Shown here piece by piece: positions 1-40,212 of a stretch of 40,212 bases of DNA. The position numbers were made by a program, and so were the translations under genes. The notes beneath the pieces were generated by a model. The model was not told the origin of the DNA and searched no databases. It saw only the letters and a list, made by a program, of their open reading frames with translations. Within the stretch, counting starts at the first letter, position 1; every line of letters starts with the position of its first letter. Source of the DNA: Magnetospirillum sulfuroxidans (GTDB lineage: Bacteria > Pseudomonadota > Alphaproteobacteria > Rhodospirillales > Magnetospirillaceae); NCBI RefSeq assembly GCF_018224925.1, contig NZ_JAGTUF010000027.1, forward strand, positions 1 through 40,212, given 5' to 3'.

Positions 1-2
1 CC

Positions 3-77
3 CTCGTCGACGCCGCTGAACGCTTCGGACCGACGGGGAAAGGGGGCGCGAACACGCCTTTTTCCGCACCCTGTTAA
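3..77 (+). CDS. C-terminal end of an unidentified gene (partial at left edge)
   Basis: A plus-strand frame is open from the window edge for 24 codons and ends in TAA at 75-77. Its last residues read GGANTPFSAPC. The stop overlaps the minus-strand stop of the DUF1178 gene in a shared TTAA (74-77), the same convergent arrangement seen at 6219-6222, which is the main reason to think it is a real gene end. The product cannot be identified from so few residues. A competing minus-strand frame is also open through 1-73, so this call is tentative. Confidence 0.3.
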   Translation, partial: LVDAAERFGPTGKGGANTPFSAPC

Positions 78-313
78 TGCTGGCCGGCGAATTGGCAGCC
101 GCCGCAGCCCATGGGGGTGCAGGCCGGAGCAGGGGCGGGCGTCGACGATGATTTGCCGACATTGGGGGCCATGATCGCTTTTTCCACCACGGTGTCGCCA
201 CATTGCGGGCAAACCAGCGCCCCCTCCGCCTTTTTGGTGTCGTAATCGCCGGAATTGTCGAACCAATGTTCGAAATGGTGATCGTGGGCGCAGCGCAGGG
301 TATAAAGGATCAT
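74..313 (-). CDS. DUF1178 family protein
   Basis: A 79-residue protein starting MILYTLRC, the usual opening of the DUF1178 family, which is common in alpha- and betaproteobacteria and has no established function. It has cysteine pairs at the start (LRC followed by H-D-H-H), in the middle (CPQCG) and near the C-terminus (CGGC), which suggests metal binding by analogy with zinc-ribbon proteins. An in-frame TTG 21 bases upstream (332-334) could extend it by seven residues, but the family normally begins at MI. It lies 47 bases downstream of xerD and is probably co-transcribed with it. Family assignment is good; function is unknown. Confidence 0.8.
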   Translation of the reverse strand: MILYTLRCAHDHHFEHWFDNSGDYDTKKAEGALVCPQCGDTVVEKAIMAPNVGKSSSTPAPAPACTPMGCGGCQFAGQH

Positions 314-360
314 GGGTCGGTAATCCGTGAACAAGATGACTTTGCCGGCTTATAGCACAA

Positions 361-1281
361 TCAGCTTTTCGGTTTCAGCAATCCCGCCAGCGGGTGATGC
401 TGATTGACCAGCCGGGCCTTGGGCTCTTCCAGCACATGGGTGTAGATCTCGGTGGTGGCGATGTCGGCATGGCCAAGCATTTCCTGCACCACCCGCAGAT
501 CGGCGCCATGCGCCAGTAAATGGGTGGCGAAGGCATGACGCAAGACATGCGGCGACAGCCGGCGCGGATCGATGCCCGCCAACAGACCGATCCTCAACAG
601 GGCGCGGGCGAAACCGGCGCGGGTCAGGTGACCGCTTTTTCCCGTCCCCGGAAACAGCCAGCGCGACGCCTTTTTCTTGCCCAACAGCTCTTGGCGGATG
701 GGCAGCCATGCCCGCACCGCCGCGCGGGCCGGATCGGATAGCGGCACCATGCGTTCCTTGTCGCCCTTGCCGCGCACCACCAGCAGCGCCGGATCGCGGG
801 CGAGGGCGGAATAGGGCAGGCCGACCAGTTCGGACACCCGCAGGCCGGTGGCATAGAGCAATTCCAGCAGCGCCGTCATTTGCGGCGCCTGATGATCGGG
901 CAAATGACGGGCGGCGACCAACAGGCCATCGACCTCGGCTTCCGACAGATATTTCGGTAATGGCCGGCCCAGCCGGGGGGCATCCAAGCGCGAGGTCGGG
1001 TCATCGGCGCGCCAGCCCTCGGCAAAGACAAAGGCATAAAACTGACGCAAGCAGGACAGCCGGCGGGCTTGGGTGCGCGCCGCCATGCCGGCATCGGCCA
1101 AGGCCCGCATATAGGCGGCCAGATCGGCGGGTTTGGCGGTCAGCGGCGTGCCCTGGCGCCGGATCAAGAAACCATCAAGATCATCGAGATCGCGGCGATA
1201 GGCATCCAAGGTATTGATGGCGGCGGCACGTTCCACCGCCATCATTTCCAAAAAGGCTTCCTTGTGCCGCTCAGATGCCAT
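361..1281 (-). CDS. xerD: Tyrosine recombinase XerD
   Basis: A 306-residue site-specific tyrosine recombinase of the XerC/XerD type, which acts with FtsK at the terminus dif site to resolve chromosome dimers. The N-terminal SAM-like core-binding domain spans about residues 5-90 and the catalytic domain about 110-295. The full catalytic set is visible: R148 (ATGLRVSEL), K172, H245 and R248 (HVLRH), H271 (LGHADI) and nucleophile Y280 (IYTHV). The ATG at 1281 was chosen because it overlaps the upstream gene's stop by 11 bases (ATGGCATCTGA) and gives the normal XerD length. XerD rather than XerC is inferred from overall sequence feel; the two are hard to separate by eye. The absence of integrase-type accessory genes argues for the housekeeping recombinase. 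Confidence 0.88.
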   Translation of the reverse strand: MASERHKEAFLEMMAVERAAAINTLDAYRRDLDDLDGFLIRRQGTPLTAKPADLAAYMRALADAGMAARTQARRLSCLRQFYAFVFAEGWRADDPTSRLDAPRLGRPLPKYLSEAEVDGLLVAARHLPDHQAPQMTALLELLYATGLRVSELVGLPYSALARDPALLVVRGKGDKERMVPLSDPARAAVRAWLPIRQELLGKKKASRWLFPGTGKSGHLTRAGFARALLRIGLLAGIDPRRLSPHVLRHAFATHLLAHGADLRVVQEMLGHADIATTEIYTHVLEEPKARLVNQHHPLAGLLKPKS

Positions 1282-2998
1282 TGGCGAGCAAGGCTTCCAC
1301 CGCCAAGGCCCGCCCGTCCTCGGCCAGCCCAACCACGGCGAAGGCGCTCAACACCTCGGACAGGGTCATGGGGTCGATACGGTCCAACGGCACTTCGCCC
1401 ATGCTGGCCAGGGCGGAAATGATGGTTCCGCCCAGACGGGCATCAAGGGCGGCCCCTTGCATCAGCGCGAACAAAGCCGGATTGGGGCCACTGTTCGGCA
1501 AGGACAAGGCTTCAAGCCAGGCGCTGTCCGGCACCTTGGCGCCAAGACCGGCAAGAACGCCCAAAACAATGCCGTTGCGGCGCGCCGCCAAATCGGCGGG
1601 CAGCCCCTGCAACGAAGCGCGCCAACCGGCCAAGCCGGCCAAGGACACCGTCTGTCCCGGACCGAATTCGCCGATGGCGGTCAGCGGCCACACTTTTTGC
1701 GTTTCACGCAACGCCTGCGGGTCAGCCTTGGCGATGTCCAACCACTTGGCCGCCGCTTCCGGCCGGCCCAAGGCATAAAAGGCGCGGGCGAAAAAAGCCG
1801 CTTCCCGCGACAACACCGCATCGGGACGAATGGCGGCGATCAAGGCCTCAAAGACCCGGGCGGTGCCGGCAACACGATTGCGCGATACCGCCAGCTCGAT
1901 GGCGCGGGCGGCGAAGCGGGCCTTCAGCAGCTCATCGGGTTGATCAAAGGCGGCCCGGTACAACAACGCCCGGCCATGATTGCCGGCGCTGGCGGCACGA
2001 TCCATCGGCGACGACATTTCGTCGGGGGCGAAGGTCAGGGCCAGATACAGCTTGCGCAGATCATCGGCGCTCATCAGCCCCACCGCCTCGGCCCGTTCGG
2101 CGGCGGCAACCCGCTGATCCATCGGAATGGCGTCGTTGGTGGCAATGGCGCGGGCGACCACGGCCGGCGCATTGGCCACCGCCTCTTCCGGCAAGGCCAT
2201 CTTGGCGGCGGCGAACAGGGCCACATGCAGCGGCGTCAATTCGGTGATCTCGATCTTGGCATTGGGCAGAGGCGGCAAGCCGGCCAAAACCTCGGCGGCG
2301 GCGATGAAGCCATTATCCGCCGCCTTGCGTTCGCGCAGCAGATCAAGGGCCAGATTGCCTTCCAGGCGACGACCGCTGATCAGATGGCAAAATGTCGTCA
2401 GCCGGGCGATTTCCGGGTCGGCGCCGGGCTGTATGTGGGCGCAGGCTTCCTGGGTGCGACCGGCCAGCAGATTGGCGTCACGCTGCACCTTGGCGGCGAT
2501 CGTCCCTTCCACCGAAGCCGGCGCGGCGTTGGTCAGGCCGATGACGCCGTCCAAATCGCCCAGGGCCAACAGCCGTTCCGCCCGCAATTCGACCATGGAT
2601 GGCCGGGTTTCCGGCTTGGTGCCCTCGGGCGGCGGCGCCGCCGTCAGCAACAGACGCCGTTCCAGCGACCGCATCGACAGCGAAGCGCTGGCGCCGGGCA
2701 GGCGGGGGATCAGGGCACGGGCGACTTCGGCGCTGGTGCCGTTCCACAAGGCGGCGGAAAAACCGCCTTGATTGACGTCCATGGTGCCGGCCGCCTCGGG
2801 ATTGGGGGCTTTGAGCGCGTCAACGCCAATCCGGCCGACATTTTCATAGGCCGGCGGATCGGCCTGTTCCATGGTTTCCGGGTCGAAGGGCTGGGTCAGC
2901 GGCAACGGTTGCTGCGCCCAGGCGGCAGGGGCGGCCATCAACAGCGCCGCCAGCGAAACAATCCGCAAACCCATGGCGTTATTTCGGCAGGTGGTCAT
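1271..2998 (-). CDS. Secreted/periplasmic protein of unknown function, Ala-rich
   Basis: A 575-residue protein with a signal peptide: a hydrophobic stretch MGLRIVSLAALLMAAPAAWA ending in an AWA-QQ cleavage-like site. The rest is rich in alanine, leucine and helix-forming residues, with no enzyme motif I can recognise. It looks like an all-helical repeat protein, perhaps TPR/HEAT-like, but no repeat unit could be defined by eye. Start choice: ATG 2998 has an AAGGTGA Shine-Dalgarno at good spacing and overlaps the upstream small ORF; ATG 2974, four bases after that ORF's stop, would place the signal peptide at the very N-terminus. Similar proteins next to xerD in Rhodospirillales are, as I recall, annotated as uncharacterised or as antifreeze-glycopeptide-like because of composition only. 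Probably exported; role unknown. Confidence 0.75.
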   Translation of the reverse strand: MTTCRNNAMGLRIVSLAALLMAAPAAWAQQPLPLTQPFDPETMEQADPPAYENVGRIGVDALKAPNPEAAGTMDVNQGGFSAALWNGTSAEVARALIPRLPGASASLSMRSLERRLLLTAAPPPEGTKPETRPSMVELRAERLLALGDLDGVIGLTNAAPASVEGTIAAKVQRDANLLAGRTQEACAHIQPGADPEIARLTTFCHLISGRRLEGNLALDLLRERKAADNGFIAAAEVLAGLPPLPNAKIEITELTPLHVALFAAAKMALPEEAVANAPAVVARAIATNDAIPMDQRVAAAERAEAVGLMSADDLRKLYLALTFAPDEMSSPMDRAASAGNHGRALLYRAAFDQPDELLKARFAARAIELAVSRNRVAGTARVFEALIAAIRPDAVLSREAAFFARAFYALGRPEAAAKWLDIAKADPQALRETQKVWPLTAIGEFGPGQTVSLAGLAGWRASLQGLPADLAARRNGIVLGVLAGLGAKVPDSAWLEALSLPNSGPNPALFALMQGAALDARLGGTIISALASMGEVPLDRIDPMTLSEVLSAFAVVGLAEDGRALAVEALLANGI

Positions 2999-3119
2999 CG
3001 GGGATCACCTTTTCCACACGCGCCGTCGGCGCCGGAAGGTCGAACGAAGCCAAGAAGACACCGCCGCCCACCAGGACCAGCAGCACCACGATAAGCAAAA
3101 TACCGGCAATCTTTCCCAT
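2979..3119 (-). CDS. Small single-pass membrane protein (46 aa)
   Basis: A short ORF read directly from the sequence: ATG at 3119, TAA at 2981-2979, 46 residues. It opens with Met-Gly-Lys, then has one strongly hydrophobic segment (about residues 4-25, Ile/Leu/Val-rich with a GGG patch), followed by an acidic/basic tail ending IPDDHLPK. It is the first gene of the minus-strand unit, and its 3' end overlaps the better-supported start of the next gene, which indicates translational coupling. The N-in, single-span topology fits a small inner-membrane protein or membrane-anchored partner of the exported protein encoded downstream. No family is recognised. The coding call rests on codon structure, hydrophobic segment and coupling. 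Confidence 0.72.
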   Translation of the reverse strand: MGKIAGILLIVVLLVLVGGGVFLASFDLPAPTARVEKVIPDDHLPK

Positions 3120-3268
3120 GGAGCGCGACCAACCTTGCGTTTGATTTCTGGACAGGCCCGATTAGGGGCGGATAAAAGTCACGAGCGGACACATGCGGGG
3201 CGGTCCACCAACGGACCTTCCCTTTAGACGCGCCGTCGCGGCGCGCAACCGGAGCGTAAGGATCGACC
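3120..3268. promoter_or_regulatory. Divergent promoter region with hairpins ahead of aroK
   Basis: This 149 bp gap separates the minus-strand xerD unit from aroK and must hold both promoters, though no convincing -35/-10 pair could be picked. It contains two inverted repeats: GGTCC/GGACC (3202-3206 and 3213-3217) and GCGCCG-TCG-CGGCGC (3230-3244), the latter ending 24 bases before the aroK ATG. The second would form a strong hairpin in the aroK leader RNA. An aroK ribosome site (TAAGGA) follows it. Confidence 0.45.
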
Positions 3269-3844
3269 ATGGCGAAACAGGGGCAGTGTATCGGCGTCGC
3301 CCCCGCGGATCAATCACGGCTGGCGGATCGATTGGATCGGACCATCGTTCTGGTCGGACTGATGGGGGCGGGTAAGTCCTGCGTCGGCCGCCGGCTGGCG
3401 GCACGCCTGGATTTAAGTTTCATCGATTCCGACATCGAATTCGAAACCGCCGCCGGCTGTTCGATCAGCGATTATTTCGCCCGCCACGGCGAAGCCGCCT
3501 TTCGCGACGGCGAACGCAAGGTCATCGCCCGGCTGATGGAAGGCGATCCCTGCATCCTGGCCACCGGCGGCGGCGCCTTTATCGACCCCGAAACCCGCGC
3601 CCGCATCAAGCAATCGGCATTGTCGGTATGGATCCGCGCCGATCTGGATCTGCTGGTCAAGCGCACCTCGGGCCGCGACCACCGCCCGCTGCTGAAAACC
3701 GGCGATCCCCGCGAAATTCTGTCGCGGCTGATCGATGCCCGTTATCCCATTTACGCCGAAGCCGACATCATCGTCGATTCCACCGATGAACCACCGGAAG
3801 TCACCGTCGCCAAGATCTGCCAGGAACTGGAGTGCCGCCTATGA
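3269..3844 (+). CDS. aroK: Shikimate kinase
   Basis: A 191-residue shikimate kinase, which phosphorylates shikimate at the 3-OH with ATP in the cytoplasmic chorismate pathway. Walker A is GLMGAGKS (30-37), the DSD motif that binds magnesium and shikimate is at 53-55, and the glycine-rich substrate loop ATGGGAF is in the middle. The N-terminus is about 20 residues longer than the minimal enzyme; ATG 3269 has TAAGGA upstream. Its stop overlaps the aroB start (ATGA, 3841-3844), the classic aroKB arrangement. aroE, another gene of the pathway, lies 4 kb away on the other strand. Confidence 0.95.
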   Translation: MAKQGQCIGVAPADQSRLADRLDRTIVLVGLMGAGKSCVGRRLAARLDLSFIDSDIEFETAAGCSISDYFARHGEAAFRDGERKVIARLMEGDPCILATGGGAFIDPETRARIKQSALSVWIRADLDLLVKRTSGRDHRPLLKTGDPREILSRLIDARYPIYAEADIIVDSTDEPPEVTVAKICQELECRL

Positions 3845-4947
3845 GCATCGATCGCCTGCACATGGAACTGGGGGAACGCGGATACGATATCTTGATCGGC
3901 TCCGGCCTGCTGGACCAGACCGGGGCGCTGATGGCGCCGGTGATGCGCGGCAAGCGCGCCTTCGTCGTCACCGACGATCAGGTCGGCCCGTTTTATCTGG
4001 AACGGGTCCTGACCTCGCTCGACAAGGCCGGCATCAGCCATGACCACACCGAAATCAGCCATGGCGAATACAGCAAGGATTTCGCCCATCTGGAAGCCCT
4101 GGTCGATTCCATGCTCGACGCCCGCTGCGAACGCTCGACCATGATCGTAGCCCTGGGCGGCGGCGTCGTCGGCGACCTGACCGGTTTCGCCGCCGCCATT
4201 TTGCAGCGCGGCGTCGATTTCGTCCAAATCCCCACCACCTTGCTGGCCCAGGTCGATTCCTCGGTCGGCGGCAAGACCGGCATCAACACCAAGAAGGGCA
4301 AGAATCTGGTTGGCGCCTTCCATCAGCCCCGTCTGGTGCTGGCCGATATCTCGGTGCTGGACAGCCTGCCGCGCCGTCAGGTTCTGGCCGGTTATGCCGA
4401 AGTGATCAAATATGGCTGTATCGACGATGCCGATTTCTTCACCTGGCTGGAAGCCAATGGCGACAAGGTCATCGACGGCGACATCACCGCCCGCCGCTAC
4501 GCGGTGGCCATTTCCTGCCGGGCCAAGGCCCGCATCGTCGCCGCCGATGAGCGCGAAGGCGGTATCCGCGCCTTGCTGAATTTGGGTCACACCTTCGGCC
4601 ATGCGCTGGAAGCGGAAACCGGTTATGGCGACGAGATTTTGCACGGCGAAGCCGTCGCCCTTGGCATGATCATGGCTTTCCGCCTGTCGGCCCGCATGGG
4701 ACTGGCTCCGGCCGCCGACGTCATCCGGCTGGAAACCCATCTTGATCGCCTGGGCCTGCCGGTCCGGCTGTCCAAGCAACGTCACTGGGACGTGCAAAGG
4801 CTGGTTCAGCACATGGCCGGCGATAAAAAGGTCAAGGATGGCAAGATCACCTTTGTCCTTGCCCATGGCATCGGCAAAAGCTTCTTGACCCCGGATGTGC
4901 CGGAACAGGCGGTGCATGACATGCTGTCAGAGTTCATCGGAGCTTAA
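3841..4947 (+). CDS. aroB: 3-dehydroquinate synthase
   Basis: A 368-residue dehydroquinate synthase, converting DAHP to 3-dehydroquinate with NAD and a divalent metal, the second step of chorismate synthesis. The NAD-binding signature ALGGGVVGDLTGF is present near residue 105, followed by the PTTLLAQVDSSVGGKTGIN block and the metal-site region GHTFGHALE. ATG 3841 overlaps the aroK stop and has GGAG eight bases upstream; a GTG at 3832 would add three residues but is less likely. The next gene starts immediately after the stop codon, so aroK-aroB-corC-like form one transcription unit. Confidence 0.95.
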   Translation: MSIDRLHMELGERGYDILIGSGLLDQTGALMAPVMRGKRAFVVTDDQVGPFYLERVLTSLDKAGISHDHTEISHGEYSKDFAHLEALVDSMLDARCERSTMIVALGGGVVGDLTGFAAAILQRGVDFVQIPTTLLAQVDSSVGGKTGINTKKGKNLVGAFHQPRLVLADISVLDSLPRRQVLAGYAEVIKYGCIDDADFFTWLEANGDKVIDGDITARRYAVAISCRAKARIVAADEREGGIRALLNLGHTFGHALEAETGYGDEILHGEAVALGMIMAFRLSARMGLAPAADVIRLETHLDRLGLPVRLSKQRHWDVQRLVQHMAGDKKVKDGKITFVLAHGIGKSFLTPDVPEQAVHDMLSEFIGA

Positions 4948-6222
4948 ATGATGGATGTCCCGACCCTGACATTGCTGGTGATCTTCTTGTTGCTGATCGT
5001 CTCGGCATTCTTTTCAGGGTCGGAAACGGCGCTGACGGCGGTGTCACGTCCGGCCATGCATCAGATGGAACTGGACGGCCACCGCCAGGCCGGCCGCGTC
5101 AACCGTTTGATCGCCGCCCGCGACCGCCTGATCGGCGCCTTGTTGTTGGGCAACAATCTGGTCAACATCTTGGCCTCGTCCCTGGCCACCAGCGCCATGA
5201 TGACGTTGTTCGGCGAGGCCGGAATCGTCTATGCCACCGCCGGCATGACTGTGATCGTGGTCATGTTTGGCGAGGTCCTGCCCAAGACCTACGCCATCTA
5301 TAACGCCAACAAAGTCGCCCTGTTCGTGTCGGGGCCGGTCAGCGTGATAACCAAGGTCCTGGCCCCGGCGGTCAAAGCCATCGAGCTGGCCACCCGATTG
5401 TTTTTCCGCCTGTTCCGGGCCAAATACGCCACCGAGGCCTCGATCGAAAACGCCATGATGGAATTGCGCGGGGCCATCGAGGTCCATGCCACTCAGGACG
5501 AGGTCAAGGAAGAACGGCGCATGCTGCGCTCGATTCTGGAATTGGGCGATGTCGAGGTCGGCGAGGTGATGACCCATCGCAAATCGACCATCACCATCGA
5601 CGCCGATTTGCCGCCGGCCGAAATCGTCGATCAGATCCTCAGCAGCCCCTATACCCGCATTCCGCTGTGGCGCAACGACCACGACAACATCATCGGCGTC
5701 GTCCACGCCAAGGATGTCCTGCGCGCCGTTCGCGCCTTGGCCGGCGAAGTGGACAAGCTGGACGTGGCCGAGCTGGCCGCCGATCCCTGGTTCATTCCCG
5801 ATTCGAGCACGCTTTTGGAGCAGCTTCAGGCGTTCCGCGCCCGGCGTGAACATTTCGCCCTGGTGGTCGATGAATACGGCGCCCTGATGGGGGTAGTGAC
5901 GCTGGAAGATATTTTGGAAGAAATCGTCGGCGATATCGCCGACGAGCACGATGTCACCGTTGCCGGCGTCCGCCCCCAGACCGACGGCTCTTTCGTCGTT
6001 GACGGGTCGGTGACCATCCGCGACCTGAACCGCCAATTCGAATGGCGTCTGCCCGATGACGAAGCCACCACCATTGCCGGCCTGTTGCTGCACGAAAGCC
6101 GGCAAATCCCCAATGCCGGCCAAGTGTTCCGCTTTTATGGCTTCCGCTTCGAAGTGGTGCGCCGTCACCGCAACCAGATCACCACCATCCGGGTGATGCC
6201 GCCCAATGGCGGCGAAGCTTAA
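4948..6222 (+). CDS. CNNM/CorC-HlyC family membrane protein with CBS domains
   Basis: A 424-residue membrane protein with the DUF21 (CNNM) transmembrane domain at about 1-180, containing FFSGSETAL and FGEVLPK, both typical of the family. Two CBS domains follow at about 200-330 (including VVDEYGALMGVVTLEDILEEIVGDI), then a C-terminal CorC_HlyC domain. Family members are linked to magnesium/cobalt efflux or homeostasis; older annotations as haemolysins are misleading. Four hydrophobic segments are visible in the first 150 residues. The start directly abuts the aroB stop, with a second in-frame ATG three bases on. Its stop overlaps the dnaQ stop on the other strand. Substrate is not known from sequence. 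Confidence 0.88.
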   Translation: MMDVPTLTLLVIFLLLIVSAFFSGSETALTAVSRPAMHQMELDGHRQAGRVNRLIAARDRLIGALLLGNNLVNILASSLATSAMMTLFGEAGIVYATAGMTVIVVMFGEVLPKTYAIYNANKVALFVSGPVSVITKVLAPAVKAIELATRLFFRLFRAKYATEASIENAMMELRGAIEVHATQDEVKEERRMLRSILELGDVEVGEVMTHRKSTITIDADLPPAEIVDQILSSPYTRIPLWRNDHDNIIGVVHAKDVLRAVRALAGEVDKLDVAELAADPWFIPDSSTLLEQLQAFRARREHFALVVDEYGALMGVVTLEDILEEIVGDIADEHDVTVAGVRPQTDGSFVVDGSVTIRDLNRQFEWRLPDDEATTIAGLLLHESRQIPNAGQVFRFYGFRFEVVRRHRNQITTIRVMPPNGGEA

Positions 6223-6914
6223 CCTTCCGCGTCCGGTTCGCGCAGCCAGATCGGCTTTTTCAGTTTCCCGACAAAGGCCGCATGCGCCTCTAATTCTTCG
6301 GCGTTCACCGCATGGGGACGAGGGGCGCGCAATTTCCGCTCGACCACCGCGCCGCTTTGACCGCGGCTGTTGGTGCCGCTCAGGCCCAACTCGAAACCGG
6401 GCTGGCGGCCGCCGATCAATTGCAGATAGACCTCGGCCAGCAATTCCGAATCGAGCAAGGCGCCGTGGAACGAACGGTGGGTATTGTCGATTTCGAAGCG
6501 GCGGCACAGCGCATCCAGATTGGCCTGGGCGCCAGGGAATTTCTTGCGCGCCATGGCCACGGTGTCGATGGACCGGCTCATGGGTAAGGGCGGAAAACCC
6601 AGACGGTTCAATTCGGCATTGATAAAGCGCATGTCGAATTCGGCGTTATGGATGACCAAGATGGAATCGCCGAGGAACTCCATGAAATCGGCGACGATTT
6701 CAGCGAAAACCGGCTTGTCCGACAAAAATTGCGCCGACAGGCCATGCACCTTGAACGCCTCTTCCGGCATGTCGCGTTCGGGATTGAGGTATTGGTGATA
6801 GACCTTGCCGGTGGGCAAATGGTTGAACAGCTCAACGCAGCCGATTTCAACGATGCGATGGCCGGTCAGCGGATCAAAGCCGGTGGTTTCGGTATCAAGA
6901 ACGATTTCACGCAT
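6219..6914 (-). CDS. dnaQ: DNA polymerase III epsilon subunit (proofreading exonuclease)
   Basis: A 231-residue DEDDh 3'-5' exonuclease that proofreads for the replicative polymerase. ExoI is DTETTG (D7, E9), ExoII is HNAEFDMRF, and ExoIII has the H-x4-D pattern in HGALLD. Length is close to that of E. coli DnaQ. ATG 6914 was chosen because MREIVLDTETTG is the standard N-terminus and GGCAGGG lies just upstream; longer in-frame extensions run into coaE. It is the last gene of the ppsR-maf-aroE-coaE-dnaQ chain and overlaps the coaE stop by eight bases. Its own stop overlaps that of the convergent CNNM-family gene, so no terminator can lie between them. Confidence 0.95.
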   Translation of the reverse strand: MREIVLDTETTGFDPLTGHRIVEIGCVELFNHLPTGKVYHQYLNPERDMPEEAFKVHGLSAQFLSDKPVFAEIVADFMEFLGDSILVIHNAEFDMRFINAELNRLGFPPLPMSRSIDTVAMARKKFPGAQANLDALCRRFEIDNTHRSFHGALLDSELLAEVYLQLIGGRQPGFELGLSGTNSRGQSGAVVERKLRAPRPHAVNAEELEAHAAFVGKLKKPIWLREPDAEG

Positions 6915-7563
6915 GACCCTGCCTTGGGCGAGAGAATTTTGGAGATAAGCGAGGCGGCCAAGCGCCTGAGCCGGATTGAGCCAACAAAAGGGCGATGGCG
7001 CGGCGCAATCGGCGCAAAGCCGGGGCGCGGCCGGCGCCGCTGAAAATAACGAAATCGGCGCGGCGGCGCTTTTGCTCATCGGCCATCTGCTGGGCACGAA
7101 TGGCGCGCAGCCGCGCCGGATTCATCCCTGGGCGCGCCAGCACCCGCTGCGCCTGTAGAAAAGCCGCGCACGACACCACCGCCACCGCGTCGCAACGCCG
7201 ATCGCCACCGGTTTCGAACAGCAACGGAATGTCCAACACCACCAGCTTGCGCCGAGAGCGGGCCTGAGCCCGTAAAAAGGCGCTTTCCTCGCCCCGCACC
7301 AGCGGATGCAAGATGGCTTCCAGCCGGCGCAGCGCCGCCGGATCGCCAAACACCCGCTGCCCCAACGCGTTCCGGTTCACCCTCCCTTCGACCACCACGC
7401 CGGCAAAGGCGGCGGCGATGGCCGGCACCGCCTTGCCGTCGGCGGCCATGAGCCGGTGAACCGTGGCATCGGCGTCATGCACCGGCCACCCCAGCCGCCG
7501 CACCATGGCGGCGGCGGTGCTTTTGCCCATGCCGATCGAGCCGGTGAGCCCCAAGATCTTCAT
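6907..7563 (-). CDS. coaE: Dephospho-CoA kinase
   Basis: A 218-residue P-loop kinase catalysing the last step of coenzyme A synthesis, ATP-dependent phosphorylation of dephospho-CoA. It begins MKILGLTGSIGMGKST with the Walker A loop GSIGMGKS. DADATVHRL and a LLFETG segment are both typical of CoaE. ATG 7563 was chosen because it overlaps the aroE stop (ATGA) and gives the normal N-terminus. The C-terminal 20 residues are Pro/Arg/Ser-rich and poorly typical. The gene overlaps dnaQ by eight bases. Adjacency of aroE, coaE and dnaQ is common in alphaproteobacteria. Confidence 0.93.
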   Translation of the reverse strand: MKILGLTGSIGMGKSTAAAMVRRLGWPVHDADATVHRLMAADGKAVPAIAAAFAGVVVEGRVNRNALGQRVFGDPAALRRLEAILHPLVRGEESAFLRAQARSRRKLVVLDIPLLFETGGDRRCDAVAVVSCAAFLQAQRVLARPGMNPARLRAIRAQQMADEQKRRRADFVIFSGAGRAPALRRLRRAIALLLAQSGSGAWPPRLSPKFSRPRQGHA

Positions 7564-8399
7564 GACGAGAGGACGAAATCGCGCATTTCGGCCGTCACTT
7601 CCGGCTGTTGTCCGAACCACAAGGTGAAACCGCGAACCGCCTGCCACAGCAGCATGCCCAGACCATCAACCACCGGATTGCCGCGCCCCTGCGCCCGCAC
7701 CAGCAAGTCAGTCATCAGCGGCGCATAGACGATATCGTTGACGATCGCGTCCAGGGGCAGGGCGGCAAGGTCGATATCCAATGGCGGCTGGCCGGTCATG
7801 CCCAGCGAGGTGGTGTTGACCAGCAGACCGCCACCCTCCAGATCAAGCCGGTCCCAGCTCTGCACCGTGATCGGGCCGCCGATATCGGCGGCCAATTTTT
7901 CCGCCCGCTGGGGATTGCGATTAACCAACCGCACCTGCGGCACCCCGGCATCGACCAAAGCGGCGACCACGGCGCGGGCAGCCCCGCCGGCCCCCAGCAC
8001 CACCGCCGGGCGGTTGAGATAGCCAAGGGAGGCGGGGTGGGTTTCCAGCAAGTTCTGCATGAAACCGAAAGCATCGGTGTTAAGTCCCCGAATGGCGCCA
8101 TCGGGCTCGACCACCAAGGTGTTGACGGCGCCGATGCGCCGGGCCAGCGGCTCGACGTTGTCGCCGACCAGCCGTAAGGCCTCCTCCTTGTGCGGCACGG
8201 TGACGTTGGCACCGACGAAACCCATCTTGGGCAAGGCGCGAAACACCGCTGCGAAATCTTCCGGCTGCACCGCCAACGGCACATAGGCGCCGTCGATTCC
8301 CAATTTATCCAACCAATAGCCATGCAGGCGCGGCGAACGCGAATGACCGACCGGCCAACCCAAAACCCCGGCTAATTTGGCTTTGCCTGACAAGATCAT
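7560..8399 (-). CDS. aroE: Shikimate dehydrogenase
   Basis: A 279-residue NADP-dependent shikimate 5-dehydrogenase reducing 3-dehydroshikimate to shikimate. The substrate-binding domain has GWPVGHSRSP and NVTVPHKE, with catalytic K71 in the latter. GLNTDAFGF supplies the conserved Asp. The nucleotide-binding loop is GAGGAARAV. Length is normal. Both ends overlap neighbours by ATGA: with maf upstream and coaE downstream. Together with aroK and aroB about 4 kb away it gives three pathway genes in this window, although in two separate transcription units. Confidence 0.95.
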   Translation of the reverse strand: MILSGKAKLAGVLGWPVGHSRSPRLHGYWLDKLGIDGAYVPLAVQPEDFAAVFRALPKMGFVGANVTVPHKEEALRLVGDNVEPLARRIGAVNTLVVEPDGAIRGLNTDAFGFMQNLLETHPASLGYLNRPAVVLGAGGAARAVVAALVDAGVPQVRLVNRNPQRAEKLAADIGGPITVQSWDRLDLEGGGLLVNTTSLGMTGQPPLDIDLAALPLDAIVNDIVYAPLMTDLLVRAQGRGNPVVDGLGMLLWQAVRGFTLWFGQQPEVTAEMRDFVLSS

Positions 8400-8986
8400 G
8401 GGATCAGTTCCCCGTTTTCGCGCAAAAAATCCAGCAAAGGCAGCAACGGCAGACCCAAAATGGTGAAATGGTCGCCCTCGACCAGCATGAACAATTGCGC
8501 CCCCACCCCTTCCAATTGATAGGCTCCGACCGAAGTCAGCACCCCGTCACCGGCCCGCGTCAGGTATTCGCCAAGGAAATCGTCAGAAAACCGCCGCATG
8601 GTCAGTTTGGCGCTATCGGTATGATGCCACAGCCGGCGGCCGTCGCGCACCGCCACCACCGCCGAGGTCAGCCGATGGGTCTTGCCGCGCAAGGCCCGCA
8701 ATTGTGCCGCCGCCGCCTCGGCATCGGCGGGTTTGTCGAACCAGGCGCCATCGCAATCGAGCATCTGGTCGGCGCCGATGACGATCATCCCCGGATGCTT
8801 GGCCGACACCCGCATCGCCTTCATTTCCGCCAGGGTTTCCGCCACGCGGGCGGGATGATCGGTTTCCAGGCGCAACGCCTGCTTGATGCCCTCTTCATCC
8901 ACCGGCAGGGCGTGAACCTGAAACTCCACCCCGGCCGCCGCCAGCACGGCGCGGCGAGTGGCCGAGCCCGAAGCCAAGACGATCAT
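8396..8986 (-). CDS. maf: Maf-family nucleotide pyrophosphatase
   Basis: A 196-residue Maf/HAM1-like protein, a house-cleaning nucleoside triphosphate pyrophosphatase; family members act on dTTP/UTP or 7-methyl-GTP and some affect septation. The signature LASGSATRR lies at residues 4-12, and IGADQMLDCDG carries the conserved acidic residue. A KTHRLTSAV segment follows, typical of the family. The subclass (YhdE or YceF type) cannot be settled by eye. The start overlaps the ppsR stop (ATGA) and the stop overlaps the aroE start. Confidence 0.9.
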   Translation of the reverse strand: MIVLASGSATRRAVLAAAGVEFQVHALPVDEEGIKQALRLETDHPARVAETLAEMKAMRVSAKHPGMIVIGADQMLDCDGAWFDKPADAEAAAAQLRALRGKTHRLTSAVVAVRDGRRLWHHTDSAKLTMRRFSDDFLGEYLTRAGDGVLTSVGAYQLEGVGAQLFMLVEGDHFTILGLPLLPLLDFLRENGELIP

Positions 8987-9810
8987 GCCTTGCCGTCCTG
9001 CTTGGCCTTATGTTGACCGTATAATTGCATGATGGTGGCCGAAGCTTCCTCGATCGACCGGCGGGTGACATCGACCACCGGCCAGCCATGGCGGGTGAAC
9101 AGCTTGCGGGCGCTGGCGACTTCGTCACGCACCTTTTCGAATTGGGCGTATTCCGATTCCTCGTCATGATTAAGGAAGCGCAGGCGCGCCCGGCGGATAT
9201 CGGACAGGCTTTTCGGATCCTTGGTCAAACCGACAACCAGCGGCGTGCGAACATTTTCCAAGGATTTCGGCAACGGCACGCCGGGAACCAAGGGATAATT
9301 GGCGCATTTCATCCCGCGATTGGCCAAATACATGCACGTCGGCGTCTTCGACGTCCGCGATACGCCGACGACGACGATATCGGCGTCTTCCACATGGTCC
9401 ATCAATTGGCCGTCATCATGGGCCAAGGTGAATTGCATGGCGTCGATGCGGGCGAAATATTCGGCGTCCATCTGATATTGCCGACCCGGCGTCGCGTGGC
9501 TTTCGGCGTTCAAATAGCCGGCCAACGCCCCCATTACCGGATCAAGCACCGGAATGAACGGCACCCGCATATGGCGGCAGGCTTCTTCCAGAACACCACG
9601 CACGGCGACATCGACCAAGGTGCAAAGGACAATGCCGGGATTGGCCTCGATCCCGGCGATCACCCGTTCCACCTGGCCTTGCGAACGGACCAGCCACCAA
9701 TTGTGCTGATTGGCGTGAATGCCCTCGAACTGCACCATGCAGGCGCGCACCACCGACGTGACGGTTTCGCCGGTGGCGTCGGAAACCAGATGAAGATGCA
9801 AAGAATCCAT
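8983..9810 (-). CDS. ppsR: Pyruvate, water dikinase / PPDK regulatory protein (DUF299)
   Basis: A 275-residue bifunctional kinase/phosphorylase of the DUF299 family, which switches PEP synthetase or pyruvate phosphate dikinase on and off by ADP-dependent threonine phosphorylation and Pi-dependent dephosphorylation. It starts MDSLHLHLVSDATGET, the standard opening, and has the P-loop-like GVSRTSKTPT at 149-158. ATG 9810 was chosen from that opening; the longer open frame runs through the origin region. Which dikinase it regulates cannot be told here. It heads the five-gene minus-strand chain, and its 5' end borders the predicted replication origin, a placement known in other alphaproteobacteria where this gene and hemE flank the origin. 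Confidence 0.92.
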   Translation of the reverse strand: MDSLHLHLVSDATGETVTSVVRACMVQFEGIHANQHNWWLVRSQGQVERVIAGIEANPGIVLCTLVDVAVRGVLEEACRHMRVPFIPVLDPVMGALAGYLNAESHATPGRQYQMDAEYFARIDAMQFTLAHDDGQLMDHVEDADIVVVGVSRTSKTPTCMYLANRGMKCANYPLVPGVPLPKSLENVRTPLVVGLTKDPKSLSDIRRARLRFLNHDEESEYAQFEKVRDEVASARKLFTRHGWPVVDVTRRSIEEASATIMQLYGQHKAKQDGKA

Positions 9811-10222
9811 GAGCCTGTGAATCACGTCGAAGAGTGGGGATAAGTCGCGAGTTACCAACAGGGGGTCTGATTCGCCCCCCACTGATACCGATTCCGCCCC
9901 GCTTTCGACCCGGAGGGGAAAAAAACAAGGCGGTTCCGCGACAATAGCGTGAATCACGCTCGGCTTCACCCGCTTTCCCCCGTTATCCACGCTTTTACGA
10001 CGGCGAAAACCGTCTATAAAAAGCAACGGCTTACGGTTGTTTGCGCCATTTTTTCCCCAGGCCTGACCAAAATCATCCCCGGCCGTGGGTCATTCTGTGT
10101 AAAGCCTGTGGATGGACTCGCATCCCCGATATCCACAGGACCAACAACCTCAGCAACCTTTCCCTTAAGATTCAAAACTTGTAGAACACACCCCAGGTCA
10201 GCAATGCGAAGGACCAAAGCCC
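9811..10222. other. oriC: Predicted chromosomal replication origin (oriC)
   Basis: A 412 bp non-coding segment between divergent ppsR and hemE, the classical origin position in Caulobacter and Rickettsia relatives. Four sites resemble the DnaA box TTATCCACA: 9835-9843 (minus, TTATCCCCA, 8/9), 9983-9991 (plus, TTATCCACG, 8/9), 10107-10115 (minus, CCATCCACA, 7/9) and 10129-10137 (plus, ATATCCACA, 8/9). GANTC, the CcrM methylation site, occurs at 9819, 9869, 9890, 9951, 10115 and 10169, plus 9803 just inside ppsR. An A/T-rich stretch around 10006-10055 lies between the box pairs and could be the unwinding element. parS sites and parAB lie 6-13 kb away, as expected for an origin domain. It also carries the promoters of ppsR and hemE. 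Confidence 0.8.
9946..9960. repeat. Palindrome inside the origin region
   Basis: AGCGTGA-A-TCACGCT is a perfect 7-bp-arm inverted repeat around one central base. Its core GTGAATCACG recurs at 9817-9826, seven bases upstream of the ppsR start codon. Both copies contain a GANTC site. It may be an operator for ppsR/hemE or a binding site for an origin regulator; the sequence does not say which. Confidence 0.6.
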
Positions 10223-11260
10223 GTGACCTCGACCAAGCCCTTTTTGCGCGCTCTTGCCGGCGAAACCATCATCCCGCCACCGTTCTGGTTGATGCGCCAA
10301 GCTGGCCGCTATCTGCCGGAATACCGGGCAACCCGGACCCAGGCCGGATCCTTCCTTGACCTGTGCTACAACCCGGAACTGGCCGTCGAAGTCACCTTGC
10401 AGCCGTTACGGCGCTTCGGTTTCGATGCCGCCATCTTGTTTTCCGACATTTTGGTGGTCCCCGACGGTTTGGGGCAACATGTCGCGTTCAAGGAAGGCGA
10501 AGGTCCGGTTCTCGCGCCGATTCGCTCAGCAAGGGATGTGGATGGTCTTGACCTCTCGGGTCTGCACCAACGCATGGCTCCGGTCTATGCCACTGTTTCC
10601 GGGCTTTCCAAGGCAATTCCCGCCACCACCGCGCTGATCGGTTTCGCCGGAGCGCCATGGACGGTGGCCACCTACATGATCGAAGGCTCTGGCTCGAAGG
10701 ATTTCGCCAACGCCAAGCGCCTGATGTGGTCCGAACCCGAGACTTTTGCCCGGCTGATGAATTTGCTGATCGAGGCCACCGGGCAATATCTGATCCAGCA
10801 GATTGACGCCGGGGCCGAAGCCATTCAGATTTTCGACACCTGGGCCGGGGCTTTGCCGGAAACCGAATTCCGCCGCTGGGTGATCGAACCGGCCCGTCAA
10901 TTGGTCGAACGCATTCATTGCGAACGCCCCGGTGTCCCGGTCATCGGCTTTCCCCGCGGGGCCGGTATTTTGTACGAAGCCTATGTCACCGAGACCAAGG
11001 TTGACGGTGTCAGTCTGGATTCCTCGGTTCCGCTGGACTGGGCCGCCCGCGTTCTCCAACCAAAATGCACGGTCCAGGGCAATCTTGATCCGATTTTGCT
11101 GGTGGCCGGGGACGAAGCCCTGGATGCCGGCATTGATCGAGTCCTCAAGGCCTTGGCCAAGGGACCGTTCATTTTCAATCTTGGACACGGCATCATCCCG
11201 CCGACGCCGCCGGAAAACGTCGCCCGTCTGGCCGAACGAATCAAAGCATTCAAAGGCTAA
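10223..11260 (+). CDS. hemE: Uroporphyrinogen decarboxylase
   Basis: A 345-residue enzyme removing the four acetate carboxyls of uroporphyrinogen III to give coproporphyrinogen III in haem and bacteriochlorophyll synthesis. The N-terminal signature [16 protein letters not shown] (R25, R29) binds substrate carboxylates, and [12 protein letters not shown] carries the catalytic Asp. [16 protein letters not shown] and the late [13 protein letters not shown] block are also typical. The start is GTG 10223, with AAGGA about ten bases upstream; no in-frame ATG fits. It is the first gene right of the predicted origin and is followed three bases after its stop by hemH. Its promoter must lie within the origin segment, so expression may respond to origin firing, as described for Caulobacter hemE. 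Confidence 0.96.
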
Positions 11261-11263
11261 AAG

Positions 11264-12256
11264 ATGACCAAGAGTGCCGTCATTTTGTTCAATCTGGGTG
11301 GTCCCGATAGTCTGGACGCGGTCAAACCATTCCTGTTCAATTTGTTCAATGACAAGGCGATCATCGGCGCGCCACAGCCGATTCGCTGGTTGCTCGCCAA
11401 GTATATTTCCGGCAAACGTGCCCCTATCGCCCGCGACATCTATGGGCAATTGGGGGGGAAATCACCGTTATTGGAACAAACCGAGGATCAGGCCAAGGCC
11501 TTGCAAGATTTGCTTGGCAAGGATTTCAAGGTCATTGTCGCCATGCGCTATTGGCACCCCTTTGCCGCCCAGGCCTTGGCCGAAGCCAAGCAATGGGGGG
11601 CACAGCGGGTAATCCTGCTGCCGCTTTATCCGCAATTTTCCACCACCACCAGTGGTTCATCCTTGAAGCAATGGCATCAATTGGCCGGTGCCAGTTTTGA
11701 GGAAAGCCTGACGGTTTGTTGCTATCCCGTGCAACCAGGCTTGATTCGGGCCATGGCGGAAAATCTGCGACGCGAATGGGACAAGGCGATTGCTTTCGGC
11801 ACGCCGCGTCTGTTGTTTTCCGCCCATGGTCTGCCGCAAAGCATCATTGATAAGGGCGATCCTTATCAACTTCAGGTCGAACAGACCGCCAAAGCGGTGG
11901 TGGATGAGCTTGGCATCGCCCAATTGGACTGGGCGATTTGCTATCAAAGCCGGGTTGGTCCGGCCAAATGGATTGGTCCGAGCACCGAAGCCGAATTGGA
12001 ACGCGCCAGCCGCGACAACGTGCCGGTGGTGGTCACGCCGGTGGCCTTTGTTTCCGAACATTCCGAGACCTTGGTGGAACTGGACATCGAATATCGCCAT
12101 GTGGCGGAAAAATTAGGCATTCCCGCTTATTTCCGCGCCCCGGCGGTGAGTTCTCATCCTGAATTCATCAAAGGCTTGGCCGAATTGGTTGCCGATCCGA
12201 CGGCTTTGCGCGGCAAGGCCTGCGGTAAAATCTGTTGTCAGGCGGAGGGAATATGA
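11264..12256 (+). CDS. hemH: Ferrochelatase
   Basis: A 330-residue ferrochelatase inserting Fe(II) into a porphyrin, the last step of haem synthesis. The N-terminal NLGGPDSLDAV is characteristic, the catalytic His is H188 in FSAHGLP, and the acidic partner is E268 in SEHSETL. The C-terminus ends RGKACGKICCQAEG with C320, C324 and C325. Some alphaproteobacterial ferrochelatases hold a [2Fe-2S] cluster using C-terminal cysteines, so these may be ligands (inference). The stop overlaps the hemJ start as ATGA. Confidence 0.95.
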   Translation: MTKSAVILFNLGGPDSLDAVKPFLFNLFNDKAIIGAPQPIRWLLAKYISGKRAPIARDIYGQLGGKSPLLEQTEDQAKALQDLLGKDFKVIVAMRYWHPFAAQALAEAKQWGAQRVILLPLYPQFSTTTSGSSLKQWHQLAGASFEESLTVCCYPVQPGLIRAMAENLRREWDKAIAFGTPRLLFSAHGLPQSIIDKGDPYQLQVEQTAKAVVDELGIAQLDWAICYQSRVGPAKWIGPSTEAELERASRDNVPVVVTPVAFVSEHSETLVELDIEYRHVAEKLGIPAYFRAPAVSSHPEFIKGLAELVADPTALRGKACGKICCQAEGI

Positions 12257-12687
12257 GCGGTGAAGCTTATTTGTGGATCAAGGCGGTTCACGTTATCGCC
12301 GTGATTTCGTGGATGGCGGGATTGCTCTATCTGCCGCGCCTGTTCGTTTATCACTGCGAAGTGGCGCCGGGTTCGGAAACATCGGAAAAATTCAAGGTGA
12401 TGGAACGCCGGCTGCTTAAGGCGATCATGACGCCGGCGGCCATCGTCGCCTGGGGTTTGGGCCTGTGGCTGGCCATTATCGGCGGTTTGTTCCAAGACGC
12501 TTGGTTTCATGCCAAATTCACCTTGGTGATCTTGATGACCATCAGCCACGTTTTCATGATGCGCTGGAAAAATGACTTCGCCGCCGATCGCAATACCCGG
12601 CCGCAAAAATTCTATCGTATCGCCAACGAGGTGCCGACCTTGCTGATGATCGGCATCGTTCTTTTGGTCGTGGTCAAACCGTTTTGA
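12253..12687 (+). CDS. hemJ: Protoporphyrinogen IX oxidase HemJ
   Basis: A 144-residue integral membrane protein of the HemJ (formerly UPF0093) family, which oxidises protoporphyrinogen IX to protoporphyrin IX in bacteria lacking HemY/HemG. Four hydrophobic segments are visible, beginning AYLWIKAVHVIAVISWMAGL with the conserved His, then LPRLFVYH. ATG 12253 is preceded by GGCGGAGGGAAT, an excellent ribosome site, and overlaps the hemH stop by four bases; an earlier in-frame start at 12235 is less likely. With hemE and hemH it forms a late-haem operon: decarboxylase, chelatase and the oxidase that acts just before the chelatase. Confidence 0.93.
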   Translation: MSGEAYLWIKAVHVIAVISWMAGLLYLPRLFVYHCEVAPGSETSEKFKVMERRLLKAIMTPAAIVAWGLGLWLAIIGGLFQDAWFHAKFTLVILMTISHVFMMRWKNDFAADRNTRPQKFYRIANEVPTLLMIGIVLLVVVKPF

Positions 12688-12890
12688 CTATTCGCCGGGG
12701 CTCGATGAATTGGCGTTTGACATGACCGGAATGTTTGGCTAAAGCTGGCACCATCCTTAAGGGCCGCCCGAAGCCCGACATCCCAAAAATATATTCGCCC
12801 TGTTCCGTCGGATCATTCCGCGTCGAGATTTTCCTCGAAGGACCGCCCGTTGGTGGCCTGTGGCGAATAGCCCTTCATATGGACATCCCC
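12688..12890 (+). promoter_or_regulatory. rho leader region with candidate promoter
   Basis: This 203 bp gap between hemJ and rho has no good ORF. A perfect -35 TTGACA at 12717-12722 is followed 17 bases later by TAAAGC (12740-12745), a weak -10. That would give a leader of about 140 nt before rho. Long rho leaders serve autoregulation by Rho-dependent attenuation in other bacteria; that it does so here is inference. No intrinsic terminator is visible after hemJ, so read-through from the hem operon is possible. Confidence 0.4.
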
Positions 12891-14147
12891 ATGCATCTTC
12901 AGGAACTCAAGAACAAAACGCCAGCCGAGCTTTTGGCTTTTGCCGAAGAGTTGCAAATCGAGAACGCCAGTACCTTGCGCAAGCAAGATATGATGTTCGC
13001 AATTCTCAAGCAGTTGGCAGACAACGACACCCCCATTTATGGACAAGGTGTTCTTGAGGTTTTGCAAGACGGTTTCGGTTTTCTGCGCAGCCCCGAAGCG
13101 AATTACCTTCCCGGTCCCGATGACATCTATGTCAGCCCCAGCCAGGTTCGCCGTTTCGGCTTGCGTACCGGCGATACGGTCGAAGGTCAGATCCGCTCGC
13201 CCAAGGACGGGGAACGATATTTCGCCCTGCTCAAGGTCAACGCGATTAATTTCGAGCCGCCGGAAAACGTCCGTCATCGCATTAATTTCGATAATCTGAC
13301 GCCGCTTTATCCCAATGAAAAGCTGCGCCTGGAAGTGGATGATCCGACCAAGAAGGATCTGACCACTCGGGTGATCGATCTGGTCGCCCCCATCGGCAAG
13401 GGCCAGCGCGCCTTGATCGTGGCGCCGCCGCGCACCGGTAAGACGGTGATGTTGCAGAACATGGCCCACGCCATCGCCGCCAATCACCCGGAAGTTTACC
13501 TGATCGTCCTGCTGATCGATGAACGGCCGGAAGAAGTCACCGACATGGCTCGCTCGGTTAAGGGCGAAGTCATTTCCTCGACTTTCGACGAGCCGGCGGT
13601 GCGTCACGTCCAGGTGACCGAAATGGTGCTGGAAAAGGCCAAGCGTCTGGTTGAACACAAGCGTGACGTGGTCATCTTGCTGGATTCGATCACCCGTCTG
13701 GCTCGCGCCTATAACACCGTCGTTCCCAGCTCGGGCAAGGTGTTGACCGGCGGTGTTGACGCCAACGCCTTGCAGCGGCCCAAGCGTTTCTTCGGTGCCG
13801 CCCGCAATATCGAGGAAGGGGGCTCGTTGTCGATCATCGCCACCGCCCTGATCGACACCGGTTCGCGCATGGACGAGGTCATCTTCGAAGAATTCAAGGG
13901 TACCGGTAACTCGGAAATCATCCTTGACCGCAAATTGTCGGACAAGCGGACCTTCCCGGCCATCGACATCACCAAGTCGGGCACCCGTAAGGAAGAATTG
14001 CTGGTCGACAAGGGGCAGCTGTCAAAGATGTGGGTGCTGCGTCGTATCCTGATGCCCATGGGCGTCACCGACGCCATGGAATTCCTGGTGGACAAGCTCA
14101 AGCACTCGAAGAACAACTCGGATTTCTTCGACGCGATGAATTCCTGA
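12891..14147 (+). CDS. rho: Transcription termination factor Rho
   Basis: A 418-residue hexameric RNA helicase that terminates transcription. The N-terminal domain opens [20 protein letters not shown], the OSB primary RNA-binding fold has the RNP-like DGFGFLRSP (60-68), and the ATPase core has Walker A APPRTGKT (178-185) and Walker [17 protein letters not shown]. Length matches the family. ATG 12891 was chosen because MxLQELK is the usual opening; ATG 12879 would add four residues, and neither has a strong Shine-Dalgarno. A strong intrinsic terminator follows within 20 bases of the stop. Confidence 0.95.
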
Positions 14148-14163
14148 TAAGATCCGAAAAAAG

Positions 14164-14190
14164 CGCCCCGATCATTGGTCGGGGCGTTTT
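14164..14190. terminator. Bidirectional intrinsic terminator after rho
   Basis: CGCCCCGATC-ATT-GGTCGGGGCG (10 bp stem with one G-T wobble, 3 nt loop) followed by TTTT on the plus strand and preceded by AAAAAAG, which gives a U-tract on the minus strand. It serves rho and the convergent minus-strand gene. The last codons (KRPDQ) and stop of that convergent gene lie inside the hairpin. Confidence 0.88.
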
Positions 14191-14714
14191 GCTTTGGAAA
14201 TTTGGTTTTGCGCCCGGCTTTTCCAATCGTCCACCGGGGCGATTTCATCAATCAGATGTTTGGCGCCATGGCTGGAAGCGGGGACGTCTTCCACATGCAG
14301 ATCTTCGGCGGCTTGTTGCGGCGATTGCACCTGGGTATGGAACTTGGCTCGGCTTTTCCAATCACCGTTATCGTCCGCCTGCCGATGCTCGACCAATTGC
14401 ACCGGATGCTTCCGCAGATAGGATGACAGCCAAAAGCTGGCTGTCAGGGCCGGCACGATCACCGTCAGGAACCGCCAGGACATGCTCCAAAAGGTATCGC
14501 GGCCGCTTTGAACGATGATTGCTTCCTTGCAATCATAGCGATCCTTGAAGGTGCCCAAACACTCGGCCGCCATGCGGTCTTTAACCACGGCCGAGCTATG
14601 ATTGGTCACTTCGGCATCCATCACGCCGAATAAGACAATCGCCGCCGCCACCATCCACAACAGACTGCCGATGCTGACCGTCCATACCAACCGGGTGCGT
14701 TCGCCCTTGGTCAT
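14172..14714 (-). CDS. Two-TM membrane protein of unknown function
   Basis: A 180-residue protein with an excellent ribosome site (GGAGGAAGG) before ATG 14714. Hydrophobic segments at about 9-32 and 82-100 flank a loop carrying C52 and C62, likely periplasmic and possibly disulfide-bonded. The C-terminal 80 residues are polar, rich in Gln, Glu and Asp, and contain the motif DWKSRA twice (118-123 and 163-168), about 45 residues apart. No family is recognised. It lies 58 bases downstream of ogt and may be co-transcribed with yyaL-ogt. Its stop codon is embedded in the shared terminator. Confidence 0.8.
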   Translation of the reverse strand: MTKGERTRLVWTVSIGSLLWMVAAAIVLFGVMDAEVTNHSSAVVKDRMAAECLGTFKDRYDCKEAIIVQSGRDTFWSMSWRFLTVIVPALTASFWLSSYLRKHPVQLVEHRQADDNGDWKSRAKFHTQVQSPQQAAEDLHVEDVPASSHGAKHLIDEIAPVDDWKSRAQNQISKAKRPDQ

Positions 14715-14772
14715 GCCTTCCTCCATCAATGGGGGAAGTATATGCAAGCCAAAGGGTGGCGGCAAATTTTCG

Positions 14773-15234
14773 TCAGGGGAGGGACACGCCTTCCAGTTCC
14801 AGCAAAAAGCGCTTGGTGTCGATGCCATCCATGCCGGAATAGCCCCCCAACGAGCCGTTCATGCCCAAAACCCGATGGCAGGGGATGATGATGGGAATGG
14901 GATTGCGGCCACAGGCGCCGCCCAAGGGCCGTGGCGCCGTTTCCAATTCGCGCGCCAGATCGCCATAGGTGCGGGCCTTGCCGAAGGGAATGGCGGCGAT
15001 GGCCGCCCACACCTTGCGTTGAAAGGGGGTTCCCATGGGGGCAACGGGCAGATCGAAATGGGTCAGTGTGCCGGCGAAATAGGCTTCAAGCTGATCACGG
15101 GCGCGTTCCAGCAACGGCCCTGGCGGTTCGTCGGTTTCCGGCGGCCAGCCCCAATCGACGGCGACGATGGCATCGTCTTCGGCAAAGATGGTCAGTGGGC
15201 CGACTGGCGTGTTCAGACTGATGAACGGCATCAT
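14773..15234 (-). CDS. ogt: Methylated-DNA--protein-cysteine methyltransferase
   Basis: A 153-residue suicide repair protein transferring the alkyl group from O6-methylguanine to its own cysteine. The active site PCHRV is at 118-122 (C119), with the helix-turn-helix region [26 protein letters not shown] before it and GGYSGMDG after it. There is no Ada-type N-terminal regulatory domain, so it is Ogt-like. ATG 15234 overlaps the upstream stop (ATGA) with GGGGGA directly before it; ATG 15231 is an alternative. One oddity: the position usually occupied by Ala-Asn-Arg-Asn reads ACGRNP, with a Cys-Gly instead of the common Ala-Asn. Confidence 0.92.
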
Positions 15235-17168
15235 TCCCCCGTAAGCAAGTGCCGCAAAGCCGGCGCGCTGGTAACCGGAGCCGAGCATACCGAATCACGG
15301 CATACGCTGGCCACCCCGTCATCACTCCAGCGGATGATCCGGTTGGCAATGCCGGTCTGGCGGACCGGTTGCAAGAGATCGACGTGACCACGGGGCAGGG
15401 TGATCAATACCGGCGCGGCGGCAAGATCAAAGCCGGTCAGCAGCGCCGACATATTGGCGAAATGCTCGTTGAACTGATCCATGAACACCGCCACCGTAGC
15501 CTGAGCCCGGTCGGCATAAGCCGGTTTGTCGGTGATCTGGGCCAGTATGGCCAAGACCTGAACCATGGTGCCGTTGGCCGAAGGAACAGCCGCATCGATC
15601 ACCGGCTTGGTGCGGACGATGACATCGGTGGCGGCGTGGCTCACGTGAAAATAGCCGCCAAGATTCTGGTCCCAATGATGACAATCGGCGGCAGCCACCC
15701 ATTTTTCCGCCTGGTCGAGATAGGCTGTGGCGCCGGTGGTCTGGTACAGCATCAGGGCGGCGCGGGCCATATGGGCAAGATCATCGATAAAGCCGACAGC
15801 GCCGGCCCGGCCCTGACACAGGCAATGGGCCAAGCGATCATCGGCCAAGGCCATCTTGCCGGTAATGACGGCAAAAGCCCGTTCGGCCATGGCCAACCAA
15901 TCGGGGCGGTCAAAGACGAAGCCGGCATTGGCAAGGGCGGCGATCATCATGCCGTTCCAATCGGCCAGCACCTTGTCATCGCGGCCGGGGCGGATGCGGG
16001 TATCGCGCTGGGCCAGCAACAGGGCGCGGCCCTGGGCCAATTGATCCTCGACCCCCTCGGGCTGCGGCCCCGAGCGGTTGAGGATGTTCACGCCCTCCCA
16101 ATTGCCTTGCAGGCTGACGTCATAGGCCTGGCCGAAAATCTTGGCCAGCTCGGCTCCCAACAGGGTGACGATGTCTTGGGCGTTCCAGGTATAGAACTTG
16201 CCTTCATGACCTTCTGAATCGGCATCGAGGGCAGCGGCGAAGGCACCGTCTTCGGCCAGCATTTCACGTGAAACCCAAGCGATGCATTCCTCGATGCGGG
16301 TTTTGAAAAGGCCGTTGCCGGTGTCTTGCCATACCAGGGTCAACAAATCGATCAGCTGGGCATTGTCATAGAGCATCTTTTCGAAATGCGGGGCCAGCCA
16401 GATGTCATCGGTGGAATAGCGCATGAAACCGCCGCCCAGATGGTCGGTGATGCCGCCCTGGCAAATGCGGTCCAAGGTCAGGGTGACGGCGCGATGCAAG
16501 GTTTGATCGCCAGTACGCAGGGCCGAGCGCCATAGATAGTCAAACAGGCCCGGCTGTGGGAATTTCGGCGCCCCCGACAGACCGCCTTGTTCCATGTCGA
16601 TGGCGGCCAGGATCGCCTTGGCGCCTTGATCCAACATGGCGGGTGACAGAATCGGCGCCTGACCGCGCTTGGGTTCGGCCAGGGCCAGCAACAAGGCTTC
16701 GACATTGTTGCGGACGCGGTCGCCATCGCTTTGCCACAAATCATGGATGGCTTGCAGGACCTCGGCGAAGCCGGGGCGGCCGTAACGGGCGGTGGGGGGA
16801 AAATAGGTTCCGCCCCAAAACGGCTTGCCGTCGGGGGTGCAGAACATGGTCAACGGCCAGCCGCCATGCTGGCCCATGTGACTGAGCGCCTGCTGATAGA
16901 TGGCGTCGAGATCGGGGCGTTCCTCGCGGTCGATTTTCACGTTGACGAACAATGTGTTCATCAAGGCCGCGATCTCGGCGTTTTCAAAGCTCTCATGCGC
17001 CATCACGTGGCACCAATGGCAGGCGGAATAGCCGATGGACAGCAATAGCGGCCGATTGCTGGCCTTGGCCTCGGCCAAGGCGGCTTCGCCCCACGGCCAC
17101 CAATGAACCGGGTTGTCCTGGTGTTGACGCAAATAGGGGCTGGTCTCACCGGCAAGGCGGTTGGTCAT
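15231..17168 (-). CDS. Thioredoxin-domain protein, YyaL/DUF255 family
   Basis: A 645-residue cytosolic protein of the YyaL / spermatogenesis-associated-20 family. The N-terminal thioredoxin-like domain opens [20 protein letters not shown] and has the CHWC motif at 50-53 ([14 protein letters not shown]). The rest is an alpha/alpha toroid resembling N-acylglucosamine 2-epimerase/glycosidase folds. Biochemical function is not established. ATG 17168 was chosen from the conserved opening; GGAAAG lies about ten bases upstream. Its coding sequence contains a parS-like site (16260-16275), so part of the gene may lie under ParB. It overlaps ogt by four bases. Confidence 0.88.
16260..16275. promoter_or_regulatory. 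parS: parS-like site within the yyaL-type gene
   Basis: CATTTCACGTGAAACC matches TGTTTCACGTGAAACA at 13 of 16 positions and includes the 12-bp palindromic core TTTCACGTGAAA. It lies 2.9 kb left of the mnmG-start parS site. A weaker relative (12/16) is at 15637-15652. ParB binding here is plausible but needs demonstration. Confidence 0.5.
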
Positions 17169-17257
17169 GGTGTCGGCTTTCCGTGGTGATTGCGTGTGCG
17201 GGTTCAAACGCTTAGTTTGGGTTTCATGCAAGGTTTCACAAGGCCGGGGCCGCCGCT

Positions 17258-17506
17258 ATGAAAATTTCAGTCGATATTGATTGCACGCCGGAAGAGGCAC
17301 GCACCTTCCTGGGACTTCCCGACGTCAAGCCGATGCAGGAAGCGATGATGACCCAGATTCAGGAACGCATGACCACCTCCTTGATGGCGATGGAGCCCGA
17401 GGCCATGTTGAAGACGTGGCTGCCGGCAGGGGTCCAGGGCATGGAGCAATTGCAAAAGATGTTCTGGGCTCAGTTCGCCAGCGCCAGCCGTCGAACGGGA
17501 GAATAG
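17258..17506 (+). CDS. Small DUF6489-type protein
   Basis: An 82-residue protein beginning MKISVDIDCTPEEARTFLGLPDV, which I recognise as the DUF6489 family of alphaproteobacteria; function is unknown. It is mostly helical, Met- and Gln-rich, with no membrane segment. It heads the plus-strand unit leading to the [2Fe-2S] ferredoxin two bases later and then mnmE. The 89 bp between it and the divergent yyaL-type gene must carry its promoter, though no clear hexamers were identified. Confidence 0.82.
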   Translation: MKISVDIDCTPEEARTFLGLPDVKPMQEAMMTQIQERMTTSLMAMEPEAMLKTWLPAGVQGMEQLQKMFWAQFASASRRTGE

Positions 17507-17508
17507 GA

Positions 17509-17850
17509 ATGATCGTGTCGCCAGACCCCGAATTGTTTTATCGCATTCACGCCTTTATCTGCACCAATCGTCGCCCTGACGATCATCCGCGCGGTTCTTG
17601 CGCCGGTCGGGGGTCAGAGCCGTTGCGCGATTACCTTAAGGCCCAGGCCAAGAAAAAAGGCGTCGGCGGGGTTCGGGTCAATGCCGCCGGCTGTTTGGAT
17701 CGCTGTGAATTGGGGCCGGTGCTGGTGATCTATCCCGAGGGCATCTGGTACAGCTTCAGCAGCCAAGAAGACATCGACGAAATCATCGATACCCATTTGT
17801 TGGGCGGTGATCGGGTGGCGCGGCTGATGCTGAATCCCACGCAGAAATGA
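17509..17850 (+). CDS. Thioredoxin-like [2Fe-2S] ferredoxin
   Basis: A 113-residue protein with cysteines C18, C31, C62 and C66 in the pattern C-x12-C-x30-C-x3-C, the signature of thioredoxin-like [2Fe-2S] ferredoxins related to NuoE and the Aquifex/Azotobacter Shethna-type proteins. FYRIHAFICTN and NAAGCLDRCELGP are typical. It likely carries one [2Fe-2S] cluster and acts in cytosolic electron transfer with an unknown partner. ATG 17509 follows the DUF6489 stop by two bases. A GGGAG lies 12 bases upstream. mnmE begins 10 bases after its stop. Confidence 0.9.
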   Translation: MIVSPDPELFYRIHAFICTNRRPDDHPRGSCAGRGSEPLRDYLKAQAKKKGVGGVRVNAAGCLDRCELGPVLVIYPEGIWYSFSSQEDIDEIIDTHLLGGDRVARLMLNPTQK

Positions 17851-17860
17851 GCATCTTGGC

Positions 17861-19168
17861 ATGAGCCGGGCCAGCATCTTCGCCCTGGCCAGCGCCCCCG
17901 GTCGCGGGGGCGTTGCCGTTTTCAGGCTGTCCGGTCCCGATTGTGCGACGGCCCTGCGCGCCCTGACCGGCAAGCTGCCGCCGGCGCGGATGGCGACGCG
18001 GGTCCGGGTGCGCCATGGCGATGACGATATCGATGATGGCTTGGCCCTGTATTTTCCCGCCCCCCACAGCTTTACCGGCGAAGAGGTGGTCGAGCTGCAT
18101 CTGCATGGCGGCCGCGCCGTTGCCGCCGCCTTGTCCGAGGCTTTGCTCGATTTGGGTTTGCGGCCGGCAGAGGCGGGGGAATTCTCGCGTCGCGCCTTTC
18201 TCAACGGCAAGCTCGATCTGACCCGGGCCGAGGCGATCGCCGATCTGGTCGATGCCGAAACCGCCGCGCAGCGCCGCCAAGCCTTGCGCCAATTAGACGG
18301 CGGTCTGGCCGTCCTGGTCGAGGGCTGGCGGGAAAAGTTGGTGCGGGCCCTGGCCCTGATGGAAGCCCTGATCGACTTTTCCGACGAAGGCATTGGCGAC
18401 GATCTGGTGTTTGACGTGGTTGGCCAAGTCAACGCCCTGATCGCCGACATGGAGATGAAAAAGCGCGAAGGCCACCGGCGCGAGCGTTTGCGCGATGGTA
18501 TCCACATCGCCATCTTGGGGGCGCCTAATGCCGGCAAATCCAGCTTGATGAACCGGATCGCCGGACGCGAGGTCGCCATCGTTTCGGCCAAGGCCGGGAC
18601 CACTCGCGACGTCATCGAAACCCATCTTGATCTGCATGGCTGGCCAGTGGTGCTGGCCGATACCGCCGGCCTGCGTGAGGCGCATGAGGACATCGAGGCC
18701 GAGGGCATCGCCCGCGCCTTGGCCCGGGCCGAATCCGCCGATCTAAAGGTCTTGGTCTTTGATGCCGGTTTGCTGCCGGCGATGGACGGCGCCACCCATG
18801 CCATGATCGACGCCGATTCCATCATTGTCTTTAACAAGTGCGATGTGGCGAATCCTGTCGACTCTGGCGCGGGGATCATGCTATCCGCCCGTTCTGGCTT
18901 TGGCATCGATACCCTGCTGGCGCGATTGGAAGCCGAGGTGGCGTCACGCTTCGCCGTCACCGCCGAGCCGGCGTTGACGCGGGCGCGGCATCGGGCGGCG
19001 GTGGATGAATGTCTGGCGGCGCTGGCGGCGTTTGATCCGGCCAAGCCCATAGAGCTGGCGACCGAGGATTTGCGGTTGGCGGCGCTGGCGCTGGGGCGGA
19101 TCACCGGGCGGGTGGATGTGGAAGAACTGCTTGATGTGGTCTTTGCAGAATTTTGTATCGGCAAATAG
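17861..19168 (+). CDS. mnmE: tRNA modification GTPase MnmE (TrmE)
   Basis: A 435-residue GTPase that with MnmG installs the 5-(carboxymethyl)aminomethyl group on wobble U34 of certain tRNAs. The N-terminal tetrahydrofolate-binding domain opens IFALASAPGRGGVAVFRLSG, the central helical domain is interrupted by the G domain with G1 GAPNAGKS (220-227), G3 DTAG (267-270) and G4 NKCD. The C-terminus ends FCIGK, containing the conserved catalytic Cys of the CxGK motif. Length is typical. The mnmG GTG start follows immediately after its TAG stop. Confidence 0.96.
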   Translation: MSRASIFALASAPGRGGVAVFRLSGPDCATALRALTGKLPPARMATRVRVRHGDDDIDDGLALYFPAPHSFTGEEVVELHLHGGRAVAAALSEALLDLGLRPAEAGEFSRRAFLNGKLDLTRAEAIADLVDAETAAQRRQALRQLDGGLAVLVEGWREKLVRALALMEALIDFSDEGIGDDLVFDVVGQVNALIADMEMKKREGHRRERLRDGIHIAILGAPNAGKSSLMNRIAGREVAIVSAKAGTTRDVIETHLDLHGWPVVLADTAGLREAHEDIEAEGIARALARAESADLKVLVFDAGLLPAMDGATHAMIDADSIIVFNKCDVANPVDSGAGIMLSARSGFGIDTLLARLEAEVASRFAVTAEPALTRARHRAAVDECLAALAAFDPAKPIELATEDLRLAALALGRITGRVDVEELLDVVFAEFCIGK

Positions 19169-21046
19169 GTGTTTCACGTGAAACCCCAGGAAAAAATAAG
19201 CTGTGATGTTCTGGTCATCGGCGGCGGTCATGCCGGCGCCGAGGCGGCGGCGGCCAGTGCGCGCTTTGGCGCTCGCACCATTTTAGCCACCCAGCGGTTG
19301 GAGACCATCGGCGAGATGAGCTGCAACCCGGCCATCGGTGGCTTGGCCAAGGGTCAGCTGGTGCGCGAGATAGACGCCCTTGACGGGGTGATGGGCCAGG
19401 CCATTGATCGTGGCGGCATCCAGTTTCGCATCCTTAATCGCAGCAAGGGACCGGCGGTGCAGGGGCCACGGGCCCAGGCCGATCGCAAGCTCTATCGCCA
19501 GGCGGTGCAGAGCTTGCTGGCCGAACAGGCCAACCTGACCTTGTTGCAGGGCTCGGTCGAGGATCTGCGCTATGAACAGGGGCGGGTAACCGGCGCCGTG
19601 TTGGCCGATGGCCGCCTGATCGAGTGTGCGGCGGTGGTGGTCACCACCGGGACCTTCTTACGCGGGCTGATCCATTGTGGTGAACAGACCTGGCCCGCCG
19701 GTCGCTTTGGTGACGCGCCGTCCAATGGCTTGTCGGCGGCTTTGGCCCGGGCCGGTTTGCCGCTTGATCGCTTGAAGACCGGAACCCCGGCGCGCCTTGA
19801 CGGGCGCAGCATCGATTGGGCCAGTCTGGACATGCAGGCCGGCGATGATCCGCCGGTGCCGTTTTCCTATCTGACCACGGCGATCACCACGCCGCAGATC
19901 GCTTGTGGCATCACCCATACCAGCGAACGGACCCATGCCATCATCCGCGCCAATCTGGCGCGGGCGCCCATGTATTCCGGCCAGATCCAAAGCGTTGGAC
20001 CGCGCTATTGTCCGTCGATCGAGGACAAGGTGGTGCGCTTCGCTGAAAAGCAGAGCCACCAGATTTTTCTCGAACCCGAGGGTCTGGACGACGACACGGT
20101 TTATCCCAACGGCATTTCCACCTCGCTGCCGGCTGACGTGCAAGAGGCGATGATCCATACCATCCCCGGTCTGGAACACGTCACCATCCTTCGCCCCGGC
20201 TATGCCATTGAGTACGATTTCGTCGATCCCCGGCAGCTCAAGCGGTCGCTGGAAACCAGAGTGATGGGCGGATTGTTCCTGGCCGGTCAGATCAACGGCA
20301 CCACCGGTTACGAGGAAGCCGGCGCCCAGGGTCTGCTGGCCGGTCTCAACGCCGCCCGCTGGGTTGGGGGTTCCGAGCCGTTCATCCTTGATCGCGCCGA
20401 TGGCTATATGGGGGTGATGGTCGATGATCTGGTGTCGCTGGGCACGCGTGAACCCTATCGGATGTTCACCTCACGGGCTGAGTACCGTCTGATCCTGCGC
20501 GCCGACAATGCTGATCTGCGGCTTACCGCCAAGGGCATGGCGGCCGGCTGTGTCGGCAGTGTCCGTGCCGCCGCCTTTACCGCCAAGGCGGAAGCGTTGC
20601 AGCAGGGCAGGGCGCTGCTGGCGTCATTGCGGGCCTCGCCCAATGTGCTGAAGAAAGCCGGGCTTGAAGTCAATCAAGATGGGGTGGTGCGTTCGGCCTG
20701 GGACTTGCTGGCTTATCCCAACATGGACTTGACCCGCTTGACGGCAATCTGGCCGGACTTGATTTCGCTGAGTGGGGCGGTGGCCGAGCAATTGGAAATC
20801 GACGGCAAGTATCAGGGCTATCTGGCGCGACAGCAGGCCGATATCCATGCCTATCGGCGGGAAGAGGATTTGGCCTTGCCGGCAGAAGTCGATTACGATG
20901 CCATCGGTTCGTTGTCGGCCGAGGTGCGGCAAAAGCTGAAAGCGGCGCGGCCCGAGACCTTGGCGGCGGCGGCCCGCATCTCCGGGGTGACCCCGGCGGC
21001 GATTACCGCGCTGTTGGCTCATGTCAAACGGCGCAATGTCGCCTAA
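19169..21046 (+). CDS. mnmG: tRNA uridine 5-carboxymethylaminomethyl modification enzyme MnmG (GidA)
   Basis: A 625-residue FAD-dependent partner of MnmE. The dinucleotide-binding motif is GGGHAG (18-23). [10 protein letters not shown] and [13 protein letters not shown] contain the two conserved redox cysteines. [18 protein letters not shown] block near residue 370 is typical. The start is GTG 19169 directly after the mnmE stop, or the next in-frame GTG at 19178. The first codons (FHVK) are formed by a parS site at 19170-19185, as in other alphaproteobacterial gidA genes. Confidence 0.95.
19170..19185. promoter_or_regulatory. parS: parS centromere site on the mnmG start codons
   Basis: TGTTTCACGTGAAACC matches the palindromic parS consensus TGTTTCACGTGAAACA at 15 of 16 positions. 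It overlaps the mnmG GTG start and encodes the FHVK residues. ParB would nucleate here, 2 to 4 kb from its own gene and about 9 kb from the predicted origin. Confidence 0.88.
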
Positions 21047-21053
21047 CCCATAT

Positions 21054-21689
21054 ATGGTGTTTCACGTGAAACAAGACCACAAGAATGACGGCCCGGAAAT
21101 TTTGGCCTTCCTGGCTTTGCCCGAGCAATCCATCGCCAAGCTGGTGCTGTATGCCGCGCTGTTGGAGAAGTGGCAAAAACGCATCAATCTGGTTGGCTCC
21201 GATACCATCCCCAGCCTGTGGCGCCGGCATTTCCTCGATTCGGCCCAGCTTTTCCCGCTTCTTCCCCAAAATACCCACAGACTTATCGACATGGGCAGCG
21301 GCGCCGGTTTCCCCGGTTTGGTCTTGGCCATCTTGGGGGTGGACGACGTGCATCTGGTCGAATCGGATACGCGCAAATGTGCTTTCTTGCGCGAAGTCGC
21401 CCGCGTCACCGAAACCAAGGTGACGATTCATAATGACCGCATCGAAAAAGTTCCGCCGCTAAAAGCCAGTGTGGTGACGGCGCGGGCCTTGGCATCGCTC
21501 AGTAAATTGCTGATTTGGGCCGAACCGCACCTGTTGCCCGGCGGCCACTGCCTGTTTCTAAAAGGCCAGGCGGCGGAAGACGAATTGACCGAAGCGGCCA
21601 AAGAATGGAATATCGCAGCGCAACGGGTGCCGTCGCTGTCGGACCCATCCGGCTCAATCCTTCACCTGCAAGAGGTTCGCCGTGGCTGA
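21054..21689 (+). CDS. rsmG: 16S rRNA (guanine-N7) methyltransferase RsmG (GidB)
   Basis: A 211-residue SAM-dependent methyltransferase modifying G527 (E. coli numbering) of 16S rRNA. The SAM loop is IDMGSGAGFPGLVLAI, preceded by LLEKWQKRINLVG and RRHFLDSAQL, both family signatures. ATG 21054 gives MVFHVKQ; an earlier ATG (21036, inside mnmG) would add six residues, and neither has a strong ribosome site, so coupling to mnmG translation is likely. A perfect parS lies on the first codons. The stop overlaps the parA GTG by eight bases. Confidence 0.93.
   Translation: MVFHVKQDHKNDGPEILAFLALPEQSIAKLVLYAALLEKWQKRINLVGSDTIPSLWRRHFLDSAQLFPLLPQNTHRLIDMGSGAGFPGLVLAILGVDDVHLVESDTRKCAFLREVARVTETKVTIHNDRIEKVPPLKASVVTARALASLSKLLIWAEPHLLPGGHCLFLKGQAAEDELTEAAKEWNIAAQRVPSLSDPSGSILHLQEVRRG
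21058..21073. promoter_or_regulatory. parS: parS centromere site on the rsmG start codons
   Basis: TGTTTCACGTGAAACA is a perfect 16-bp palindrome identical to the parS sequence known from Bacillus-type and Caulobacter chromosomes. It starts four bases downstream of the first base of the rsmG ATG, encoding the FHVKQ residues. It is the strongest parS in the window and the best candidate for the main ParB loading site. Confidence 0.95.
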
Positions 21690-22485
21690 GTTTGGCAAAA
21701 AGCCTACCCGTATCATTGCCATCGCCAATCAAAAGGGCGGGGTGGGCAAGACCACCACCGCCATTAATCTGGCCACCGCCATGGCCGCGACCAAGAAGAC
21801 GGTGCTGTTGATCGACCTGGACCCCCAGGGCAATGCCAGCACCGGTTTGGGCATTCCCCGCGATGCCCGCGACGTCAATTCCTATCATGTGCTGATCGGC
21901 GAGGCCGGCTTGGCCGAAACCACCCACGACACCGAAATCCCCGGCCTGAAAGTGGTGCCGTCGGGCGTCGATCTGTCCGGGGCCGAGATCGAATTGGTCG
22001 ACATGGAACGGCGCGAGGTTCGGTTGGCCGAAGCGCTGAAGCCGGCGCTGGGCGCCTATGATTATGTTCTGATCGATTGCCCGCCATCGCTCAATCTGCT
22101 GACGCTGAACGCCCTGGTGGCGGCGCATTCGGTGATGGTGCCGCTGCAATGCGAATTCTTCGCCCTGGAAGGCATCAGCCATCTGGTCAAGACCATCGAA
22201 GCGATCCGCAAGGGCTTTAACCCGACGCTGGAATTGCAAGGCATCGTCCTGACCATGTTTGACAAGCGCAATAATCTGACCGAACAGGTCGCCGCCGATG
22301 TGCGCGAATTCTTCGGTGAAAAGGTCTACAAGACGGTCATTCCGCGCAATGTCCGCATTTCCGAGGCGCCGTCCTATGGCAAGCCGGTGCTGATCTATGA
22401 TCACAAATGTGCCGGTTCCGAAGCCTATATCCATCTGGCGGCGGAAGTGCTCAAGCGCGAATTGGCCTCTGGCAAGGGAGTTTAA
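21682..22485 (+). CDS. parA: Chromosome partitioning ATPase ParA
   Basis: A 267-residue ParA/Soj ATPase that segregates origin regions with ParB. The deviant Walker A is KGGVGKTT (18-25, with signature Lys at 18), Walker A' is DLDPQGNAS, and Walker B lies in YVLIDCPPS. There is no N-terminal HTH domain, as expected for chromosomal (type Ib-like) ParA. The start is GTG 21682, overlapping the rsmG stop by eight bases. parB follows five bases after its stop. Confidence 0.96.
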   Translation: MAEFGKKPTRIIAIANQKGGVGKTTTAINLATAMAATKKTVLLIDLDPQGNASTGLGIPRDARDVNSYHVLIGEAGLAETTHDTEIPGLKVVPSGVDLSGAEIELVDMERREVRLAEALKPALGAYDYVLIDCPPSLNLLTLNALVAAHSVMVPLQCEFFALEGISHLVKTIEAIRKGFNPTLELQGIVLTMFDKRNNLTEQVAADVREFFGEKVYKTVIPRNVRISEAPSYGKPVLIYDHKCAGSEAYIHLAAEVLKRELASGKGV

Positions 22486-22490
22486 GAACG

Positions 22491-23405
22491 GTGGCGGAAG
22501 AGAAGCGTCGTAAGTTGGGTCGGGGCCTGTCGGCCCTGTTGGGCGATTCAGGCGTTGCCGCGGCGACCGCCGTGGCCGAGGGGGCGGCCGCCTTGGCCGA
22601 CGATTCGGTCCCGGCTCCCTTGGGTTTGCGCAATCTGCCGGTATCCCAGCTTAAGCCGGGCAAGTTCCAGCCACGCCGGCAATTCGACGAAGCCGCCATT
22701 GCCGATCTGGTCGAATCGGTGCGGACCAAGGGGGTGTTGCAGCCCATCTTGGTGCGGCCGTTCGAGGGCATGTACGAGATTATCGCCGGTGAACGGCGGT
22801 GGCGGGCGGCGCAGCGGGCGCAGTTGCACGAAGTTCCGGTCATTATCCGCGATCTCAGCGACAAGGAAGCGCTGGAAGTCGCCTTGGTCGAAAACCTGCA
22901 ACGCCAGGATTTGACCGCCTTGGAAGAAGCCGAGGGTTATCGCCGTCTGGTCGAGGAATTCAGCCACACCCAGGAAGAACTGGCCAAGGCGGTGGGCAAG
23001 TCGCGCAGCCATGTTGCCAACATGATGCGCCTGTTGGCCTTGCCGGGGCCGGTCAAGGATCTGCTGGACCAGGGCAAGCTGTCGGCGGGCCATGCCCGTG
23101 CCTTGCTGACCTCTGAGGATCCGGTCGGTCTGGCTCATCAGGTGGTGGACAAGCAATTGAATGTCCGTCAGACCGAAAAGTTGGCTGGTGGCGAGGTTGC
23201 GGCTAAGCCGGCCAAGGCCAAAACCCAGGGCAAGCTGTTCGACAAGGATGCCGATACCGCCGCCCTGGAACGGGATTTGACCGAGCAATTGGGCTGTCGG
23301 GTGAGCCTGACCAGCAGCGGCAAGGGTGGTGAGCTGACCATCCATTATGGCAATCTGGAACAGTTGGACGACATCTTGTCGCGGCTGTCGCGTTCCGGGG
23401 TTTAA
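22491..23405 (+). CDS. parB: Chromosome partitioning protein ParB (CTPase)
   Basis: A 304-residue ParB that binds parS and clamps onto DNA in a CTP-dependent way. The N-terminal ParA-stimulating peptide KRRKLGRGLSALLG is at 6-18. The CTP-binding motifs are GERRWRA (100-106) and ENLQRQDL (134-141). The helix-turn-helix that reads parS covers about 160-182 (TQEELAKAVGKSRSHVANMM), and a C-terminal dimerisation domain ends the protein. GTG 22491 was chosen from the conserved N-terminus; GGGAG lies upstream, inside the end of parA. Two clear parS sites lie 1.4 and 3.3 kb upstream. Confidence 0.96.
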   Translation: MAEEKRRKLGRGLSALLGDSGVAAATAVAEGAAALADDSVPAPLGLRNLPVSQLKPGKFQPRRQFDEAAIADLVESVRTKGVLQPILVRPFEGMYEIIAGERRWRAAQRAQLHEVPVIIRDLSDKEALEVALVENLQRQDLTALEEAEGYRRLVEEFSHTQEELAKAVGKSRSHVANMMRLLALPGPVKDLLDQGKLSAGHARALLTSEDPVGLAHQVVDKQLNVRQTEKLAGGEVAAKPAKAKTQGKLFDKDADTAALERDLTEQLGCRVSLTSSGKGGELTIHYGNLEQLDDILSRLSRSGV

Positions 23406-23484
23406 GGCTTGGTCCTTGGCCTCGACTTTTGGGCCTAAGCTGTTGAATATTATGCGGTGACAGAAGTCATGCAGGGGGGTGGGG

Positions 23485-23841
23485 ATGAGCGACGCAGTTG
23501 AAGCCGGTGGCCTGGAAATGCTGCTTGACCGCTTGCCGGTCGAAGTGGTGGCCAGCTTTACCCCGGAGCAGCGGGCGGCGTTGTGGAATGCGGTCAAGCC
23601 GACCAGTTGGCGGCGTCACCCGATCCATATCCGTCTGTCCTTTCCCTTTATCGGCGGCAATTTCTTTCTGACCGTGGTCGGCGGGATGGAAAAGCGTTCG
23701 GGCGAACGGCGAGCCCGGGAACGGCGCATGTTTCCCTTGCGCACCATGGGTAATATCTTGTTTCTTCTCGGCCTTGGCGGCGCCTTCTATGCCGTTGCCA
23801 TCATCGGTATCTTCGTATTTTCCAACCTGATCGAATTCTGA
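23485..23841 (+). CDS. Small C-terminally anchored membrane protein of unknown function
   Basis: A 118-residue protein. The first 60 residues are soluble (EMLLDRLPVEVVASFTPEQRAALWNAV), then a basic Arg-rich stretch (KRSGERRARERRM, about residues 75-87) precedes a hydrophobic segment at about 92-116 ending at the C-terminus. That suggests a tail-anchored protein with its bulk in the cytoplasm. ATG 23485 has a G-run ribosome site (GGGGGGTGGGG); GTG 23479 would add two residues. No family is recognised. It starts 80 bases after parB and may be the last gene of the par transcript or begin its own. Confidence 0.75.
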   Translation: MSDAVEAGGLEMLLDRLPVEVVASFTPEQRAALWNAVKPTSWRRHPIHIRLSFPFIGGNFFLTVVGGMEKRSGERRARERRMFPLRTMGNILFLLGLGGAFYAVAIIGIFVFSNLIEF

Positions 23842-23862
23842 AATTCCGGAAAGGCGTTTTAC

Positions 23863-24339
23863 ATGACTTCTTGCCCCTGCGGCTCGGGCCAAAGCTTGGA
23901 ACTTTGTTGCGCTCCTTTGCTGGCCGGCGGCGTCGCCGCCTCGCCCGAAGCGTTGATGCGCTCGCGCTATACCGCCTTTACCCAGGCCAATGCCGTCTAT
24001 CTGGAAGACACCTTGGCGCCCGAGGCCAAGGAAGATTATGACCGGGCCGAAACCGAAAAGTGGATCAAGGAAGCCAAGTGGCACGGCCTGGAAGTCCGGA
24101 GCACGACCGAGGATGGCGACCAGGGTAGCGTTGAATTCGTCGCCCGTTATTCGCTGCGCGGCAAGCCCTTTGCCCATCACGAGCAGGGTTCGTTCCGCAA
24201 GCTGGAGGGCCGTTGGCTGTATGTTGACGGGGTGATGAACCCGCGCCCGCAACAGCGCGTGGTCGACAACAAGGTCGGCCGCAACGATCCGTGCCCCTGT
24301 GGTTCGGGGCAAAAATACAAGAAGTGCTGCGGCGCCTGA
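23863..24339 (+). CDS. YchJ-family protein with two SEC-C zinc motifs
   Basis: A 158-residue UPF0225/YchJ protein. It has a zinc-binding SEC-C motif at both ends: [13 protein letters not shown] at residues 4-16 and [14 protein letters not shown] close to the C-terminus. Between them is an NTF2-like core (about 25-130) beginning [14 protein letters not shown], the family hallmark. The function of YchJ proteins is unsettled; SEC-C motifs elsewhere bind SecB or ribosomal targets. ATG 23863 follows the preceding stop by 21 bases. The GT2 gene begins seven bases after its stop. Confidence 0.9.
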
Positions 24340-24346
24340 GCCCGCC

Positions 24347-25288
24347 ATGCGCGTCGGCCTGATCATTCCCTGTTATCGGGTGGCGCGGCATCTTGGTGCG
24401 GTTCTGGAGAGCTTGCCAAGTGATCTCGATCATATTTTAGTGGTCGATGATTGTTGTCCCGACGGCTCTGGTCAGGTGGCGCGGCAACGCGCCGCCGCCG
24501 ACCCGCGCATCGAGGTTCTTTGCCATACGGTCAATGGTGGTGTTGGCGCCGCCATGGTCACCGGCTTACGGCGAGCGCTGGAATTGGATTGTGACATCGC
24601 CATCAAGATGGATGGCGATGGTCAGATGGATCCGGGCTTTCTGCCGGCCTTGCTGGCGCCGCTGCTGGCGGGGCGGGCCGAGATGGCCAAGGGCAACCGC
24701 TTTCGCGATTTCAAGGCCTTGCGGGCGATGCCGCCGCTGCGTTTGCTCGGCAATTCCGCCCTGTCTTTCCTGGTCAAGGCGGCGTCGGGGCAATGGGCGG
24801 TGATGGATCCGACCAACGGCTATTTGGCGCTGAGCCGTCGTGCGGTGGAAAGCATCGATCTTGAGCGTCTGTCGCCGCGCTATTTCTTTGAATGCGATTT
24901 GATGATCCGTCTGGGCACCGCCCGATTGGCGGTGGAAGACGTGGCCATACCGGCCCGCTATGGCGACGAGGAATCCTCGCTGCGCATCGGCCGGGTCTTG
25001 CTGACCTTTCCGCCGCTATTGGCACGGGGGTTTCTACGCCGTCTGCTGCTGTCGTATTTTGTCCACGACTTCAACATCGCCTCGCTTTATCTGCTGGTCG
25101 GCCTGCCCTTGACGGCATTCAGCCTGCTGCTGGGCTTAGGCGCCTGGGCGGTTTCGGTGGACAGTGGGGTGCCGCGCACCGCCGGCACCGTCATGTTGGC
25201 CGGTTTGCCGTTGATCCTGGGGTTTCAGCTGATGTTGCAGGCCATTGCCTTTGACGTCGCCAATGCCCCCAGGCCCAAACCGGAATAG
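24347..25288 (+). CDS. Family 2 glycosyltransferase (DPM1/GtrB-like)
   Basis: A 313-residue GT-A glycosyltransferase. It opens [17 protein letters not shown], has [11 protein letters not shown] as nucleotide-sugar site and [10 protein letters not shown] with the DxD-type metal site. [12 protein letters not shown] is the late acceptor-side region. Two hydrophobic segments at the C-terminus (about 235-260 and 280-303) anchor it in the membrane, as in polyprenyl-phosphate glycosyltransferases such as GtrB. The likely reaction is sugar transfer to undecaprenyl phosphate; sugar unknown. Its stop is three bases from the stop of the convergent coiled-coil gene, leaving no room for a terminator. Confidence 0.88.
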
Positions 25289-25291
25289 TGA

Positions 25292-25621
25292 TCAGCCGCG
25301 ATATTTCGCCGGATCGGCGATGCCGCATTCCGCCGCTTCGGCATCAAAGGCTTCGCGATAGAGCGGATAGGACCGGGTCTTGGTCATCGGCTCGCCGGTA
25401 CGGTCGTTGATGAAAGCGGCGCGTTCCAGCAAGGCGTGCGCGGCCTTGTTGGGGCAAGCGTCACCTTCGGCGATGATCGCGCGCAATTGCGCCGACAGGC
25501 CGACGGCGTGACAGGCGTCGAGATCAGCCTCGAAGCGCAATTCATCCATTTCCGCCCGCAGGGCTTCGTTCTCTTGACGCAATTCGTCGATTTCGGCTTG
25601 CAGGCGCTCAAGTTCAGGCAT
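25292..25621 (-). CDS. Coiled-coil protein of unknown function
   Basis: A 109-residue protein. Residues 1-40 (MPELERLQAEIDELRQENEAL and on) form an obvious heptad-like coiled coil rich in Glu, Leu and Arg. The C-terminal half contains ACHAVGLSAQLRAI, a CPNKAAHALLERAAFI segment and a final PAKYRG. No catalytic motif is seen and no family is recognised. ATG 25621 removes 13 residues of a less convincing in-frame extension. A TTGACA-type promoter lies upstream. Confidence 0.72.
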   Translation of the reverse strand: MPELERLQAEIDELRQENEALRAEMDELRFEADLDACHAVGLSAQLRAIIAEGDACPNKAAHALLERAAFINDRTGEPMTKTRSYPLYREAFDAEAAECGIADPAKYRG

Positions 25622-25673
25622 GGTTCTATCTTCCGGAAAGCAGCAAAATGGCCGATCCAAGCGGCCAGCGCAG

Positions 25674-25701
25674 GGATAAGCGTCGGCGGCGGTGCTGTCA
25701 A
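25674..25701 (-). promoter_or_regulatory. Candidate sigma-70 promoter for the coiled-coil gene
   Basis: On the minus strand a perfect -35 TTGACA (25701-25696) is followed after 16 bases by TTATCC (25679-25674). The predicted transcript would start near 25667, some 45 bases before the ATG. The -10 is only moderate. A GGCCG/CGGCC hairpin (25650-25666) would lie at the 5' end of the RNA. Confidence 0.4.
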
Positions 25702-25775
25702 TGATCGAACAAGCTTCTTCTTTTCCGCAAGCTCGGCTACCCTCCTATACAAAGGGTATGGGCGGGTAGGAGGCC

Positions 25776-27377
25776 ATGGTGAGCGGTCTTTTACGGCGAA
25801 TTCGGCAGAGCCGGTGGTTGCCGCTGACATTGGCGGCGGTGGTCTGCGTGGTCACCGGGCTGGTGTTGCTGCATGCGGACGACATTGAACGGCAACGCCG
25901 GCAGCAGGAAGTCCGCACGGCCTTGGCGGCACAATTGGCGGCGTTGCGGGCCAAGCTGGAATTTTCGCTTAACGAGCCCCTGGCCCGTGCCCGGGGCGTT
26001 GTGGCCCAGATTGTCGCCCATGACGGGATCAGCCCCGATCAGTTCGATGTGATCGCCAAAATCTTGCTGGAAGATCAGCGCGGTGTCCGCAACATGGTGG
26101 TCAGCCATGGTTTGGTGATCGCCATGACTTACCCTCTGGCCGGCAATGAAGCGGTGATCGGTGTCGATTATCGCAATATTCCGGTTCAGTACGAACTGGT
26201 GAAACAGGCCATTGCCAGCAAAACATCGCTGTTGCAAGGACCGGTCATGCTGATTCAAGGAGGCAGTGGGCTGATCTTGCGTAATCCGGTGTTTTTGCGC
26301 GATGGCCGCTTCTATGGCATGGCCAATATGGTTTTGGACATTCCCACCATCTTTGCCGATGCCGGCCTGTCCGATCCCGATCTACCGTTCCAAGTGGCGA
26401 TTCGCGGGCGCGACGGCTTAGGAGAGGCCGGCGAGCTGATCTTTGGCGACGCGGCTTTATTCGCTCAGCAGCCGATGCAAGCCGATGTGCAACTGGTTCA
26501 GGGCAGCTGGCGCATGGCCGCGGTGCCCAAGGGCGGCTGGTCGGCCATCGGCCATGGTTCGATCCGGCTGCGGTTGATGGAGCTTTTGGCGTTTGTGGCG
26601 GTGAGCGTCATCGCTTTTGGCGCCGCCTTTCACATCAATGGCCAAGAACGGCGCAGAGTGGCCTTGCGCCGAAAATCCGAGGAATTGGAACGCTCCAATT
26701 CGGATCTTGAACGATTTGCCTATATCGCCTCGCATGATCTGCAAACACCGTTGCGCAATGTCATCAGTTACGCGCAATTGCTGGCCCGGCGGTATCGGGG
26801 TCGCCTGGATGAGGATGCCGACGATTTCATCGGTTTCATCGTCGAGGGCAGCAACCGCATGTCATTGTTGATCCAAGATTTGCTGAATTACGCCCGCCTT
26901 TCCAACAGCACGCAAGCGGTGGAAAAAGTCGATACGCAAGCGGCGTTGGACGAGGCCTTGGTCAACCTGGCATCGACCTTGACTTACAGCAAGGCGGTGA
27001 TCGAAAAAGCGGCTTTGCCCAAGGTGCAGGCCAACCACATTCAGCTGGTCAGCCTGTTCCAGAATTTGATCGACAATGCCGTCAAATACGCTGATTCCAG
27101 CCGGGTGCCGGTCATTCGCATTTGCGTGCGCCAAGATCAGCCCGGATGGTGGGTTTTTGCCGTGGCCGATAACGGGATCGGCATTTCCCCGGAATATTAT
27201 GAACAGATTTTCGTCGTCTTCCAGCGTTTGCATACTCCCGGCGACCGGACGGGAACCGGCATAGGCTTGGCCATTTGCCAGCGGATCGTCCATCATTTCG
27301 GCGGGCGGATCTGGGTCGAATCGGAAGCGGGGCAGGGCACGACTTTCCTGTTCACTTTGCCCGAGGCGGGGGAGTGA
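25776..27377 (+). CDS. Membrane histidine kinase with CHASE-type sensor domain
   Basis: A 533-residue sensor kinase. TM1 is at about 14-34, a periplasmic CHASE-like sensor at about 60-255 (SHGLVIAMTYPLAGNEAVIGVDYRN is typical), TM2 at about 268-287. HisKA follows with phospho-acceptor H320 in IASHDLQTPLRNV, then the HATPase domain with N box LFQNLIDNAVKYA (428-440), G1 DNGIGI (465-470) and G2 GTGIGLAI (493-500). CHASE domains sense small extracellular ligands; the ligand here is unknown. ATG 25776 has GTAGGAGG upstream. No response regulator lies nearby, so it is an orphan kinase. Its last 26 bases overlap the convergent AraC-family gene. Confidence 0.92.
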   Translation: MVSGLLRRIRQSRWLPLTLAAVVCVVTGLVLLHADDIERQRRQQEVRTALAAQLAALRAKLEFSLNEPLARARGVVAQIVAHDGISPDQFDVIAKILLEDQRGVRNMVVSHGLVIAMTYPLAGNEAVIGVDYRNIPVQYELVKQAIASKTSLLQGPVMLIQGGSGLILRNPVFLRDGRFYGMANMVLDIPTIFADAGLSDPDLPFQVAIRGRDGLGEAGELIFGDAALFAQQPMQADVQLVQGSWRMAAVPKGGWSAIGHGSIRLRLMELLAFVAVSVIAFGAAFHINGQERRRVALRRKSEELERSNSDLERFAYIASHDLQTPLRNVISYAQLLARRYRGRLDEDADDFIGFIVEGSNRMSLLIQDLLNYARLSNSTQAVEKVDTQAALDEALVNLASTLTYSKAVIEKAALPKVQANHIQLVSLFQNLIDNAVKYADSSRVPVIRICVRQDQPGWWVFAVADNGIGISPEYYEQIFVVFQRLHTPGDRTGTGIGLAICQRIVHHFGGRIWVESEAGQGTTFLFTLPEAGE

Positions 27378-28203
27378 GTTTTTGCCGGCGAAGAATCTCA
27401 CGCGGGCCGACGCCTAAAATGCGGCGCATCTGTTGGGCCAGGGCATTGGTGCTTTCATAGCCGACTTCCCCGGCCACCCGTTTCAACGAATTCCCCTGTT
27501 CCAGCAATTGCTTGGCCAAGGACGTCCGCCACCAGGCGAGATATTCCCCCACCGTCCGGCCGCTGCGGCGGTGAAAGGTCAGGGCAAAGGCGGTGCGCGA
27601 CATGCCGGCGAGATCGGCTAGGCTGGCCAGGGTCCAGGGCGCGGCTGGGTCCGTGTGGATGGCGGCCAGGGCTCGGGCCAGCCGTTCATCGGCCAAGGCC
27701 GCCAGAACCCCGGCTTGGACGCTTTGGCTGGCGATCAAATGGCGCAGAGCCTGGATCAGCAAGATTTCACAAATGCGGTCCAAAATCGCCTGGGCGCCAC
27801 AGCGCGGGGCAACGGCTTCCTGCTCCAGCAACAGCAACGTCGCTTCCAGATTGTGGTCCATGGGGATGATCGCCGGATTGGGCAGGGCGGCGATGATCGG
27901 ATTGATATCGCTGGGGCCGAAATCCAAGCTGCCGCTGATCAGCTGCGCCGTGGCGCCGGCGGCGACGCGCAGACGGTGCGCGTCTTGCCTGGGCATCAGG
28001 ATCAAGGCCGGGGCGGTAATCGGCGGGTGGCGGTCCAACTGGATCGTCCCCTGGCGCAAGATGTGAAAGCCGCCTTGTCCGATGAGCCCGGCGACCGCGC
28101 GGTTCAAGCTCATGCTGCCGGCAAAATCCACTTCAACCGACAATTTGAACCGCGACAGCAAGGCGGAGAGGCGGTCCAGCCGCGGCTGGGACAAAAGGTT
28201 CAT
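27352..28203 (-). CDS. AraC-family transcriptional regulator
   Basis: A 283-residue regulator with an N-terminal cupin (AraC_binding_6-like) ligand domain at about 1-170 and a C-terminal pair of helix-turn-helix motifs at about 185-280. The first HTH is WTLASLADLAGMSRTAFALTF; the second includes GEVGYESTNALAQQMRRILG. Regulators of this subfamily usually sit beside the oxidoreductase or redox gene they control. Here the divergent gene encodes a peroxiredoxin-like protein with a 106 bp gap holding an inverted repeat, so autoregulated control of that gene is the natural inference. The inducer is unknown. Confidence 0.9.
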   Translation of the reverse strand: MNLLSQPRLDRLSALLSRFKLSVEVDFAGSMSLNRAVAGLIGQGGFHILRQGTIQLDRHPPITAPALILMPRQDAHRLRVAAGATAQLISGSLDFGPSDINPIIAALPNPAIIPMDHNLEATLLLLEQEAVAPRCGAQAILDRICEILLIQALRHLIASQSVQAGVLAALADERLARALAAIHTDPAAPWTLASLADLAGMSRTAFALTFHRRSGRTVGEYLAWWRTSLAKQLLEQGNSLKRVAGEVGYESTNALAQQMRRILGVGPREILRRQKLTPPPRAK

Positions 28204-28216
28204 CCGACAACACCTG

Positions 28217-28258
28217 AACGATTAAGATGATATTCGAGGCTATCATGCATTTATCGTT
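28217..28258. promoter_or_regulatory. Inverted repeat, likely AraC-regulator operator
   Basis: AACGAT (28217-28222) with TGATA (28228-28232) on the left mirrors TATCA (28241-28245) with ATCGTT (28253-28258) on the right, a symmetric pattern centred near 28237 between the divergent regulator and peroxiredoxin-like genes. The A/T-rich arms stand out in GC-rich surroundings. This is the only strong dyad in the gap. Confidence 0.6.
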
Positions 28259-28309
28259 CCAAAAACCCGCTTATGGTCAGCATCATCCCTTGGAAAATCG
28301 GAGAATGTC

Positions 28310-28846
28310 ATGTTGATGCCGCGCCACCGCGTTCCCGCGCTGTCCGTTCCCACCATTGCCCATGGATTATTCGATTTGGCCGCGGCCGAATCAGGGCGTT
28401 TCACCATGGTGGTATTTTACCGTGGTCTGCATTGCCCCATTTGCCTGCGTTATCTGGCGGAACTGGAACGCTTGCTGCCGGAATTCGATCATCGCGGCGT
28501 CGCGGTGATCGCGGTCAGCACGGATAGCGCTGAGCGTGCGGCCGAGACAGTGGTCCGGGTCAAGGCGCAAGCCTTGCGCATTGGCTATGGCTTGCCGTTG
28601 TCGATGGCGCGGGAGTGGGGATTGTATTTGTCGGCCGCCCGCGGGAAGACCTCGATCGGCATCGAGGAGCCGGCGCTCTTTTCCGAACCCGGCCTGTTTC
28701 TGGTTCGTCCCGATGGCAGCTTGTATTACGGCGCCACCCAGACCATGCCGTTCGCCCGTCCCAGCTTTGCTGAATTGCTGACGGCGTTGGATTTCGTCAT
28801 CGCCAACGATTATCCGGCCCGAGGGGAATATAGCGGAGAGGTCTAA
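28310..28846 (+). CDS. Peroxiredoxin-like (AhpC/TSA) protein
   Basis: A 178-residue thioredoxin-fold protein of the AhpC/TSA or alkyl hydroperoxide reductase-like group. The redox site is CPIC (C42, C45) in FYRGLHCPICLRYLAELE, followed by VAVIAVSTDSAERA. The CxxC differs from the classical peroxiredoxin T-x-x-C, so it may work as a thiol reductase or atypical 2-Cys peroxiredoxin. No signal peptide is evident. ATG 28310 has CGGAGA upstream. It is divergent from the AraC-family gene that probably controls it and ends just before a strong terminator. Confidence 0.88.
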   Translation: MLMPRHRVPALSVPTIAHGLFDLAAAESGRFTMVVFYRGLHCPICLRYLAELERLLPEFDHRGVAVIAVSTDSAERAAETVVRVKAQALRIGYGLPLSMAREWGLYLSAARGKTSIGIEEPALFSEPGLFLVRPDGSLYYGATQTMPFARPSFAELLTALDFVIANDYPARGEYSGEV

Positions 28847-28856
28847 GGCCAAAACG

Positions 28857-28886
28857 ACAAAAGACCGGTGTGAACCGGTCTTTTGT
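28857..28886. terminator. Bidirectional intrinsic terminator
   Basis: ACAAAAGACCGGT-GTGA-ACCGGTCTTTTGT is a perfect 13-bp stem with a 4-nt loop. The A-rich and T-rich arm ends give U-tracts on both strands, so it ends the plus-strand peroxiredoxin-like transcript and the minus-strand tRNA-Gly transcript that converge here. Confidence 0.92.
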
Positions 28887-28907
28887 GTCGTCTCCCGAAG
28901 GAGAATT

Positions 28908-28982
28908 TGGAGCGGGCGAAGGGATTCGAACCCTCGACCCCAACCTTGGCAAGGTTGTGCTCTACCCCTGAGCTACGCCCGC
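28908..28982 (-). tRNA. tRNA-Gly (anticodon GCC)
   Basis: The minus strand folds as a complete cloverleaf: acceptor GCGGGCG/CGCCCGC, D stem GCTC/GAGC, anticodon stem CAACC/GGTTG with loop TTGCCAA (anticodon GCC at 28950-28948), T arm GAGGG-TTCGAAT-CCCTT, discriminator U, and an encoded CCA (28910-28908). GCC reads glycine codons GGC and GGU, the preferred ones in this GC-rich genome. Confidence 0.97.
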
Positions 28983-29023
28983 TTCCTTGGCGTTCACCGC
29001 GGCTCATCGCTGCGGAGGCCCGG

Positions 29024-29051
29024 AAAATAGCAAAAGCTGAGACAGGGTCAA
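29024..29051 (-). promoter_or_regulatory. Promoter of tRNA-Gly
   Basis: On the minus strand TTGACC (29051-29046) is separated by 16 bases from TATTTT (29029-29024). The predicted start lies about 35 bases before the tRNA 5' end. No other -35/-10 pair in the 173 bp gap is as good. The rest of that gap (28983-29155) must also hold the promoter of the divergent thioredoxin-TPR gene, for which nothing convincing was found. Confidence 0.6.
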
Positions 29052-29155
29052 GCGGTTTTTTCAAAAAAATTCATCAGCCCCGTTTGGCCTTGCGCGTTTG
29101 CCGGCGACAGCCCATCTTTTGCGGGTCTTATCAGCAGTCTGGATCAGTGCGCGTC

Positions 29156-30082
29156 ATGGACTTCATTATCGGTTCCGGATCCAAGCCCGCCGCCGGCGGT
29201 GCCGCCCCCAACGACCTTATCAAGGAAGGTAGCGCCGCGACTTTCGCCGCCGACGTCATCGAAGCTTCGATGACCACGCCGGTCATCGTCGATTTCTGGG
29301 CCACCTGGTGCGGGCCGTGCAAGCAATTGGGGCCGGCGCTGGAAAAGGTGGTGGTGGAAGCCCGGGGCGCCGTGCGCATGGTCAAGATCGACATCGACAA
29401 GAACCAGGAACTGGCGGCGCAGCTGCGCATTCAGTCGGTTCCCACCGTCTATGCCTTCGCCAATGGCCGCCCGGTCGATGGTTTTACCGGGGCCCAACCG
29501 GAAAGCCAGCTGCGGGCTTTCGTCCAACGCCTGGGCAAGGGCGCGGCGCAGCCTTCCCTGACCGAGATTATCGACGAGGCCAAGGCGATGCTGGCCCAAG
29601 GCGACGCCGAAACCGCCGCTCAGATTTTTCAGCAGGTGCTGGGCGAGGATCCGAATAACGCCCCGGCCATGGCCGGCTTGCTGCGGTGCTTGATGGCGGT
29701 GGGCGATATCGCCACGGTCAAGCAGATGCTGGGGCAATTACCCACCGATCTGGTCAAAAACGCTGAAATCGCCGCGGTGAAGACGGCGTTGGACCTACAC
29801 GAAGCCGCCGCCGCCGGGGCTGGACAGGCCGCCGATCTGCGCCGCCGCCTGGCCGGCAACGCCGACGATCATCAGGCTCGTTTCGATCTGGCCCTGGCCT
29901 ATTACGGCAGCGGCGAAATCGAGACGGCGGTGGACGAGTTGCTGGAATTGTTCCGGCGCGACCGCGGCTGGAACCAGGATGGCGCCCGCAAGCAATTGCT
30001 GAAGATTTTCGAAGCCTTAGGGGGCGCCCATCCGGTTACCTTGCAGGGACGCCGACGCTTGTCGACGCTGTTGTTCTCGTGA
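29156..30082 (+). CDS. Thioredoxin-TPR co-chaperone, CnoX/YbbN-like
   Basis: A 308-residue protein with a thioredoxin domain at about 25-130 carrying FWATWCGPCKQLGP (C52, C55) and a C-terminal helical TPR region (about 140-300) with AKAMLAQGDAETAAQIFQQV. This layout matches CnoX/YbbN, a holdase that hands oxidised clients to GroEL. Alphaproteobacterial members keep the CGPC active site, so thiol reductase activity is expected too. ATG 29156 begins MDFIIG, the usual opening. Its stop overlaps the LON-domain gene start (ATG inside TGATG). Role assigned by family, not tested here. Confidence 0.9.
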   Translation: MDFIIGSGSKPAAGGAAPNDLIKEGSAATFAADVIEASMTTPVIVDFWATWCGPCKQLGPALEKVVVEARGAVRMVKIDIDKNQELAAQLRIQSVPTVYAFANGRPVDGFTGAQPESQLRAFVQRLGKGAAQPSLTEIIDEAKAMLAQGDAETAAQIFQQVLGEDPNNAPAMAGLLRCLMAVGDIATVKQMLGQLPTDLVKNAEIAAVKTALDLHEAAAAGAGQAADLRRRLAGNADDHQARFDLALAYYGSGEIETAVDELLELFRRDRGWNQDGARKQLLKIFEALGGAHPVTLQGRRRLSTLLFS

Positions 30083-30708
30083 TGGAGCTGCCGGCCATCG
30101 TTCCGGTCTTCGCCGTGCCGGGGGCCTTGCTGCTGCCCGGTGGGCGGTTGCCCCTGACGGTGTTCGAACCGCGTTATCTGGCCCTGACCGATCATTGCCT
30201 GGGGGCTGGTCGTTTGCTGGCCCTGGTGCAGCCGACGGCGGCCGGCGATGGGCCGGCCCCCGGCCTGTATTCGGTCGGCTGTCTGGCCCGCATTGTCGCC
30301 TTTGGCGAAACCGGCGATGGCCGTTATCTGATCACCTGCCAGGGTCTGAGCCGCTTCCGCATCACCGCCGAGGCTGAGGGCCGGTCCGGCTATCGTCGGG
30401 TGATGGCTGATTATGGTCCCTTCGTCACTGACATGGCCGGCGAGGCTGACCCGGTTTTCGATCGTCGTCGTTTGATCTCCGCCGTTTCCGCCTGTCTGGC
30501 GCAAAACGGCCTGGCTTCTGACATGGCCAAGCTGGAAGCGTCGTCGGACCGTGAGTTGGTGACCACCTTGGCCATGGCGGCGCCGCTGTCACCGGAAGAA
30601 AAGCAAGCGCTGTTGGAAGCGCCCACCATCACCGATCGCGCCAGCATGATGACCGCCATTTTCGAAATGGCGGTGCTGGCCGAGGCGGGTGTAACCATCC
30701 GTCATTAG
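30082..30708 (+). CDS. LON substrate-binding domain protein
   Basis: A 208-residue stand-alone Lon N-terminal (LON/PUA-like) domain protein without the ATPase or protease parts. [28 protein letters not shown] is the family signature. Such proteins occur widely in alphaproteobacteria, usually beside the thioredoxin-TPR gene as here, and are thought to be proteolysis adaptors, though this is unproven. ATG 30082 overlaps the preceding stop (TGATG); GTG 30079 would add one residue. The Trm112-like gene begins 10 bases after its stop. Confidence 0.9.
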
Positions 30709-30718
30709 GGAGAAAACC

Positions 30719-30901
30719 ATGTCCGAGCGCGCCGCCGCCATTGATCCAAAGTTGTTGGAAATCCTGGTCTGTCCGGTGTCTAAGGGGCCGTTGCGCTATG
30801 ACGCCGCCGCCAACGAGCTGATCAGCGACAAGGCCGGATTGGCCTTTCCCATCCGCGACGGCATTCCGATCATGTTGCCGGACGAAGCCCGCAGCCTGTA
30901 A
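30719..30901 (+). CDS. Trm112-family small protein
   Basis: A 60-residue protein of the Trm112/UPF0434 (YcaR-like) family: [17 protein letters not shown] and [19 protein letters not shown] are the two conserved blocks. Only one Cys remains of the zinc-ribbon of eukaryotic Trm112, as usual in bacteria. Members can act as small partners activating methyltransferases; the partner here is unknown. ATG 30719 follows TAGGGAGAAAACC. Normal length. Confidence 0.92.
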
Positions 30902-30918
30902 CGCCAAGGAAACCCGCC

Positions 30919-31359
30919 ATGAGTCAGATCTATGGGAGCCGCCACACCCCCACCGATATCACGGTGAAGAAGGCGGAAAAGCGTTTGGACGTTGTTTTCG
31001 ATGACGGCGCCAGCTTTAGCGTGCCGGCGGAATTGCTGCGGGTGGAAAGCCCGTCGGCGGAAGTTCAGGGCCATGGCCCGGACGAAAAAAAGCTGGTGGC
31101 TGGGCGCAGTCATGTGGGGATCATCGGCGTCGAGGCGGTGGGCAATTACGCCATCAAGATCATCTTTGATGATCTGCACGATTCCGGCATCTATACCTGG
31201 GATTACCTCTACGACCTGGGAAGCGGGCAAGAACGCATCTGGGCGGAGTATGTGGCGGCCTTGGATGCCGCCGGGCTGTCGCGTCACCCCAACGCCACCA
31301 ATGCCGGTCCGGTAAAGGCTGGCGGCTGTGGTGGTGGGGGAAAGGGCGGCTGCGGCTAA
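30919..31359 (+). CDS. DUF971 family protein with Gly/Cys-rich tail
   Basis: A 146-residue protein whose first 120 residues form the DUF971 domain (related to the gamma-butyrobetaine hydroxylase N-terminal zinc-binding fold), with SFSVPAELLRVESPSAEVQGHG and GNYAIKIIFDDLHDSGIYTWDYLY as landmarks. DUF971 proteins are often linked to iron-sulfur protein maturation (they appear fused to ApbC/Mrp), which is suggestive only. The C-terminal 17 residues end GGCGGGGKGGCG, a flexible tail with two Cys that could bind metal. Its stop overlaps the convergent pseG stop by four bases. Confidence 0.87.
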   Translation: MSQIYGSRHTPTDITVKKAEKRLDVVFDDGASFSVPAELLRVESPSAEVQGHGPDEKKLVAGRSHVGIIGVEAVGNYAIKIIFDDLHDSGIYTWDYLYDLGSGQERIWAEYVAALDAAGLSRHPNATNAGPVKAGGCGGGGKGGCG

Positions 31360-32318
31360 GCCAACAGCATTTCAAGGGCGGCGGCGATGCGTTCGCCGCC
31401 GCCGCCATCAATCAAGGCATGGGCGCGGGCGGCCAAGGCCAGCCGTTGCCCCTCATCGGCGATCAGGACGCCGAGATGGGCGCGCAGATGGTCGGCCAGG
31501 GCCGGATCGTCGGCCCAGCCGGCAAAGACCAGGGCGCCCGCCCGATCCAGGGTTTCCAGGGTGGGTTTTTGATCGGCGCCAATGCCGATGGCGATGGTTG
31601 GCACTTGGGCCGCCGCCAGTTCGAACAACGTCTGTCCGCCGGCCGAGATGGCCAGATCGGCGCCGGCGATCAAGGTCGGCATGTCCTTGGGCGCTTTGTG
31701 AACGTGTGCGTGCGGCGGCAGGTTGGCGGGGATCTCGGCAAAGGGACCGACGACGAAATCGGTGGTGATGGCGGCGGGGAGGATGCCGGCCAGAACCTTT
31801 CCCACCCCCTTGGGATCCGATCCGCCATAGGTGACCAGCAAACGGCGCAGCGGGCCGCGGCGCGGGCGGGCGGTCAATCCAGGTCGCACCACCTGATATT
31901 TCGGTCCCAGCAGGCCCAGAATTCCGGCGGGCAAAGCATAGGGGAGGGAAAGCGCGGCGGGAGAGCCGTTGATGATGGCGTCGGCGATCATCGGCTGCTC
32001 GGCGGTGTCGTCGAACCACACCAGCTTCAGCCCATGGGCCAAGGCAGCCAGCGCCGGCCGATCCAGCCGATAGGAATCGACGACCAGCATGGCGGCGCCG
32101 GCGGCACGGGCGGCCTGAACGATGCTGGCGCTTTCGCCCTGACAGACGGCGTCCGTCAGGCGGTATTGGTTCAGCAACGGCCGTAAGCCATCGCCAGCGG
32201 CATTTAAGATGATCGGGATCATATTGCGTTGGGCCATGGCCAAGGCGAGGCCGCAACAGCGGATGGCGTGGCCCAAGCCGATTCCGGGGCCGGCATCGGC
32301 ATGGATGGCGACGATCAC
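31356..32318 (-). CDS. pseG: UDP-2,4-diacetamido-2,4,6-trideoxy-beta-L-altropyranose hydrolase
   Basis: A 320-residue GT-B-fold hydrolase of the PseG family, which removes UDP from the 2,4-diacetamido sugar in pseudaminic acid synthesis. The N-terminal signature G-x-GHxxRC is present as GIGLGHAIRC with candidate catalytic H17. TYGGSDPKG and ISAGGQTLFELAA are the nucleotide-binding loops. Length fits. Its start overlaps the pseC stop by four bases. The other pathway genes (pseB, pseF, pseH, pseI) are not in this window, so a role in pseudaminic or a related sugar depends on genes elsewhere. Confidence 0.85.
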   Translation of the reverse strand: MIVAIHADAGPGIGLGHAIRCCGLALAMAQRNMIPIILNAAGDGLRPLLNQYRLTDAVCQGESASIVQAARAAGAAMLVVDSYRLDRPALAALAHGLKLVWFDDTAEQPMIADAIINGSPAALSLPYALPAGILGLLGPKYQVVRPGLTARPRRGPLRRLLVTYGGSDPKGVGKVLAGILPAAITTDFVVGPFAEIPANLPPHAHVHKAPKDMPTLIAGADLAISAGGQTLFELAAAQVPTIAIGIGADQKPTLETLDRAGALVFAGWADDPALADHLRAHLGVLIADEGQRLALAARAHALIDGGGGERIAAALEMLLA

Positions 32319-33529
32319 GGCGAGCCGATCACATCATGCAAGGCGGCGATGACCCGATCCTGGTCGGCATCGCCGAGGCCCGGATAAAGCGGCAGCGACA
32401 GGCAGCGGCTGAAATAGTGGCTGGCCCCGGGCAAAAGCGGGCGACCATAGCGTTCGACGTAATAGGGCTGCTCGGGCACTGGAATATAATGCACCTGGGT
32501 GCCGATGCCGGCGGCCCGTAACTGCGCCATGACTTGGGCGCGAGAACGCCCCAGGGCGGCGAAATCCATCAGAACCACGTAGAGGTGCCAACCGGGTTGG
32601 TCACCGGGGCGGCGCGGAATTGGCTGCAACAGCGGCGACAATGCGGCCAGGGCGTGGTCATAGCGGGCGACCAAGGCGGCCCGGCGGACGACAAAGCTTT
32701 CCAACTTGGCCAGTTGCGACAGGCCCAAGGCGCAGGCGATATCGGACAGGCGGTAATTAAAACCCAGTTCGACCATCTCGTAATGCCAGGGATTGACGCC
32801 GCCATCGCTCTCAAAGGCCAGATCGGGGCGTTGAAACTGACTTGGATCGCGGGTGATGCCGTGACTGCGCAACAGCCGCAAGCGTTCGGCCAGGCCATCG
32901 TCATTGGTGGTCAGCGCCCCGCCTTCGCCCATGGCCACGGTTTTGACCGGATGAAAGGAAAACGCCGCCATGGTTGAAAACGCGCAATCACCGACCCGGT
33001 GGCCGTCCTGGCTGCCGCCGATGGCGTGGCAGGCATCCTCGACCACGCCAAGCCCATGGCGGTCGGCCAATTGGGCCAGTTCAGACATGGCGCAGATCTG
33101 CCCGGCCAGATGCACCGGAAACAGGGCGCGCGGTCGCCAGCCCTTGGCCTTGGCCCGCGCCAGCGCGGCGGCGGCATCCTCGGGCCGCATCAGACCGGTG
33201 TTGGGGTCAACATCGGCGAATTCCACCTCGGCGCCGACGAAACGGGCGGCGTTGGCGGTGGCGGTGAAGGTGATGGCTGGGGCGATGATGCAATCGCCCG
33301 GCCCCAGATCCAGCGCTAATGCCGCCATGTGCAAGGCGGCGGTGCCGTTGGCGCAGCCGATGGCGTGGCGGGCGCCGACGGTTTGGGCCAGAACCTCGTC
33401 GAAACGCTGCGACACCGGCCCGGTGGTCAGATAATCGCTGGCCAGCACGGCGGCGACGGCGCGGATATCGTCCTCGTCGATGCTTTGGCGGCCATAGGGG
33501 AGAAAAGGGATCGTGGGAAGGGTCTTCAT
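32315..33529 (-). CDS. pseC: UDP-4-amino-4,6-dideoxy-N-acetyl-beta-L-altrosamine transaminase
   Basis: A 404-residue PLP-dependent sugar aminotransferase of the DegT/DnrJ/EryC1/StrS fold, PseC type. The opening IPFLPYGRQSIDEDDI is characteristic. PLP ligands are D165 (VVEDACHAIGG) and Schiff-base K196 (SFHPVKTVAMGEGG). ATG 33529 gives the standard N-terminus and overlaps the AbrB-family gene stop by four bases. Next to pseG it confirms a pseudaminic-acid type pathway segment; these sugars modify flagellin or surface glycans. Confidence 0.88.
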   Translation of the reverse strand: MKTLPTIPFLPYGRQSIDEDDIRAVAAVLASDYLTTGPVSQRFDEVLAQTVGARHAIGCANGTAALHMAALALDLGPGDCIIAPAITFTATANAARFVGAEVEFADVDPNTGLMRPEDAAAALARAKAKGWRPRALFPVHLAGQICAMSELAQLADRHGLGVVEDACHAIGGSQDGHRVGDCAFSTMAAFSFHPVKTVAMGEGGALTTNDDGLAERLRLLRSHGITRDPSQFQRPDLAFESDGGVNPWHYEMVELGFNYRLSDIACALGLSQLAKLESFVVRRAALVARYDHALAALSPLLQPIPRRPGDQPGWHLYVVLMDFAALGRSRAQVMAQLRAAGIGTQVHYIPVPEQPYYVERYGRPLLPGASHYFSRCLSLPLYPGLGDADQDRVIAALHDVIGSP

Positions 33530-34566
33530 GGGCGGAACCATGGTTTGAACAGACGAAAGGCCAGCGGAGCGCAGGCGATGACCAAGATGACGCGCAAGAC
33601 ATGGTGTGTCGAGACAAAGGCCACGTCTTGTCCCAAGGCCAGGGCGATCAGACACATCTCGGCGATGCCGCCGGGAACGAAGGCGAGCAGCAGCAAGGAA
33701 AAGGGTAAATCGGCGGCCCTGGCCAAAATTGCCGCTAATCCGGCGCTTATTGTGATCAAAATCATCGTAGAGCCCATTGCGATGCGGGCGGTTTCCACCA
33801 GATGCCGCCAGCTCAGGCCGACCATGCGGCAGCCCAGACCGGCGCCGGTGATCACCTGAGCGGCGATGACCAGTTCCGCCGGTGGATGCGAGGCGGTCAG
33901 TCCCAGCACATGGATGACCGAGCTGGCCGCCATCGGCCCGGTCAGAGTGGCGGCGGGAAAGCGCAACAGCCGTCCGGCCAGGGCGCCGCCGATGGCGCAG
34001 GCCAGTAAGAGGGCGGCATCGATCAGGGCAAGATCGGCCAGCGATCCCATGGACCGGCTCATGGGGGCGCCGTGGACGCCGGTGATCAAGCGAAAGCCAA
34101 AGGGAATGGTGAAGACAATGAACAAGATGCGGAGAAAATGGATCAGGGCGATGGAGCGTTCGTCACCGCCCATGGCGCCGCCGGTCACCACCATCTCGTT
34201 GACGCCGCCCGGCGCGGCGGCGAAATAGGCGGTGGGCAGGTTCATGCCGGCAAAGCGGCGCAAATAAGCCATGACCAGGACGGTGGCGGCGGCCATGGAC
34301 AGGAACAAGGCGCTGAGCGACAGGCTCCAGCCGGCCGCCTGTTGGAGCAATTGCGGGGTAAAGGCGCTGCCCAGCATCACCCCCAGCACCGCCAGCATGG
34401 CGGCGCGTAGGGGCGAGGACATGGCCGGTCGCAGACCGGACAGGGCGGCGATGATGCAGGTGGTCATCGCCCCCAGCATCCAAGGCAACGGTAGGTCGGC
34501 CAGGAAGAACACGGTGCCGCCGCTTGCGCCCAAGGTCAGGGCCAGGCTGAGCGGACGCCAGTTCAC
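33526..34566 (-). CDS. AbrB-family membrane protein
   Basis: A 346-residue polytopic membrane protein of the AbrB / 'ammonia monooxygenase' regulator-like family (two repeated AbrB domains, roughly 10-170 and 185-340), each with the conserved [11 protein letters not shown] or [12 protein letters not shown] motif. About nine hydrophobic segments are visible. The family name is historical: it is not linked to the DNA-binding AbrB, and substrates are unknown, though transport is likely. The gene overlaps nadK and pseC by four bases each, so it is firmly coupled to both. Confidence 0.88.
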
Positions 34567-35330
34567 GACTGGAATTGTTCGTTGAGGATGCGTTCTTCCA
34601 GATTGTGTTCCGGGTCGAACAGCAAGCTCAGGCCGACGCTGCGGTCTTCACGCACCTCGACCTCGACGACGTCGCGGGCTTCGGTGTAATCGGCCACCGC
34701 CGAAACCGGGCGCTTGGGGGCTTCAAGCACTTCGAACGACACGCGGGCGTGTTGCGGCAAGAGCGCGCCGCGCCACCGTCGTGGCCGAAAGGCGGAAATC
34801 GGGGTCAGCGCCAAGATATCGGATCCTAACGGAATGATCGGGCCGTGCGCCGACAGGTTATAGGCGGTCGAACCGGCGGCGGTGGCGACCATGATGCCGT
34901 CACAGATCAACTCGTCCAGACGTTCCTTGCCGTCAATGCGAATGCGGATCTTGGCCGCCTGACGGGTTTGGCGGAACAACGAGACTTCGTTGATGGCCAG
35001 GGCCTCGATCTCGGAATTATCGGCCAGACGCGCTTTCATGCGCAGCGGATGCAGCAGCACCGGCTGGGCGCGGTGCAACCGCTCCATCAGGCCGTGCTCG
35101 CGGAAGGAATTGAGCAAAAAGCCGACCGAACCGCGATTCATGCCATAGATGGGAACCTTGCGGTCAAGCCAACGATGCAGGGTTTCCAAAACAAAGCCGT
35201 CACCGCCCAAAGCGACGATGATGTCGGCCTGATCGGGCGGCACATGGGGATAACGATCCATCAGCCGCGCCAGCGCGGCCTGACCCGGCTGGGTGTCGGC
35301 GGCGACAAAGGCGATCTTGGAAAAGCTCAT
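34563..35330 (-). CDS. nadK: NAD kinase
   Basis: A 255-residue NAD kinase producing NADP from NAD. The GGDG motif is at 42-45 ([10 protein letters not shown]), and NEVSLFR plus [22 protein letters not shown] form the substrate and NAD site. Length is typical of short alphaproteobacterial NadK. ATG 35330 fits the usual N-terminus. It sits between moaA (46 bp upstream) and the AbrB-family gene (ATGA overlap), probably in one transcript. Confidence 0.95.
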
Positions 35331-35376
35331 GACGGCAACTGTCGGCGGCGATGGGGAGCGCCAGTATAGGAAGGGA

Positions 35377-36363
35377 TCAGCCGCCCGTCACGCTCATATG
35401 CCGCGACACCGCCGGGCGTGAATCGCGATCAATGATGAAATCGTGGCCTTTGGGTTTTCTGGCGATGGCCGCGTCGATGGCTCGGTCCAGGGTCTGGTCG
35501 GCTTCGCTGCAACGAAGCGGCGTCCGCAGATCGACGGCGTCATCTTGGCCCAGACACATGAACAAGGTGCCGGTACAGGTGACCCGCACCCGGTTGCAGG
35601 TTTCACAGAAATTATGGGTCATCGGGGTGATGAAGCCGATGCGCTGGCCGGTTTCGGCCACATCCATGTAACGGGCGGGACCGCCGGTGCGGTAATCGCT
35701 TTCGCTCAGGGTCCAGCGGCGGTGCAGATCGGCGCGGATGTCCGACAGCGGCACATATTGTTCCATGCGGTCGGCGTGGATTTCCCCCATGGGCATGGTC
35801 TCGATCAGGCACAGGTCAAAGCCGTGCGTTCCGCACCATTCGACCAGATGATCGTATTCGCCGTCGTTCAGACCCTTCAGCGCCACCGTGTTGATCTTGA
35901 TGGCCAAGCCGGCGTGTTTGGCCGCCATGATGCCGTCGAGCACCTGATCCAGGCGGCCCCAACGGGTGGCGGCGGCGAATTTGGCCGGGTCCAGGCTGTC
36001 GAGCGAAACATTAAGACGGCGGATGCCGGCCTTGGCCAAGCCTTCGGCATATTTGCCCAATTGGGTGCCGTTGGTGGTCAGGGTCAATTCATCCAGGGCG
36101 CCATCATGCACCAATTGGCCAAGGCCGTTGATCAAGCTCATGATGTTGCGGCGCACCAACGGCTCGCCACCGGTCAGGCGGATCCGGCGCACGCCCTTGC
36201 GGACAAAGGCGGTACACAGCCGTTCCAGCTCTTCCAGGCTCAGGACATCGGCCTTGGGCAGGAAGCTCATGTCCTCGGCCATGCAATAGACGCAACGAAG
36301 GTCGCAGCGGTCGGTGACCGATACGCGCAGATAACTGACGAAACGACCGAAGGGATCGATCAT
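35377..36363 (-). CDS. moaA: GTP 3',8-cyclase MoaA (molybdenum cofactor)
   Basis: A 328-residue radical-SAM enzyme catalysing the first step of molybdopterin synthesis from GTP. The N-terminal [4Fe-4S] motif is C20-x3-C24-x2-C27 ([12 protein letters not shown]). The C-terminal cluster motif CxxC-x13-C is in [12 protein letters not shown]...MCLG. The protein ends TGG, the functionally important C-terminal double glycine of MoaA. The SAM-binding GGEP motif is present ([11 protein letters not shown]). GGGAGAG lies upstream of ATG 36363. No other moa gene is in the window. Confidence 0.95.
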
Positions 36364-36435
36364 GGGGCAAGCTCTCCCGCTGCCGATTGCACGGCTTGAC
36401 GGATCCTAATATAGGGTGCGCCGCACCAACCAGTC

Positions 36436-37674
36436 TTAAGCTTGGTCAAGCGGGACCAGGATTCGGATCAGCCAGACGGCGAAGACCATGGTGGCCAACC
36501 ACCAGCTTTGCCACGCGCCGAAACTCAGCAGCGAGATGACGCAGATTTGACCGAAAACGGCGGCGGCGGTGACGCGATCAACGCGGCTGGTTAAACGGCA
36601 GATGGCTGTTGCGGCAAGGATTGTCAAGGCTGCGGCCAAGCTGGCGCCGACCGCTCCGAGTTCCAGCCACCATTGCAAAATGGCATTGTGAGGATGCAAT
36701 GGCAGGGCGCGCCATTGCAACCGGCCCTTATCATTGCCGACGTCGATGTCGCGATCCCCACCGGGGATGGACTTGGCGCTGTTCATGCCCCAGCCGAGAA
36801 CAGGCTTTTCAGTGATGTGTTCGGCGGTGAAGTGCCAGATGAACAGGCGATGCTGCAATGAGGGCGGCCAAGCGCGCCATTGCTCCCAAATCGCCTGAGG
36901 GCCGGGGAGTTGCAGAGTCAGCAGCGGCCACAACACCACCAAAGAGATGATCGCGGCGCTGAAGAATCGTTTGGGCCACGGATTGGGGGCCAGAACCAAG
37001 ACGGCGCAGCCAACAGCGCCGGCACCAGCCAGCAGCACCGCATCCTTACCCCATGACAGGGCGCAGGCAAGACCAAGCGCGGTTGCGCACAAAGCCAGGA
37101 GGCGGCGGTGACCGGTGAAAAAACGCCAAGCGGCCAGCGCCACAAGCGGTGAAATCACCCCAAGAAAGCTGACGCCGCGATTAAGCGAGCGTGTGGCCAG
37201 CTCATTTTGCAAATTATCGCTGAGATCGTATCCACGAAACCACGCCGCCAATTGGCCACCGCTGATGATTTCAAACAGAAGCAGAAAGGTGGCCAACATG
37301 GCGCCGGCGAAAAAAGCGCCGAAGCTTCGCCGCCGTGCCGGTTCCGGCAACGATGCGCCATTGTCGAGGGAGAACAGCAGCAGGGTGCCAAAGCCGAGAA
37401 GACTAGCGGCGCCTTCCACGGCCGCCTTGGTCTGAATGGCCCAGGTGGCTGAGGCCAAGGCCCACAAGGCCAAGGCCATGATCAACAAAACAGCCGGTTG
37501 TCGCCACTGCGGGACAACGCGAAACCACAGGCATTCGGCCAATCGGGCGAGCGCACAGACCGCCAGGGTGATGACCAGGGCATGGGGCAGGTAAAGGGCG
37601 AATGCCGGGGCCAGGAACAGCGCCAAAGGCGTGGTCCAGGCTGACCAGGGCGTGGGCGCGGCTGCCGTCGCCAT
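36436..37674 (-). CDS. O-antigen ligase-like membrane protein (Wzy_C/WaaL family)
   Basis: A 412-residue polytopic inner-membrane protein with about ten or more hydrophobic segments. A large periplasmic loop (about residues 255-345) carries the family feature LHPHNAILQWWLELGAVG with the conserved His, and KPVLGWGMNS before it. WaaL and Wzy members join polysaccharide to lipid A core or polymerise repeat units and use that loop catalytically. Ligase and polymerase cannot be separated by sequence alone. Start ATG 37674 shares one base with the rsmB stop (TAATG), so the two are coupled. Confidence 0.85.
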   Translation of the reverse strand: MATAAAPTPWSAWTTPLALFLAPAFALYLPHALVITLAVCALARLAECLWFRVVPQWRQPAVLLIMALALWALASATWAIQTKAAVEGAASLLGFGTLLLFSLDNGASLPEPARRRSFGAFFAGAMLATFLLLFEIISGGQLAAWFRGYDLSDNLQNELATRSLNRGVSFLGVISPLVALAAWRFFTGHRRLLALCATALGLACALSWGKDAVLLAGAGAVGCAVLVLAPNPWPKRFFSAAIISLVVLWPLLTLQLPGPQAIWEQWRAWPPSLQHRLFIWHFTAEHITEKPVLGWGMNSAKSIPGGDRDIDVGNDKGRLQWRALPLHPHNAILQWWLELGAVGASLAAALTILAATAICRLTSRVDRVTAAAVFGQICVISLLSFGAWQSWWLATMVFAVWLIRILVPLDQA

Positions 37675-38972
37675 TATTCCAGACGTTTCAGACGGGCGAT
37701 GAAAAAGGCATCCATGCCGCCTTTTTCCGCCAGATAATGCGGCAGGGTGCGCACTTCGCCGGCAGGGGTCAGGATCATCTCCAGGCCGGGCACTTCAGTG
37801 GCGAGGATGGGGTCGCGACAGATCGAGGCGCCGCTGTCCAGCAGACGGGTGATTTGCGCCTCGCCTTCTTGCGGCTCCAGCGAACAGACGCAATAGACCA
37901 GGGTGCCGCCGGGTTTGACCATGGAAACCGCCGCTTTTAGCAAGGCATGCTGCTGATCGGCCAGGTAAGCCACGTCGCCGGGGCCTTTGAGATGAACACC
38001 GTCGGGGTGACGGCGCAGCGTGCCGGTGGCCGTGCACGGCGCATCCAGCAGAACCGCGTCGAACAATGCGGGCGGAATCCAGCCGGCGACGTCGGTTTCG
38101 ACGATGGTGGCGGCCAATTTCAGGCGTTCCAGGTTGCGGCGAAAACGCAGCATGCGCTTGGCCGAGCGATCCACCGCGGTAACCTCGGCCCCGGCCACTG
38201 CCAATTGCAATGCCTTGCCGCCCGGCGCCGCGCACAGATCGGCCACCTGCTTGCCTTTCAACGATCCCATCAGCTTGGCCGGCAATGATGCGGCCAGATC
38301 CTGCACCCACCACGCCCCTTCGGCGAAGCCGGGCAATTGGGTGACGTCGCCGCCGCCATGGCGGCGCAAGGTGCCGGTGGGCAGAATTTCCGCCTCAAGT
38401 CGTTCCGCCCACAAGGTCGGGTCACCGGCGACAGTGATGTCGACCGGCGCTTCCACCTGATGGGCGGCAGCGATGTGGCGGGCCAGATCCTCGCCATAGG
38501 TGGCGCGCCAGGATTGCCACAGCCAGGACGGCGTATTGAGCGGCGCCGCATCCTGTTCGGCCACCCAGGCGCGGCCTTCACGGTCGAGCCGGCGCAGGAC
38601 GGCGTTGATCAGCTTGGCGAAGCCGGCCAATTGGGAATTCTTGGCCAGGTCGACGGTGGTGGAAATGGCGGCGTGCGGCGGGGTGTCGAGGAACAGCAAT
38701 TGCGCCGCCCCCAGCCGCAGCATGTTGCGGACGCGGATGGCCTTGACCGGCAAGTCGCGTTCCAGGCAGCGGCCGATGACCTGATCTATTTGCCCCAGGC
38801 GGCGTAAGATGGTGGCGACCAGCAGGCGGACGAAGGCGCGGTCGCGGTCGGCCAACTTGGACAGACGGGGTTCACTGTCCAGGCTTTCGTCCAGCAGACG
38901 CTTTTGCGCCAGCACGGAATCGAGCAGGTCAAGGACGATGGAGCGGGGGTCGAGGGGGGGTGTGCGAGCCAT
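37674..38972 (-). CDS. rsmB: 16S rRNA m5C methyltransferase RsmB (Sun)
   Basis: A 432-residue SAM-dependent enzyme methylating C967 (E. coli numbering) of 16S rRNA. The N-terminal third (about 10-140) is a NusB-like RNA-binding domain (DRDRAFVRLLVATILRRLGQID). The catalytic part holds VADLCAAPGGKALQLA, DAPCTATGTLRR and YCVCSLEPQEGE with the two conserved cysteines of RNA m5C methyltransferases. Length fits RsmB. It starts 36 bases after htpX, probably in the same transcript, and overlaps the ligase-like gene by one base. Confidence 0.93.
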   Translation of the reverse strand: MARTPPLDPRSIVLDLLDSVLAQKRLLDESLDSEPRLSKLADRDRAFVRLLVATILRRLGQIDQVIGRCLERDLPVKAIRVRNMLRLGAAQLLFLDTPPHAAISTTVDLAKNSQLAGFAKLINAVLRRLDREGRAWVAEQDAAPLNTPSWLWQSWRATYGEDLARHIAAAHQVEAPVDITVAGDPTLWAERLEAEILPTGTLRRHGGGDVTQLPGFAEGAWWVQDLAASLPAKLMGSLKGKQVADLCAAPGGKALQLAVAGAEVTAVDRSAKRMLRFRRNLERLKLAATIVETDVAGWIPPALFDAVLLDAPCTATGTLRRHPDGVHLKGPGDVAYLADQQHALLKAAVSMVKPGGTLVYCVCSLEPQEGEAQITRLLDSGASICRDPILATEVPGLEMILTPAGEVRTLPHYLAEKGGMDAFFIARLKRLE

Positions 38973-39008
38973 GCCCCTTCCCTTACATCATCCCCGCGCA
39001 AGAATCCA

Positions 39009-39971
39009 TTATCCCCACGGCCCTTTGTTCGCGGGCGGAGGCGGATTCCCCCACGGCCCCGGGCCGCGGCCCGTGCTCTGTTGCTGATCGGCCCGGGCAT
39101 CCCAGGTCATGCCGGCCTGGGCGGCCATGGCGCGCAGGGCGGCGACGCGGTTGGTCATGTTGGGATGGGTGGAAAACAGGTTGTCCATGCCGCGGCCGGA
39201 TAGCGGATTGACGATGAACAGATGGGCGGTGGCCGGGTTATGTTCGGCCGCGCGGTTGGGGATGACATGGGCGGCCTGTTCCAGCCGTTCCAGCGCATTG
39301 GCCAGCCATAACGGATTGCCGCAGATGCGGGCGCCCTCGGCATCGGCGGCGTATTCGCGCGTTCGCGAAATGGCCATCTGCACCACCATGGCGGCCAGGG
39401 GGGCGATGATGGCGACCAAGATCCCGCCGATCATGCCCAGACCGTTGCCGCCGCCTTCCTGGTCGTTGCGAGAGCTGCCGCCAAAGAACATGGCGAAATT
39501 GGCGATCATACCGATGGCGCCGGCGATGGTGGCGGTAATGGTCATGATCAGGGTGTCGCGGTTCTTCACATGGGCGAGTTCATGGGCCATGACGCCTTCG
39601 ACCTCTTGTGGCGACAGCCGATCAAGCAGGCCGGTGGTGGCGGCGACCGAGGCGTGTTCCGGGTCGCGGCCGGTGGCGAAGGCGTTGGGCTGTTCCGATT
39701 GGATGATGAAGACCTTGGGCATGGGCATGCCGGCCCGCGTGGTCAAACGCTCGACGATGGTCACCAGACCGGGGGCGGAATGGCGATCAACCTGTTGGGC
39801 GCCGTACATGGACAGCACCATCTTGTCGGAATTCCAATAGGCGAAGGCGTTCATGCCCAGGGCTATGACCAGGGCGATCATCATGCCGCCTTGGCCACCG
39901 ATCAAGGCGCCAAGCGCCAGGAACAGACCGGTCATGGCGGCGAGCAAAAGCGCGGTGCGGGCATAGGACAT
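39009..39971 (-). CDS. htpX: Membrane zinc metalloprotease HtpX
   Basis: A 320-residue inner-membrane M48B protease that degrades misfolded membrane proteins together with FtsH. Two N-terminal TM segments (about 6-25 and 29-46) are followed by [20 protein letters not shown] and the zinc motif HELAH (130-134, catalytic E131). Further hydrophobic segments lie at about 143-165 and 178-200, then [10 protein letters not shown] with the third zinc ligand. The C-terminus is Pro/Gly-rich ([18 protein letters not shown]). GAGGT lies seven bases before ATG 39971. An RpoH-type promoter match upstream supports heat-shock control. Confidence 0.94.
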
Positions 39972-40014
39972 GGCTTAACCTCGAAAGGCAGGGCAAACAT
40001 TGAACATGAATTGA

Positions 40015-40041
40015 ATAAGCGGGGATGGCGCTTTATTCAAG
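40015..40041 (-). promoter_or_regulatory. Candidate RpoH (sigma-32) promoter for htpX
   Basis: On the minus strand CTTG (40041-40038) is followed after 18 bases by CTTAT (40019-40015), matching the alphaproteobacterial heat-shock consensus CTTG-N17/18-CYTAT. Transcription would start about 35 bases before the htpX ATG. htpX is a known heat-shock gene in other bacteria, which fits. Confidence 0.65.
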
Positions 40042-40093
40042 GTGCCGTCGGGGCGAGAAATTCAGCCAGGGCTTCGCCGGCTAGGTGTGCGGT

Positions 40094-40141
40094 CCCAATC
40101 AGGTGTGGTCGTGGGATATCACCAAGCTCAAGGGGCCAGCA
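40094..40141 (+). pseudogene. Transposase remnant (integrase-core fragment)
   Basis: The plus-strand frame encodes PNQVWSWDITKLKGPA, the diagnostic start of the integrase-core (rve) domain of IS3/ISL-type transposases, where D of WSWDIT is the first catalytic Asp. A stop (TAG, 40082-40084) lies four codons upstream and the downstream codons (VLILERKGIPK) diverge before a stop at 40187-40189. Only this fragment survives inside the window; more of the element may lie to the right. Sequence after about 40145 is not explained by any gene I recognise and may be another insertion's end. Confidence 0.6.
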
Positions 40142-40212
40142 GTTCTAATTTTGGAACGAAAGGGGATTCCCAAAGCGTCGAAAGTCTGACTCAATCTGTG
40201 GTGTGGAGCGGC

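Follow-up and report, generated by a model that had tools for sequence, protein, structure and literature searches.

The locus between ppsR and hemE

The stretch of DNA that was analysed (the window) is the whole contig C19 of 40,212 bp, which belongs to a draft genome of 60 contigs and 4,132,710 bp. It contains a gap of 412 bp between two divergent genes, which were identified by profile matches as ppsR on the minus strand and hemE on the plus strand. A sequence-only reading of the same DNA had placed a gap between these two genes at 9811-10222, and the extent turned out to be exact. The gap, its borders and the only RNA gene of the window are as follows:

8983..9810, minus strand: ppsR (DUF299/COG1806), left border; NF003742 with 335.6 bits, PF03618 with 316.4 bits
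9811..10222, no strand: predicted oriC, the entire ppsR/hemE gap; 412 bp, 54.1% GC
10223..11260, plus strand: hemE, right border; TIGR01464 with 416.9 bits
28911-28982, minus strand: tRNA gene (Rfam)

According to protein-family matches in the window, ppsR is followed by the leftward-reading genes dnaQ, aroE and maf, and hemE by the rightward-reading genes hemH, hemJ, rho, mnmE, mnmG, rsmG, parA and parB. The AT content of the gap (45.9%) exceeds that of its surroundings (33.8 to 45.0% in 2-kb windows). The A/T-rich centre that had been ascribed to the gap could not be recovered: the 50 bp with the highest AT content lie instead at the hemE edge (10141-10190, 60%), and near the centre the maximum is 54%. 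A search against Rfam returned nothing in the gap and the single tRNA gene within the whole window. At 361-1332 on the minus strand, the window also encodes a XerC/D-like protein of the phage integrase family (PF00589).

DnaA-box-like sites in the gap

Three 9-mers in the gap match the sequence TTATCCACA with at most one mismatch, at 9835 on the minus strand and at 9983 and 10129 on the plus strand, and dinucleotide shuffles of the gap yield 0.06 such sites (p about 0.002). With at most two mismatches, seven sites are present vs 0.87 expected from the same shuffles (p about 0.002). Perfect copies of TTATCCACA occur neither in the gap nor anywhere on contig C19, and the genome has 13 of them elsewhere. 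From the sequence alone, four DnaA-box-like 9-mers had been reported, three of them with one mismatch. These three were found again, and the fourth is probably the site at 10107 on the minus strand, which has two mismatches; the four are best read as 9835 (minus), 9983 (plus), 10107 (minus) and 10129 (plus). Apart from the site at 10129, which is part of a box pair described below, the box-like sites are:

9816..9824, minus strand: DnaA-box-like TGATTCACA; at most one mismatch to TTATCCACA in 14/22 family members, degraded in the window
9835..9843, minus strand: DnaA-box-like TTATCCCCA, conserved; at most two mismatches in 21/22 family members
9983..9991, plus strand: DnaA-box-like TTATCCACG, not conserved; at most one mismatch in 1/12 genus and 3/22 family members
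10051..10059, plus strand: DnaA-box-like TTTTCCCCA; at most two mismatches in 18/22 family members
10107..10115, minus strand: DnaA-box-like CCATCCACA; two mismatches

In the family alignment, the box at 10129-10137 likewise has at most two mismatches in 18 of the 22 members. The spacing and orientation of the boxes (minus, plus, minus, plus) had been regarded as specific to the lineage. This arrangement is no lineage signature because the box at 9983 is kept in only one of the genus and three of the family members. Across 36 ppsR/hemE gaps of relatives, 97 boxes with at most one mismatch were counted, whereas 3.3 were expected from shuffles.

A comparison with 138,805 bases of the same genome revealed two stretches that equal the gap in box number. 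The stretch C6:34400-36000 also has three boxes with at most one mismatch. They lie at about 450-1100 of this locus around a gene start, and one of them is perfect. We take the gene beside them to encode a ribonucleotide reductase, and judged from these sites it may be regulated by DnaA. At two mismatches, the region near 24.36 kb on contig C8 equals the gap with seven boxes, which lie inside near-identical repeats. At about 4300-4800 of this locus, several near-identical head-to-tail units with ATTATCCGAATATG give rise to a false two-mismatch box cluster.

GANTC sites and cell-cycle regulators

The gap is also rich in GANTC sites:

starts at 9803, 9819, 9869, 9890, 9951, 10115 and 10169, no strand: GANTC sites, 9803 inside ppsR and the other six in the gap

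Six sites in the gap and a seventh just inside ppsR had been noticed before, and all were confirmed; shuffles predict 1.6 sites in the gap (p about 0.006). With seven sites, no other 412 bp in the 40 kb are as rich in GANTC, the next best having four. The sites at 9951 and 10115 are each kept in 10 of the 12 genus members and the other five in 1 to 5 of 12. In total, 50 sites vs 18.1 expected were found in the genus, 259 vs 96.4 in the class gaps and 25 vs 21.5 in the other gaps of the order, the last of which rules out GANTC enrichment as a general rule.

The RAMA domain is linked to CcrM, and a CcrM-like RAMA domain is present in the genome; the control search was positive in Caulobacter only. 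GcrA was found in the order relative G040 and was not found in the own genome or in the genus member G007. This speaks against control by GcrA and CcrM, and therefore only methylation remains. Methylation of the GANTC sites by the CcrM-like enzyme may tune the origin or contribute to its timing. Furthermore, no CtrA site with at most one mismatch occurs in the window gap, and a search for IHF sites gave one match with one mismatch at 10021 and no exact match. Control by CtrA as in Caulobacter was discarded for lack of a good site in the window gap, and with its one imperfect match control by IHF appears less likely. In these features, namely the missing CtrA and exact IHF sites, the six GANTC sites and the GcrA that was not found in the own genome or in G007, the locus differs from the Caulobacter crescentus origin Cori. 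CtrA sites are not seen in most other origins either, as stated in an excerpt of PMC4468827. They are a Caulobacter specialisation and not a property of the wider ppsR/hemE type.

Gene order, strand asymmetry and partition genes

The divergent ppsR/hemE gap is present at 36 of the 37 ppsR loci in 41 related genomes, the exception being G030, which lacks a hemE match. Class-wide, 62 of 80 hemE loci have this gap and were used as class loci; the other 18 have no ppsR in the stretch examined, and one of these (L202) ends at a contig border. Cori lies between hemE and COG1806, and Rickettsia origins share these borders, as described in the available part of PMC1914354. The match in position with the Caulobacter and Rickettsia origins, which had been proposed from the sequence, is borne out by these same borders. 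Moreover, Cori and the predicted Rickettsia origins have in common with the gap a length of about 400 bp, weak boxes and a raised AT content (PMC1914354 and PMC4468827, both in excerpt). One record titled Bacillus subtilis (L209) carries an alphaproteobacterial-like hemE beside ppsR, and its title is probably wrong. In the genome G033, in which ppsR was not found, a 419-bp gap between hemE and maf (C56:35000-40000) keeps CTACTACAACAACC near hemE and contains no box with at most one mismatch.

The strand asymmetry of the own genome, a 60-contig draft, was followed within the window, where it is negative on the left side of the gap and positive on the right side. The cumulative G-C minimum is located at 11650, 1.4 kb to the right of the gap; the keto curve has its minimum at 10396. 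In G040, a complete single-contig genome of the order from which 40 stretches were sampled, the skew minimum is the 10-kb piece 3,412,001-3,422,000, which contains the hemE/ppsR gap, and the cumulative maximum near 1.5 Mb lies opposite the gap. In G007, a single contig of 4,365,796 bp from the same genus (66 stretches sampled), ppsR lies at 3.39 Mb, opposite the skew maximum near 1.15 Mb. The sampled cumulative minimum of this genome was found at 2.95 Mb (-20.0) vs -18.2 at ppsR, about 0.44 Mb apart, with a flat course from 2.95 to 3.4 Mb. As this minimum is flat and broad, G007 is compatible with an origin at the gap and not decisive.

The dnaA gene lies apart from the gap, starting at position 402 in G007 and 346 in G040. 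In the own genome it is found on contig C8, where the region around it (36,000-43,000) has one box with at most one mismatch. An origin beside dnaA was rejected in view of the position of the gene and the near absence of boxes around it. The distance between dnaA and the gap is consistent with the statement, in an excerpt of PMC8116508, that dnaA is not kept near ori in the Rhodospirillales. Two outcomes had been named in advance as speaking against the gap, a skew minimum that clearly lies in another place and a better candidate region around dnaA. Neither was observed, the minimum of G007 being broad.

The partition genes had been placed together with parS within 13 kb of the gap, and the parS-like sites, parA and parB indeed all lie within about 13.2 kb:

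16260, no strand: parS-like 16-mer, 3 mismatches
19170..19185, no strand: parS-like site, one mismatch
21058..21073, no strand: parS TGTTTCACGTGAAACA, no mismatch
21682..22485, plus strand: parA; best NCBIfam match ParA_partition with 114.8 bits, below the cut-off of the model
22407..23405, plus strand: parB; TIGR00180 with 201.2 bits

A further parS match with 3 mismatches at 34606 is probably due to chance.

Conserved blocks and the hemE-side box pair

The main fixed parts of the 22 family gaps are a left pair of boxes (9816 and 9835, both minus) and a right pair of the form ATCCCC-N4-TCCACA. Two further blocks between them are kept in the genus and in most of the family at constant spacing, and they are not good DnaA boxes:

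9940..9955, no strand: conserved block GACAATAGCGTGAATC, which holds the GANTC site at 9951; GTGAAT[CT] on the plus strand in 17/22 family, 0/14 other order and 14/62 class gaps
9967..9980, no strand: conserved block CACCCGCTTTCCCC; GCTTTCCCC in 15/22 family, 1/14 other order and 1/62 class gaps
10122..10137, plus strand: co-oriented box pair ATCCCCGATATCCACA, ATCCCC-N4-TCCACA; first box weak, second box 10129-10137

The right pair is present in 21 of the 22 family gaps (in L019 as ATCCAC), in one of 14 other gaps of the order and in 6 of 62 class gaps. The exception within the family, L023, has ATCCCCAGGATACACA where the other family gaps have the box pair. The motif is not unique, with 0 to 4 copies per genome and two in the own genome. 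The second own copy, searched as ATCCMC-N4-TCCACA, is located on contig C60 at 1013-1028. In the order, 79 of 95 gaps have ATCCCC at a distance of 60-190 bp before hemE vs 4.0 expected.

Triplets and unstable DNA after the box pair

In the window, the box pair is followed by the four-base GC-rich spacer GGAC and by six triplets that begin with C:

10142..10159, plus strand: C-first array CAA CAA CCT CAG CAA CCT, read on the minus strand; proposed degenerate DnaA-trio array
10149..10188, no strand: lowest stability of any 40 bp in the gap and fourth lowest in the 40-kb window; proposed DNA unwinding element

The order set comprised 101 stretches (37 + 64), from which six without hemE (L095, L291, L293, L307, L325 and L326) were dropped, and the resulting 95 gaps are a part of the genomes matched. 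The ATCCCC anchor is present in 57 of 71 non-family and 22 of 24 family gaps. In the family gaps, runs of C-first triplets have a mean of 4.38 vs 2.89 after shuffling, a value that none of 2000 shuffles reached, and all 22 anchored family gaps have at least three C-first triplets within the 24 nt that follow the pair, vs 12.3 gaps expected and at most 20 in any shuffle. In the non-family gaps of the order, at least three C-N-A triplets follow within 24 nt of the anchor in 45 of 57 cases vs 1.7 expected; the related genomes are non-independent, so that these shuffle tests overstate the weight somewhat. At least three C-N-A triplets occur on the plus strand of 63 of the 95 order gaps, family included. 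Among the controls, the minus strand gave 3 and the complement 4 of 95, and the reversed sequence (38/95) was set aside because CAA arrays stay CAA when they are reversed. When the frame was set by the C in first place only, the third base was A in 79% of the triplets, and the second was A, T or C in 51, 34 and 14%, respectively; the bound strand of the order relatives thus reads 3'-GNT-5'. Their arrays most often begin 19 or 20 bases downstream of ATCCCC (31 of 64 runs) and lie 77 to 123 nt from hemE (10th to 90th percentile). In the class, gaps anchored on TATCCACA gave no triplet-run signal (214 of 2000 shuffles reach the value), and at least three C[TAC]A near hemE were found on the plus strand of 13 of 62 gaps and on the minus strand of none.

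The array after the pair in the window itself follows neither the C-N-A rule nor the published rule described below. Its best frame begins 20 bases after ATCCCC, within the offset of 19 or 20 common in the order, most family members fit 18 or 21, and the alignment has a one-base difference at the array. For this offset, an insertion or deletion of one base must be assumed. The array is proposed to be a degenerate trio array by its position and its relatives and not by its own letters.

DnaA residues and the published trio rule

In B. subtilis, DnaA reaches its trios (consensus 3'-GAT-5') by way of two co-oriented boxes. The published search required at least three 3'-NAN-5' triplets with a middle adenine, and bench experiments were carried out for S. 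aureus, L. monocytogenes, E. faecalis, H. pylori, S. elongatus and D. radiodurans (PMC8287927, in excerpt). Asn187 touches the middle base, where thymine or guanine lowered activity and cytosine did not, as given in the accessible part of PMC10721633. The window resembles the basal unwinding system (BUS) of B. subtilis in the order and orientation of its parts, namely two adjacent co-oriented boxes, a short GC-rich spacer, triplets and unstable DNA. However, the BUS trios need a middle adenine (PMC8287927, in excerpt), which none of the six triplets after the pair in the window has, and in the 3'-GNT-5' triplets of the order relatives the middle base is T, A or G.

Applied to the sequence that follows the pair, the NAN rule picks out 13 of the 57 non-family gaps vs 10.6 expected, which is no excess. 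The BUS calls for at least three 3'-NAN-5' triplets within 16 bp of the box, and none of the 22 family gaps has them in the 24 nt behind the pair. Run with the box and spacer settings of its own, the rule finds 39 of 71 non-family and 12 of 24 family gaps, which are raw counts without a shuffle of the whole rule. In its permissive form it matches only GTCATTCTG in the window, which lies before the pair.

Inspection of 32 DnaA proteins, one per locus and four of them from the family, revealed Tyr at position 187 in 30 and His in two; no genome in the set has Asn187. All 32 proteins have Lys at 202 and Glu at 228, and the own DnaA has Tyr, Lys and Glu where B. subtilis has Asn187, Arg202 and Glu228. 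In this set, which holds only DnaA proteins with Tyr or His, these residues fit a free middle base. Taking the residues and the triplets together, we tentatively suggest, as a possibility rather than a probability, that the DnaA of this order opens the origin on 3'-GNT-5' instead of 3'-NAN-5' triplets and that trios with a variable middle base are a working element. In this reading, the first base (bound by Lys202 and Glu228) and the third would be kept, and the middle base would be free because Tyr or His takes the place of the contacting residue, which is Asn187 in B. subtilis. Equally tentative, as part of the same proposal, is that the family of the window has moved still further away, to C-first triplets (3'-GNN-5') preceded by a hardened pair, which would carry more of the specificity. 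Within the part of the DnaA-trio literature on alphaproteobacteria and Caulobacter that was covered, no variable middle base was found for this order, and novelty is not claimed.

Proposed mechanism and alternative explanations

Position, gene order, boxes, the local skew turn, gene orientation, parABS and the skew of relatives agree with the prediction from the sequence-only reading that the gap is an origin. On these grounds, the gap 9811-10222 is very probably the chromosome replication origin, of the alphaproteobacterial ppsR/hemE type. As an origin it is of a known kind and was to be expected, and its position is textbook for the class. The opening site is probably the hemE-side module, as judged from the box pair and its position. 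DnaA-ATP would load on the weak sites, for which the pair at 10122-10137 would provide the platform, and the DnaA filament would then extend toward hemE over the triplet strand. The duplex would open at about 10142-10190, where the helicase would be loaded, and replication would proceed both ways. ParB bound to parS 6 to 11 kb away would move the new origins. We have good confidence in this explanation as a whole, i.e. an origin that is opened by DnaA on the hemE side through the box pair and the triplets.

A start of the chromosome at another place, with the gap being an ordinary divergent promoter region that contains box-like sites, is very improbable. Such a view can draw on the skew of the own genome, which is limited to the window of a draft assembly, on the broad minimum of G007 and on the stretch C6:34400-36000 with its equal number of sites at one mismatch. 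However, the skew of G040, the gene orientation, parABS, the persistence of the gap throughout the order and the precedent of Caulobacter (PMC1914354, in excerpt) all argue against it. An origin that opens at another place in the gap, with the hemE-side pair serving only as a loading or regulatory site, is unlikely. For instance, 9983-10022 ranks second among the least stable 40-bp stretches of the gap and has box-like sites on both sides. Yet its conservation is poor and the genus alignment has gaps in it, whereas the pair and the sequence behind it have been retained, and the triplet arrays of the order relatives lie after the pair, at their distance of 77 to 123 nt from hemE.

The fairly constant distance to hemE across the order can also be read in another way, in which the array belongs to a leader or promoter of hemE, such as a C/A-rich leader, and not to the origin, while the origin call stands. 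The array kept beside hemE in G033, which lost ppsR, points in the same direction. We consider this slightly less likely than opening elsewhere in the gap. The array starts are concentrated 19 or 20 bases after ATCCCC, and 17 class loci with hemE and without ppsR also speak against it: within 125 nt of hemE, a C[TAC]A run occurs in none of the eight without a box (at most one mismatch, 600 bp) and in three of the nine with boxes, although these numbers are small. In one of the boxless class loci (L223), a C[TAC]A run is located at 311 from hemE.

If the reading with a free middle base is true, the base-capture model of B. subtilis needs a second mode. Programs that demand a middle adenine would miss such modules or find them at chance level. 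Moreover, the gaps of this order together with their DnaA proteins would be a natural series for working out which residue reads which base.
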